In this document: one piece after another, positions 1 to 43,233 of the stretch
Layout of the letters: each line of letters begins with the position of its first letter
Position numbering within the stretch: position 1 is the first letter of the stretch
Source: Methanobrevibacter sp.
GTDB taxonomy: Archaea; Methanobacteriota; Methanobacteria; Methanobacteriales; Methanobacteriaceae
DNA length: 43,233 nucleotides
NCBI GenBank assembly: GCA_017652345.1
Contig: JAGCBE010000476.1
Location: forward strand, 1-43,233
Reading direction: 5' to 3'
The notes under the pieces: model-generated
Databases searched by the model: none
The model's input: only the letters and a program-made list of their open reading frames with translations
What the model was told of the DNA's origin: nothing
Program-made: the position numbers and the translations under genes

Positions 1-14
1 AATAAAAAAAATAA
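1..14. repeat. Terminal direct repeat, left copy (window-end overlap)
   Basis: These 14 bases are identical to bases 43220-43233. The sequence is low-complexity (A with two T), so identity alone is weak. Merging the two copies, however, restores one open frame between the N-terminal and C-terminal halves of the same replication protein, whereas simple end-to-end joining gives a stop at once. The best reading is a circular or circularly permuted genome linearised inside this gene. Confidence 0.8.
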
Positions 15-253
15 AAAAAGAAAAAAAATCTTATGGAGAATTTGCCAATGTATTATTAACTGATGAGCAATATCAAAAACTAAAGGAAATATATTATCAT
101 CATCTATCAAATGCAATAGAAACATTGTCAACATATATTAAATCAAGTGGTAGAAAATATAAAGATCACTATGCTGTATTAGGCAAACATAATTGGGTAT
201 ATAAAAAATTGGTTAAAGAAGAGGAAGAAAAAAATAGAGGTAAATCATGGTAA
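1..253 (+). CDS. Replication initiator / replisome organizer-like protein, C-terminal part
   Basis: This is the 3' end of a gene that begins at 42882 on the other end of the window. The reading frame starts at base 2 and ends with TAA at 251-253 (83 residues seen). It contains the block SYGEFANVLLTDEQYQKLKE followed by a helical segment and KSSGRKYKDHYAVLGKHNWV, the usual C-terminal signature of phage DnaD-like or DUF6291-type replication proteins. Such proteins help load the helicase at the phage origin. Its stop overlaps the primase-helicase start by 7 bp, so the two are translationally coupled. Joined across the 14-base overlap of the window ends the protein is about 196 residues. Family assignment is by pattern, with no alignment run. 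Confidence 0.75.
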   Translation, partial: IKKIKKEKKSYGEFANVLLTDEQYQKLKEIYYHHLSNAIETLSTYIKSSGRKYKDHYAVLGKHNWVYKKLVKEEEEKNRGKSW

Positions 254-1902
254 CGTATGACTATAGGCAAAAATTAAATGAAATAGGAATAACTTTAGAC
301 AAAACAGGTAAGCAAACTTGTCCTCAATGTTCAGAAAAGCGAAGAAATAAATTAGATAAATGTTTAACCGTAAGTTTTGAGAGAGATGCAATTTTGTATT
401 ATTGTCATCATTGTGGTTGGACTGGTTCAGTATTTTATGAAGAAAGTAAGTTTCATAAACAATATAATAGACCGGCAGGTTTTAAAAGCAAAGAAAACAA
501 AAGTCCATTAATAAAATACTTTGCTAAACGCGGCATAAGTGAAAATACTCTTAACAAATATAACATAGGTTTAGGTAACAATAACACGATTATTTTCCCG
601 TATTATAAAAATGGAATTTTAGTTAATGTTAAAACAAGAACCAATTTAGGTGATGGTAAAAAAACATTTACTCAAACTAAAGATTCAGAAAAAACATTCT
701 TTGGTGTAGATTTTGTAAAAGATGATAAAAACTTAATAATAGTTGAGGGGGAGATTGATGTACTGTCATTAGCGGAACAAGGAATTAATTCAGTTTCTGT
801 TCCGCAAGGTGGCAGTGATAAAAAGTTAGAATGCTTAAGTAATTGTAGTAATGAATTTTTAGAAAAATTTAAAACCTTTATAATTGCCACTGATAATGAT
901 GAAGTAGGATATAGTTTAAGAGAAAATTTAATTAGTAGATTTCCTAAAGATAAATGCAAAATAGTAAAATGGGGCAAATATAAAGATGCTAATGAAGCAT
1001 TGGTTGCTGGTGAAGATTTACACACATACATAAACAATGCTGAGTATGTTGGAACAGATGGAATTATTACATTTAAAGAAAAATGGGATGAGATTTATAA
1101 TGAATTGTTTGGAGATGATAAAAATTTTTATAACACAGGATGGGATAATCTTGATAAAATAATCAAAATAAAAACTGGATATTTGATGGTAGTAAGTGGA
1201 TATCCATCAAGAGGTAAATCAACTTTTGTAGATAACTTATTAGTTAATTTAACTAAAAAATATGGTTTTAAACATTTAATCGCCTCATTTGAAAATACAA
1301 TGGGCAATTATTATAAAACAATTTATGAAATGTATAACCAACAACCGTTTTGGAAATTGATAAATGAAGGAAAAGATAAAGCGTTTGAAAAAATATTATG
1401 TACTGATGATTTTTTCTTTATAAGTGAACATTTTATTTTATTTGATAATAACAGAATGTGGAATATTGATGATATTTGTAAATGTGCAGAATTAGAAGTT
1501 ATTAAACACGGAATAAAAACTTTAGTTATTGACCCATATAATAGATTACAAAATGATTATAAGGATAGAGAAGATAAGTATATAGGTTCAATATTAGCAA
1601 AATTATGTACTCTAGCAAAAAGATTGGATATTTTGATTATATTTGTAGCTCATCCAAAAAAACCAGATGGCGAAACTATACCCACGATGTATAGCATATC
1701 TGGTTCAGGTGATTGGTATAATATGTCAGATTATGGAATTATTGTACATCGTGAAAGAGATAATTTTACACAAAAACTTAGTAATAATCCAATTATACAT
1801 ATACAAAAAGTCAAAAATTTTTCAATAGGAGACCCAAGTGGCGGTAAAATTGAATTATTTTATAATGCAAACAAAAGAATATTAGAAGATATAGGAGGAT
1901 AA
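247..1902 (+). CDS. Bifunctional DNA primase-helicase (T7 gp4-like)
   Basis: The protein combines primer synthesis and 5'-3' helicase activity at the fork. Residues 25-56 hold a CHC2-type zinc finger (C25, C28, C53, C56). A TOPRIM domain follows, with the catalytic IIVEGEID at about 164-171 and ATDNDEVG at 214-221. The C-terminal half is a RecA-fold helicase with Walker A GYPSRGKST at about 318-326, a Walker B-like strand TLVIDPYNRL and a downstream IIFVAHPKK motif. At 551 residues it matches T7 gp4-type enzymes in length and domain order. The ATG overlaps the end of the initiator gene. No phage DNA polymerase is seen, so the fork presumably uses the host polymerase. Confidence 0.93.
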   Translation: MVTYDYRQKLNEIGITLDKTGKQTCPQCSEKRRNKLDKCLTVSFERDAILYYCHHCGWTGSVFYEESKFHKQYNRPAGFKSKENKSPLIKYFAKRGISENTLNKYNIGLGNNNTIIFPYYKNGILVNVKTRTNLGDGKKTFTQTKDSEKTFFGVDFVKDDKNLIIVEGEIDVLSLAEQGINSVSVPQGGSDKKLECLSNCSNEFLEKFKTFIIATDNDEVGYSLRENLISRFPKDKCKIVKWGKYKDANEALVAGEDLHTYINNAEYVGTDGIITFKEKWDEIYNELFGDDKNFYNTGWDNLDKIIKIKTGYLMVVSGYPSRGKSTFVDNLLVNLTKKYGFKHLIASFENTMGNYYKTIYEMYNQQPFWKLINEGKDKAFEKILCTDDFFFISEHFILFDNNRMWNIDDICKCAELEVIKHGIKTLVIDPYNRLQNDYKDREDKYIGSILAKLCTLAKRLDILIIFVAHPKKPDGETIPTMYSISGSGDWYNMSDYGIIVHRERDNFTQKLSNNPIIHIQKVKNFSIGDPSGGKIELFYNANKRILEDIGG

Positions 1903-1903
1903 T

Positions 1904-2086
1904 ATGCTTATAACTATTAATAAAAAAAGTGGAGATAAATTGATTGTAGATTCAAACAAAATGACTGGATTTAAAGAAAGTGGAAAAGGATATGATATTT
2001 CATTTGGAAATATAACATATTATTTTTCTTTAGACGAAGCACAATATTTTATAGATGAAATTTTTAAAAATGTAACAAATTGTTAA
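1904..2086 (+). CDS. Small hypothetical protein (60 aa)
   Basis: This short gene lies one base after the primase-helicase stop and has a strong site (ATAGGAGG, 6 bases before ATG). The protein looks like a small all-beta unit ending in a helix, with an MTGFKESGKGYDISFGN stretch, and I do not recognise it. Its last codons overlap a repeated upstream promoter element that begins at 2071. It is the last gene before the promoter at 2094-2122. Confidence 0.7.
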   Translation: MLITINKKSGDKLIVDSNKMTGFKESGKGYDISFGNITYYFSLDEAQYFIDEIFKNVTNC

Positions 2087-2104
2087 TAAAGTATTTACAA
2101 ATAA
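2071..2104 (+). repeat. Early promoter upstream element, copy A
   Basis: This is one of three similar ~34-base elements with the pattern TGTAACAAAwTG, about 10 A/T-rich bases, then GTATTTACAAATAA. The other copies are at 7702-7735 and 40813-40845. Each ends in the -35 box of a promoter. The conservation runs well upstream of the -35 box, so it probably reflects an activator or repressor site rather than only RNA polymerase contacts. Confidence 0.65.
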
Positions 2105-2122
2105 GAGTTTTTATGATATACT
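2094..2122 (+). promoter_or_regulatory. Sigma70-type promoter before the recombination operon
   Basis: A TTTACA -35 box (2094-2099) and a TATACT -10 box (2117-2122) are separated by 17 bp. Transcription would start near 2129, about 20 bases before the ATG of the ERF gene at 2150, leaving room for the AGAAAGGA ribosome site. The promoter drives the block ERF to HNH-like (2150-5239). Confidence 0.8.
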
Positions 2123-2149
2123 GGAAATATATAAAAGAAAGGAATTAAT

Positions 2150-2677
2150 ATGAAAAGATTACTTGAAATTCAACAAAAATTAAAAGCTCCAAAAGCTCAA
2201 TTTAACGACTATGGTGGTTACCAATATCGCAGTTGTGAAGACATTTTAGAAGCAGTAAAGCCATTATTAAAAGAACAAAATCTTATTTTAACTTTAAAAG
2301 ATGAACTTATTGCAATAGATGGTAGATTCTATATTAAAGCAATAGCACAATTATGGGATGAAAACGGTAAAGAGCTAACATCTACAACAGCAATAGCGAG
2401 AGAACCTGAAAGTAAAAAAGGTATGGATGAAGCCCAAATAACAGGAGCAACATCATCATATAGTCGTAAGTATGCTTTAAATGGTTTATTTGCTATAAAT
2501 GATGTAAAAGACCCAGATGCAACTAATAAACACGGCAAAGAAGAAAAAGAAGAAACTAAAAAAGAAGATATAATTTGTCCAGTTTGTGGAAAAAAGACAA
2601 CATCGGGAGCGTTAGACCACTGGCAAATGTGTAGTGGTTGTTACAAAAAGAGTAAAAAGGATAAAAAAGATGCTTAG
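2150..2677 (+). CDS. ERF-family single-strand annealing recombinase
   Basis: ERF proteins anneal complementary single strands during phage recombination and pair with a 5'-3' exonuclease. The N-terminal part has the typical KAPKAQFNDYGGYQYRSCED opening, followed by the ITGATSSYSRKYALNGLF segment of the family core at about residues 100-120. The C-terminus adds a charged linker and a small zinc ribbon with two CxxC pairs (CPVCGKK and CSGCYKK). The exonuclease partner is the YqaJ protein two genes downstream, so the pair forms a Red-like system. It is the first gene after the promoter at 2094-2122. Confidence 0.88.
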   Translation: MKRLLEIQQKLKAPKAQFNDYGGYQYRSCEDILEAVKPLLKEQNLILTLKDELIAIDGRFYIKAIAQLWDENGKELTSTTAIAREPESKKGMDEAQITGATSSYSRKYALNGLFAINDVKDPDATNKHGKEEKEETKKEDIICPVCGKKTTSGALDHWQMCSGCYKKSKKDKKDA

Positions 2678-3011
2678 TATAGATGAAGTAAATGATTTAG
2701 AAAAAATGTATCCAATAGCTATAAAGCAATATAATAGTTTACTCAAACAATATAATGAGGTTTTAAAAATAGCAAAAGAAAATGCAGATGCAAATGAATA
2801 TTGTTTACAAAGTTTAGAATGTAAAATAGAATCATTATCAAGAGAAAATGATAAGTTAAAAGAAGAAGTTTTAAACTTAAGAGGACAAAATATTCAATAT
2901 GAATTAGCATTAAAAGAAATAAGACAAGTTGCAAAAAATAATTTAGAACTTAAAGTTATGATTCCTGGTGGATGGTTAGAGCAAAGAATTGATGAGGTAT
3001 TAAATGACTAA
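2670..3011 (+). CDS. Coiled-coil hypothetical protein (113 aa)
   Basis: The ATG at 2670 overlaps the end of the ERF gene by 8 bp and sits after an AAAAAGG site, so I prefer it over the farther upstream in-frame ATG at 2634. The protein is predicted largely helical with heptad-like Leu/Ile spacing through about residues 15-100. No enzyme motif is seen. Its position between ERF and YqaJ suggests a recombination accessory role, but that is inference only. Confidence 0.75.
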   Translation: MLSIDEVNDLEKMYPIAIKQYNSLLKQYNEVLKIAKENADANEYCLQSLECKIESLSRENDKLKEEVLNLRGQNIQYELALKEIRQVAKNNLELKVMIPGGWLEQRIDEVLND

Positions 3012-3858
3012 AGAAAAAACTATAGGAACAAAAGAAGAGCGACTTCAACGTATAGGTGGGTCTGAGTTTGGCACGATTATGGAAGTTAATCCATATAGTA
3101 AAAGAATAGACTTAGTTTTAGAAAAAGCAGGAATAATTGCAAGTACATTTGAAGGGAATAGTGCTACTAGGCGTGGAGAATTTCTAGAAGATGAAGTTAT
3201 AGCAAGATTTGAAGATGAAACAGGTTTAGAGGTAACAAACCAACAAGATGAATTTATTAAAAAAGCAACCCCTTGTTGTTTAGAGTTAAGATGCCATGTA
3301 GATGGTTTAACATCTGATGATGCTGTATTTGAAGCAAAAACCACAGATATTAGGTCTAAAACTTGGAAAGATGGAATACCAGAAGGATATAAGTCTCAAT
3401 TAGAATTTAATTGTTATTTAGCAAAAAAGAAAAAGGCATATATAGCGGTTGGAATTTGTGAAGGTGAAGAAATTGTAGATTTTAAATGGTTTCTATATGA
3501 ACCAATTATGACAGAAGAAGAAATATTAGATTATTGTTTTAAATTTACAGAAGATGTAGAATATTATAAACAATTTAAACCAATTAACAATGGCAAAATA
3601 ATTCAATCAAATTTAGAAGATTCATTGATAGAAGAATTAAATGAACTTAACGAAAAAATTGCCAAAATAAAAGCAGAGGCAAAACCATTAGAAGATAAAA
3701 AGAAAAAAATTGAAGAAAAGCTTAAAAATGAAATAGGTCAAAACTTAGGCATTGAAACAGAACTTTTTAGGATTACAATGGGTAATCGGGTGACTAGTCC
3801 ATCACAAGATTATAAATTTTGTAGAAGTGGTTTAAAAATAGAATATAAGGAGGTATAA
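3004..3858 (+). CDS. YqaJ-family viral recombinase / exonuclease
   Basis: YqaJ proteins are lambda-exonuclease-fold nucleases that resect double strands 5'-3' to give single strands for the annealing protein. The segment RIGGSEFGTIMEVNPY near the N-terminus is the family opening. It is followed by TRRGEFLEDEVIARF with the conserved Glu, then HVDGLTSDDAVFEAKTT with the D and E-x-K catalytic triad, and a Gln-rich YKSQLEFNCYLA segment. The C-terminal third (about 200-250) is a coiled coil. At 284 residues it is normal for the family. It overlaps the previous gene by 8 bp and works with the ERF protein. Confidence 0.9.
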   Translation: MTKEKTIGTKEERLQRIGGSEFGTIMEVNPYSKRIDLVLEKAGIIASTFEGNSATRRGEFLEDEVIARFEDETGLEVTNQQDEFIKKATPCCLELRCHVDGLTSDDAVFEAKTTDIRSKTWKDGIPEGYKSQLEFNCYLAKKKKAYIAVGICEGEEIVDFKWFLYEPIMTEEEILDYCFKFTEDVEYYKQFKPINNGKIIQSNLEDSLIEELNELNEKIAKIKAEAKPLEDKKKKIEEKLKNEIGQNLGIETELFRITMGNRVTSPSQDYKFCRSGLKIEYKEV

Positions 3859-4160
3859 TGTTTAATTGGTTCAAAGATATCGACAATGAAATACAAAGTT
3901 TAAAAGATGAGCTTGAATTAAGCAAATTTAAAATATCAACATTAACAAGGCATATTGATGAAGAATACATATTTTTATTAAATAATATAGACATTGATAA
4001 AATATTTTTAAATAAAAATAAATATAAACAAATAAAAGAATTTCCAGGTATAATGCAAAATAAAATTTTTATTTTTATGAAAGAGAATAAGATAGAATTA
4101 TTAAACGATGGTTTATTTTGTGGAGAAATATTAGAAAAATTAGAGCAAAAGGAGAATTAA
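3858..4160 (+). CDS. Hypothetical helical protein (100 aa)
   Basis: The ATG shares its A with the YqaJ stop and follows a GGAGG site. The protein starts MFNWFKDIDNEIQSLKDELE and is mostly helical with a short N-terminal coiled coil; there are no Cys-pair or enzyme motifs. It lies between YqaJ and SSB and is probably a recombination or replication accessory. I do not recognise the family. Confidence 0.7.
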   Translation: MFNWFKDIDNEIQSLKDELELSKFKISTLTRHIDEEYIFLLNNIDIDKIFLNKNKYKQIKEFPGIMQNKIFIFMKENKIELLNDGLFCGEILEKLEQKEN

Positions 4161-4161
4161 A

Positions 4162-4455
4162 ATGGAAGAAAAGTTTAATGAGTTTGAGTTAAGATTAAAA
4201 TGGTTTAGTGGCTATATTTCAGAACCAAATATTCAATATTTTGAAAAAGGTTCTTGTAAAACAAGTTTTTCAATACCACTTAAAAAACAAAAAGATGACG
4301 ACCCTTGCTGGCTTAACTGCGTCGCATGGAATAAATTAGCAGAACAAGCTGGAGATATTAAAAAAGGCGAATTAATAACAGTTGGTGGTTATTTCTCCGA
4401 AAGAGAATACAATGACAAAAAGTATCTCGACTTCAACGTGAAAGTGATAGCATAA
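4162..4455 (+). CDS. ssb: Single-stranded DNA-binding protein (OB fold)
   Basis: The protein coats single-stranded DNA during replication and recombination. It is a short OB-fold SSB of 97 residues with the usual elements: SFSIPLKKQKDD, then a strand with WLNCVAWNKLAEQA, then KKGELITVGGYFSEREYNDK, and a final beta strand LDFNVKVIA. The acidic C-terminal tail that recruits partners in bacterial SSB is absent. The gene starts one base after the previous stop with a strong AAAGGAG site and is followed by an overlapping NinB-like gene. Confidence 0.85.
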   Translation: MEEKFNEFELRLKWFSGYISEPNIQYFEKGSCKTSFSIPLKKQKDDDPCWLNCVAWNKLAEQAGDIKKGELITVGGYFSEREYNDKKYLDFNVKVIA

Positions 4456-4919
4456 TGATAAATTTACAAGCAGAAATATTTAATTTGGATGACCAATTTA
4501 TAGTACTTAAAACACAAGAAGGAAATGATTTAGAACTAGGAAAAGTTTATAACATTACTTTCAAAAAATACCGTAGCTGTAGGTCAATTGAACAAAATAG
4601 GTTAATGTGGGAAATTATATCGAGAATTGCAAAAGAAACCAATAATGATGAGATGGATACATATGCTTATGGATTAGAAAAAGCAAACGCAAAGTTTGAG
4701 TTTTTAATGATATTGCCAGAAGCATTGGAGTCAGTAAAGCAAACATTTAGAGCAGTTAAAATTTGTGAATCAAGAGAATATAATGGCAAAAATATGTTAG
4801 TTATTAAAGCATTTATAGGTTCAAGCAAATTTGATGTATCAGAGATGACAGAACTTATAAATTACTTTATTCAATTAGCATCAGAATTAAATATTTACAT
4901 TGGAGATATTATAAAATGA
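4455..4919 (+). CDS. NinB-like recombination protein
   Basis: NinB (lambda Orf) binds single-stranded DNA and SSB and helps RecA-independent recombination. The segment YRSCRSIEQNRLMWEIISRI at about residues 35-54 resembles the RSLDQNRKLW block of that family, and the C-terminal helix ending near LASELNIYIGD is also compatible. The length (154) fits. Its ATG overlaps the ssb stop by one base. Its place after SSB, ERF and YqaJ supports the role, although similarity is limited to the core motif. Confidence 0.6.
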   Translation: MINLQAEIFNLDDQFIVLKTQEGNDLELGKVYNITFKKYRSCRSIEQNRLMWEIISRIAKETNNDEMDTYAYGLEKANAKFEFLMILPEALESVKQTFRAVKICESREYNGKNMLVIKAFIGSSKFDVSEMTELINYFIQLASELNIYIGDIIK

Positions 4920-5239
4920 AAAAGTCATATTATTTAGAAGGAGGTTTATATTTTGATACTACAACTCAAACTATATATGAACCAAAGTCATATTGTGAGA
5001 TATGTGGCAGAAGAACATTGTTAACTGTGCACCATTTTTTAAAACAACAAAAATGTTTAAGAGATTTGGCATCGAAAAGAATTATAACGCCTTCAACTTG
5101 GACAAAAGAGTTTATTAATAAATTTCAAAAACTTTTTACACTATGTTTGCAATGTCACTACGATGTAGATTTTTTAAGTGATGAAGCGTTTAAGGAAAAA
5201 TATAAAATAGATAGAAGTATATTTGTTTATTCAAAATAA
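4916..5239 (+). CDS. HNH-like zinc protein
   Basis: The protein has a CEICG pair near residue 24, the HH of LLTVHHFLKQQ near 41, and a CLQCHYDVD pair near 81. This arrangement of two CxxC knuckles with central histidines is that of small phage HNH endonucleases, which nick or cut DNA during packaging or recombination. The classic N and final H positions are not certain. The start overlaps the NinB-like gene by 4 bp. It closes the operon and is followed by a new promoter. Confidence 0.6.
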   Translation: MKKSYYLEGGLYFDTTTQTIYEPKSYCEICGRRTLLTVHHFLKQQKCLRDLASKRIITPSTWTKEFINKFQKLFTLCLQCHYDVDFLSDEAFKEKYKIDRSIFVYSK

Positions 5240-5243
5240 TGTA

Positions 5244-5271
5244 TTTACAAATGAAGTTTTTATAATATAAT
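5244..5271 (+). promoter_or_regulatory. Sigma70-type promoter before the nucleotide-metabolism operon
   Basis: A TTTACA box (5244-5249) and a TATAAT box (5266-5271) are 16 bp apart. The -35 box lies within GTATTTACAAAT, the same 12-base core as the promoters at 2094, 7726 and 40836, but the upstream TGTAACAAA half of the repeat is absent. It probably drives 5296-7686. Confidence 0.8.
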
Positions 5272-5295
5272 AGTTTTAGAAAGTGAGGAATTAAT

Positions 5296-5787
5296 ATGAA
5301 AAGAAAAACAAAAGATGAATTTGTATTTTTGGTAAAATTTTATTGGAACAATCAAGATTGCAGGCCAAAAGATATAGTAAAAAAGGCACAAGATATTGAT
5401 TTGTTAAGAAATAAGTTTTCTAATACAGTAATTTATAACTATTTTTTTTATTTTAAGCGTTATTTGAAAGATGGTTATTTATGTAAAAGTATTCAAAAAT
5501 CTTTAAAAGAAGCATTTGAAATTGTATTAAAAGATCTTCGCAAAAAAGCAGTTCAATCTATTCATGAAATAAGTCTAGAAGAAAATATAACACAAATTAA
5601 TAATAAAATCGAAAAAGAGTTAAATGATACAAGAGAAAAATGTTTAAATATTATAGAAAAAAATAAAGAAAAAATTAAACAATTAGAAAAAATAAATGAC
5701 GAAGTTGAAGAATTTTTAGAATGTCGCGAAGAAGAGTTAGAACATATGCGGCACAATATGATTCAAGAGTTATTGCATAAAATATAA
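5296..5787 (+). CDS. Hypothetical protein with long C-terminal coiled coil (163 aa)
   Basis: The first half is a basic, aromatic-rich helical domain (IYNYFFYFKRYLKDG) that could be a DNA-binding fold. From about residue 90 to the end the protein is a charged coiled coil. It starts after an AGTGAGGAATTAAT leader and is the first gene of the operon carrying the nucleotide enzymes. I do not recognise it. A regulator or DNA-binding role is possible but unsupported. Confidence 0.7.
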   Translation: MKRKTKDEFVFLVKFYWNNQDCRPKDIVKKAQDIDLLRNKFSNTVIYNYFFYFKRYLKDGYLCKSIQKSLKEAFEIVLKDLRKKAVQSIHEISLEENITQINNKIEKELNDTREKCLNIIEKNKEKIKQLEKINDEVEEFLECREEELEHMRHNMIQELLHKI

Positions 5788-5797
5788 GGAGAATATC

Positions 5798-6196
5798 ATG
5801 AAATTAATTGAAGATGTTTATGAGTTTAATGAAAAGATTATTGGTTCAAAACAACCAAGTGTTCCCACAACATTAAGTAGAGAAAGATTGCTATTTGCTC
5901 TAACTGCTATGTACGAAGAACTACATGAGTTTACATTGGCAAGTAATCAAGATAACGTAGCAGAACAAGTTGATGCTATGATTGATTTAATATATTTTGC
6001 GATCGGAAGATGTTATGAAATAGGTGTTTCAAAAGAAGCATTTATAGCTTGCTGGAATTTGGTTCAACAAAAAAATATGGCAAAAAAGCGTGGCACCAAA
6101 AATCGTGGAACTGAACAAGATGCTTGCAAACCAGAAGATTGGGTTGCACCTAATTTAGAAGAGGTACTTAATCAAGGAGAATATATTAATGGATGA
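5798..6196 (+). CDS. MazG-like / phosphoribosyl-ATP pyrophosphohydrolase-fold NTP-PPase
   Basis: All-alpha NTP pyrophosphohydrolases cut (d)NTPs to (d)NMP and pyrophosphate. Here the Mg-binding motif is visible as E40-E41-x-x-E44 and then E56-Q-V-D59 with D63. The C-terminal segment around W86 and KNMAKKRGTKNRG is typical of phage members. Its length (132) fits. It is followed by a DUF1599-like protein, a dCMP hydroxymethylase-like enzyme and dCMP deaminase, so a dCTP-to-dCMP role is the natural guess, as in phages that replace cytosine. Substrate specificity cannot be read from the sequence. Confidence 0.8.
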   Translation: MKLIEDVYEFNEKIIGSKQPSVPTTLSRERLLFALTAMYEELHEFTLASNQDNVAEQVDAMIDLIYFAIGRCYEIGVSKEAFIACWNLVQQKNMAKKRGTKNRGTEQDACKPEDWVAPNLEEVLNQGEYING

Positions 6197-6479
6197 ATTG
6201 TATGAAAAAATATCTCCTGTATTTAGAGAAGTAACAGAGATTGCAATAAAAAAATCGCAAGATTATAATAATGGACAAGACATCCCAGAATCAAGAGCGA
6301 TATATTTTCCATTTGGATTAATATCATATGCTCAAATGATACATACTAAAAGTCAGCGATTAAATAGTTTGGCAAAACAAACAAAAAGTCCTAATAATGA
6401 ATCAATAAGAGATACATTATTAGATTTAATTAACTATGCTTGCTTTGCTGTAGAAGCTATTGATAAAGGAGAGATATAA
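6189..6479 (+). CDS. DUF1599 / Nmad1-like nucleotide-associated protein
   Basis: The protein has the signature SQDYNNGQD, then YFPFGLISYAQMIHTKSQRL and a C-terminal DTLLDLINYACFAVEA helix. This matches the small helical DUF1599 family, which I recall as nucleotide modification associated domain 1. The family often sits beside thymidylate synthase or hydroxymethylase genes in phages. It overlaps the MazG-like gene by 8 bp and the next gene by one base. Its biochemical role is unknown; a pyrophosphohydrolase-like or accessory role is possible. Confidence 0.7.
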   Translation: MDELYEKISPVFREVTEIAIKKSQDYNNGQDIPESRAIYFPFGLISYAQMIHTKSQRLNSLAKQTKSPNNESIRDTLLDLINYACFAVEAIDKGEI

Positions 6480-7276
6480 TGAATGGAGTTTGGTTAGAAA
6501 CATTGCAAAAAATAATAGATTCTGATTTGGTTAGTAAACCAAGAGGTTTCGAAATAAAAGAAATTCTTAATGACCAAATGAAGATTGATATGCGTACACC
6601 AATTTTATCAGTAATTGAAAGAAATCTTGGATATAAATTTATGGCAAGAGAAAGTTGGTGGATAATATCTGGGAAAAACGACGTAGAATCAATCAAGGAT
6701 TATTCAAAAGCAATAAGTAAATTCTCAGATGATGGCTATCACTTTAATGGAGCATATGGTCCACGATTGGTTGACCAGTGGCACTATATTGTTGATTCAT
6801 TAATAAGCGATGTAGATACTAGGCAGGCAGTAGCGACGATATGGAGACCAAATCCTCGTGCTTCTAAAGATATACCTTGCACAATATCTGTTCAATGGTT
6901 AATTAGAAATAATAAAATATATTGTATTGATAATATGAGAAGCTCAGATATTTGGTTGGGCGTGCCATACGATGTTTTTAATTTTACAATGTTAACAGGA
7001 TATTTAATGTTATTATTGCGAGAAAGAGGATTAGATAATTTAGAGCTTGGACATTTATATCTTAATGCAGGGTCAAGACATTTATATGAAAATAACTTCG
7101 AATCAGCAATTGATGTTTTAAATAATAAAGTATGTAAAGTATATCAATATTTTAACCCATATAAATTTGATGGTCCATTAGAATTAAAACATTATTTGAA
7201 GGCATTATCAGAGAAAGATTCGGTAGAATTAAATAAATATAAAAGTGAATTTGGGAGAGATATTTTATGCGCTTAA
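6479..7276 (+). CDS. Thymidylate synthase-fold enzyme, predicted dCMP hydroxymethylase
   Basis: The enzyme transfers a one-carbon unit from methylenetetrahydrofolate to C5 of a pyrimidine deoxynucleotide. The catalytic cysteine is C134 in KDIPCTISVQW. The phosphate and base contacts are visible as R154-S-S-D157, and H201-L-Y203 in SRHLYENN. In thymidylate synthases the block after RSSD reads LGxPxN, and that Asn selects uracil. Here it reads LGVPYD, so position 165 is Asp, the change known in T4-type dCMP hydroxymethylases. I therefore predict dCMP as substrate and 5-hydroxymethyl-dCMP as product. The length (265) is normal. The gene is tightly coupled to dCMP deaminase downstream. True thymidylate synthase activity is the alternative. 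Confidence 0.8.
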   Translation: MNGVWLETLQKIIDSDLVSKPRGFEIKEILNDQMKIDMRTPILSVIERNLGYKFMARESWWIISGKNDVESIKDYSKAISKFSDDGYHFNGAYGPRLVDQWHYIVDSLISDVDTRQAVATIWRPNPRASKDIPCTISVQWLIRNNKIYCIDNMRSSDIWLGVPYDVFNFTMLTGYLMLLLRERGLDNLELGHLYLNAGSRHLYENNFESAIDVLNNKVCKVYQYFNPYKFDGPLELKHYLKALSEKDSVELNKYKSEFGRDILCA

Positions 7277-7686
7277 GTTCAGATGAATATTTTATTGAAT
7301 TAACCAAGATAGTGGCAAAACGCTCTCCTTGTTTATCTAGACAAGTAGGATGTGTATTAGTAGATAAAAACAATATAGTTTTAAGTACTGGTTATAATGG
7401 TCCCCCTAGAGGTCAAGAGCATTGCTTAAAATGTATAAGAAAAAATACTAATAATATACACTTATGTAGAGCAATACACGCTGAGCAAAACGCTTTGTTA
7501 TTTTGCCCTGATATTAATAAAATAAATAAAGCATATGTAACATATAGCCCATGTAATACTTGTACGAAGCTATTATTAAACACATCCTGCAAAGAAATTA
7601 TTTATATTGAAGATTATAGAGAAAATGAGTTTATATTTAATCAATATAATTTAAATTCAATAATAGTTAGGAAATATGATAAATAA
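7267..7686 (+). CDS. dCMP deaminase (ComE/cytidine deaminase superfamily)
   Basis: The enzyme converts dCMP to dUMP, the precursor of dTMP. Zinc and catalytic residues are clear: HAEQNALL holds the zinc ligand His and the proton-shuttle Glu, and SPCNTCTKLL holds the two zinc-binding Cys. Additional Cys and His in EHCLKCIRKN and the substrate loop GYNGPPRG are typical of phage and bacterial dCMP deaminases. The length (139) fits. It overlaps the upstream hydroxymethylase-like gene by 10 bp, so the two enzymes that would compete for dCMP are co-translated. Confidence 0.92.
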   Translation: MRLSSDEYFIELTKIVAKRSPCLSRQVGCVLVDKNNIVLSTGYNGPPRGQEHCLKCIRKNTNNIHLCRAIHAEQNALLFCPDINKINKAYVTYSPCNTCTKLLLNTSCKEIIYIEDYRENEFIFNQYNLNSIIVRKYDK

Positions 7687-7701
7687 TGTATTTACAAATA
7701 T

Positions 7702-7735
7702 GTAACAAATTGTAACAAAAGGTATTTACAAATAA
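7702..7735 (+). repeat. Early promoter upstream element, copy B
   Basis: This copy reads TGTAACAAATTGTAAC, then A-rich bases and GTATTTACAAATAA, closely matching copies at 2071 and 40813. A further GTATTTACAAAT half-copy lies just upstream at 7689-7700. The local array of TTTACAAAT and TGTAACAAA words gives a run of near-palindromic half sites. Confidence 0.65.
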
Positions 7736-7753
7736 AAAAATATGTAGTATAAT
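7726..7753 (+). promoter_or_regulatory. Sigma70-type promoter before the small-gene region
   Basis: TTTACA (7726-7731) and TATAAT (7748-7753) are 16 bp apart. A second TTTACA at 7692-7697 has no good -10 partner. The promoter lies 32 bases before the small gene at 7785 and probably drives the whole run of small genes through 13350. Confidence 0.82.
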
Positions 7754-7784
7754 AGAATTGTAAATAAACGAAAGGCGGTAAAAA

Positions 7785-7958
7785 ATGAAAAAATATGTAG
7801 TAACAGTAGATGTAACAATGAGTGGAGACATAGAAATAGAAGCTCCAAATGAAAAAGCAGCAGCAAAAATGGTACAAAGTATGTATTTCTCAGCAAGCGA
7901 TTTAAGAAATTTTCATGAATTAAATAAAGATATATATGAAGTTGAAGAAGTTAAATAG
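7785..7958 (+). CDS. DpnD/PcfM-like small protein (57 aa)
   Basis: The frame is fixed by a very strong site (AAAGGCGG, 6 bases before ATG). The protein starts MKKYVVTVDVTMSGDIEIEA, then NEKAAAKMVQ, and resembles the DpnD/PcfM family of small beta-alpha proteins found in phages and plasmids, whose role is unknown. The stop codon's G is the first base of the GC-rich hairpin at 7958-7980. It is the first gene of the accessory operon. Confidence 0.65.
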   Translation: MKKYVVTVDVTMSGDIEIEAPNEKAAAKMVQSMYFSASDLRNFHELNKDIYEVEEVK

Positions 7959-8006
7959 GTACCCATTACCGCCGGGTACCTCCCTCTTAGAGGGTTATAA
8001 TGGCGG
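7958..8006 (+). ncRNA. GC-rich structured RNA element, possible pseudoknot
   Basis: This segment stands out as GC-rich in a very AT-rich genome. It has a perfect 7-bp hairpin (GGTACCC at 7958-7964 with GGGTACC at 7974-7980) and a 5-bp hairpin (CCCTC at 7982-7986 with GAGGG at 7990-7994). The loop of the first hairpin ends in CCGCC (7969-7973), which can pair with GGCGG at 8002-8006, giving a nested pseudoknot. There is no U tract, so it is not a simple terminator. It sits between two small genes, directly before the ribosome site of the second, and may control translation or protect the mRNA. The structure is inferred by eye. Confidence 0.5.
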
Positions 8007-8025
8007 GAAGTGAAAGGAAAACAAT

Positions 8026-8178
8026 ATGAAATTAGAAGAATATTATAAATATTGTTTAAAAAGTATTAAAAATATAATAAAAGACGAACCAAAAAATAAT
8101 TATCAATATGAAACATTATTTATGATGATAGAAGATTATATTAAACAAGCAAAATTTGCTAAAGAAGGAACATTATAA
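8026..8178 (+). CDS. Small hypothetical protein (50 aa)
   Basis: The ATG follows GTGAAAGGAAAACAAT. The product is a short helical protein beginning MKLEEYYKYCLKSIKNIIKD. No family is recognised. It is translated from the mRNA just downstream of the structured element at 7958-8006, so its expression is the most likely target of that structure. Confidence 0.6.
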   Translation: MKLEEYYKYCLKSIKNIIKDEPKNNYQYETLFMMIEDYIKQAKFAKEGTL

Positions 8179-8200
8179 AATAAAGGAAAGGCGGTAAATT

Positions 8201-8488
8201 ATGGCAAGAAACAATCACGTAAAAACAATGAGAAATTATATTGAAAAAATGATGTTTAAAAATCAATGCGTAATAACTCATAAAACTATCTTAAAAGAAA
8301 CAAATGCAAATTGTTGTTATTCAGTTTTGAAAAGTTTGAGAAATTATTATGATATAGAAGAAAAGTGGATAGAAAAAGAAAATTGTCGTTTTAAAGAATA
8401 TACATTCAAAAGAAAGGAAGTGAAACAAAATGCCCAAGGTGTCGATATTTGGCGAGAATGCGAAGCTCATCAGCTTTCGCTTATATAG
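8201..8488 (+). CDS. Hypothetical protein (95 aa), possible winged helix
   Basis: The start has the strong AAAGGCGG site also used at 7785 and 40897. The first 60 residues are basic and helical (HVKTMRNYIEKMMFKNQ, then LKSLRNYYDIEEKWIE), which could form a small winged-helix DNA-binding unit. No definite match is recognised. The last 59 bases overlap another small frame that begins at 8430. Confidence 0.6.
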   Translation: MARNNHVKTMRNYIEKMMFKNQCVITHKTILKETNANCCYSVLKSLRNYYDIEEKWIEKENCRFKEYTFKRKEVKQNAQGVDIWRECEAHQLSLI

Positions 8489-8582
8489 TTGGGAAAAAGA
8501 GTTGGTACGAGAGTTTATAAAAAAAATAAGAGTTAAAAAACTTAAAGAAATTATGAGGAAAAGAAAATGCAAAAAACTTTAG
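8430..8582 (+). CDS. Small basic protein overlapping its neighbours (50 aa)
   Basis: An open frame with an AGAAAGGAAG site 11 bases upstream encodes a strongly basic peptide (MPKVSIFGENAKLISFRLYS, then Lys/Arg-rich). It overlaps the previous gene by 59 bases and the next by 16. Its codon use looks coding-like and it fills a gap that would otherwise be 78 bases of noncoding sequence in a tightly packed operon. It could be spurious. Confidence 0.45.
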   Translation: MPKVSIFGENAKLISFRLYSWEKELVREFIKKIRVKKLKEIMRKRKCKKL

Positions 8583-8812
8583 AACAAGAATTTGAAGAAC
8601 AAGTTTTTATACATAAATCATCTATAGTATTAGGTTGTCTTTTGAAATTTTATAAAGATGAGCAAGAAACAGGAGTAAGTATTCCAGAATTTTTAGATAA
8701 ATCTCCTGAAGAAAAAGCACAAGAACATTATTTCAAATTGCTGGCAAACAATAACAAACTCAATGAAGCATATAATGGTTGTTGGGAAAAATATGGAGCA
8801 TTACTTCCATGA
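8567..8812 (+). CDS. Hypothetical protein (81 aa)
   Basis: The ATG follows ATGAGGAAAAGAAA. The product is acidic and helical with a KSPEEKAQEHYFKLLANNNK segment and no Cys pairs except isolated residues. No function is evident. Its TGA overlaps the next ATG. Confidence 0.65.
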   Translation: MQKTLEQEFEEQVFIHKSSIVLGCLLKFYKDEQETGVSIPEFLDKSPEEKAQEHYFKLLANNNKLNEAYNGCWEKYGALLP

Positions 8813-8997
8813 CACGAGAGATGAATAAGCCTGATTGGTTAATGACAAAACATTATTGTTTGATATGTAGGCAAAACACAATACCTAAATGTGCAAATTG
8901 TTTATTTAATAAAAGCCTTCCTGAAAATAGAAAGCTAGACGATTGGATAAAGCCGTTTTTTGATAATTGTTGCAGAATGGAGAAGGTGGGAAGATGA
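8809..8997 (+). CDS. Small zinc-ribbon-like protein (62 aa)
   Basis: I place the start at the ATG of the ATGA overlap at 8809, with GGAG about 10 bases upstream; ATG at 8821 is possible. The core has CLICRQNTIPKCANCLF, two closely spaced CxxC pairs that would bind one zinc ion, and a later CC pair. Small zinc ribbons of this type often bind nucleic acid or proteins. No named family is recognised. Confidence 0.6.
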   Translation: MTREMNKPDWLMTKHYCLICRQNTIPKCANCLFNKSLPENRKLDDWIKPFFDNCCRMEKVGR

Positions 8998-9215
8998 AAG
9001 TATTGAAAATAATTGAAGCAATTCCCGCAAAAGAATATGGCTTATATTATCCTTTTCCCGAATTAAAGAATAATGAATACTATGCACCAAAGCTTAAAAA
9101 AGGTGGGTTTATTCGACCTACAAATGGAGAACCTTATTTATCAAAAGACAAAGGATTTTTTATGAATTTTGATAAAAAAACGGTCGATGTGGCAATAGTA
9201 GAATTAGAGGTTTAA
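8994..9215 (+). CDS. Hypothetical protein (73 aa)
   Basis: The ATG at 8994 overlaps the previous stop and follows GGAGAAGGTGGG. The protein begins MKVLKIIEAIPAKEYGLYYP and ends in a beta-rich segment TVDVAIVELEV. It resembles small phage proteins of unknown role found in early regions. I do not assign a function. Confidence 0.6.
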   Translation: MKVLKIIEAIPAKEYGLYYPFPELKNNEYYAPKLKKGGFIRPTNGEPYLSKDKGFFMNFDKKTVDVAIVELEV

Positions 9216-9218
9216 GCA

Positions 9219-9362
9219 ATGTGGCAAACAGTAGATTATAAAGGAAATACAGTTAAGTGGTACGAAGCGGAATTGATTGAGAAAATCAAAGCAACATGTA
9301 TAAAACGACCATATCAAGCATTAGACAAGATTTTAGAACTGATACAGGAGAATGAAAAGTGA
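9219..9362 (+). CDS. Small hypothetical protein (47 aa)
   Basis: It has a GAGG site 8 bases before ATG and begins MWQTVDYKGNTVKWYEAELI. The C-terminus is helical. It overlaps the next gene by 4 bases through a GTGA junction. Function unknown. Confidence 0.55.
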   Translation: MWQTVDYKGNTVKWYEAELIEKIKATCIKRPYQALDKILELIQENEK

Positions 9363-9484
9363 AAACAGAAGAAGAAATAAAAGACAAAATAATCGAGTTA
9401 TATAAAAAACGACAAACAGTCGGTTACTTAAAGAATACTGAATTTGGATTTTTAGAAGCTCTTGAATGGGTATTGGAGGAGTAA
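9359..9484 (+). CDS. Small hypothetical protein, GTG start (41 aa)
   Basis: The GTG at 9359 follows GGAG by 8 bases and makes a GTGA overlap with the previous stop. The peptide is helical and ends LEALEWVLEE. The tight coupling on both sides supports real translation despite the small size. Function unknown. Confidence 0.55.
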   Translation: MKTEEEIKDKIIELYKKRQTVGYLKNTEFGFLEALEWVLEE

Positions 9485-9486
9485 AA

Positions 9487-9906
9487 ATGGAAGATAGATT
9501 TAAGTTTAGAGTATTTCTTAAATATAATCAGATTATGTACGACATAGATAGTTATTGTTTTTTACAAGGACTTAATAAATGTGTTTTTCATTTTACAAAT
9601 GGTGGTCAAAAAACATTAAAGAACGATGATTTTATTCTTATGCAATGCACAAGACGAAAAGATAAGAACGGCAAACTGATTTATGAGGAGGATATAGTAA
9701 GGCTTAAGGCTAAAAATGGTATGACCTTTGATTATGCTGTAAAATTTAAAAATTACTGTTTTATTCTTGAATATATTAACGGCAAATTAAAAGGTACAAA
9801 AGCAAGAGATTTTGCGAAACAATATGCTCAACCACAGAAAATGTATGAACACGGTTATATGGTAATTGGCAACATATACGAGAACCCTGAACTATTGGAG
9901 GACTAA
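9487..9906 (+). CDS. YopX-family protein
   Basis: The ATG at 9487 follows TTGGAGGAG by 5 bases and is preferred over the upstream in-frame ATG. The core CTRRKDKNGKLIYEEDIVRL at about residues 56-75 and the C-terminal YMVIGNIYENPELLED are hallmarks of the YopX family (named from Bacillus phage SPbeta). YopX proteins are common in early regions of Gram-positive phages and their role is unknown. Length (139) fits. Confidence 0.85.
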   Translation: MEDRFKFRVFLKYNQIMYDIDSYCFLQGLNKCVFHFTNGGQKTLKNDDFILMQCTRRKDKNGKLIYEEDIVRLKAKNGMTFDYAVKFKNYCFILEYINGKLKGTKARDFAKQYAQPQKMYEHGYMVIGNIYENPELLED

Positions 9907-9908
9907 GA

Positions 9909-10061
9909 ATGATAGCTGAAGGTTTAGCAATGATTGGAATTATATACTTAGCATTTTTTATGGGGCTTGGTATTATCGCAATTATTATTAGCGGACTAAG
10001 AATTTTGTTAGAACTAATAAAAGAGAAAATTATTATTGGAGGACTAAATGAACGAAGTTAA
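9909..10061 (+). CDS. Single-pass membrane protein (50 aa)
   Basis: The peptide is dominated by one long hydrophobic segment (residues 3-33, Ile/Leu/Gly-rich), followed by a charged helix and a short tail that overlaps the next gene by 14 bases. The ATG follows the YopX stop directly. A membrane-acting early role, such as superinfection exclusion or a small holin-like peptide, is conceivable, but only the membrane location is supported. Confidence 0.55.
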   Translation: MIAEGLAMIGIIYLAFFMGLGIIAIIISGLRILLELIKEKIIIGGLNERS

Positions 10062-10299
10062 TATTGATGAAATTCGATATTTTATGTGGAGTGCTATTAA
10101 TAGCATATTGAATACATGCGGGAATAGTTATTCAAATAGTTGGTGTGAACACTTATTGTCTATTGCTAAAAAGTATAATGCTTATACGGGAAGAACAATA
10201 GGTAGTATTCAAGAACTAAAAGACCACATAGACGATAATCAAAAATTAAATGAAGAAATGATTGCTCTTGGTGATAAATTATTTAATAAATTTTTATAG
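10048..10299 (+). CDS. Hypothetical protein (83 aa)
   Basis: The start has a strong TTGGAGG site 5 bases upstream. The product begins MNEVNIDEIRYFMWSAINSI and is helical, with two Cys but no CxxC. Another gene with the same MNEV opening follows. Unknown function. Confidence 0.65.
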   Translation: MNEVNIDEIRYFMWSAINSILNTCGNSYSNSWCEHLLSIAKKYNAYTGRTIGSIQELKDHIDDNQKLNEEMIALGDKLFNKFL

Positions 10300-10311
10300 T
10301 GAGGTGACTAA

Positions 10312-10677
10312 ATGAACGAAGTAGAAAAGATGTATGAGAATGCAGGGATATTGAAAGAATGCTTATCACCTTGCTTAATAAATAAAACTTGGAGAAAATA
10401 TCACGATTGTCCTAATTGTAACAAAAGAAAAAATTACCCACCATTCACCGCAGAGAAACAGCTAGAGTTGATTAAGTTGCTTTCTTATTATTACAACATA
10501 ACTATTTCAAAGAACTTTGAAAATGATTATACTTTCCAATGCGAAGGTGATGATGTAAGGCGATATGTTTTTACAAGTGGTCAAGGCTTCGCAGAGCAAA
10601 TAGCGTCATTTATAAATATGTGCTATGAGCTTTTGCCAGAAGAAGAACGTAAGCAGATAAAGGAGATATTGGAATGA
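10312..10677 (+). CDS. Cys-containing hypothetical protein (121 aa)
   Basis: The N-terminal 40 residues hold CLSPCLINK and HDCPNCNKRK, which could bind zinc or an iron-sulfur cluster. The rest is mixed helix and strand. It begins after GTGAGGTGACTAA and overlaps the next gene by 4 bp. No family is recognised. Confidence 0.65.
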   Translation: MNEVEKMYENAGILKECLSPCLINKTWRKYHDCPNCNKRKNYPPFTAEKQLELIKLLSYYYNITISKNFENDYTFQCEGDDVRRYVFTSGQGFAEQIASFINMCYELLPEEERKQIKEILE

Positions 10678-11006
10678 CTAAACTAGAAATAAAAAATACA
10701 AAATATTGGGGTGGAGGTGTTCGCAGAACATTAGAAGTAATTCCTTTAAAAATAATTGGTGATATAAACAATGTGCCTATTGATAAAACTTATCAAAATA
10801 ATGGGTACAGAAGAATGGAAGATGGCACTTGGAAACATATTGAATGTATGTTGAAACTTCAAATAGAAGAACGTGGTTTTATTACACAAAGAACACATAA
10901 TTTGTATAAATCTTCTAAGAAAGGTTATTATTCCGTAGTTTGTCAACATAAAGTGTATTTTACTGATGAAGAAATAGAAAGTTTAGAATCGGAGGTAAGG
11001 GAATGA
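10674..11006 (+). CDS. Hypothetical protein (110 aa)
   Basis: The ATGA overlap with the previous stop and a GGAGATATTGGA site support this start. The product is rich in beta-strand patterns (RRTLEVIPLKIIGDI, KGYYSVVCQHKVYFTDEEI) and ends with an acidic helix. I do not recognise it. Confidence 0.65.
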   Translation: MTKLEIKNTKYWGGGVRRTLEVIPLKIIGDINNVPIDKTYQNNGYRRMEDGTWKHIECMLKLQIEERGFITQRTHNLYKSSKKGYYSVVCQHKVYFTDEEIESLESEVRE

Positions 11007-11284
11007 CACGTGAACGTGACCGCATTCAAGAGAATGCTAATAGATATATAGTAAAGAATTGTCCTGCATTTGTTTTAATGAGAACAGCAACAAGTGGAAC
11101 ATATTTTAATATGTGTGGAAATGCAAAAGGTCATATAAAATGTGCAGACTGTACCGACTGCGTTATAAAGCGAGTGATAGATAAGTGTAAAAGTACAAGT
11201 GATAGGTGGTTATATAATGCGCACGTTGAAAGTTTTGCAAAACAAATACTTGATATGTTTGATATAGAGGGGATAGGGGAATGA
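11003..11284 (+). CDS. Cys-rich hypothetical protein (93 aa)
   Basis: Six Cys occur, with CADCTDCVIKR as the central cluster, suggesting metal binding. It starts by an ATGA overlap after GGAGGTAAGG. It is followed by a secreted protein gene, also by overlap. Function unknown. Confidence 0.65.
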   Translation: MTRERDRIQENANRYIVKNCPAFVLMRTATSGTYFNMCGNAKGHIKCADCTDCVIKRVIDKCKSTSDRWLYNAHVESFAKQILDMFDIEGIGE

Positions 11285-11514
11285 AGAAAATTGTTGTATT
11301 ATTAATATTTTTATTTTGTATTACACCTGTTCGAGCACAAGAAAAGGTGATGGTTAACCCTTTTACTTATGTTTGCGATTTGGTAACAATTAAATTTCAA
11401 TCAATGACAAGTAAAATTCAGACCACAAAAGTAACAACAGAAGAAGGTACATATAGAATTTTTACTATAAGTAACTGCGAAGGTGTAAGCATTACAGCCG
11501 TAAAGATAAAATAA
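11281..11514 (+). CDS. Small exported protein with signal peptide (77 aa)
   Basis: Residues 1-19 are a textbook signal peptide: MKK, a hydrophobic core IVVLLIFLFCI, and a VRA cleavage site before QEK. The mature part is about 58 residues, beta-rich, with two Cys that could form a disulfide. Early-expressed phage exported proteins sometimes block superinfection or alter the envelope, but this is inference. It overlaps both neighbours. Confidence 0.65.
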   Translation: MKKIVVLLIFLFCITPVRAQEKVMVNPFTYVCDLVTIKFQSMTSKIQTTKVTTEEGTYRIFTISNCEGVSITAVKIK

Positions 11515-11528
11515 TGAGGAGTATTAAA

Positions 11529-11723
11529 GTGAGGGAAGCAATAATAGTAGCAATGATATTTGTTTTAGTAGGAATGTTTTCAGGTAGTATAATTGCTTGT
11601 TCTATATATGATGTTTATATGATAAATGCTTATTGTAGTACACATTGTAAACTAACAAGCGAATATTTGCAATGCAAAAAACAACCACTATATACACTTG
11701 TAAGGAAGGAGATAAATAAATGA
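11529..11723 (+). CDS. Membrane protein with Cys-rich tail, GTG start (64 aa)
   Basis: I choose GTG at 11529 because GAGGAG lies 8 bases upstream; the ATG at 11514 has no ribosome site. A single transmembrane segment (about residues 4-24, IIVAMIFVLVGMFSGSIIAC) is followed by a short domain with Cys residues (CSTHCKLTSEYLQCKK). It follows the exported protein gene and may act with it at the cell surface. Confidence 0.6.
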   Translation: MREAIIVAMIFVLVGMFSGSIIACSIYDVYMINAYCSTHCKLTSEYLQCKKQPLYTLVRKEINK

Positions 11724-11950
11724 CAGAGTATATGCCAAACTTGCCCGAGTGGGTATTAAAAGAAAAACCACATATAGCTAATTGTAAATATTGTGGAGCA
11801 GAAGCAATTTTGCGTGGTAAACCTGATTGGGAATGGTGGACGCACGAAATAAGATGTTCAAAATATTGCAAAGAAAGTAAACCTATGGATAGGTACGACA
11901 TAAAAGAACTTATTGAGAAATGGAACGAGTTAAATGAGGTAGAAGTATGA
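11720..11950 (+). CDS. Lar-like zinc protein (76 aa)
   Basis: The pattern CKYCGAEAILRG, then WWTHEIRCSKYCKES and DIKELIEKWNEL resembles the Lar family: two Cys pairs with a central Trp-rich strand and a C-terminal helix ending in EKWN. Lar of Rac prophage eases type I restriction. Family resemblance is moderate and anti-restriction activity here is inferred only. The ATG follows AGGAAGGAG closely. Confidence 0.5.
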   Translation: MTEYMPNLPEWVLKEKPHIANCKYCGAEAILRGKPDWEWWTHEIRCSKYCKESKPMDRYDIKELIEKWNELNEVEV

Positions 11951-12186
11951 CAGAAGAACAATGTGACTTTTATAAAGAATGTGAATGTGATTGTGACGGT
12001 GTTATAGAAAAAACAGAATGTTGCGAATGTTACAGACTACATAATTTTATAAAAATGCTTATAGGTGCAATAAATCAAGGTACAAAAAAGTTTGAGTATA
12101 AAGAAGCTCCGTTTTTACACGAAGCAATGGCAAAGTATTTTACATTTTGCACAGGATTAAACATTGATGAAGTGGAGGATTTATGA
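11947..12186 (+). CDS. Cys-rich acidic protein (79 aa)
   Basis: Nine Cys are packed mainly in the N-terminal half (ECECDCDGVIEKTECCECY), a likely metal-binding knot. The C-terminal half is helical. It starts by an ATGA overlap. No family is recognised. Confidence 0.6.
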   Translation: MTEEQCDFYKECECDCDGVIEKTECCECYRLHNFIKMLIGAINQGTKKFEYKEAPFLHEAMAKYFTFCTGLNIDEVEDL

Positions 12187-12788
12187 CAGAAGAAATAATA
12201 ATTGACGGTGTAAATGTAGCAGAGTGTGAATTTTATACTCCCACTTGTGTAAGTATGCATATTTGGGGAGAAACTACAAAGACAAACAAATGTGAGGAAA
12301 ATCATAACTGCTATTACAAGCAACTCAAACGCTTAGAGCAAGAACGTGACGAATTGAAAAAAGCTTGTGATAAATGTAAGTTGTTTGACATTGAAAAAAC
12401 AAATAGAGATTTACTTGAGCGGATTGATAAATTAGAGCATGAAAACAAAGAATTAAAAACTTGGTTAGAATCTAAAGAGAAGCAATTCAAACACTTAATT
12501 GAATATAACCAAAATAAAAAAGACCAAATTAAAACACTAAAATTTATGCTTTTTGATGAAAAAGAAATCCCAAAAGATAAATTTACTATGATGTATAGAA
12601 TTGCACAAAATGAAAGGCGAACAAGGTCGCATAGGGATTTATGCACCAATATAACAAAAAAATACCGCTCTAAATTGGAAGAAATAAGAGAGATAGCAGA
12701 TAAATGCAAAGAATGTTTAAATGAAGATGATAATTGTGGATGTGATTATTTAAGAATAGTACGCAAAATCAATGAGGTGTTAAGTTGA
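12183..12788 (+). CDS. Coiled-coil protein with Cys clusters at both ends (201 aa)
   Basis: A Cys-containing head (residues 14-43) is followed by a long coiled coil (about 45-110), then a basic segment and a C-terminal CKECLNEDDNCGCDY cluster. The opening is similar in style to the preceding small proteins. It could be a structural or DNA-binding accessory, but nothing specific is recognised. It overlaps the preceding gene and the next. Confidence 0.65.
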   Translation: MTEEIIIDGVNVAECEFYTPTCVSMHIWGETTKTNKCEENHNCYYKQLKRLEQERDELKKACDKCKLFDIEKTNRDLLERIDKLEHENKELKTWLESKEKQFKHLIEYNQNKKDQIKTLKFMLFDEKEIPKDKFTMMYRIAQNERRTRSHRDLCTNITKKYRSKLEEIREIADKCKECLNEDDNCGCDYLRIVRKINEVLS

Positions 12789-13156
12789 GTAATTGGCTAA
12801 AAATAAAAGACGTGGCAACTATATTAAATATTAGCAGCAGCAATTTACATACTCTTATTTGTAAAGAAGAATTTAAAGATTTAGTGATTTTTGACAAACC
12901 ATTTCGTATTAATTTTAATATAAAATTTATAAAACTTATTAATAAATATTTGCATAATAAAGAAAAAGTAGTCACAAGTATATCTAATCCTAAAGAATGG
13001 ACTCAATCATCAATTTATTGTTATAAAATAGGATGTAATTGCCAAAGGTGTGATATATATAAAATTATGGAAACCAAATGTCAAATGAAAATGGTAGTAT
13101 TAGAATTAGTTAGATTATATGGACCACCAAAAATAGAAAGGAATGATATATTATGA
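12785..13156 (+). CDS. Helix-turn-helix regulator-like protein, TTG start (123 aa)
   Basis: The TTG at 12785 overlaps the previous TGA and follows GAGGTG. The N-terminus LKIKDVATILNISSSNLHTL is a MerR/excisionase-type helix-turn-helix. The C-terminal part has YCYKIGCNCQRCDIYK and CQMKMVVLELVRLYGPP, a cysteine motif I associate with conserved uncharacterised proteins found upstream of terminase genes in Firmicutes-type phages. A late-gene regulator is a reasonable guess, not proven. Confidence 0.6.
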   Translation: MSNWLKIKDVATILNISSSNLHTLICKEEFKDLVIFDKPFRINFNIKFIKLINKYLHNKEKVVTSISNPKEWTQSSIYCYKIGCNCQRCDIYKIMETKCQMKMVVLELVRLYGPPKIERNDIL

Positions 13157-13350
13157 GTTATTGTGAATATTTTAAAGCAGCTATTAGAAATTTTTATAAT
13201 ACAAAAAAGCTTACACAAAAAGTAAAATCAGAAGCAAAATTATTAATAAAGCAATTTGAAATATCTGAAGCATATGATGAATTTGAAAATGAAGATGAAT
13301 ATAAAAACTTAAAAATTGAAATAAATAAAATTAGAGAATTAATTTTTTAA
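13153..13350 (+). CDS. Small hypothetical helical protein (65 aa)
   Basis: The ATG overlaps the previous stop and follows AGAAAGGA by several bases. The product is a charged helical peptide (KAAIRNFYNTKKLTQKVKSE). No function is evident. It precedes the glycosyltransferase gene by 11 bases. Confidence 0.6.
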   Translation: MSYCEYFKAAIRNFYNTKKLTQKVKSEAKLLIKQFEISEAYDEFENEDEYKNLKIEINKIRELIF

Positions 13351-13361
13351 AGGAGGTTAAT

Positions 13362-14147
13362 GTGAACAAGTATGAACAAGTAAAGGTCTTTATTCCTACT
13401 AAAGGAAGATTAGACAATGAAAAAACCTATAATATATTAGTAGAATTAGGTTTACAGCCTATGTTGGTTATTGAGCCGCAAGAAGTTGAAAAAGCAGCAA
13501 GTTTAGGATATCGATTTATTGTATTACCAGCAAATAATATGGGAATAACGTACTCAAGAAACTATATATTGAAAGAAGCTAAAGATATGGGGTTTGAATA
13601 TATTTGTATGGTGGATGATGACATCTCCCAGATGGGATACATTGTAGAAGGAAAAAGAATTAAAGATAATAAGGCATTTTTAAATGCGTTAGATAAATTT
13701 TTAGAGTTTAAAACCTGTGGAACAATGCAATATAACCAATTCGCTTGGTGTCAACCTAAACCAATAGTATATAATAGAGGATTAGAAGTTGTTTGGTTTT
13801 TATATATGCCGCAAATACAAAACGTAATTATTGAAGAAGACACAATTGAAGATAGAGATTTTAGCTTAGATATAATAATAAATCACAATGTTGAGACATT
13901 TAGATTAAATCATTTATATTTTAATGTACCATCTATAGGTGCTAATCCAGGCGGGATAGATTCACAAACTAGAGGAGAGAAACAATCTTATTGGGCAAGA
14001 AAAATGCAAAACAAATGGGGTGATAACATTATTTCAATAATACAAAAAACAAATGGATGGGATAATATTAAAATAAATTGGAGATATGTAGACAAATTAA
14101 TTAAAGAAAAAAGAGGCTGTTTACAAAATGATAAAAATGGTATATAA
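13362..14147 (+). CDS. TAGT/GREB1-like glycosyltransferase, predicted DNA-modifying
   Basis: The protein has a GT-A fold layout. VFIPTKGR opens the nucleotide-sugar site (residues 9-16), VIEPQEVEK follows (37-44), then NNMGITYSRNYIL (58-70) and the metal-binding VDDD (84-87) after a hydrophobic strand. Later blocks EDRDFSLDI (163-171) and NVPSIGANPGG fit the TET/JBP-associated glycosyltransferase (TAGT) group related to GREB1, which is proposed to glycosylate hydroxymethylated bases in phage DNA. GTG start with AAAGGAGG 5 bases upstream. No TET oxygenase is present, but a dCMP hydroxymethylase-like gene at 6479 could supply the substrate. The acceptor and sugar are not readable from sequence; a protein or cell-surface acceptor is the alternative. 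Confidence 0.72.
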   Translation: MNKYEQVKVFIPTKGRLDNEKTYNILVELGLQPMLVIEPQEVEKAASLGYRFIVLPANNMGITYSRNYILKEAKDMGFEYICMVDDDISQMGYIVEGKRIKDNKAFLNALDKFLEFKTCGTMQYNQFAWCQPKPIVYNRGLEVVWFLYMPQIQNVIIEEDTIEDRDFSLDIIINHNVETFRLNHLYFNVPSIGANPGGIDSQTRGEKQSYWARKMQNKWGDNIISIIQKTNGWDNIKINWRYVDKLIKEKRGCLQNDKNGI

Positions 14148-14148
14148 T
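14120..14148 (+). promoter_or_regulatory. Sigma70-type promoter for the packaging/head operon
   Basis: TTTACA (14120-14125) and TATAAT (14143-14148) are spaced by 17 bp and lie in the last codons of the glycosyltransferase gene. The -35 context is CTGTTTACAAAA, like the promoter at 42434, rather than the GTATTTACAAAT form of the early promoters. Transcription would begin near 14155, upstream of the zinc-ribbon gene and the terminase genes. Confidence 0.75.
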
Positions 14149-14189
14149 AGAAAAGTAGATATAGGCACAATATTTAATGTGGGAACGAG

Positions 14190-14243
14190 ATGTTGGAAGT
14201 TATATCTAAGATAGGAGAGCTATCTGAATACGATCTATTGTAA
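14190..14243 (+). CDS. Short leader frame (17 aa) overlapping the zinc-ribbon gene
   Basis: An ATG at 14190 opens a 17-codon frame encoding MLEVISKIGELSEYDLL, with a weak GTGGGAACGAG site. It ends at TAA 14241-14243, inside the next reading frame, which is shifted by +1. The peptide reads naturally into the zinc-ribbon sequence (YCKACKG) if one base is skipped. It may be a leader peptide, the first part of a frameshifted gene, or a sign of a one-base sequence error. Confidence 0.4.
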   Translation: MLEVISKIGELSEYDLL

Positions 14244-14652
14244 AGCTTGTAAAGGCACAACAAGAGTATTTAATTGTTGGTATTTATTTGATAATAAACA
14301 ATTTGACCACAGAATAGCAATTATAGGTGAATGTCGTAAATGTGGCGAAAGAATTGTTTTATTAAGAGAACAACGCAAAGAAGATGGTAAAATATTTGAC
14401 GATTTACAAGTTGGTAAAAAGGCTGAACATGTCATAAGTTTAATAATGAATCAAATAAATTATACTTATGATGATATAAAAGAAAAAGAAGGTTCTCCAT
14501 TTGGTTGGAAATATGGAAAAGCTGTTAAACTAAAAAATGGGTATAGAATATTACGAAGTGATTTCAAAGGAATGACAGAAGTGATAGGGTATATTCACAA
14601 GACAGGACATAATATAATAAGCGAAAAAGAATATGAACAACTTAATAATTAA
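14224..14652 (+). CDS. Zinc-ribbon protein with unusual start (about 142 aa)
   Basis: The frame is open from an in-frame TAG at 14212-14214 to the stop at 14652. The first ATG is not until 14446, yet the upstream 74 codons clearly encode a zinc ribbon: YCKACKG, then GECRKCGERIVLL. The only plausible initiation codon in the upstream part is CTG at 14224, placed 6 bases after GGAG. The C-terminal half (TYDDIKEKEGSPFGWKYG) is a mixed domain not recognised. The alternative is a +1 shift from the short frame at 14190. Role unknown; it may bind nucleic acid. Confidence 0.55.
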   Translation: MNTIYCKACKGTTRVFNCWYLFDNKQFDHRIAIIGECRKCGERIVLLREQRKEDGKIFDDLQVGKKAEHVISLIMNQINYTYDDIKEKEGSPFGWKYGKAVKLKNGYRILRSDFKGMTEVIGYIHKTGHNIISEKEYEQLNN

Positions 14653-15028
14653 ACTTATAGCAATTAAAGAGACCGCAAAGGGAGTTCATTATACTTGCAC
14701 AGGTGATGAAGCATACTCTATGCATTTATTAGCAGACAGAATAGCAAAAAATATAGATAATTATATTGATAGTTGCAAAGAGTCTATACTGGGTTCAGAT
14801 GAATATCCGTTACAAGGGACAAAATATTTATTCGAGGCAATTAAATTAATTCCAGTAATAAATCCCGGCAATAATAAAGAAAACTTTACATTATTATATC
14901 ATATAATAGAAGATACACTAAAACATATAGATTCTATGCAAGTGGATAAAGCAGATGAAAATCTAATTGGCAATATAGCGGAAAATCTAAAAAATAGCAA
15001 AGGATTAATAAATTTACAAATAAGTTAG
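14633..15028 (+). CDS. Dps/ferritin-like four-helix protein (131 aa)
   Basis: The protein is all-helical. Its opening helix IKETAKGVHYTCTGDEAYSM and second block HLLADRIAKNIDNYIDSCKE have the spacing of small phage Dps-like or ferritin-like proteins, with His and Asp/Glu where metal or structural ligands occur. The match is to pattern only. It overlaps the previous gene by 20 bases without a good ribosome site, so translation is probably coupled. Confidence 0.5.
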   Translation: MNNLIIKLIAIKETAKGVHYTCTGDEAYSMHLLADRIAKNIDNYIDSCKESILGSDEYPLQGTKYLFEAIKLIPVINPGNNKENFTLLYHIIEDTLKHIDSMQVDKADENLIGNIAENLKNSKGLINLQIS

Positions 15029-15029
15029 T

Positions 15030-15440
15030 ATGGAAAAGAAAAAAAGACAACTTCATGAAAATTCATTAAAAAATTTAGAAAAGGGAACAAACTTTAAAGA
15101 TAGCATAGAATTAGCGAGGAGAGCTCAACTAGCTAGTGCAGCAAAAAGAAAACAAAATAATATTGAAAGACCTTTTATAGAACAAGAGATACATAATCGC
15201 TATACAATGTGCGATGATTTATATAAACTTATTGAAGAGCAAGGTGGATTACAAGAAGTAGTTAATATGGCAATTCATCAATGCATTGAATACGGCAAAA
15301 CAAAAGATTTAGTAAAATTGGTTGAAATTATAAAACCATCTGAGCGACAAGACATACCAATATCTGGAGATATTAGTATATCAAATACAGTAATTAACGT
15401 AATTCCAGTAAAGGGAATAGAAGATGGAAATAAATCTTGA
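15030..15440 (+). CDS. Probable small terminase subunit
   Basis: The small subunit recognises the packaging site and regulates the large subunit. The gene ends inside the large terminase gene (17 bp overlap), the standard arrangement. The N-terminus is basic and helical (HENSLKNLEKGTNFKDS, then ARRAQLASAAKRKQN) and the central segment (LYKLIEEQGGLQEVVNMAIH) is helical, compatible with DNA-binding and oligomerisation parts. The sequence itself is not diagnostic, so position carries most of the weight. Confidence 0.6.
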   Translation: MEKKKRQLHENSLKNLEKGTNFKDSIELARRAQLASAAKRKQNNIERPFIEQEIHNRYTMCDDLYKLIEEQGGLQEVVNMAIHQCIEYGKTKDLVKLVEIIKPSERQDIPISGDISISNTVINVIPVKGIEDGNKS

Positions 15441-16614
15441 AATTCCCGAAAAGCTTTTATTTTTACTCACTACTAAAAAGCGATATAAAGTAGCTTATGG
15501 TGGTAGAGGTTCAAGTAAATCTTGGTCAATAGGAGCTTGTTTAATTGCTAAAGCTCTTGAAAATAAATGCAGAATACTTTGTACAAGGCAATTACAAACA
15601 TCGATAGCTCAATCAGTACATAAGTTATTGAGCGATACAATAAGTCGTTTAGGTTTAGATGAAAGATTTGAAATCACTCAAAATGTAATAAGATGTGATA
15701 ATGGCTCTGAGTTTTATTTCAAAGGTATTCAAAACAATATCAACGAAATTAAATCAATTGAAGGTATAAATTATTGCTGGGTAGAAGAAGCTCAATCAGT
15801 AACCAAAGAAAGTTGGGATGTTCTTATACCTACAATAAGAGCAGAGGATTCTGAGATTTGGATAAGTTTTAATCCAGATAGAGAAGAGGATGCAACATAT
15901 CAAAATTTTGTTGTAGCAAAACGCGATGATTGCACAAGCGTTTTAGTTAATTATACAGACAATCCATTTTTTCCTGAAACATTAAGAAGGGAAATGGAGT
16001 ATTGTAAACAAGTTGACTATGGCAAATACGAGCATATTTGGCTTGGCAAAACAGTAATAAATACCGAAGCTCAAGTATTTCATGACAAGTTCGAATTAAA
16101 AGAGTTTGAAACTCCAGATGGTATGACATTTTATTATGGTTCAGACTGGGGTTTTGCAAATGACCCAACAACGCTGGTTAGATGTTTTATTAAAGACCAT
16201 TGTTTATATATTGATTATGAATCTGGTGGTGTTGGAGTTGAGTTTGAAGAAATCCCCGCTCTTTTTAAAAAAGTTCCGTATGATAGGCAATGGGAGATAA
16301 GAGCAGATAGTGCTAGACCAGAAACAATATCTTATGTGGCAAGACAAGGTTTTAACATTAAAGCTTGTCCAAAATGGCAAGGTTCAGTAGAAGATGGTAT
16401 TGAATATATAAGGAGCTTTAGACGAATTTATATTCATCCAAGATGCCAACATACTTATAAAGAATTTGAATTTTATTCCTATAAGCAAGATAGAAATACT
16501 GGTGAAATATTACCGATTGTATTAGATAAAGACAATCACTATATAGATGCTATAAGATACGCATTAAATCCATACATTCAGAAAAAAGTATCTATTTTGA
16601 GTGTACTTGACTAA
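15424..16614 (+). CDS. terL: Terminase large subunit (PBSX/Terminase_3 family)
   Basis: The enzyme is the ATP-driven packaging motor and the nuclease that cuts concatemers. Walker A is YGGRGSSKSWS at about residues 23-33, Walker B with catalytic Glu is NYCWVEEAQS at about 117-126, and the coupling segment is EIWISFNP. The nuclease domain has FYYGSDWGFANDPT (first Asp), IRADSARPE (second Asp) and DKDNHYIDAIRYAL (third). At 396 residues it is a typical PBSX/SPP1-like TerL. That group generally packages by headful, in line with a circularly permuted genome. Confidence 0.95.
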   Translation: MEINLEIPEKLLFLLTTKKRYKVAYGGRGSSKSWSIGACLIAKALENKCRILCTRQLQTSIAQSVHKLLSDTISRLGLDERFEITQNVIRCDNGSEFYFKGIQNNINEIKSIEGINYCWVEEAQSVTKESWDVLIPTIRAEDSEIWISFNPDREEDATYQNFVVAKRDDCTSVLVNYTDNPFFPETLRREMEYCKQVDYGKYEHIWLGKTVINTEAQVFHDKFELKEFETPDGMTFYYGSDWGFANDPTTLVRCFIKDHCLYIDYESGGVGVEFEEIPALFKKVPYDRQWEIRADSARPETISYVARQGFNIKACPKWQGSVEDGIEYIRSFRRIYIHPRCQHTYKEFEFYSYKQDRNTGEILPIVLDKDNHYIDAIRYALNPYIQKKVSILSVLD

Positions 16615-16621
16615 CACTAGA

Positions 16622-16852
16622 ATGCACGAGGCTGCACTTAATTTATGGTTTATATATAGAACTATGGAAAATACTTTTTGGACAAAAACAACAAACTATA
16701 AACTATTTGGACGTACAATATTTTCAAAAGAAGAAATTTGCCAAGAATCTCAATATGAGGGGCAAATATATCAAATAGAAGTTAAAAAAGATTATTTTGA
16801 TTCTGAATTTAATTTAAACAAAAAGAAAGATAATAATGACGGAAGAAAATAA
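16622..16852 (+). CDS. Small hypothetical protein between terminase and portal (76 aa)
   Basis: The frame is open from GTG at 16601, but the ATG at 16622 just after the terL stop is a simpler start; neither has a clear ribosome site. The product opens MHEAALNLWFIYRTMENTFW and ends in a Lys/Asp-rich tail that overlaps the portal start by 17 bases. It has no recognised domain. Confidence 0.5.
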   Translation: MHEAALNLWFIYRTMENTFWTKTTNYKLFGRTIFSKEEICQESQYEGQIYQIEVKKDYFDSEFNLNKKKDNNDGRK

Positions 16853-18209
16853 ACAACAAGTAGAAAATGGACTTGCAACCGCGATGGGTTTAAATGACCT
16901 TGAAGGACAAATGACTCAAGATATTATCATAAATAACGCTACTAACAATCTTTTGTCATTAAATTTTATTCCATTGGCAAATACATATAAATCTAATGGT
17001 TTTGCAAAACTAGCGGTAGATTTACCTGTGTCTGATTGCTTTCGTGATGGTGGATTTGAATTAGATAGTGCAACATTAAGTTCAGACGAATTAAAAGAGC
17101 TTCAAGAAATAATCGAAGAAAAAGATATTGAAATAATAAAACAATGTTTACGTTGGGGTAGATTGTATGGTGGTGGAGTAATTCTTTGCAATACTAATCA
17201 AAAAGCAGATACTCCATTTAATCCTGAAACAATATATAAAAAACCAGTTGAATTTTTAGCTTGCGATAGATGGCAATGTTATCCTTTAGCTACAAGCTTA
17301 TATTTAGCAGAGCAATTTTTATTACAAGATAATATGATGGGCGAAAAAGGTAACAATGTTATATTTGATGCCTCAAGAGTAAAAACATTTTCAGGCGAAG
17401 TTCAACCTTATTATATTAGAAACCAATTACAAGGTTGGGGTGCTAGTGTATTCGAATCAATAATTCCTCAGTTAAATCAATATATTAAAGCTAACTCGGT
17501 GATTCTAGAACTTTTAGATGAAGCCAAAATCGATATTTTAAAGATATTTGATATGGCAAGTTTATTAGGCAGTGCTGAAGGCGAAAGGCTTGTAAAACGA
17601 AGAGCCGAGTTGTTTGCTTTACAAAAAAGCTATAAAAATATGGGCGTTATGGATTCCCAAGACGATTATATCCAAAAAACCATGACATTTTCTGGTTTAA
17701 ATGAAATGCTTGAAAAGATATTCTTACTTATTTGTTCAAGTTTAAGAATACCATATTCAAAAGTGTTTGGTCGTGGAGCTAGTGGTTTTAGCTCAGGCGA
17801 AGATGACTTAGAAAACTATAATGCTATGATAATGTCTGAGCTGAGAGTTCCAGTTCAACCAATAGTTAAATGGATAGTAAATATTAGATGTTATCAATTA
17901 TTTGGTCGTAAAGTTGATGATTTAACTATTAATTGGAAACCACTTCGTGTAATGACCGAAAAAGAAAAACAAGAGATTGATTCAGGCAAAATTAGTTCAT
18001 ATATGCAATTACTTCAAGCAAGAGTGATGACACCTAAACAGGTTGCGGAAAAGCTTAATCAAGAAGAAATTGTTGCTTTTTCAGAAGAAGAATTAAACGA
18101 AATTGATGATTCTTTTGAAAATATAGATGACGAACTAATGAAGCAAGAAGATATAACAGTAAATAATAGTTTATGGCAAAAAGCTCTTGGAAAGTTAAAA
18201 TGGAATTAA
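16836..18209 (+). CDS. Portal protein (DUF1073 family)
   Basis: The dodecameric portal forms the DNA channel at one capsid vertex. The family signature is clear: KLAVDLPVSDCFRDGGFEL near residues 53-71, then CLRWGRLYGGGVILC near 106-120, and the stem/clip region SLRIPYSKVFGRGASGFSSG near 305-324. The C-terminus (TEKEKQEIDSGKISSYMQL, KQVAEKLN) is the usual crown helix. At 457 residues it matches DUF1073 portals. It overlaps both neighbours and lies between TerL and the head morphogenesis gene. Confidence 0.92.
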   Translation: MTEENKQQVENGLATAMGLNDLEGQMTQDIIINNATNNLLSLNFIPLANTYKSNGFAKLAVDLPVSDCFRDGGFELDSATLSSDELKELQEIIEEKDIEIIKQCLRWGRLYGGGVILCNTNQKADTPFNPETIYKKPVEFLACDRWQCYPLATSLYLAEQFLLQDNMMGEKGNNVIFDASRVKTFSGEVQPYYIRNQLQGWGASVFESIIPQLNQYIKANSVILELLDEAKIDILKIFDMASLLGSAEGERLVKRRAELFALQKSYKNMGVMDSQDDYIQKTMTFSGLNEMLEKIFLLICSSLRIPYSKVFGRGASGFSSGEDDLENYNAMIMSELRVPVQPIVKWIVNIRCYQLFGRKVDDLTINWKPLRVMTEKEKQEIDSGKISSYMQLLQARVMTPKQVAEKLNQEEIVAFSEEELNEIDDSFENIDDELMKQEDITVNNSLWQKALGKLKWN

Positions 18210-19249
18210 AGCCTATACCTTATAAAAAACAATATGAACAGATAATTGCCAATAAAATAATTGTTTGGTTATGGGCAAACATATTCAAAGAATGTCTTGT
18301 AATATTAGAAGAAAATACTGTTATAAATGACTCTAATATAATCATAGCAGCATTAGAGACAGGTTCTATATATTATCAAGATGGAGCATTTTATTCTAAA
18401 ACAGGAAGATTTAGTAATAAAATTAGCAAAGAACTTGAAAAGCTTGGTGCTAAGTATTCTAAATATCGTAAAGCATATTTAATTGATAAATCTAAAGTTC
18501 CAATGGAAATACTTGGAGCAATTGATATGATGAAAGCAAAAGCTGCTGGAAAAGTATTGGCGCTTCAAACATTTTTAGATTTTCAATTAGGGGAACTTAA
18601 TAAAAAAGAAAAAAATATAATCTTTGATAACATTGTAGATAAAATAATGATGAATTTACAAGAAAGATTATATAAAAATGCTGAACAGCATAAAATTGAG
18701 CTTATATCTCCAAAATTAACAGATTTTAAAGCAGACGAAATAGCAAAGCGATATACAGATAATCTTAATTTTTGGATTAAAAATTGGACTGGCGAAAACA
18801 TAACAAGAATGCGCTCTGTGATTGGTCAGATGGCCATAGAGGGACGTTCTCGGCAAGATGTTGCAGATTATATTATAAAAGAATTTGGTATCTCCCAACG
18901 TCATGCTATGTTTCTAGCGAAGAATGAAACCGCAATTGCAACCACTTCTTATTTGCAAGCTAAATATAAAGAAGAAGGTTTTGTTTTTTTTCGATGGCAC
19001 ACAAACATCGATGGACGCGAGCGGCCTTTGCATAAACAATTAAATGGCAAAATATTTCGATTCGATAATCCACCAATAATTGATGAAAGAACAGGACAAA
19101 CTGGATTGCCAGGAGAAACATACAATTGCCGTTGCACATTATCTCCTATTGCATCAAAAGAGTTTTGGGAAAATCGAAAGAAATTATATAAAGTACAAAA
19201 TAGTTTAATATCTAAATTTAGAGGTTTATTAAATGCTAAAATTAAGTGA
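18200..19249 (+). CDS. Head morphogenesis protein (SPP1 gp7 / Mu F-like)
   Basis: These minor head proteins bind the portal and enter the capsid. The C-terminal domain has the family pattern: ETAIATTSYLQAKYKEEG, FFRWHTNIDGRERPLHKQLN, then GLPGETYNCRCTLSPI near 300-320. The ATG at 18200 follows TTGGAAAG and is preferred over an ATG at 18173. The N-terminal half is helical. It overlaps portal by 10 bp and the following gene by 17 bp, as usual for this gene order. Confidence 0.88.
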   Translation: MELKPIPYKKQYEQIIANKIIVWLWANIFKECLVILEENTVINDSNIIIAALETGSIYYQDGAFYSKTGRFSNKISKELEKLGAKYSKYRKAYLIDKSKVPMEILGAIDMMKAKAAGKVLALQTFLDFQLGELNKKEKNIIFDNIVDKIMMNLQERLYKNAEQHKIELISPKLTDFKADEIAKRYTDNLNFWIKNWTGENITRMRSVIGQMAIEGRSRQDVADYIIKEFGISQRHAMFLAKNETAIATTSYLQAKYKEEGFVFFRWHTNIDGRERPLHKQLNGKIFRFDNPPIIDERTGQTGLPGETYNCRCTLSPIASKEFWENRKKLYKVQNSLISKFRGLLNAKIK

Positions 19250-21131
19250 AAAACAAACATTAACAGTTCATAATAAAATGGAACTTGGCGAAGATATTTC
19301 TGTTGAGGCAAAAGGTAAAGGTAGAAAGTTTGTTTCAAGATTTATCGAACCAGGTGTTGCTCATTATGAAGAATTTGGTGATGTTTTAATTACCAAAGAA
19401 ACATTAGATAGATTTATTAATACAATGGTAGGTTGTCCAGTTATTATTCAACATAAAGATATTGATGACGAAAACGTTGATAAAGAACGTGTTGGCGTAA
19501 TATCTAATGTGTGGTTCAATGAGTTTGATGGTTGGTATTATTGCGATGGTATAATTTGGGATAAACAAGCTATTGATTTAATTAAAAATCAAGATTGGTC
19601 AGTATCTTGTACATATGACTTTGATAGTGATAAACTTGAAAAAACTCATAATGGCAAGAAAATAGATATGGAATTTACAGGCGGAGAATTTTTACATTTA
19701 GCTTTAGTTCCAAATCCACGTTATGAAAGAGCAAATATAGTTATGAATGCCAAAGAAAAAGATGATGATGTTGAATGGATAACTGTTCATGGTAATCATA
19801 TTCCTATTAAAAAAGGTCAATCTAAAGATGAAGCTGTAAAAGAATTTATTGAAAAACAACAAGGTGAGTCTTTTGATAAAAAAGAAATTAAAATATCTAA
19901 AGGTGATAATGTTTATCTTAAATCGCAAGATGGTCCTAATAAAAGAATAGGTAAAATAATCAAACAAATAAATGAAGACGTTGTTGAAGTTGAATTTCCT
20001 GAAAAAGGTAATATGCCTGCTAGAACAGATAGATATTATATTGATGAATTAAATAAAGAGGAAACCAAAACAGAAGATAAAAAAATAGAACCAACTCAAC
20101 CTTCTAAACCTGCTTATAATCCTCCACAAAGAAAAGAACAAAACCCTGAACCTGGAAAGAAAAAACTAGACCCAGATGAGTTTGAGAGAATATATAGAAA
20201 AAAAATAGAAAAACAACATAACGACGCAAGTAAAGCATTTGACCAACTAGCGGATATATTTATTAAAGAAGATGACAGTGGAATAACTGATAAAAATATT
20301 AAAAAAAGATATTATAAGGACGCATTAGATAATAAAAACATAAAAGATATATCCATGACTATTGAAGATTATGGATATTGGGAAAAAGAATATAATTCTT
20401 ATAAGGGTAGATATATTTATAAACAGCCAGAAGGATGGGCACAAGATTTAAAATCTAAAATAGCTCAATTTAAAAGAGATTATCCTAAGTTGGCGGATAA
20501 AATAGAATATTCTGTAAGTACAGAGCACCCAGATATAAATATTCATTTATTCTGGAGAGACGATAAACGAGCAGAAAAAGAAACAAAAAAGAAATTAGAA
20601 AAAGCGAGTAATAGTACAACAGTAAAGGAGATTACAATGTCAGTATTAAACGAATTAGAATCTTTCATTAAAGGCGTAATTAAAAATGCTGATGATGAAG
20701 ACAAAAAAGAAGAAGTAAAAAATGAAGACAAACGCAAGCTTATTGATGAAGTTGGCGGAATCCTTAAAGGAAAAGTTGATGATGAAATCATCAAAACAAT
20801 TATGAAGAAAATGGAAGAAGCTTCTTACGAACCTTCTGAAGACAAAAAAGCTGATAATGAAGTTGATGAAGAAGAAAAAGAAGAAAAGTTCGAAGAAGAA
20901 AAGAAAATTGCAAATAAGTGCAAAAATGAAGAAGAAAAAGACAAAGAAGACAAAGTCGAAGATGAAGACGATGAAAAAGACGAAGATGATGAAGTTGACA
21001 AAGAAGAAGTAAAGAACAAATGTAAAAATTCTATGAAAGATGTCAAAGAAATCATCATGGGTGGAAAATCAAAAATTGAATCAGATTATATTTCTAAGGC
21101 AGATAGATTTGCTTTAGGCGAAAAGTACTAA
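19233..21131 (+). CDS. DUF2213 putative prohead protease fused to scaffold-like C-terminus
   Basis: Residues 20-170 match DUF2213, an S80/U35-like capsid maturation domain, with H74 in IIQHKD, S123/S125 in WSVSCTYDFD and the FLHLALVPNPRYERA block (His155). A spacer follows with a WITVHGNHIPIKKGQS motif (182-197) and a small SH3/KOW-like barrel about 221-275 (DNVYLKSQ to YYIDEL). From residue 469 the protein becomes an acidic, Lys/Glu-rich helical scaffold typical of internal core proteins. An internal ATG with AAAGGAG starts this segment separately. The 632-residue length is large because of the inserted middle part (about 170-460). Cleavage activity is inferred. Confidence 0.8.
   Translation: MLKLSEKQTLTVHNKMELGEDISVEAKGKGRKFVSRFIEPGVAHYEEFGDVLITKETLDRFINTMVGCPVIIQHKDIDDENVDKERVGVISNVWFNEFDGWYYCDGIIWDKQAIDLIKNQDWSVSCTYDFDSDKLEKTHNGKKIDMEFTGGEFLHLALVPNPRYERANIVMNAKEKDDDVEWITVHGNHIPIKKGQSKDEAVKEFIEKQQGESFDKKEIKISKGDNVYLKSQDGPNKRIGKIIKQINEDVVEVEFPEKGNMPARTDRYYIDELNKEETKTEDKKIEPTQPSKPAYNPPQRKEQNPEPGKKKLDPDEFERIYRKKIEKQHNDASKAFDQLADIFIKEDDSGITDKNIKKRYYKDALDNKNIKDISMTIEDYGYWEKEYNSYKGRYIYKQPEGWAQDLKSKIAQFKRDYPKLADKIEYSVSTEHPDINIHLFWRDDKRAEKETKKKLEKASNSTTVKEITMSVLNELESFIKGVIKNADDEDKKEEVKNEDKRKLIDEVGGILKGKVDDEIIKTIMKKMEEASYEPSEDKKADNEVDEEEKEEKFEEEKKIANKCKNEEEKDKEDKVEDEDDEKDEDDEVDKEEVKNKCKNSMKDVKEIIMGGKSKIESDYISKADRFALGEKY
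20637..21131 (+). CDS. Nested scaffold protein from internal in-frame start (164 aa)
   Basis: The ATG at 20637 is in frame with the protease gene and has a strong internal site, AAAGGAG, 7 bases upstream. The product is the acidic coiled-coil C-terminus, which would act alone as the scaffold around which capsid subunits assemble. This is the organisation of lambda C/Nu3. An internal ribosome site this good is unlikely by chance, but expression of the short form is inferred. Confidence 0.6.
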   Translation: MSVLNELESFIKGVIKNADDEDKKEEVKNEDKRKLIDEVGGILKGKVDDEIIKTIMKKMEEASYEPSEDKKADNEVDEEEKEEKFEEEKKIANKCKNEEEKDKEDKVEDEDDEKDEDDEVDKEEVKNKCKNSMKDVKEIIMGGKSKIESDYISKADRFALGEKY

Positions 21132-21150
21132 TAGAAAAGGAGTAAAAAAG

Positions 21151-21627
21151 ATGTCACAAGCATTCAATCTTACTGGTACAAGCATTACTCCTAAAAAAGG
21201 ACAATATGCTTTGTTACCAAATGTTCCTAGCGAACACAATGTAGAGTTTTACTCAGCTACAGCTACAGACTTACTTCCAGCTGGCGCTTTTGTAAAACTT
21301 TATGCTTCATCTACTAACACAGACCATCCGGTCGCAGAAGTTTGTGCAGTAACTGATGTACCTTATGGTATGGTAGTATATGATGCATTTAAATCAGCTT
21401 ATAAAGTTGGTGAAAGATTTAAAATCGCCAAAACTGGCGATGAGGTATGGTGTGTAGCAGAATCAGCAGTTGATGTTGGAGATAAACTTCAATTTACTAC
21501 TGATTGGACGGTCGACGATACTACAACTTCAACATATGCTTATGTTGGTGTAGCACTTACAAAAGCAGCAGCTAAAGGTGATTTTGTTAAGGTTCAACTT
21601 AACTTCAACTTTGGCGTTGCATCATAG
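21151..21627 (+). CDS. Capsid decoration / cement protein (DUF2190-like)
   Basis: The protein is all-beta: it opens with a flexible N-terminal stretch, then VEFYSATATDLLPAGAFVKL and alternating strands with VPYGMVVYDAFKS and a VGVALTKAAAKGDFVKVQL end. Such proteins coat the capsid surface and stabilise it. It lies between scaffold and major capsid genes, where decoration proteins are normally found. An AAAAGGAG site precedes ATG. The exact subfamily is uncertain. Confidence 0.75.
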   Translation: MSQAFNLTGTSITPKKGQYALLPNVPSEHNVEFYSATATDLLPAGAFVKLYASSTNTDHPVAEVCAVTDVPYGMVVYDAFKSAYKVGERFKIAKTGDEVWCVAESAVDVGDKLQFTTDWTVDDTTTSTYAYVGVALTKAAAKGDFVKVQLNFNFGVAS

Positions 21628-21638
21628 GAGATTAAATT

Positions 21639-22658
21639 ATGGCAGATAAAATAGGACTTTTAACTCAAGAACAATACGCAAATCAAATGCGTATGAGAGT
21701 TCAAAACTCAGGTATCGGCTCAACTCCTGGTATTGAACAGGTTATTACTACTACAACTCAAATTGTTGCTGGTGTAGTTAACACCTTATATTATGAATTG
21801 ATGGGCCAAAAGCTCTCTGACTTCGTTAAAATTGAAGTTGGTAGAGGTGCAAATTCATTGCAATTATTCCAATATGCAAGTGCATATGTAGGTTCTCCGT
21901 TTAAAGCAGGTATTATTAATCCTACTGCTTCTGGTATTAATGCAGATGCAAATTCTAATATTCAGATTGGTTCATTAACTATTCCTGTTAATTATTGGAG
22001 AATGAAATATACTCTTGGTCAGGAAGCTATTGCAATCGCTTCAAGAAATGCAGAAACATTCTCATTAATTGAAGAAAATGAAAAATCAAGAAAGAAAGTA
22101 TATGACCTTGGCTTGCAAGAAGCTACATTCAAAGGTTTGGGTGACGGCAAATCTTATGGTTTGTTAAATCAACCAAACGTAACTGTTAACACTACTTTGA
22201 TGACAGCGGAACTTAATGCAATGACTGATGCTCAATTCCAAACTTTCTTGGCAACAGCTCCAGCAGCTTACGCAGCTAACTGTAACGGTACGATGATGTT
22301 CAACAGAATGCTAGTTCCTCAATCGGCATTCTTGGCATTACAACAACCTTATGGTTCTTTTGGAGAAACTCGTAAGACCATTCTTGAAAGAGCATTTCAA
22401 GGTATTGTTGGTACAGACTTTAAGATTGTTCATACAACTTATAACATGGGTGCAACAGCAGGTGGAAATGCTTCTAAAGGTCGTTATGTATTCTATAATA
22501 CAAACGAAGATAACTTAGTTATGGAATTACCGAAACCATATACTCCACATCCGTTATTCCCTCAAGGCGCTCTTGACGTTATATCTGATGCTGAAGCTCA
22601 ATTCTGTACTCCATATCTTAAGAGAGTTGATTCAATGCTTTATGCAGATGTTCAGTAA
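21639..22658 (+). CDS. Major capsid protein (DUF2184, HK97 fold)
   Basis: This is the shell subunit. It has the DUF2184 pattern: SLQLFQYASAYVGSPFKAG in the N-terminal third, VNYWRMKYTLGQEAIAIAS, and LQEATFKGLGDGKSYGLLNQ (about 154-175), followed by the P-domain block and a C-terminal ending in TPYLKRVDSMLYADV. The length (339) fits. Its codon use is richer in C and G than the early genes, as expected for a highly expressed protein. A strong terminator follows at 22670. Confidence 0.9.
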   Translation: MADKIGLLTQEQYANQMRMRVQNSGIGSTPGIEQVITTTTQIVAGVVNTLYYELMGQKLSDFVKIEVGRGANSLQLFQYASAYVGSPFKAGIINPTASGINADANSNIQIGSLTIPVNYWRMKYTLGQEAIAIASRNAETFSLIEENEKSRKKVYDLGLQEATFKGLGDGKSYGLLNQPNVTVNTTLMTAELNAMTDAQFQTFLATAPAAYAANCNGTMMFNRMLVPQSAFLALQQPYGSFGETRKTILERAFQGIVGTDFKIVHTTYNMGATAGGNASKGRYVFYNTNEDNLVMELPKPYTPHPLFPQGALDVISDAEAQFCTPYLKRVDSMLYADVQ

Positions 22659-22669
22659 TAACGAGGATT

Positions 22670-22700
22670 ACAAGGGGAGGTTTTTCCTCCTCTTGTTTTT
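22670..22700 (+). terminator. Rho-independent terminator after the capsid gene
   Basis: An 11-bp stem (ACAAGGGGAGG with CCTCCTCTTGT, one G-U pair) closes on a T5 loop and is followed by TTTTT at 22696-22700. It lies 12 bases after the capsid stop. It would cap the very abundant head transcript and lower expression of the tail genes. Confidence 0.85.
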
Positions 22701-22720
22701 CAAAAAGAAAGGAATAAGTA

Positions 22721-22960
22721 ATGAAAATTATTAATAAAAATGTTTATAAAATAATGTTTGATAAAGAGTTTATTTTACCAAACGAAATTAAAAATATTGA
22801 AGATAAAAAACTTTTAAATATTCTTTTAGCTCAACCAAATGTTGAAGAATACGTTGATATTGAAGAATTAAAAGAAGTTGAAGAAGAAAATAAAAAGTTA
22901 AAAGAACAATTAGCTAATAAAACAAACAAATCTAAAACTCAAAAGTCTAAAACAAAATAA
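22721..22960 (+). CDS. Small charged protein after the capsid gene (79 aa)
   Basis: The ATG follows AGAAAGGAATAAGT. The product has a short beta-rich N-terminus (FDKEFILPNEIKNI), then a coiled coil and a Lys/Ser/Thr-rich tail. Short proteins of this style often follow major capsid genes and have no assigned role. After the TAA the same frame remains open for 26 more codons. Confidence 0.6.
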   Translation: MKIINKNVYKIMFDKEFILPNEIKNIEDKKLLNILLAQPNVEEYVDIEELKEVEEENKKLKEQLANKTNKSKTQKSKTK

Positions 22961-23072
22961 AACAATAAAAAAGAGCATCTATATGATACTCTATTTTGTC
23001 CGTTTAGTTTAGAAGAGATAGCGTTAATAAAATTATTATACAATAAATTTTAAAATTTGTAAACAGGTGAAC

Positions 23073-23621
23073 ATGGAAATAACAATAGCAGAATTTAAAA
23101 CTCAATTCCCTAGATTTACACCAGAGTATTTGCCAGTGTATACTAGCGGGACTTATTTTAAAGATAATATTGTATATTATGAAGGATTATTTTATAAAGT
23201 AAAAGTTGCATCTACAACTAATCTTCCAACGAATACCACGGATTGGGAATTATATAATGATTCTGTTTTAAATTATACACAAGACTCAGATATATTAAAT
23301 GCTATAGCAGAGGCCAATGTTAATTTTAACGAAGGATTGTTTCCAGACAAAGCTACAGCAAAACTAGTTTTTATGTATTTGGTGGCGCATTATCTTACTG
23401 TTGATTTTAATAATGCTTTAGGTAGCGGAATAATTGGTATAGCAACGTCAAGAAGTGTTGGTTCTGTTAGTGAAAGTTATTCAATTCCCAATTGGATTCT
23501 TAATAATGCAGGTTTAGCTCCTTACGCAACAACAGGTTATGGTATGAAATATGCCACATTAATCAGACCATATTTAGTAGGTAATTTCTTTATAGTAAAA
23601 GGTTCCATAAATGCAGATTAG
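23073..23621 (+). CDS. Head-tail connector (DUF4054-like) with inserted surface module
   Basis: DUF4054 proteins form the adaptor ring under the portal. The N-terminus (TIAEFKTQFPRF) and the C-terminal block (LVAHYLTVDFNNALG, SVGSVSESYSIP, GYGMKYATLIRPYLVG) fit the family. Residues 20-64 look like an insertion: a small aromatic-rich barrel (FKDNIVYYEGLFYKVKV, NLPTNTTDWELYND) resembling the CBM5/12-type modules of phage fibres. ATG at 23073 is chosen; GTG at 23067 is in frame. It overlaps the next gene by 11 bp. Confidence 0.75.
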   Translation: MEITIAEFKTQFPRFTPEYLPVYTSGTYFKDNIVYYEGLFYKVKVASTTNLPTNTTDWELYNDSVLNYTQDSDILNAIAEANVNFNEGLFPDKATAKLVFMYLVAHYLTVDFNNALGSGIIGIATSRSVGSVSESYSIPNWILNNAGLAPYATTGYGMKYATLIRPYLVGNFFIVKGSINAD

Positions 23622-24165
23622 TGCCAAAGTCAAATATGGCAAACTACAAAATATAATTAATGCTATGGCAAAGGACCATAAAGTAAAAGTTGGTTTACTA
23701 GCAGAAAAAGGTGGTTCTGATTCTGTTTCAGACAATTTAGATTTAGCTGGGCTTGGTGCAATTCATGAATTTGGATGTCAAATACCTGTAACAGATAAAA
23801 TGAGAGGTTATTTCTTTCATCAATTTGGAATTAATCTTAAAAAGTCTACTACACATATAATAATTCCAAGTAGGTCATTTTTACAAATGCCACTAGAAAG
23901 AAGACAGGACTTAAGAAGAAAGCTCCAAGATAAACTTGGTGAAAGCGAAAACATTTTAGAATATATAGAACAAACAGGCGATTCTGAATCCATAGCAATT
24001 TTACTCGGTTCTGCAGCTGTTGAGCAAATAATGGAAGCATTTGAAACAAGTGGTTTTGGAGAATGGGAACCTAACAACGGAATAACATCTTCTCAAAAAG
24101 GTTCAGCATTACCATTAGTAGATACTGGTAATTTAAAACAACATATAACTTATGAGGTAGAATAA
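23611..24165 (+). CDS. Neck / virion morphogenesis protein (HK97 gp10-like)
   Basis: The protein has the pattern of head-closure or tail-completion proteins: LAGLGAIHEFGCQIPVTD in the middle, IIIPSRSFLQMPLE, and a C-terminal GSALPLVDTGNLKQHITYEV. The IHEFG and PxRSFL motifs are typical of the gp10-like and virion morphogenesis families. Length 184 fits. It sits between the connector and the tail terminator. Confidence 0.8.
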   Translation: MQISAKVKYGKLQNIINAMAKDHKVKVGLLAEKGGSDSVSDNLDLAGLGAIHEFGCQIPVTDKMRGYFFHQFGINLKKSTTHIIIPSRSFLQMPLERRQDLRRKLQDKLGESENILEYIEQTGDSESIAILLGSAAVEQIMEAFETSGFGEWEPNNGITSSQKGSALPLVDTGNLKQHITYEVE

Positions 24166-24377
24166 TGTTTTTATGTGATGATTGTAAATATTTTACAGAC
24201 AAATGTGAACACCCAAGTAATGTTTATATAAAATTAGAACGTAGAATCGAGAAAAAAGCATATGTTTTAACAGAAAAACAAAAAACTTGTGTAAATTATA
24301 TGCAATCTGAATCCAGAATCAATCTAGAGACACAGAAATCAAAATCTAATAATAATACACATAAAAAGCAAAAATAA
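24165..24377 (+). CDS. Small Cys-containing protein (70 aa)
   Basis: The N-terminus MFLCDDCKYFTDKCEHP has four Cys in a zinc-knuckle-like spacing, and the rest is basic. It begins with ATG at the previous stop and a GAGG site. Its place in the neck region suggests a structural or assembly role, but the family is not recognised. Confidence 0.6.
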   Translation: MFLCDDCKYFTDKCEHPSNVYIKLERRIEKKAYVLTEKQKTCVNYMQSESRINLETQKSKSNNNTHKKQK

Positions 24378-24397
24378 TGCAATAGAGGACATTCTAG

Positions 24398-24769
24398 ATG
24401 TTAAATTTTTCTCAAAATAGAAGTTTAAGAGGTGGACTTCCTCAAATGACTAATACTTTAAATGGATGGGAAGTTCCTTTAACACTTAAACGTATAAAAC
24501 AAAGCATAATTGATGGTGATTCTGTAAAAACTGAAGAAATTATAAATTTTCAAGGAGTTTTTCAACCATTAAGAGACGACCAATTGCAATTTAAACCAGA
24601 AGGACAACGTTCTTGGAGTTGGTATTGGATTCACGCAAAAGCAGGAACATTAAATCTCCAAACACAAGACAAAATTGAATTTCAAGGCACTCGTTATAAA
24701 GTTATGAGTGTAAAAGATTACAGTTTATACGGCTATATAGAGTATCAGGTGATTTTAGATTATGAATAA
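24398..24769 (+). CDS. Neck protein (probable head-tail stopper)
   Basis: This 123-residue beta-rich protein has WEVPLTLKRIKQSIIDGDSV, FQGVFQPLRDDQLQFKPEGQ and a final KVMSVKDYSLYGYIEYQVIL strand pair. These are characteristic of small neck proteins that sit before the tail terminator in Mu/Pam3-like myophages. The position supports a stopper or connector role. The ribosome site is GAGGAC 8 bases upstream. Confidence 0.65.
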   Translation: MLNFSQNRSLRGGLPQMTNTLNGWEVPLTLKRIKQSIIDGDSVKTEEIINFQGVFQPLRDDQLQFKPEGQRSWSWYWIHAKAGTLNLQTQDKIEFQGTRYKVMSVKDYSLYGYIEYQVILDYE

Positions 24770-25361
24770 AGAACTAGAAAAAATATTTGTTGAACTTATA
24801 AAAACTAGTTTAAACTTGCCTAACAATTATGGATACGATTCTCAAGGCAATGAAATTCCTTGTATTACTATAAAATCGCAAAATGTAAAACTGTATAACA
24901 CTGAACATTTACAAATAACAGTTGGAACACTTTCTAGCAATGTTTTTTCTAATAGAAGAGAATATTTTACAAAAATAATTAACAATGAGCCACATTATTT
25001 TGAAAGAAGTATGATAAACGACCAGAGAGTCATGCAAATAGACGTATATTCTAGAAATAATGAGGCAAGGCAAAGATTTTGGGAGATTCAAGCTTGTTTA
25101 AATAATACACTATCTATTCAATTACAAGATAAATATCAATTTAGAATTTCAAAAATAAGCAATACTTTTAATCTTTCTGGATTAGAGGGTGGTTCAGATA
25201 TAAATCGCTATTCAATTAGATTTAATTGTTTAACATGGTTCACTAAAGAAACAGAGGTTGATTATTATTCTACGTTTAGATTGACTGCACAAGATGCATA
25301 TTCTCAAGATTCTATTTTTGCAAATGTTACAGTTTTACCAGAAACAACTACGAGTTCATAA
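24762..25361 (+). CDS. Tail terminator / neck protein
   Basis: The protein has a central VMQIDVYSRNNEARQRFWE and a C-terminal ISNTFNLSGLEGGSDINRYS, followed by a strand of aromatic residues. This fits the neck terminator family of contractile phages (often called LIC_12616 or gp12-like). It caps the tail tube where it joins the head. It overlaps the preceding gene by 8 bp. The adjacent sheath gene supports the assignment. Confidence 0.7.
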   Translation: MNKELEKIFVELIKTSLNLPNNYGYDSQGNEIPCITIKSQNVKLYNTEHLQITVGTLSSNVFSNRREYFTKIINNEPHYFERSMINDQRVMQIDVYSRNNEARQRFWEIQACLNNTLSIQLQDKYQFRISKISNTFNLSGLEGGSDINRYSIRFNCLTWFTKETEVDYYSTFRLTAQDAYSQDSIFANVTVLPETTTSS

Positions 25362-25834
25362 TGACAATAAAATTTATTATATTACATTGGACTGGTGTTA
25401 ATAGTTATAATATAACTGAACATATTAAAAACAGTTATCAATTAATAATCGATGAAAAAGGAAACCTCGTTCACGGTAAACCTCCTGGCTCTACCCAATC
25501 CACTGGTGGGATGAACTCTATTACATATAATATTTCAGCGGCTGGCGGAGACATTAACGCTCCATTGACTGTAATTCAATGTGAAAAGATGTTTAAAGAA
25601 GCCGCTATTATATGTAAAAAATACAATTTAACTCCATCAAAGGTTTATACGCATCATGAAATCGGTGAGCTTTGTAGGTCAGGAAAAATTATTCGGTTGT
25701 TGCCAAATAATCAATGGTTAAAGCAAAATATAGGAAAAATAGACTTAACGAGAATCCCATATGACGTACCAAAAAACACTTCTTATGGAGATTTTATTCG
25801 CAACAAAGTCAAATGGTATATAGGAAAAATATAG
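25361..25834 (+). CDS. N-acetylmuramoyl-L-alanine amidase (Amidase_2), endolysin-type
   Basis: The enzyme cuts the amide bond between MurNAc and L-alanine in peptidoglycan. The fold is seen as FIILHWTG (zinc ligand H9), KPPGSTQSTGGMNSITYNIS (substrate groove) and VYTHHEIGELC, with H98/H99 and C105 as further ligands as in T7 lysozyme. There is no signal peptide, transmembrane helix or wall-binding domain; at 157 residues it is a catalytic domain alone. It lies between the tail terminator and the sheath, far from any holin candidate, so it may be an endolysin or a virion-associated lysin. Confidence 0.85.
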   Translation: MTIKFIILHWTGVNSYNITEHIKNSYQLIIDEKGNLVHGKPPGSTQSTGGMNSITYNISAAGGDINAPLTVIQCEKMFKEAAIICKKYNLTPSKVYTHHEIGELCRSGKIIRLLPNNQWLKQNIGKIDLTRIPYDVPKNTSYGDFIRNKVKWYIGKI

Positions 25835-25846
25835 AAAGGAACAAAA

Positions 25847-27331
25847 ATGGCTACAGGACAAATTGCTTTAAGCAATACAATTAATGTTACGCTTGGAAAA
25901 GCTCCTTCAGGTTTAGGAGAATATTCAACTAACTCAATTGTTTTGTTATCAAATGAATCTCCATTGAGTTCAGAGCCTTATATTTGGGCAGTATCTGCTC
26001 AGGATGTTATTAATGAATATGGTTCAAACTCATTAACTGCTAAAATGGCAAGAGCATTATTTACTCCTGCTTTTAATTTAAGAACAGGTGGCGGACAGGT
26101 TCTTGTTTACCCATATAATAGTACAAATGCAACTGCATGTAATGCAAAAACCATAGCTATAACACCAACGATATTAACTGCTTTAAAATTAATATCTACT
26201 GGTAGTTTAAAAATAACTTTGGATGGAACCGCATATGAAATTACAAACATGAATTTTACTGCTATTAAAACAGTAGAAGATGTAGTTAAAGTTTTAAATG
26301 CTCAAGGTTTAGACTGTGATATTGAAGTAGTTGATACAAACAAAATTCAATTTACATCAAGAAGATATGGCGCAACAGATAGCACGATTGCGTTTAGTGC
26401 AGCATCTTCTGGAACAGATATTGGAGGAGGCTCTTATTTAGATACAACTGCTAACGCGACAATAGTAGCTGGAACAAATTCTTCTGGAAAAACCGTTGCA
26501 GAGGCTATTGCAGAAATTGACCAAATAGCTTATGTTGGTGGAGTTCTTACAACTCAATTTTGTGAAAATGCTGTAATATTAGCAAATGCAACAGCATTAC
26601 AAGCATTAGACCATATTTATTTTGAAGTTACACAATCACTTAAAAATATTGCAAAATTAGGTGCTTCAATAAAAGCTGCAACAGATACCAAAACCAGACC
26701 TATGGCATACTCATATGCAGGAGCAGAAGGAGCTAAATGCGCAATAGCTACATATGCATCAATTGCTTGTTCTACTAATTACAGTGGAAGTTCTACGGTT
26801 CTTACAATGAACTTAAAAGAATTAACAGGCATATTACCTGATTTGAACTTGAATCAAACATATTATACTCAAGCTAAACAAAATGGAGTAGATATATATG
26901 GAAATACAGAAGGATTAAGTTGTGTTTATTCTTTTGATAATGGAGCTTATACTGATGAAGTAACTGGAGAACTTTGGTTCAAAAAGGCTTTAGAAACATC
27001 TGGCTTTAATTATTTGAGAAAAACAAATACGAAAATTCCTCAAACAGAAGCTGGTATGACAGGACTTAAAAATGCATATGAATCAAGGTGCGTACAAGCT
27101 GTAAGAAATGGTTTAATTGCTCCAGGAACATGGAATGATTCTATTCCGTTTGGTAATCCTGAAGACTTTTTAAGAAACATTGAAGAAAAAGGTTATTATA
27201 TTTATTCTCTTCCAATAGCTCAACAACAACAAGCAGAAAGAGAACAAAGAATAGCTCCTATAGTTCAAATAGCAATTAAATTGGCTGGTGCATTCCATAG
27301 CTCAAATGTAATAGTTAATGTTCAAAGATAA
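25847..27331 (+). CDS. Contractile tail sheath protein (DUF3383 family)
   Basis: The sheath contracts to drive the tube through the host envelope. The N-terminus VTLGKAPSGLGEYSTNSIVLL and the middle block KTVEDVVKVLNAQGLDCDIE match DUF3383. The C-terminal domain with WFKKALETSGFNYLRKTNTK, AYESRCVQAVRNGLIAPGTW and RIAPIVQIAIKLAGAFHSS is the conserved sheath core. At 494 residues the length is normal. Its presence defines a myovirus. Its codon use is that of a highly expressed structural gene. Confidence 0.93.
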   Translation: MATGQIALSNTINVTLGKAPSGLGEYSTNSIVLLSNESPLSSEPYIWAVSAQDVINEYGSNSLTAKMARALFTPAFNLRTGGGQVLVYPYNSTNATACNAKTIAITPTILTALKLISTGSLKITLDGTAYEITNMNFTAIKTVEDVVKVLNAQGLDCDIEVVDTNKIQFTSRRYGATDSTIAFSAASSGTDIGGGSYLDTTANATIVAGTNSSGKTVAEAIAEIDQIAYVGGVLTTQFCENAVILANATALQALDHIYFEVTQSLKNIAKLGASIKAATDTKTRPMAYSYAGAEGAKCAIATYASIACSTNYSGSSTVLTMNLKELTGILPDLNLNQTYYTQAKQNGVDIYGNTEGLSCVYSFDNGAYTDEVTGELWFKKALETSGFNYLRKTNTKIPQTEAGMTGLKNAYESRCVQAVRNGLIAPGTWNDSIPFGNPEDFLRNIEEKGYYIYSLPIAQQQQAEREQRIAPIVQIAIKLAGAFHSSNVIVNVQR

Positions 27332-27342
27332 GGAGAATAAAA

Positions 27343-27795
27343 ATGGCAATATATGCATTAACTGGTGATGACCAGATTATCATCAATCAAGTGCCTTTAA
27401 ACGATTTTCCAGATGGTGATATTGGTACTTTATCGATTCAAAACACCATAGCAGAAATGACTACAGGCAAAGATGCAAATACAATATTTGCTCTTAATGA
27501 AGCTGGCAAAAACGCTGTTTTAACTGTTAGAGTTTTAATGGGTTCTTCAGACGACAAACGTTTAAATGGTTTAATTCCTCAAACAAGTAAGTTTGCTAGT
27601 TATTTATTAGTAGAAGGCTCAATAATTAAACAAATTGGTGATGGCGCTGGAAATATATCATATAATACTTATATGTTAAGTGGCGGTATGGTAAACAAAT
27701 TGCCAGATGTTAAAATAAATGTAAATGGTGATGGACAACAAGCGGTTGTTGAATATCAAATAATGTTTGCATTGGCATCTAGAGCAATACAATAA
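27343..27795 (+). CDS. Tail tube protein (DUF3277-like)
   Basis: The tube protein stacks into the inner tail channel. The order sheath-tube-chaperone is the usual one. The 150-residue protein is a beta-rich single domain with DGDIGTLSIQNTIAEMTTGK and a C-terminal QQAVVEYQIMFALASR, matching the short tube proteins paired with DUF3383 sheaths. The start has a TAAGGAGAATAAAA site. Confidence 0.85.
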   Translation: MAIYALTGDDQIIINQVPLNDFPDGDIGTLSIQNTIAEMTTGKDANTIFALNEAGKNAVLTVRVLMGSSDDKRLNGLIPQTSKFASYLLVEGSIIKQIGDGAGNISYNTYMLSGGMVNKLPDVKINVNGDGQQAVVEYQIMFALASRAIQ

Positions 27796-27802
27796 ATGTT
27801 TT

Positions 27803-27840
27803 GTCTGGGATGCCTAGAGCGTCCCAGACTACATTTATTT
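27803..27840 (+). terminator. Hairpin after the tail tube gene
   Basis: A perfect 8-bp stem (GTCTGGGA at 27803-27810 with TCCCAGAC at 27822-27829) encloses an 11-base loop and is followed by TACATTTATTTT. The T-run is interrupted, so it is a weak or partial terminator. The 13 bases ACATTTATTTTAA after the stem also follow the hairpin at 32885. Confidence 0.6.
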
Positions 27841-27859
27841 TAAATTTGAAAGGAATAAT

Positions 27860-28333
27860 ATGAAAAAAGAAGTAAAACTTCAAAATAGTGGTAAAGTTTT
27901 AATAATAAATACTGCTACCACCGAAGAAGTAAAAGTTTTGAAAAATTGTTTATTAGAAGAAATTAAAAAACATCCATTAGGATTAAAACTTTTAGGAAAC
28001 ACTCAAAGCATTTTTGACAAACAGGTTGACTTTACAGCTGTTTTTGATTTTATTAAGAATGTTTTGATTTCAATAGATACGTCAGAGACAACAACCAATG
28101 CTATCTTTGACTGTCTAAAGCATTGTGTATATGATAAAACACATAAAGTAACATTAAGTTTGTTTGACGAGGTTGAAGAAGCAAGAGAAGATTATTACGA
28201 AATAATTTTTGCTTGTATAGAGGAGAATTTGAAACCTTTTATCAAGAGCCTAGTTTCTATGTGGAAAACCCGACTCGTGAAACTAGGCAAGGACCAATTG
28301 TCAAATATACTGTCGGCTATATTGATATCATAG
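27860..28333 (+). CDS. Tail assembly chaperone, upstream frame
   Basis: This 157-residue helical protein lies between tube and tape measure, the standard place of the chaperone that holds the tape measure before tube polymerisation. Features include VKLQNSGKVLIINTATTEEV and a C-terminal IIFACIEENLKPFIKSLVSM. The last 121 bases overlap a second frame, in the -1 direction, that encodes the second chaperone part. The ribosome site is TTGAAAGGAAT. Confidence 0.72.
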   Translation: MKKEVKLQNSGKVLIINTATTEEVKVLKNCLLEEIKKHPLGLKLLGNTQSIFDKQVDFTAVFDFIKNVLISIDTSETTTNAIFDCLKHCVYDKTHKVTLSLFDEVEEAREDYYEIIFACIEENLKPFIKSLVSMWKTRLVKLGKDQLSNILSAILIS

Positions 28334-28482
28334 TATTTACATTGGCAAAAGCAGGATGGTACAATGGAAATCCTTCTATAGTTTATAATTCACCAATTGA
28401 TGAAGTTTTACAAGCTTATCAATTTGAAGTTATGACAAAAGATGTTGAAGCAACAAGTATAAAAATGAATACGGAAAGTTAA
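28213..28482 (+). CDS. Tail assembly chaperone, overlapping -1 frame
   Basis: The frame is open from about 28180 and continues to 28482, encoding DIIVFTLAKAGWYNGNPSIV and a C-terminal EVLQAYQFEVMTK, typical of the second chaperone component. The first start-like codon is TTG at 28213, with no ribosome site; GTG at 28261 is also unsupported. Production by -1 frameshifting from the upstream gene is therefore likely. A GAGGAG stretch (28220-28225) precedes a CCTTTTA run at 28235-28241 that could allow slippage, but it is not a classical heptamer. Confidence 0.65.
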   Translation: MYRGEFETFYQEPSFYVENPTRETRQGPIVKYTVGYIDIIVFTLAKAGWYNGNPSIVYNSPIDEVLQAYQFEVMTKDVEATSIKMNTES

Positions 28483-28483
28483 A

Positions 28484-29707
28484 ATGAAACTTGGCGAATT
28501 AATAGTAGAATTAGGCACTAAAGGTAACACAAAAGAATTAGAAAAAACCCTTAGTCAATTAAAAGAGGCAGAAAAGAAACTTTCTGCTCAAATAAAATTG
28601 AACAAGGATTTAGCTAAAGCTACTACAGAAGAAGAAAAAGCGCTAATAAGAGAACACGCTGCTTTAAAAAATGAGATATCAGCTGTTGAAAAATCTATAA
28701 ACAAAAACAAAGAGCGTAATAAAACTATTGCAGAAAGCGTAAAAGGTTTCACCAGACTCATAGGGGCAATCTCTCTTGCAATTGGAGTTATGGATAGATT
28801 TGCTAATGCTAGTGCAAAAACAAACCAAAACGTATTAACAACAGCTCAAACAAGTGGTGTTGATGTAAATACTATAAATAAATATGCAAGCGCTGCTAAA
28901 AGCGTTAATTATAATGTAACAAGAGAAACCGTTGCTCAAACATTTGACACATTATCTAAACAAATATTAGAAATGAATACTCAACCAGAAGGTGGAACGC
29001 AATTAGCAGGAGCACTTTCTTTATTAAGCGGTTGGTCTCAATCATCTGTTGATTTTATGGGCAAAGACGCTGTAGGCGTATTAGAGTCAATAAGAGAACC
29101 TTTAAGAAAATTAGATGACATAAAAGCTTCCCATATATTGTCTATGATGGGTATCAGTCCAGACCTTCTTCCAATGTTAAGAATGTCTACTGAAGAATTT
29201 AATAAAATTCCTAATAGATTTTTATCAGCTGAACAAATGAAAGAAGAGCAAAGAAAATCTTTGGAATTACAAGAAAAAAGAGATGCTTTAAGTAAAACTT
29301 GGGAAGAAACATTAATAGATTTATATCCTGTTTTGAACAATGTTATGGAAGCATTAAAGGAACTTGCTCCAACTTTAGGACAAATAATCAAAGATATAAC
29401 ACCAGCATTAATAACTATAGCAAAAGCTTTAGGTCCAATAGCAGAATGGTTAGGTAAAACATATAAATGGTCAACAACCCCACTAAAAAGAAAAGACGTA
29501 GAATATGCAGAAAAAGCTGGTGAAAAAGCAAGAGAAAAAATGAATGAAATAAAACAAAATGCAAAAAGAGCATATGATAATATTAGAAATACATCTTTTC
29601 AAGATAATAGAAACATCACTATTCATACAACACAACCTCCAAGTACAGTAATACCTGATGCTAATAACATACAAACATATAATCAGGTTCAACCTACTAG
29701 TAAATAG
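28484..29707 (+). CDS. Tail tape measure protein (407 aa)
   Basis: The tape measure sets tail length and later leaves the tube. It opens with MKLGELIVELGTKGNTKELE and a long coiled coil, then a hydrophobic stretch GFTRLIGAISLAIGVMDRF (about residues 86-104), then helical repeats and a Lys-rich tail. At 407 residues it is short; at roughly 0.15 nm per residue the tail would be about 60 nm. The position after the chaperones confirms the role. Confidence 0.9.
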   Translation: MKLGELIVELGTKGNTKELEKTLSQLKEAEKKLSAQIKLNKDLAKATTEEEKALIREHAALKNEISAVEKSINKNKERNKTIAESVKGFTRLIGAISLAIGVMDRFANASAKTNQNVLTTAQTSGVDVNTINKYASAAKSVNYNVTRETVAQTFDTLSKQILEMNTQPEGGTQLAGALSLLSGWSQSSVDFMGKDAVGVLESIREPLRKLDDIKASHILSMMGISPDLLPMLRMSTEEFNKIPNRFLSAEQMKEEQRKSLELQEKRDALSKTWEETLIDLYPVLNNVMEALKELAPTLGQIIKDITPALITIAKALGPIAEWLGKTYKWSTTPLKRKDVEYAEKAGEKAREKMNEIKQNAKRAYDNIRNTSFQDNRNITIHTTQPPSTVIPDANNIQTYNQVQPTSK

Positions 29708-29715
29708 GATAAATT

Positions 29716-30534
29716 ATGAAAACACTACTAAATGCTATTAAAAATGGTATAACTTCATATTTAAACACCAAAGAAAACAAACTAATTGGAGGTGTATTGT
29801 TTTCTGAAGCAACAAATGGCCAAGTTTTGTTATTTAACAAATTTGGTGTGTGTACTCAAAATAATTTATCTTTAAAATCAGATATAACTAATCATTATAC
29901 AGAAGAAAATTATTGGATAAATGACCATTGGGCAATAGCAGCTCCTCAATACACTTTAACTGGTTTGATAGGTGAGGTTATTTATACGGTTCCAGAAGGA
30001 TGGGCTGAAAAAATAGAAACTTTATATAGTGCTACAGGTTTAGGATTATTATCAATATTAAGTCCAAAATTAGGAAGTTACACTTCTAGCATATTAAATA
30101 TCACACGTAAAGTAGAAAGTGTAGTTCAAAAATATACAAATTATGCTTATAACGCTATTAAACAAGTAGGCAATTTTTTAACAAAAAATTCTTATGGCAA
30201 AACAAATCAAAGAAAAGTTTTAGACGAATTGGAATCTTTGATGAATAATAGAACTTTATGCACTGTTTATACGCCATATGGAACGTATAAAAATTTAGCT
30301 ATAATTGCCATAAATGTAAGACAAGGTCAAGAGACAAGGTTCATCTCTGACGTTGAAATAACTTTTCAAAAATGGAGAAATGTTGGAGAATTTTTTGATA
30401 AAGATGTTAATAAAAAATCACAAACGGATTTAGTTGATTCGCAAAAATCAACAGTCAAAGAAATGGGGCTAATTGGATGTATTAAATCAGAATTGTCTCC
30501 AAATGATTTAGGAACTAATTTTCAGGTGGCTTAA
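29716..30534 (+). CDS. Dit-like baseplate/tail hub protein
   Basis: The protein has SDITNHYTEENYWINDHWAI, then APQYTLTGLIGEVIYTVP, typical of Dit-like proteins of contractile tails, and a C-terminal block TLCTVYTPYGTYKNLAIIAI with ETRFISDVEITFQKWR. It joins the tail tube to the baseplate hub. Length 272 fits. It follows the tape measure by 8 bases. Confidence 0.72.
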   Translation: MKTLLNAIKNGITSYLNTKENKLIGGVLFSEATNGQVLLFNKFGVCTQNNLSLKSDITNHYTEENYWINDHWAIAAPQYTLTGLIGEVIYTVPEGWAEKIETLYSATGLGLLSILSPKLGSYTSSILNITRKVESVVQKYTNYAYNAIKQVGNFLTKNSYGKTNQRKVLDELESLMNNRTLCTVYTPYGTYKNLAIIAINVRQGQETRFISDVEITFQKWRNVGEFFDKDVNKKSQTDLVDSQKSTVKEMGLIGCIKSELSPNDLGTNFQVA

Positions 30535-30881
30535 TGAATCAAGTAACAGGTTTAACTTCAGATTATAAACAAAGCTTTCAAATTTTAACTCAAGATGGCG
30601 AAGTTGTATATTTTAATTTATATTATTATATGACTCAACAATCTTGGTTTTTTGACTTTACTTATAAAGATTACACTTGTAATTGCGAAAGAGTTGTACT
30701 AACACCAAATGCTTTAAGACACCTCAAAAATATAATACCCTTTGGTGTTGCTTTTTATTCTAATGACAAAGTTGAACCTATATTTATAGATGATTTTGAA
30801 ACCGGTAGAGTTCAAATGTTAATATTAAATAATGAAGAAGTAAAAGAAGTGGAACTTAACATTTATGGCATTTCTGAATAA
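30534..30881 (+). CDS. Baseplate plug protein (DUF6983 / Pam3 gp18-like)
   Basis: This small beta-rich protein has FNLYYYMTQQSWFFDFTYKD and LTPNALRHLKNIIPFGVAFY, then FIDDFETGRVQMLILN. I relate it to the plug protein of the simple baseplate described for cyanophage Pam3, which seals the tube above the spike. Its location between Dit-like and hub genes agrees. It overlaps both neighbours. Confidence 0.7.
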   Translation: MNQVTGLTSDYKQSFQILTQDGEVVYFNLYYYMTQQSWFFDFTYKDYTCNCERVVLTPNALRHLKNIIPFGVAFYSNDKVEPIFIDDFETGRVQMLILNNEEVKEVELNIYGISE

Positions 30882-32250
30882 TCAATGTGCTTGGACGGCA
30901 ACAATTACATATAATGATAAATCTATTACAGTATCATATCCACTTACTTGTGAGTTTAATATTCAAAAAAGTACTGGTTCTGCTTCATTTTGTACATTAA
31001 ATATATATAATTTAGGTAAAGATACTAGATTAAGTGAATTTTTTAGATTAGACTCTAAATTTGAAGTAGGAAGATTTATGATGCTTGATTTTTCAGCAGG
31101 CTATAATAATAATTTAGCTACTATTTTTAGAGGACAAATAAGAAGCGCAACTAGTACAAGACGTGGCACTGATGTGATAACTACTATACAAGCAGAAGAT
31201 TGTGGGCATAGTTTAATAAATAGTACAGCAATGAGTATTACCTTCAAGGCCGGAACAACATTTATAGAGGCATTTGATAATATAGCAAGCAATTTAAAAT
31301 ATATACAACCTCAAACTAGAGGCACATTAGAAGGCGAATTTAAAACTGATACAACATTTTATGGTACACCATTACAAATTTTAAATCAAATAACTAATAA
31401 TCATACATTTGTAGATAATTCATCTTTAATAATGTTAAATAATAACGAGCATTTACCAGAGAGTCCAATTGAAATAAGTGCTAAAACAGGTTTATTAAAT
31501 GTACCAATAGTTGGAGAATTTTGGGTTAATGCTCAAACGGTGTTCAATCCTACTTTAAAAATAGGACAAGCCGTTCAATTAAAAACTACATCTTTAGATT
31601 ATTATAATAATGGTTATAAAATATATAGTATAAACCATCAAGGAACAATATCTGCTGCTATAAGTGGACAAAGAATAACAAATTTAATTATGCAAAGAGT
31701 AAACTTTACTCCTAATAGTAATGTTAATATCACTAAACAAACTGAAAAACAAGGTGAAAAGGTTGTTATTCAAACAGAAGTAAAAACCCCTGGAAAAGAG
31801 TGGACTAGCGGGGTTTATGATTATATACGAAAATATAATGGAGCTATTCCTTTAGAAAAAATAAACAATCTAATATCTTGGCAAAATATGATTGGCAATG
31901 ATAACACTAATAGTGAAAGATACGCTCAAATAACTCCTCAAATTATTGAAAATTGTATTATAATAGCAAATAGACTTCAAAATTTTATAAACTCTTCTTC
32001 CTTAAAAGGACAAAAAATAATTGTCACTAGTGGATGGCGCTCAATACAAAATAATAGAAATAGCGGTGGTGAAGAAAAATCTGCTCATTTAAGAGGTGCG
32101 GCTATAGATTTTAAGTTTGTTTCTATTAATACATTTGATGCATATAATAATTTGTTTAAAAACAATTGGCCTACTTTTACATATTATAATAGAAAATGGA
32201 ACATTATTCATGTTCAAAGTACTTTAGGAAAAGGTGGTGCTAAGCGATGA
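30865..32250 (+). CDS. Baseplate hub protein fused to M15-type peptidase domain
   Basis: The first ~320 residues form the hub (AWTATITYNDKSITVSYPLT, CTLNIYNLG, TTIQAEDCGHSL, TPLQILNQITNN), a gp27/gpD-like structure. After a linker, residues 330-461 are an M15_3 (VanY/L-Ala-D-Glu-like) peptidase: VTSGWRSIQNN with R392, SAHLRGAAIDF with zinc ligands H408 and D415, and WNIIHVQS with H449. The peptidase would open peptidoglycan during tube passage. The fusion makes a 461-residue protein. It overlaps the spike gene by 4 bp. Confidence 0.85.
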   Translation: MAFLNNQCAWTATITYNDKSITVSYPLTCEFNIQKSTGSASFCTLNIYNLGKDTRLSEFFRLDSKFEVGRFMMLDFSAGYNNNLATIFRGQIRSATSTRRGTDVITTIQAEDCGHSLINSTAMSITFKAGTTFIEAFDNIASNLKYIQPQTRGTLEGEFKTDTTFYGTPLQILNQITNNHTFVDNSSLIMLNNNEHLPESPIEISAKTGLLNVPIVGEFWVNAQTVFNPTLKIGQAVQLKTTSLDYYNNGYKIYSINHQGTISAAISGQRITNLIMQRVNFTPNSNVNITKQTEKQGEKVVIQTEVKTPGKEWTSGVYDYIRKYNGAIPLEKINNLISWQNMIGNDNTNSERYAQITPQIIENCIIIANRLQNFINSSSLKGQKIIVTSGWRSIQNNRNSGGEEKSAHLRGAAIDFKFVSINTFDAYNNLFKNNWPTFTYYNRKWNIIHVQSTLGKGGAKR

Positions 32251-32879
32251 ACATGTTAAATTATGAGTTATTAACACAAGAACCAACCTTATTAAATATT
32301 CTTAATGCTTTTAAAGATAAACTGTTATATAATGAGATAAATTGTTGTAGAATTGCCATAGTAGACGAGTTTTATGGAGATTCATTACAAGCGAAAGTAA
32401 ATATTGCTAACAAAATGGTTATAGGCATGAAAGAGGATGGGTCTCAAATTATCCAAGATTATGCTCCTATAACTGCTAAAATATGCTTTGCTAATAATGG
32501 AATATCTTTTCCATTAAAAAAGGGCGATTGTGGTTTGCTTTTGTTTAATGATAGAGAATTAGAAAGCTGGTATATAAATGGCGAAGTAAATCAATTAGCA
32601 TATGATAGAAGTCATTCTATTACAGATGCAATATTTATAGCTGGTATGTTTTCGCAGCCAAATATTTCAAATGCCCAATTTATAGAAAATTGTTTACATT
32701 TATTTTATGATACTAAAGGAATAAAAATAACAAGTAATGGTATAGAAATAGATGGTGATTTAAAGGTTAATGGAAAAATTGACGCCACAGGAGACATAGT
32801 TGCAGGTAATATTAGCTTGCAACATCATACTCATCCTGGCGTAGAACCTGGTTCTGGTACAACAGGACAACCTCAATAG
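32247..32879 (+). CDS. Baseplate spike protein (gp138/gpV-like)
   Basis: The N-terminal OB-fold domain (CCRIAIVDEFYGDSLQAKVN, FPLKKGDCGLLLFNDRELES) matches the gp138 N-terminal family. It is followed by a short beta-helix (GIKITSNGIEIDGDLKVNGK) and a tip with LQHHTHPGVEPGSGTTGQPQ, in which the His residues bind iron at the spike apex. The spike punctures the outer layers of the cell. Length 210. The ATG at 32247 overlaps the hub stop. Confidence 0.88.
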   Translation: MNMLNYELLTQEPTLLNILNAFKDKLLYNEINCCRIAIVDEFYGDSLQAKVNIANKMVIGMKEDGSQIIQDYAPITAKICFANNGISFPLKKGDCGLLLFNDRELESWYINGEVNQLAYDRSHSITDAIFIAGMFSQPNISNAQFIENCLHLFYDTKGIKITSNGIEIDGDLKVNGKIDATGDIVAGNISLQHHTHPGVEPGSGTTGQPQ

Positions 32880-32882
32880 AAG

Positions 32883-32912
32883 CACCAGAATGAGTCTGGC
32901 GACATTTATTTT
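32883..32912 (+). terminator. Hairpin after the spike gene
   Basis: A 5-bp stem (CCAGA at 32885-32889 with TCTGG at 32895-32899), with one more possible pair beyond a mismatch, is followed by ACATTTATTTT. The stem is short, so termination may be partial. The T-rich tail is shared with the hairpin at 27803. Confidence 0.5.
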
Positions 32913-32930
32913 AATAATTTATATATTTAA

Positions 32931-32959
32931 TTTACAACCACATAAAAATTTGGTATAAT
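32931..32959 (+). promoter_or_regulatory. Sigma70 promoter with extended -10, giving a leaderless mRNA
   Basis: TTTACA (32931-32936) and TATAAT (32954-32959) are 17 bp apart, and TGG before the -10 box makes an extended -10. Only 6 bases separate the -10 box from the ATG at 32966, so transcription should start at or next to the initiation codon. There is no ribosome site upstream of that ATG. Confidence 0.75.
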
Positions 32960-32965
32960 AATAAT

Positions 32966-33334
32966 ATGATAATAAGAGCAATTCAAAAAAATGATAGTGG
33001 ACAAGAAGAATTTTGTTTTGGTCATGGATATACAGATTATAAAAAAGAAATATCTTCAGTCGAACAAGATATATTAACAGCATTACAAGAATTTAAAAAT
33101 GATTGTTTCTTTGATTTAGAAGCAGGTATTGATTGGAAAGTTAGACTAGGTTATCATAATCAAAAAGAATATTTAGATGAAGATATACAAAATATTATTT
33201 TAAATAGAAGTGGTGTTATAAATATCACTGAGTTTTATAGTAACGTTATTGATAGAATTTATACTTGTACAGTTAACGTATTAACAATTTATAGTGAAAA
33301 CGAACTTACAATAGAATTTTCGCAAACAATTTAA
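32966..33334 (+). CDS. Baseplate wedge protein, gp25-like
   Basis: The protein has GYTDYKKEISSVEQDILTAL, then FFDLEAGIDWKVRLG and IILNRSGVINITEFYSN, a layout like the gp25/W-type or DUF2634 wedge proteins between spike and baseplate J genes. Length 122 fits. There is no Shine-Dalgarno site; the promoter at 32931 would place the transcript start at the ATG. Confidence 0.7.
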   Translation: MIIRAIQKNDSGQEEFCFGHGYTDYKKEISSVEQDILTALQEFKNDCFFDLEAGIDWKVRLGYHNQKEYLDEDIQNIILNRSGVINITEFYSNVIDRIYTCTVNVLTIYSENELTIEFSQTI

Positions 33335-33343
33335 GGTGATAAA

Positions 33344-34774
33344 ATGGCAAATATAGATTTTTTAGGTTATGATGGTTTACAAACAAAAGATTATAATACA
33401 TTATTAACCGAGATTCAAGAATTTTTGCAAGAAAATTATAGTCCTAATGGTGAGGAAATATCGTTCGCAAGTAATACTCCAGATGGACAATTTACTGAAA
33501 TATTATCAAATATAGGTGCTACAATTAGAGAATTGTTGGCAAGTGTTTATAATGCCACAGACCCATCAAAATGTGATAGTACACAACAAGATACAAAGTA
33601 TCAATTAAATTATTTAACTCGCAAAGGTGGTTCTTGGACATTACAAAATATTGACATTACCGCTGATAAAACTGTTACTTTGCAAGGCTTAGATGGTTCT
33701 TTTAATGAAGAAAATGCCTCAGCTTTTACGGTTTCTGATGATTCAGGTAATAATTGGTATTTAGTAGACACTACAACCATTTTAGCAGGTACTACATCAT
33801 TAGAATTTAGAGCTCAAAAACAAGGACCTGTAAATCCTACTATAGGAACTATTACTAATATGGTTACAATAGTAGGAGGTGTCATAAGTGTAATAAATTC
33901 GCAGGGTTATACTTCTTTAGGTGCTGAAGCAGAAAGCGATTATGATTTTAGAATTAGAAGAGAAAGAAGTGTAGGAAACACATCTGGAAATAATGCTGAC
34001 TCAATACTTGGCAATATTATTAGTTTGCAAGGAGTTACGCAATGCAATGTATGGGATAATGATACAAATAGTACTGATTCTACTGGCACGGAGGCTCACA
34101 CATTATGGGTAATAGTTGATGGTGGCGCAAACGATGATATCGCAGAAATAATATATGCTAATAAAGGTGGACAAGGAACGCGAGGTTCTGTTGTAATTCC
34201 ATTAACCACCTTGGCAGGACAAACAATAAACATTAGATTTGATAGACCAAATATTAAAGCATTATATATAAAATTTGATATTCAATTAATATCAGATATT
34301 ACACTTTTAGACAACGACAATATTAAAGAATATATTGCAAATAATTTAACTTATTTAATCGGCGAAAATGCTGAAACGTCTAAAGTTACTCAAGTTTGTG
34401 CAAATGCATTAGCCGTTGATGGTGGAGATGGATATGCACTAAATGTCGAAATTTCAGCCGGAGGAACAGCTACTGCATCAATTGTTGCCACTGGCATAAC
34501 TGCAGCTGACGTTATAAGCTCAACATTCCAAGATGTAATTGGTGATATCGCTGGAAGTTATGAATTTGAGTACACTTCAAATGGTTGGGAATACGATGGG
34601 AATATTGTTCAAATAAATAATTATGGAATTTCGTATACTGGAAATCCTGATGAAGGAGATAAAATAATTATTGATTATACAGCAGGAGCATGGACGGATT
34701 ATATTCCATCGGTATCAATTCAAGATGAGTTTGTAATAAATAAAAATAGAATATATATAACGGTAATAGAATAG
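33344..34774 (+). CDS. Baseplate J-like protein
   Basis: The protein forms the baseplate wedge that links spike and fibres. It has the N-terminal domain (FASNTPDGQFTEILSNIGAT, then EFRAQKQGPVNPTIGTITNM) and the characteristic EAESDYDFRIRRERSVGNTS, GVTQCNVWDND and a C-terminal insert. At 476 residues it is normal. The start uses AAGGTGATAAA. Confidence 0.88.
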   Translation: MANIDFLGYDGLQTKDYNTLLTEIQEFLQENYSPNGEEISFASNTPDGQFTEILSNIGATIRELLASVYNATDPSKCDSTQQDTKYQLNYLTRKGGSWTLQNIDITADKTVTLQGLDGSFNEENASAFTVSDDSGNNWYLVDTTTILAGTTSLEFRAQKQGPVNPTIGTITNMVTIVGGVISVINSQGYTSLGAEAESDYDFRIRRERSVGNTSGNNADSILGNIISLQGVTQCNVWDNDTNSTDSTGTEAHTLWVIVDGGANDDIAEIIYANKGGQGTRGSVVIPLTTLAGQTINIRFDRPNIKALYIKFDIQLISDITLLDNDNIKEYIANNLTYLIGENAETSKVTQVCANALAVDGGDGYALNVEISAGGTATASIVATGITAADVISSTFQDVIGDIAGSYEFEYTSNGWEYDGNIVQINNYGISYTGNPDEGDKIIIDYTAGAWTDYIPSVSIQDEFVINKNRIYITVIE

Positions 34775-35421
34775 TGGAAAATATATTATTAACTTTAAAA
34801 CAATATTTTGCTGATTTATTAATAATTCAATATCGTGGTTCTAAAAAAAATAGAGCATTAATTGAATTTTTAGTAGATTTAATTTTTGCCAATAATTTAG
34901 CATTAGAAATAAAAGAAAAAACTGTAAATGTTAATGACTCCATTGGAAAACAACTGGATGATGTCGGCAAATGGGTGGGTGTAGATAGATATTATTACAA
35001 AGAAATATGGACTCATCCATATTTAGCATTTCCAAATTATTCTACTATTAAAACGAGTGATTACAGTGAATTTCAAGGTGGATTTTCTACGTATTCTAAC
35101 TTTGCAGAAAATAATGGTGGGTTTTTAACATATAAATCTTGGTCAAGCGTTAGAGCAAAAGCTAATGAAATTGGTGATGAATACTTTAGAAAACTAATTC
35201 AATTAAAAATTATCAAAAATTCTATTAATCATACATGTAAAAATATAGATGATGCAATATGGAAATGGTCAGAAGGTCATGTTTATGTAACTTGGGACAA
35301 AATGGAAATAACATATCATTATGACAATTTATATAAAAATTTAATAGAATTAGCTAGTTTTAAAAACGTGCTTTTAAAACCAACTGGATGTAGTATAATA
35401 TTAGAAGCTATAACATCATAA
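34774..35421 (+). CDS. DUF2612-like baseplate/tail protein, GTG start
   Basis: The GTG at 34774 shares its G with the TAG of baseplate J. The protein has LLIIQYRGSKKNRALIEFLV, DSIGKQLDDVGKWVGVDRYY and DDAIWKWSEGHVYVTWDKME, fitting DUF2612, which caps the wedge and receives the fibre. Length 215. It is the last baseplate gene before the fibres. Confidence 0.78.
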   Translation: MENILLTLKQYFADLLIIQYRGSKKNRALIEFLVDLIFANNLALEIKEKTVNVNDSIGKQLDDVGKWVGVDRYYYKEIWTHPYLAFPNYSTIKTSDYSEFQGGFSTYSNFAENNGGFLTYKSWSSVRAKANEIGDEYFRKLIQLKIIKNSINHTCKNIDDAIWKWSEGHVYVTWDKMEITYHYDNLYKNLIELASFKNVLLKPTGCSIILEAITS

Positions 35422-35433
35422 AGGAAATAAAAA

Positions 35434-36798
35434 ATGACTAATTTACAAAGAGTAACAGGAAAAATTTTTGGTGAAACAGCAACAGCGACAGGCGATGACC
35501 CTCAAATAGGACAATTTGGTTCTGCATTAGCTGGGACATATGTAGGAACAACTGATGTTGCAACAATTCAAAATTTATCTGCTTGGAGTAATGGCTTTAT
35601 CGATGCAGTAACTCCATCGGAACAATTTCCACCATTACCAGAAATGACTGGTTTTGGTAAAGTTTTATCACATCAAATAGCATATATTCTTCAAAAAGGA
35701 ACTCCAGAATGGGATTCTGGGACAACATATTATATAGGAGACTTTGCCAAAGCAATTGGCGAAGGCAAGCTTTATGTATCTAAAACAAATAATAACATAA
35801 ATAATGCTTTATCTGATGAAGATTATTGGGAAGAATTTTCTAATGGCAACAACGGAATGCCAATAGGCACAATATTTAGTTTAAATTGTACTGCTTCCTA
35901 TGTTCCTGAAGGAGCATTGCCTTGTGATGGAACGGAATACACAAAAGCACAGTTTCCTGATTTATGGGCGAATTACTTAAATGCACAAACACCTTTGTTA
36001 GACACCTGCTCTTATGCGGATTATGCAACTGCAATATCAAATGATGGATTTTGTGCAAAATTTGCTATAGACACAACAAACGAAACATTTAAAGTTCCTA
36101 CAATAATTAATAAATTTTATCAAGGTTCAAATGCAACATTGCCAGTAAAAGGTAATGGAATGACAATTGGTCTAACGGATGGTTCGAATGATTATGGTTT
36201 AAATATCGATAGAACTGCCGGAGGTTCTCACACTGGTTTATGGGCTGTAGGTGCTACTAATTCTAATGTTGGGGGCACAGCACCAACCACGGCAAGTGTT
36301 AATATTAATGTGTATGGTGGTATAACTACCGATGCAACTAAATCAGGTATTATAGCCGATAGTTCTAATGCTAATAAAGAAATAACTACGCTGCGCTATT
36401 TTGTACAAGTCGCTAATGGACAAATAAACCAAAGTATGATGGACTGGGCTGCTTGGGCAAGTAGTTTGGCGGGGAAGTTAAATGCAGACCATACTAATGA
36501 CACTAAACCATATTTAAAAACAACATATGTTAATGGCACAAGTGGTTATAATATTTGGAGCAACGGTTATTGTGAACAATGGGGATTTTTAACAGCAGAT
36601 GCAACTGTTAGTTTTTTAAAAATTTTCGTTGATACAAATTATTATGTATTAATAAGTAATTCATATACATCTACGGGAACGAGTGTGGCTTCGGTATGGA
36701 GAAATAAAACCACAACAAGCGTTGACATCGATTTAGCGACCTCATCTAGTGGCACTAGTTGGAAAGTAGGTGGTTATTTGGCAGAGGGAGAATATTAA
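35434..36798 (+). CDS. Tail fibre protein with collar-like domain
   Basis: The N-terminus attaches to the baseplate. Residues 90-135 (PEWDSGTTYYIGDFAKAI, KLYVSKTNN, EDYWEEF) form a small aromatic module like those in fibres. A tail-collar domain follows (MPIGTIFSLNCTASYVPEGA, LPCDGTEYTKAQFPDLW, then FKVPTIINKFYQG). The C-terminal domain (GYNIWSNGYCEQWGFLTADA, SVDIDLATSSSGTSWKVGGY) is a host-binding tip of a common fibre type. Confidence 0.82.
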   Translation: MTNLQRVTGKIFGETATATGDDPQIGQFGSALAGTYVGTTDVATIQNLSAWSNGFIDAVTPSEQFPPLPEMTGFGKVLSHQIAYILQKGTPEWDSGTTYYIGDFAKAIGEGKLYVSKTNNNINNALSDEDYWEEFSNGNNGMPIGTIFSLNCTASYVPEGALPCDGTEYTKAQFPDLWANYLNAQTPLLDTCSYADYATAISNDGFCAKFAIDTTNETFKVPTIINKFYQGSNATLPVKGNGMTIGLTDGSNDYGLNIDRTAGGSHTGLWAVGATNSNVGGTAPTTASVNINVYGGITTDATKSGIIADSSNANKEITTLRYFVQVANGQINQSMMDWAAWASSLAGKLNADHTNDTKPYLKTTYVNGTSGYNIWSNGYCEQWGFLTADATVSFLKIFVDTNYYVLISNSYTSTGTSVASVWRNKTTTSVDIDLATSSSGTSWKVGGYLAEGEY

Positions 36799-36799
36799 T

Positions 36800-37261
36800 A
36801 TGGAAATAAAAGCAGAATTAATTAAACCATATACAGAAGATGAACGTATTAATTTTATTGTAGAACAAAATCATCAAAACGGTTATGAGATAAAAGAAAC
36901 AGAAACGGCTCTTGAAGCTTGGGGATATACAGCAGAAGAAAAAGCACAACAAGAAGCTGAACGCATAGCACAACTCCATTTAACAAGAGGTGATGTTTTC
37001 AGAGGTTTGTTGATGGCAAGACAGGTTACAAGGGCGCAAATAAGAGCATTAATAGAAGCAATGCCCGACGAAACGCCTGAACAACAAATTGCTAAAGAAT
37101 ATGCCTTGATTGATTTTGATGAAAGTCTTGATTTTTACAGAGGCGTAGCTCTAATTGATACTTTGGGTGCGCAATTAGGCATAAGTCCAGAAGCAATGAC
37201 ACAATTCTTTGAAACAAACGACTGGCACTATTTAGTACCTGACACGAGAAATGAGGTTTAA
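36800..37261 (+). CDS. Fibre-associated protein (153 aa), possible assembly chaperone
   Basis: The ATG at 36800 follows GAGGGAG and is preferred over an upstream in-frame start. The protein is helical with a TETALEAWGYTAEEKAQQEA block and a C-terminal EAMTQFFETNDWHYLVPD. Many phages have such a small helical protein after the fibre gene, sometimes acting as a fibre chaperone, but I cannot name the family. Base composition is less AT-rich than its neighbours. Confidence 0.6.
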   Translation: MEIKAELIKPYTEDERINFIVEQNHQNGYEIKETETALEAWGYTAEEKAQQEAERIAQLHLTRGDVFRGLLMARQVTRAQIRALIEAMPDETPEQQIAKEYALIDFDESLDFYRGVALIDTLGAQLGISPEAMTQFFETNDWHYLVPDTRNEV

Positions 37262-37262
37262 A

Positions 37263-38480
37263 ATGACTTTAGAATTTAACATTAAAGAATTAAATTACAC
37301 AAAAGAACAAGGCGGTGGAAGTATAACTCCTGAAGGCACAAAGGTTATTACTGAAAATGGATTATATAACGTAACGACCTTTGCAAAAGCGAGTGTAAAT
37401 GTAGAGGGTACAACTCCGACAGGCACAACGACTATTACAGAGAACGGCACTTATGATGTCACAGAATATGCAAGTGCAAGTGTTAATGTTGAAGGCACAG
37501 AACCTACACTTATAACAAAGACAATAACAGTTAACGGCACATATAGTGCAGAAGATGATGATGCGGATGGTTATTCGGACGTTAGCATTAACGTTTCGGG
37601 TGGTGGAGGTTCTACACAGGTTGTAAGAGGCGCTTGGGTTGTACCACAATGTGTACTGGACTTAGAAGAAGCGTTTGAAAATTACACTGCAACAGGAACT
37701 TATAACTATGTATGCGGTATTTTATTGTATAAAGGCGTAGGCAGTGTGACTATTGTAGCAGAACAAGATTCAAGGTTGGTAACTTCTGATGGTTTAGATG
37801 TCTCTTTTGGTGATACATATAGTACAATCACATTCAACGATAAAGATGCTGACAACTGGTTAATATTCCAAACAAACTTAGCATTTTGGAGTGGTTCACC
37901 AATTAAGCCTTATGGTATATCTACCAACTCATTGAAGCGTGGTTGTTTCAGATATGCTATTTTAGAAGATATAAATAAAACTGGGCAATCGATGTCAAAG
38001 GCAATGTTCTGCGATTTTGCTTTAGAATCAATTAAATTAAAAAATATAAGCTATGGCAGTGAATTTAAAGGTGACGATTTACAAAGCACAAGTTGTCAAT
38101 ATATGCCTCCGATGACATATTGGTCTGCTAATGTACCTAGCAGCAACTTTGTAACGAAGTTTACAGAGGCTCATAAACTGCCTAATTTACCGTATGGTTT
38201 AGATTTATCTTCAATAACTTCTAATTTGACCTTGGGCGTTTCAAATTGTGGTATGAATAGAATCAGAGAGGCATATATTAAACTCCCCAATGCAAACTTT
38301 ATTATAAATTCATCATCTGGCATTGTATTTACAGAAGATAACTGGCAATATATAGCAGACAACGCACCAACTGTTTCGGGTAAAACATTGACAATGGGTA
38401 ATATGAACATTGAAATATGTGGTGGCACATCGGGTACAATAATATCTACTCTAACCAATAAAGGTTGGACAGTAAACTAA
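37263..38480 (+). CDS. Second fibre / receptor-binding protein with N-terminal repeats (405 aa)
   Basis: The ATG at 37263 follows GAGG by 6 bases. Residues 27-113 contain three repeats of a beta motif of the form ITENGTYDVTEYASASVNVE, separated by Thr/Pro linkers, then a Gly-rich hinge. The C-terminal ~290 residues are a globular domain, rich in beta strands and aromatics, with Leu-rich segments (KLPNLPYGLDLSSITSN). This looks like a stalk plus tip adhesin. The third repeat is enlarged by an acidic insert. Role in host binding is inferred from place and layout. Confidence 0.7.
   Translation: MTLEFNIKELNYTKEQGGGSITPEGTKVITENGLYNVTTFAKASVNVEGTTPTGTTTITENGTYDVTEYASASVNVEGTEPTLITKTITVNGTYSAEDDDADGYSDVSINVSGGGGSTQVVRGAWVVPQCVLDLEEAFENYTATGTYNYVCGILLYKGVGSVTIVAEQDSRLVTSDGLDVSFGDTYSTITFNDKDADNWLIFQTNLAFWSGSPIKPYGISTNSLKRGCFRYAILEDINKTGQSMSKAMFCDFALESIKLKNISYGSEFKGDDLQSTSCQYMPPMTYWSANVPSSNFVTKFTEAHKLPNLPYGLDLSSITSNLTLGVSNCGMNRIREAYIKLPNANFIINSSSGIVFTEDNWQYIADNAPTVSGKTLTMGNMNIEICGGTSGTIISTLTNKGWTVN
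37341..37601 (+). repeat. Three protein-coding stalk repeats in the second fibre gene
   Basis: Three imperfect in-frame repeats of about 23-28 codons cover residues 27-49, 56-78 and 86-113 of the fibre protein. Each has the core TENGxYxVT followed by SVNVEG or SINVSG. The number of copies could vary between related phages. Confidence 0.75.
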
Positions 38481-38490
38481 GGAGATAAAA

Positions 38491-38691
38491 ATGGAAATTG
38501 TGTTAGAAAATGGAGTACAAAAGCTCATACCTTCAATAGAAGAAAATTGGCTTTTAAACCGTGATGATTTGGATAAAGCAGAAGAAGATAAATATTATTT
38601 TAAATTTGCATATCTGCCACCGACTGTAACAATTGTAGAATGCGAAGATAAATATATAGAAGTAGAAAAGGAGGATGAAGATGACGACTAA
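38491..38691 (+). CDS. Small acidic protein (66 aa)
   Basis: A strong AAGGAGATAAAA site precedes the ATG. The product is acidic, begins MEIVLENGVQKLIPSIEENW and ends with a run of Glu/Asp. It overlaps the next gene by 11 bp. Function unknown; it belongs to the fibre cluster by position. Confidence 0.65.
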   Translation: MEIVLENGVQKLIPSIEENWLLNRDDLDKAEEDKYYFKFAYLPPTVTIVECEDKYIEVEKEDEDDD

Positions 38692-38932
38692 TTCATATAC
38701 AGGCTCCGTAAATACCAATGGTGAATATAAAACCGTTGCAGAAGTTACGGGATTTAATTTTACAACAGACAACAAATATACAATGCAGGTTCAAAATGGT
38801 GCATACATAAAAATTGCAAACGCTGAATTTCATGTTGCCAATGAGAAGTTTAGTTACAAAGCAACGTCTGATGATTTATATATAAAAACAAACGATTTAG
38901 GATGTACACTTACAATATTGGAGAATGAATGA
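38681..38932 (+). CDS. Small beta-rich protein of the fibre cluster (83 aa)
   Basis: ATG at 38681 is chosen because AAAGGAGG lies 6 bases upstream; an in-frame ATG at 38675 sits right on the site. The protein is Thr/Asn-rich and beta-rich (YTGSVNTNGEYKTVAEVTGF, NAEFHVANEKFSYKATSDDL), like a small fibre tip or decoration domain. No family recognised. Confidence 0.62.
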   Translation: MTTNSYTGSVNTNGEYKTVAEVTGFNFTTDNKYTMQVQNGAYIKIANAEFHVANEKFSYKATSDDLYIKTNDLGCTLTILENE

Positions 38933-39108
38933 TGTTAAAAAGATGGTTGTTAAAACAAGCAATTAAAAGCATTATCAAAAAAATGCCAAAATACAAAGAA
39001 CAAGCAAAAGAGATTGTTGAAAAGAATATTGATGGTATATTAGACAGAATAGAACAAGATATTGAAGCTTTATTGCTTAATGTCATAGCTAAAAAGGAAA
39101 ATAAATAA
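38932..39108 (+). CDS. Small basic helical protein (58 aa)
   Basis: The ATG overlaps the previous stop and follows TTGGAGAATGA; a second ATG at 38929 is in frame. The peptide is amphipathic and basic (LKRWLLKQAIKSIIKKMPKY). A membrane-active or assembly role is conceivable because the next genes are membrane proteins. Its last bases overlap the next ATG. Confidence 0.6.
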   Translation: MLKRWLLKQAIKSIIKKMPKYKEQAKEIVEKNIDGILDRIEQDIEALLLNVIAKKENK

Positions 39109-39236
39109 TGAAGAAGTTGCTAATCATATTTATTATAAGTTGGTTAGCAACTGTTTTAAGGCATTTTTGGATATTACCGACATTCAATGATGATGACCAC
39201 GACATAACAGGCTTTGAATTTAGGATAAGATTTTAA
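39108..39236 (+). CDS. Small membrane protein (42 aa)
   Basis: The ATG overlaps the previous TAA and AAAAGGAAAATAA is the likely ribosome site. Residues 4-22 (LLIIFIISWLATVLRHFWI) are one hydrophobic segment, followed by an acidic tail. It may be a small holin-type or lysis accessory protein. Only the membrane segment is supported. Confidence 0.55.
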   Translation: MKKLLIIFIISWLATVLRHFWILPTFNDDDHDITGFEFRIRF

Positions 39237-39608
39237 ATGATAGTTTACAGAATAGATAAACCACCAATTTTTAAAAGTCAATTAAAAAAATTGTATAAAA
39301 AGGGTAAATTGCCTATTAAATATGGTTTGTATGGTGAAGAACTCACAAAAAAGAATGTTACTGATGAGCATTTATTGCCTAGATGTTTTGGGGGTTCAAG
39401 TGATTTATCAAATATAGCGCTTGCCACAAAAGAAGCTAATTGGCGGAGAGGAAATGAGCCTATTGAAAATTTTTTAAGTCTTGGAATGTTGCGAAATTAC
39501 TGTAAACAATTTAAAGGAATAAAAATACGAGGTTTTGATGGCGATGAATACGCAAAAGGTATAATAAAAACTATAAAAGGATTAATAGAAAATGATAGAA
39601 TGGTATAA
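39237..39608 (+). CDS. HNH endonuclease
   Basis: The block VTDEHLLPRCFGGSSDLSNI with N and ANWRRGN following (residues 42-73) is an HNH motif: D/E-H with His45, N59 and Asn/Arg near 68-73. Such enzymes nick double-stranded DNA, either in packaging or as homing endonucleases. The protein is 123 residues, has no extra DNA-binding repeats and is part of a tight operon, so it looks like a phage function rather than an inserted homing element. Confidence 0.8.
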   Translation: MIVYRIDKPPIFKSQLKKLYKKGKLPIKYGLYGEELTKKNVTDEHLLPRCFGGSSDLSNIALATKEANWRRGNEPIENFLSLGMLRNYCKQFKGIKIRGFDGDEYAKGIIKTIKGLIENDRMV

Positions 39609-40065
39609 TGACAATAAATTAACTATATTTTTTAATCATAAGCCTAACACTCATATGCTAGAACCTTTACCATCTATGACACAAACTGAAAAAGATTTGA
39701 TTGAAAAATATCCATTTATTAATTGCACCGCTTTACAAGTTGCTATTTATGATAAAAAATTGCCAAAAATGTATAATTTTACTATAACAAAATCATTTAG
39801 ATGGGATGGTGCAACAATCCCGAGATTAGTTTGGTGGATAATTGGTTCTAAAACAAATCCAAAATATATGACTCCGTCGCTTATTCATGATTACATATGT
39901 TTAAATAAGTATATAATAGATTATAGGTGTGAATTTGCAACACAAATATTTGAAGCCCTACTATCTGTGGCAGGTGTAAGTAAATGGAGAAGAAAAATAA
40001 TGTGTTTTTTTATTAATATTTATCAAAGAATTTTTTGCGATTGGGGCTTGGAGTGGGACAAATGA
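39592..40065 (+). CDS. DUF1353 family protein
   Basis: The signature SFRWDGATIPRLVWWIIGSK (residues 66-85), with TPSLIHDYICLNKY following, is that of DUF1353. The family is common in phages, often near lysis or tail genes, and its role is unknown. It has conserved Asp/His residues that could bind metal or act in hydrolysis. The start overlaps the HNH gene by 17 bp. Confidence 0.82.
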   Translation: MIEWYNDNKLTIFFNHKPNTHMLEPLPSMTQTEKDLIEKYPFINCTALQVAIYDKKLPKMYNFTITKSFRWDGATIPRLVWWIIGSKTNPKYMTPSLIHDYICLNKYIIDYRCEFATQIFEALLSVAGVSKWRRKIMCFFINIYQRIFCDWGLEWDK

Positions 40066-40292
40066 ATATAGGGCAAGAGTTTTTAATTTCATTATTTATT
40101 CAACTTGTAATTCTTGCTTTTTTTGTAGGCATATATGTAGCCACAATAAAGTTTATGGATTCTCAAATAAAAGAATTAAAAGAAGAAATGAAACGATATA
40201 ATAATGTTTTAGAACGTTTAATTATAACAGAACAGTGCACAAAATCAGCACATCATCGTATAGATGAATTAGAAGATAGATTTAACAAATAA
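40062..40292 (+). CDS. Membrane protein with coiled coil, holin-like (76 aa)
   Basis: The ATG at 40062 follows CTTGGAGTGGG and is preferred over a longer reading. A hydrophobic helix (FLISLFIQLVILAFFVGIYV) is followed by a coiled coil ending SAHHRIDELEDRF. This is the topology of small phage holins or XhlA-like anchors. It is the best holin candidate in the genome, but the amidase gene is some 14 kb upstream. It overlaps the DUF1353 gene by 4 bp. Confidence 0.6.
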   Translation: MNIGQEFLISLFIQLVILAFFVGIYVATIKFMDSQIKELKEEMKRYNNVLERLIITEQCTKSAHHRIDELEDRFNK

Positions 40293-40314
40293 CTTTTCAT
40301 ACTTAAATCCTTTC

Positions 40315-40352
40315 AATAGCAGTATTTCTAAAATAGAAGTACTGCTATTTTT
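40315..40352 (+). terminator. Rho-independent terminator ending the tail/lysis transcript
   Basis: A long hairpin has AATAGCAGTA (40315-40324) paired with TACTGCTATT (40340-40349), an inner TCTA/TAGA pairing and a T5 run. It follows the last + strand gene of the late block by about 20 bases. Confidence 0.88.
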
Positions 40353-40356
40353 ATGT

Positions 40357-40380
40357 AAAAAAATGGACTCAATAGAGTCC
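40357..40380 (-). terminator. Rho-independent terminator for the RusA transcript
   Basis: On the minus strand, GGACTC, a 4-base loop and GAGTCC (40375-40380 with 40365-40370) form a 6-bp stem followed by seven T residues (the A run at 40357-40363). It lies 19 bases after the RusA stop, so convergent transcripts each have their own terminator. Confidence 0.85.
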
Positions 40381-40398
40381 TGTGTTTTACGTTGTGAA

Positions 40399-40770
40399 TT
40401 AATATGAAATAGTGACCTCAGTTCGAGGGTTTTCTTTATCATAACTTACTCTTGAGCCATCTGTTGATATTATTATATTACAATTATCATCTAAAAGTAC
40501 GCCTTTTTTGACTAAACAATCATGTAACGCTGCATGAAGGTTGATTAAATCTACTCTTTGTTTAGTTGGCATATAATAAATTGCTTGTACATTTACAGGA
40601 AAATCAATAGTATCAATATTTGGGCAAACAATCATAAAATCTTTTTCATATTGTTCATATGCTGGAGATTGTTTTACAAAAGTTTTTCCAGTATATTTAT
40701 TTCTGCCAAATTGCATGTGATTCTTTTTTGTAATAGGTTTTAAAGGTATTGTAAATTTAATATCCACCAT
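40399..40770 (-). CDS. rusA: RusA-family Holliday junction resolvase
   Basis: RusA enzymes cut Holliday junctions and so debranch phage DNA before packaging. The protein (123 residues) opens VDIKFTIPLKPITKKNHMQF, has the catalytic acidic region KQRVDLINLHAALHDCL, then KKGVLLDDNCNIIISTDGS and KENPRTEVTISY, all in family order. The start at 40770 is chosen because the family begins there; a longer frame to 40911 would run through the promoter. It is the only minus-strand gene and lacks a ribosome site; its mRNA is probably leaderless. Confidence 0.88.
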   Translation of the reverse strand: MVDIKFTIPLKPITKKNHMQFGRNKYTGKTFVKQSPAYEQYEKDFMIVCPNIDTIDFPVNVQAIYYMPTKQRVDLINLHAALHDCLVKKGVLLDDNCNIIISTDGSRVSYDKENPRTEVTISY

Positions 40771-40776
40771 AATTAT

Positions 40777-40799
40777 ATTATACCATAGGTTTAATACTA
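40777..40799 (-). promoter_or_regulatory. Leftward extended -10 promoter for RusA
   Basis: On the minus strand TGGTATAAT places the -10 box at 40782-40777, 6 bases before the ATG at 40770. The -35 region is poor, as expected for an extended -10 promoter. The geometry matches the promoter at 32954. An upstream TTTACA, 15 bp, TATACT pair in the same orientation is a further possibility. Confidence 0.6.
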
Positions 40800-40812
40800 A
40801 AGTATAATTTTT

Positions 40813-40845
40813 GTAACAAAATGTAAATAATGTATTTACAAATAA
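40813..40845 (+). repeat. Early promoter upstream element, copy C
   Basis: This copy reads TGTAACAAAATGTAAAT, then AATGTATTTACAAATAA, matching the elements at 2071 and 7702. It lies between the divergent RusA and 40897 genes, so a factor bound here could affect both. Confidence 0.65.
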
Positions 40846-40864
40846 AATTATTTGTGGTATAATG
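40836..40864 (+). promoter_or_regulatory. Sigma70-type promoter for the 40897-41901 operon
   Basis: TTTACA (40836-40841) and TATAAT (40859-40864) are 17 bp apart with TGG before the -10 box. A strong AAAGGCGG ribosome site follows. The layout closely copies the promoter at 7726. Confidence 0.85.
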
Positions 40865-40896
40865 ATATTGTGAATTAATGGAAAGGCGGTAAAAAA

Positions 40897-41121
40897 ATGA
40901 CATTTCAACAAGTATATTTAACAGACACAAACCAAATTACATTATTTGATGAGGTAACAAATCAACACTATGTATTAAATATTTTTAGAACAACAGATAA
41001 AGACAAAAAATTAGTAAATGAAATTAGATTTTTTACTGCAAATGAAAAAGAGCCACAAAAAGTATTATATAAAACGGGTTATCTTGAGGAACATTTTAGA
41101 AAAAGACCATCAAGATTGTAA
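40897..41121 (+). CDS. Hypothetical protein (74 aa)
   Basis: The start has GGAAAGGCGG 8 bases upstream, the same leader as at 7785. The product is beta-rich at the start (VYLTDTNQITLFDEVTNQHY) and basic at the end. It is first in an early-type operon. No family recognised. Confidence 0.7.
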   Translation: MTFQQVYLTDTNQITLFDEVTNQHYVLNIFRTTDKDKKLVNEIRFFTANEKEPQKVLYKTGYLEEHFRKRPSRL

Positions 41122-41141
41122 AAAAAGAAAGGCAGTAAAAT

Positions 41142-41540
41142 ATGGCGGTAAGCAAATATTACAAAGAATTTAATCCTAATCCATTAGGAAAAGAAGCAGG
41201 AGATTGTACAGTAAGAGCATTGTGTGCGGTAACTGGAAAAGATTGGTATGTAATATATGATGTTTTAACTGCGATTGGTAGAAAACAAGCAATTCCTTTT
41301 CCATGTATAAAGTTACATGAGTATGATTATTATGTAGAAATATTTGATGCAAAAAGGTATAAAGTAAAAAGAGAGCGTGGCAAAAGGGCCTTAAATGTAG
41401 AACAATTTTGTAAAGAACATCCAACTGGAAAATATATTCTTCGTTTAGCTCATCACAAAATGGGTATAGTTAATGGAGAATATTATGAACTAGTTCCTGG
41501 ATGGGAAAAATCAACAGTTTATACTTATTGGGAATTTTAG
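41142..41540 (+). CDS. Papain-like cysteine peptidase-fold phage protein (132 aa)
   Basis: The segment EAGDCTVRALCAVTGKDWYV puts a Cys (C22) at the start of a helix, as in papain-fold enzymes. A later strand RLAHHKMGIVNGEYYELVPG carries His104/His105 before a beta turn, and the C-terminus is VYTYWEF. This layout recurs in many phage proteins annotated as hypothetical or cysteine peptidase-like. A target is unknown; modification of a host protein early in infection is one option. The start has an AAAGGCAG site. Confidence 0.6.
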   Translation: MAVSKYYKEFNPNPLGKEAGDCTVRALCAVTGKDWYVIYDVLTAIGRKQAIPFPCIKLHEYDYYVEIFDAKRYKVKRERGKRALNVEQFCKEHPTGKYILRLAHHKMGIVNGEYYELVPGWEKSTVYTYWEF

Positions 41541-41552
41541 AAAGGAATTAAT

Positions 41553-41687
41553 ATGAAAATTGTATTCAGAAAAAGAACTCCACGAGAAATTGGAGAACTA
41601 TTAGCAAAAATAGCAATTATAGCATTTTTTGTATTAAGTTATTGTATAGTTAGTAGATTAGATTATTTGGTTTTAATAGGAGGTTAA
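41553..41687 (+). CDS. Small membrane protein (44 aa)
   Basis: The ATG follows AGAAAGGAATTAAT. A basic N-terminus (MKIVFRKRTPREIGELL) leads into one transmembrane segment (KIAIIAFFVLSYCIV). It lies between the peptidase-like and another small gene in an early-type operon. Function unknown. Confidence 0.6.
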   Translation: MKIVFRKRTPREIGELLAKIAIIAFFVLSYCIVSRLDYLVLIGG

Positions 41688-41688
41688 T

Positions 41689-41901
41689 ATGGAAAATTTA
41701 ATTCAATCTTTAAACGATAAATATTTAGACTTAGATTTACTTTTAAAAGATTTCGATAATTTATTAGGCAATTTAAAAACTTTTTATGTAATAAATGAAG
41801 GTGAAAATGGATTAGAAAAAGGTGAAATTTTTACATTAGATGAAGATGGAATTGATGAATTAAGAAAAATTTATTATCGATTAGAAAAAATAATTAACTA
41901 G
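41689..41901 (+). CDS. Small acidic protein (70 aa)
   Basis: The strong TAGGAGGTTAAT site overlaps the preceding stop. The product is acidic and helical (LNDKYLDLDLLLKDFDNLLG) with a central beta hairpin. It has no recognised domain. It ends the operon before the hairpin at 41899. Confidence 0.65.
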   Translation: MENLIQSLNDKYLDLDLLLKDFDNLLGNLKTFYVINEGENGLEKGEIFTLDEDGIDELRKIYYRLEKIIN

Positions 41902-41932
41902 AGGTCACCTAGATGTGCTCTAGTGAACTTAA
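41899..41932 (+). other. Imperfect hairpin after 41901, possible terminator
   Basis: CTAGA and TCTAG pair around a 5-base loop, and TCAC/GTGA extends the stem past a bulged C. The following sequence AATTTTATATT is T-rich but interrupted. It could terminate the 40897 operon, or fold as part of a leader for the secreted protein gene at 42002. Confidence 0.4.
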
Positions 41933-42001
41933 TTTTATATTACATATAAATTATTATAAAAATGTTAAAAGTGTCGTAGAATGTCACAGAAAGGAATTAA
42001 T

Positions 42002-42430
42002 ATGAAAAAATACTTAATATTACTTGTTTTACTAATGTTTTCATCATCTGTAATAAATGCTAATAGCATAGAAGAGGATGCAGATGATATGTATTATAAA
42101 AATTTACAATTTAAAAATACTTTAAATCAACTTAAAATTAATAACAATAAAAAACCTACAAGACAATTTACTACACAAGAAAAGAATCTTCAATATGGGC
42201 AAGATTTTTGTTTATATAATACATTAGAATGTATAGAAGATGCTTATGCTTTTGCCATATCAGGTGAATATGGTCAAAAATTATTTAACGGACAATTAGA
42301 TATATCAGGACAACAAAAATTATATAATGAAATATTTTGGTTTTATACAGTACCTTATAGACAAAGATGGAAAAATGGGTATTATATCGAAGCCAACCCA
42401 TATTTATGGCAATATGGAAAACCAAACTAA
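42002..42430 (+). CDS. Exported protein with signal peptide (142 aa)
   Basis: The ATG at 42002 follows AGAAAGGAATTAAT. Residues 1-20 form a signal peptide (MKKYLILLVLLMFSSSVINA with cleavage after INA). The mature part has FCLYNTLECIEDAYAFAISG, with two Cys that could pair, and a C-terminal aromatic-rich helix. It lies just before the replication operon, among early-type genes. Exported early phage proteins may block superinfection or alter the envelope; nothing specific is recognised. Confidence 0.68.
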   Translation: MKKYLILLVLLMFSSSVINANSIEEDADDMYYKNLQFKNTLNQLKINNNKKPTRQFTTQEKNLQYGQDFCLYNTLECIEDAYAFAISGEYGQKLFNGQLDISGQQKLYNEIFWFYTVPYRQRWKNGYYIEANPYLWQYGKPN

Positions 42431-42433
42431 CTG

Positions 42434-42462
42434 TTTACAAAAATTTTTGTTTATAATATAAT
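42434..42462 (+). promoter_or_regulatory. Sigma70-type promoter for the replication operon
   Basis: TTTACA (42434-42439) and TATAAT (42457-42462) are separated by 17 bp, with a further TATAAT register at 42452. Transcription would begin near 42469 and cross a 140-base leader before the gene at 42610. The operon continues through the window junction into the primase-helicase gene. Confidence 0.82.
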
Positions 42463-42609
42463 TAAAATAGGAATAGGTAAAAGCTAGCTACTTTTACTGA
42501 AAAGAAGATTCCTAGACTTCCTTTCCTACTTTTATTAAACTAGGATAAATACAAAACTAGGTTTGTATTATTTTCAGCTAATTTAATACACCTACATGAA
42601 GGAGAAAAA
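42463..42609 (+). promoter_or_regulatory. Structured 5' leader of the replication operon, possible attenuator
   Basis: The leader holds a perfect 7-bp hairpin (GTAAAAG 42477-42483 with CTTTTAC 42491-42497, loop CTAGCTA) and an 8-bp hairpin (AATACAAA 42548-42555 with TTTGTATT 42562-42569) followed by ATTTTC, which could act as a terminator. AACTAGG repeats and complementary CCTAG words between them allow alternative pairing. A leader of 147 bases is the longest untranslated stretch near a promoter here. Control of replication genes by attenuation is inferred; no ligand is known. Confidence 0.5.
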
Positions 42610-42882
42610 ATGGAAGTAAAGACCATTGAATTGGAAAAAGGTTTTCCTTTACAAATAGTTACAAAAAGGATAATTTCTTATAAACCAATAAGAAATAAAG
42701 ATGGTGACATAAGATACAAAGATGCTTTAACATATCTTTGTAGAGTTTTGCCACCAAATGAACCATCACTACCAGTTATTTTTGGTTTAGCGAGTTTTTC
42801 TATTAATAACAACTTAAGTGAAAAACAAAGAAAATTAGCAGATAAGTTTATATATTTTTGGGAAGAAAAAGGAGTTTTATAA
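42610..42882 (+). CDS. Hypothetical protein, first gene of the replication operon (90 aa)
   Basis: A GAAGGAG site lies 6-7 bases upstream of the ATG. The product has KRIISYKPIRNKDGDIRYKD and a C-terminal helix SEKQRKLADKFIYFWEEKG. It overlaps the initiator gene by one base, so it may work with it. No family is recognised. Confidence 0.7.
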   Translation: MEVKTIELEKGFPLQIVTKRIISYKPIRNKDGDIRYKDALTYLCRVLPPNEPSLPVIFGLASFSINNNLSEKQRKLADKFIYFWEEKGVL

Positions 42883-43233
42883 TGGAAAAAAATCAAAATA
42901 AAGCTCTTTGGATATTTCCAAATTTTAAAGAAAGCGTTGATACAATACCGCAAAAATACCGCGGAAGAGCATGGGAAATACTGATAGAATACGGCTTCAG
43001 CAGCAAAATTGATTTGGATAAAGAAAATAAATATGTGCAAATTGTTGTAAAAAGTTTATTACCTTTAATGAAATTAAGAGGAATTGGTGGCTCTATTGGT
43101 GGTATAAGCAACAATCCAACTGGTAAAAAAAAGGCTAATGTAGGTGCTAATGTAGGTGCTAATGTAGGTGCTACCCCTTATAAACAAGAAATAGAACAAG
43201 AACTAGAACAAGAACAGGAAATAAAAAAAATAA
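42882..43233 (+). CDS. Replication initiator / replisome organizer-like protein, N-terminal part (DUF6291-like)
   Basis: The protein starts MEKNQNKALWIFPNFKESVD and continues VDTIPQKYRGRAWEILIEYG, the DUF6291-type winged-helix-like head of phage replication proteins. A repetitive linker with three ANVG units and Glu/Gln-rich helical sequence follows. The frame is still open at the window end and continues at base 2 of the window once the 14-base overlap is removed, giving a complete protein of about 196 residues. It would bind the origin or help load the primase-helicase encoded just downstream. Confidence 0.75.
   Translation, partial: MEKNQNKALWIFPNFKESVDTIPQKYRGRAWEILIEYGFSSKIDLDKENKYVQIVVKSLLPLMKLRGIGGSIGGISNNPTGKKKANVGANVGANVGATPYKQEIEQELEQEQEIKKI
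43134..43169 (+). repeat. Three tandem 12-bp repeats in the initiator gene
   Basis: The unit GCTAATGTAGGT occurs three times without change and encodes ANVG. It lies in the linker between the N- and C-terminal domains. Similar low-complexity linkers occur in this protein family; in some phages such iterons also serve as origin sites. Copy number may vary. Confidence 0.8.
43220..43233. repeat. Terminal direct repeat, right copy
   Basis: Identical to bases 1-14. Base 43221 begins a codon in the initiator frame and base 2 begins the matching codon at the left end, so the merge keeps the frame. Confidence 0.8.

What the first reader, a model, noticed from the sequence alone, without database searches (positions are those of the whole stretch)
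5798..14147. Probable cytosine hypermodification pathway split over two operons
Four genes are in one operon: MazG-like pyrophosphohydrolase (5798), DUF1599/Nmad1-like (6189), a thymidylate synthase-fold enzyme with the hydroxymethylase-type Asp (6479) and dCMP deaminase (7267). A TAGT/GREB1-like glycosyltransferase follows at 13362. Together they can remove dCTP, make 5-hydroxymethyl-dCMP and glycosylate the base after incorporation. The combination in a 43-kb myovirus without its own polymerase or dNMP kinase would be a compact version of the T4 scheme and could confer resistance to restriction and CRISPR.
Basis: partly seen in the sequence, partly recalled or inferred. Interest (0 to 1): 0.88.

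Follow-up and report, generated by a model that had tools for sequence, protein, structure and literature searches.

The report
Phage cytosine-modification genes, kinase slot swapped
A gut phage carries a gene set that very probably replaces cytosine with a sugar-bearing form of it, and comparison with its relatives suggests that a small protein of unknown function (DUF1599) stands in for the nucleotide kinase such phages normally carry.

Summary
The TS-fold enzyme at 6479 has the residues that mark dCMP hydroxymethylases: Asp131, Cys134, Thr135 and Asp165, aligned with T4 gp42 Asp145, Cys148, its next residue Thr, and Asp179. The protein at 13362 is a PF20691 (TAGT) GT-A glycosyltransferase. 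TAGTs usually sit beside TET-type oxygenases (33 of 49 viral loci); here the hydroxymethyl group would come from the nucleotide-level enzyme. AXL3, an isolate with the related MazG-kinase-hydroxymethylase-deaminase cassette, has DNA cut by 2 of 37 enzymes, both with A/T-only sites. Cytosine modification is very likely but unproven here.

The new point is DUF1599. In Asp177-type operons the slot between MazG and the TS-fold gene holds a P-loop dNMP kinase or DUF1599; of 131 loci, 96 had a kinase, 32 DUF1599, none both, 3 neither. Two precise one-gene swaps (window versus sister phage; L174 versus L141) and one fusion-partner swap show this. DUF1599-type phages without a recognisable dNMP kinase (DLP4, AXL1) still have restriction-resistant DNA. 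DUF1599 therefore probably supplies or enables phosphorylation of modified dCMP, and is a candidate for a phage-induced 5-methyl-dCMP kinase reported in 1982. No activity was measured.

The parts
5234..5290 (+). probable promoter of the modification operon (TTTACA/TATAAT type), one of four copies of a shared promoter-like repeat
   Evidence: (D4)
5296..5787 (+). 163-aa protein of unknown function, first gene of the operon, conserved in the sister phage (76%)
5798..6196 (+). MazG-like NTP pyrophosphohydrolase (EExxE...ExxD-like motif seen in the sequence); proposed to hydrolyse dCTP
   Evidence: PF01503, 48 bits; phrog_18404; substrate inferred
6189..6479 (+). DUF1599 / Nmad1 protein, 96 aa, in the slot that holds a dNMP kinase in the sister phage
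   Evidence: PF07659, 33.1 bits; slot swap; exclusivity
6479..7276 (+). TS-fold enzyme, probable dCMP hydroxymethylase (D131, C134, T135, D165)
7267..7686 (+). dCMP deaminase
   Evidence: PF00383 and phrog_174
7700..7785 (+). next promoter-like copy, marking the end of the four-enzyme run
   Evidence: (D3, D8)
13362..14147 (+). TAGT-family GT-A glycosyltransferase (D85-D86-D87, D164, D166 invariant in the 26 aligned sequences)
   Evidence: PF20691, 62.6 bits; alignment; model pLDDT 91, GT-A matches

Best explanation
The phage replaces cytosine in its DNA by a glycosylated 5-hydroxymethylcytosine. MazG (5798) strips dCTP to dCMP [inferred]. The deaminase diverts part of the dCMP to dUMP [family knowledge]. 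The TS-fold enzyme (6479) makes 5-hydroxymethyl-dCMP [residues shown, activity inferred]. The modified monophosphate is then raised to the triphosphate; in most related operons a P-loop dNMP kinase is present for the first step, but here DUF1599 (6189) occupies that position and supplies or enables that step [inferred from exclusivity and in-place swaps]. The host polymerase incorporates hm-dCTP [inferred from finding no phage polymerase]. The TAGT enzyme (13362) then transfers a sugar of unknown identity to the hydroxymethyl group in DNA [inferred].
For: TS-fold: Asp/Cys/Thr/Asp signature as in T4 gp42. PMC6400193 (passages) names Asp179 as dCMP determinant and reports that D145N makes no hm-dCMP; PMC8670742 (passages) ranks positions 177 and 147 as the two most associated with modified-cytosine contigs. 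Nearest solved relative is the CMP 5-hydroxymethylase MilA. Operon conserved. AXL3, hydroxymethylase 44% identical with the kinase-type cassette: 2 of 37 enzymes cut, both A/T-only (PMC7504290, passages). TAGT: 33 of 49 viral TAGT loci have a TET/JBP-type oxygenase within 1.5 kb start to start, as in Nonlabens phage P12024L. L179, L181 and L182 carry DUF1599, a D177 TS, a deaminase and a TAGT close together (Pfam-confirmed TAGT in L179; L181 and L182 are 99.8% identical). Both genes lie on one contig in the sister phage. DUF1599: 0 of 32 D177 loci with DUF1599 have a kinase-profile hit within 3 kb, against 96 of 99 without it; swaps; at least 3 to 4 label changes on the enzyme tree. AXL1, scanned whole, has MazG::DUF1599 and no kinase-profile hit.
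Against: No data on this phage's DNA. Sugar donor and acceptor of the TAGT are unknown, and no TAGT was seen in the fetched stretches of the 81 hydroxymethylase loci, although the sister phage's contig has one further along. AXL3 also encodes a methyltransferase next to MazG, which could add to its resistance. DUF1599 also occurs outside D177 operons: a crAss-like phage beside a polynucleotide kinase, with a ThyX nearby, a Sphingobacterium chromosome, and an algal virus list, so its role is not confined to modified dCMP. A host CMP kinase might phosphorylate hm-dCMP without help. The exclusivity counts come from loci chosen by similarity to the two proteins and are not phylogenetically independent. 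The MazG-like fold of the DUF1599 model is weakly supported (no Foldseek match at E <= 0.001).
Confidence: 0.62

Rival explanations
1. The pathway works, but phosphorylation of hm-dCMP is done by the host CMP kinase. DUF1599 is a second pool-cleaning enzyme of the MazG type (for example a dCDP or dCTP hydrolase) that keeps unmodified dCTP low enough for the weak host route to win.
Confidence: 0.3
2. The TS-fold enzyme and kinase-slot gene make modified nucleotides, but the final base is 5-hydroxymethylcytosine or another derivative; the TAGT protein at 13362 glycosylates something other than DNA, such as a cell-surface polymer.
For: TAGT lies in a separate gene run 5.7 kb downstream. GT-A matches include TarP and other polymer transferases. 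None of the 81 hydroxymethylase-selected loci shows a TAGT in the fetched stretch.
Against: TAGTs occur near hydroxymethylpyrimidine makers of three kinds: TET (33 of 49), D177 enzymes (window, sister phage, L179, L181, L182) and SPO1-type N177 enzymes (L131, L132). In 16 of the 49 no TET was found with the single query used.
Confidence: 0.2
3. The pathway is decayed: loss of the kinase makes hm-dCMP a dead end, and virion DNA carries ordinary cytosine.
For: No recognisable dNMP kinase.
Against: Catalytic residues and reading frames are intact. The same DUF1599-for-kinase state occurs in phages whose DNA resists restriction: DLP4, 36 of 36 enzymes fail; AXL1, 5 of 31 cut.
Confidence: 0.08
4. 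The TS-fold enzyme is a dCMP methylase, giving 5-methylcytosine as in Xp12.
For: Same operon order and DUF1599 partner as in the phages related to Xp12.
Against: The window enzyme has the hydroxymethylase Asp at -3 and Thr147. DLP4, AAT-1 and PaMx28 have Asn/Pro and a phage DHFR close by, which fits reductive methylation; no DHFR family was listed for the window proteins scanned.
Confidence: 0.07

Closest known systems
T4 glucosyl-hmC pathway (gp56 dCTPase, gp42 dCMP hydroxymethylase, gp1 dNMP kinase, alpha/beta-GT)
   Same: Order of chemical steps; hydroxymethylase signature residues; dCMP deaminase (its presence in T4 is recalled)
   Different: MazG-type protein instead of gp56; DUF1599 instead of gp1 kinase; GT-A TAGT instead of the T4 enzymes; no phage DNA polymerase found; 43 kb genome
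MazG-kinase-hydroxymethylase-deaminase cassettes (sister phage L001, AXL3, PW916, MW202510, other IMG/VR loci)
   Same: Same gene order and same enzyme subfamily (43-80% identity in those four)
   Different: They carry a P-loop dNMP kinase in the slot where the window has DUF1599; apart from the sister phage, no TAGT was seen in the fetched stretches
TET-TAGT phages (Nonlabens phage P12024L)
   Same: Only relative of the glycosyltransferase found in the annotated-phage collection (30.5% identity)
   Different: There the hydroxymethyl group would come from a TET-type oxygenase acting on DNA; none detected in the window
Phages related to Xp12 (DLP4, AXL1, AAT-1, PaMx28)
   Same: DUF1599 (fused to MazG), D177 TS-fold enzyme, deaminase, no recognisable dNMP kinase; restriction-resistant DNA (DLP4, AXL1; PaMx28 as cited by the DLP4 paper)
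   Different: TS subfamily with Asn(-3)/Pro147 and phage DHFR, probably methylating; own DNA polymerase

Membership tests
dCMP hydroxymethylase (T4 gp42 type activity) | TS fold | tested here: met
   PF00303, 74.4 bits
dCMP hydroxymethylase (T4 gp42 type activity) | catalytic Cys, Asp at E. coli position 177, Asp three before the Cys, Thr at 147 | tested here: met
   C134, D165, D131, T135
dCMP hydroxymethylase (T4 gp42 type activity) | converts dCMP to hm-dCMP | not testable with these tools
   needs enzyme assay
TAGT glycosyltransferase (PF20691) | sequence family above curated cut-off | tested here: met
   62.6 bits, cut-off 27.5
TAGT glycosyltransferase (PF20691) | GT-A fold with Asp-rich (DxD-type) motif | tested here: met
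   model pLDDT 91.2; best matches GT-A and related nucleotide-sugar enzymes, E 2.7e-7 downwards; invariant D85-D87
TET-coupled TAGT system | TET/JBP oxygenase beside the glycosyltransferase | tested here: not met
   no hit of the P12024L oxygenase in the window at E 1e-3; the protein is a TAGT by sequence, the system is not TET-coupled as far as one query can tell
DUF1599/Nmad1 (PF07659) | sequence family above curated cut-off | tested here: met
   33.1 bits, cut-off 25
P-loop dNMP kinase (for DUF1599) | Walker A motif and kinase profile | tested here: not met
   no motif, no profile hit; 'works like' is a separate, open claim
all-alpha NTP pyrophosphohydrolase (for DUF1599) | MazG-like four-helix fold | tested here: inconclusive
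T4 hmC pathway as a whole | phage dNMP kinase and phage DNA polymerase | tested here: not met

The most novel reading that the evidence does not exclude
DUF1599/Nmad1 is a new kind of nucleotide kinase without a P-loop: a MazG-like helical protein that phosphorylates 5-substituted dCMP, perhaps by moving a pyrophosphate from ATP (hm-dCMP + ATP to hm-dCTP + AMP). It would be the protein behind the bacteriophage-induced 5-methyl-dCMP kinase activity reported in 1982.
Probability: 0.28. Interest if true: 0.88.

Novelty: new variant of a known kind. Interest (0 to 1): 0.66.

Why it matters
It gives a strong sequence-based case for glycosylated hmC in a small gut myophage that would have to use the host polymerase, and it couples a TAGT to nucleotide-level hydroxymethylation rather than to TET. 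More broadly, it gives a specific, testable function hypothesis for DUF1599: in cytosine-modification operons it takes the place of the dNMP kinase. A phage-induced 5-methyl-dCMP kinase was described in 1982 (title seen in a reference list); phages related to Xp12 carry MazG::DUF1599 and no recognisable dNMP kinase, so a purified-protein assay can decide. On prior work: ten searches of open-licence papers listed 2 papers holding 'DUF1599' and 4 holding 'nucleotide modification associated domain'; I looked at passages of three of these six, which only name the domain. [quoted passage not shown] its relation to DUF1599 was not examined.

Tried and rejected
Rejected: 6479 as ordinary thymidylate synthase (Asp at 177 instead of Asn). 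Rejected: DUF1599 as a P-loop kinase (no motif). Rejected: DLP4's annotated 65-aa 'deoxynucleoside monophosphate kinase' as a counterexample; it is too short, and no kinase-profile hit was found in bases 740-63945 of its 63945. Checked as possible counterexamples: AAT-1 gp63 and PaMx28 gp68 (annotated hydrolases) gave no kinase-profile hit. AAT-1 and AXL1 were scanned whole, PaMx28 from base 10000 to 55108.

Led nowhere: hhalign of DUF1599 against MazG (18 columns, probability 2.8%); PDB sequence search with the DUF1599 profile (0 hits) and with the glycosyltransferase (0 hits); search of the window's own genome (none held); Xp12 record MT664984 not held, so its gene content rests on the statement in PMC9206674 that AXL1, DLP4, Bosa and Xp12 share nearly identical gene order (passages). 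That the 1982 kinase was from Xp12 is my recollection; the reference list gives only the title. That AF_0060 is MazG-like is recalled.

Limits of counts: one search used 150 TS rows (stop-to-stop ORFs of at least 170 aa, profile E <= 1e-8); 141 had Asp and 9 Asn at position 177; 10 of the 141 had under 1.2 kb upstream and were dropped, leaving 131 (101 after removing sequences 90% or more identical: 71 kinase, 27 DUF1599, 0 both, 3 neither). AXL1 was fetched later and is not in that count. The three 'neither' are L003, JWX (a weak DUF6378 match in the slot, below cut-off) and T4 (gp1 lies elsewhere in that genome, recalled). Kinase detection used two home-made profiles, so other kinase families could be missed. 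P-loop-like motif scans: 3 of 31 DUF1599 loci (L154, L175, L179), all more than 7 kb from the TS gene, stricter motif, 4 of 38 loci (L179, L183, L187, L190), none beside a D177 TS. Short motif matches inside the deaminase reading frame of DLP4 and AXL1 and in a tail-gene frame of AXL1 look like chance. TET detection used one query, so 33 of 49 is a lower bound. The earlier count (94 kinase, 31 DUF1599, 0 both, 13 neither of 138 rows) counted the broken TS gene of L155 twice and kept contig ends.
Full report
THE OBSERVATION. The five genes are present at the coordinates given and all five pass the Pfam cut-offs. The genome is that of a myophage with tail sheath, baseplate and hub genes. No DNA polymerase and no recognisable dNMP kinase were found. 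A sister phage, IMGVR_UViG_3300032038_000194 (L001 and L004 are two parts of it), is largely colinear where fetched, with about 90-99% amino-acid identity in nearly all of the head genes compared; part of the small-gene region between 8.8 and 13.3 kb is far less alike. The four-enzyme run lies between two copies of a repeated promoter-like sequence (5234 and 7700). The glycosyltransferase belongs to a later run of small genes.

THE TS-FOLD ENZYME. Alignments with T4 gp42, E. coli ThyA and SPO1 gp29 (in one search the window row was empty through a script slip) put Asp165 on T4 Asp179 (Asn177 in ThyA), Cys134 on Cys148, Asp131 on Asp145 and Thr135 on the T4 Thr where ThyA has His147. PMC6400193 (passages) describes Asp179 as the dCMP determinant, a conserved Asp three residues before the Cys in hydroxymethylases, and no hm-dCMP from D145N. 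The MetaGPA study (PMC8670742, passages) found positions 177 and 147 to be the top two for association with modified-cytosine contigs. Asp177 is present in 119 of 119 TS-fold ORFs with E < 1e-30, window included. The best solved match is the CMP 5-hydroxymethylase MilA. This is good evidence for dCMP hydroxymethylation, short of an assay.

THE GLYCOSYLTRANSFERASE. It is a TAGT by sequence. The model is confident (pLDDT 91.2) and matches GT-A enzymes such as collagen hydroxylysine galactosyltransferase. Among 49 viral TAGT loci, 33 have a TET/JBP-type oxygenase within 1.5 kb, using a single query; Nonlabens phage P12024L is an annotated example. The window has no such hit and carries the nucleotide-level enzyme instead, as does the sister phage. 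A different operon type in L179, and in L181 and L182 (which are 99.8% identical to each other), has DUF1599, a T4-like D177 enzyme, a deaminase and a TAGT close together (TAGT confirmed by Pfam in L179). Two more contigs (L131, L132) have a TAGT within about 3 kb of an SPO1-type N177 enzyme. TAGTs thus tend to follow sources of 5-hydroxymethylpyrimidine, whichever they are. Longest-contig lengths listed for protein clusters also coincide for four hydroxymethylase-TAGT pairs (14412, 22171, 11450 and 10588 bases), which suggests but does not prove shared contigs. Against this, none of the 81 hydroxymethylase-selected loci has a TAGT in the fetched stretch.

PUBLISHED PHENOTYPES OF RELATIVES. 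AXL3 carries MazG, kinase, a hydroxymethylase 44% identical to the window's, and a deaminase. Of 37 enzymes, only two with A/T-only sites cut its DNA (PMC7504290, passages). It also has a methyltransferase beside MazG, so the cause is not isolated. No such data exist for the window phage.

THE KINASE SLOT. In the sister phage the gene between MazG and the hydroxymethylase is a 178-aa P-loop kinase of the thymidylate-kinase type (L001 9468-10004; PF02223 above cut-off, phrog_761). In the window that place is taken by DUF1599. DNA similarity runs up to the slot on both sides (about 83% identity) and stops at its edges (window 6165 and 6465, L001 9462 and 9983). A second pair shows the same: L174 with DUF1599 and L141 with a kinase (phrog_761; no Pfam match), 90% flanks, breaks at 2877/9069 and 3276/9982. 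A third case is a fusion: Roseobacter phage RDJL1 and Rhodobacter phage RcSimone-Hastad have MazG fused to a domain matching the deoxynucleoside monophosphate kinase family phrog_139, while DLP4, AAT-1, PaMx28, V45iii and AXL1 have MazG fused to DUF1599, each next to a TS with Asp177, mostly checked as Asn at -3 and Pro147.

COUNTS. Over all 131 D177 TS genes with at least 1.2 kb upstream, 96 have a kinase-profile hit within 3 kb, 32 have DUF1599, none has both and 3 have neither; after removing near-copies, 71, 27, 0 and 3 of 101. The Fisher p of 1.6e-21 for the 101 ignores kinship and the way loci were chosen. On the tree of 119 enzymes the label changes 4 times, 3 forced by well-supported branches, so there were several independent exchanges. 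Every DUF1599-linked TS row (34 before the upstream filter) has Asp177, across at least three residue classes (D/T/D, D/P/N and ThyA-like D/H). Outside such operons the rule does not hold: a crAss-like phage has DUF1599 beside a polynucleotide kinase with a ThyX nearby, and a Sphingobacterium chromosome has a tandem copy.

VERDICT. That DUF1599 provides or enables the kinase step is my inference (about 0.55; 0.28 for direct catalysis).

Noticed in passing
window 2071-2123, 5234-5290, 7700-7785, 40812-40895: Four copies of a promoter-like repeat (GTATTTACAAAT...TATAAT-type) whose spacer looks partly palindromic in the 40812 copy; probably co-regulated promoters.
   Followed up: partly
L174 2869-3270 and L141 9061-9972: Cassettes 90% identical on both sides that differ by DUF1599 versus a kinase in the same slot.
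   Followed up: yes
L194 4950-5996; L195 4651-5853: MazG fused to a phrog_139 dNMP kinase domain; annotated as Cof hydrolase and MazG-like.
   Followed up: yes
L193 5387-5872 (Achromobacter phage JWX): A weak DUF6378 match, below cut-off, sits in the kinase slot beside a D177 TS; possibly a third occupant of this slot.
   Followed up: partly
L131 991-1809 and 3614-4705; L132 9998-10792 and 11834-12871: TAGT-like gene near an SPO1-type N177 hydroxymethylase: a possible hydroxymethyluracil-glycosylating pair.
   Followed up: no
L196 5474-9038 (Lactobacillus phage ATCCB): Kinase-like gene, D177 TS, annotated beta-glucosyltransferase and UDP-galactopyranose mutase in a row: possible galactofuranose-type hmC modification.
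   Followed up: no
L183 1480-2028; L187 6361-6801: DUF1599 in a Sphingobacterium chromosome (tandem copy, beside a DoxX-like ORF as judged by eye) and in a crAss-like phage beside a polynucleotide kinase.
   Followed up: partly
window 11720-11950 (probable): One of 36 scanned ORFs weakly matches the Lar-like restriction alleviation family phrog_599 (E 5.6e-4); which one is inferred from its zinc-ribbon look.
   Followed up: no
window 5798-7276 versus L001 9095-10798: MazG (78%) and the hydroxymethylase (80%) are less alike than most head genes (about 90-99%) and the deaminase (94%), which suggests that this part of the cassette was exchanged by recombination.
   Followed up: partly
L155 about 10252-11020: The TS-fold gene of this contig is split into two overlapping frames, a broken gene or a sequencing error.
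   Followed up: no
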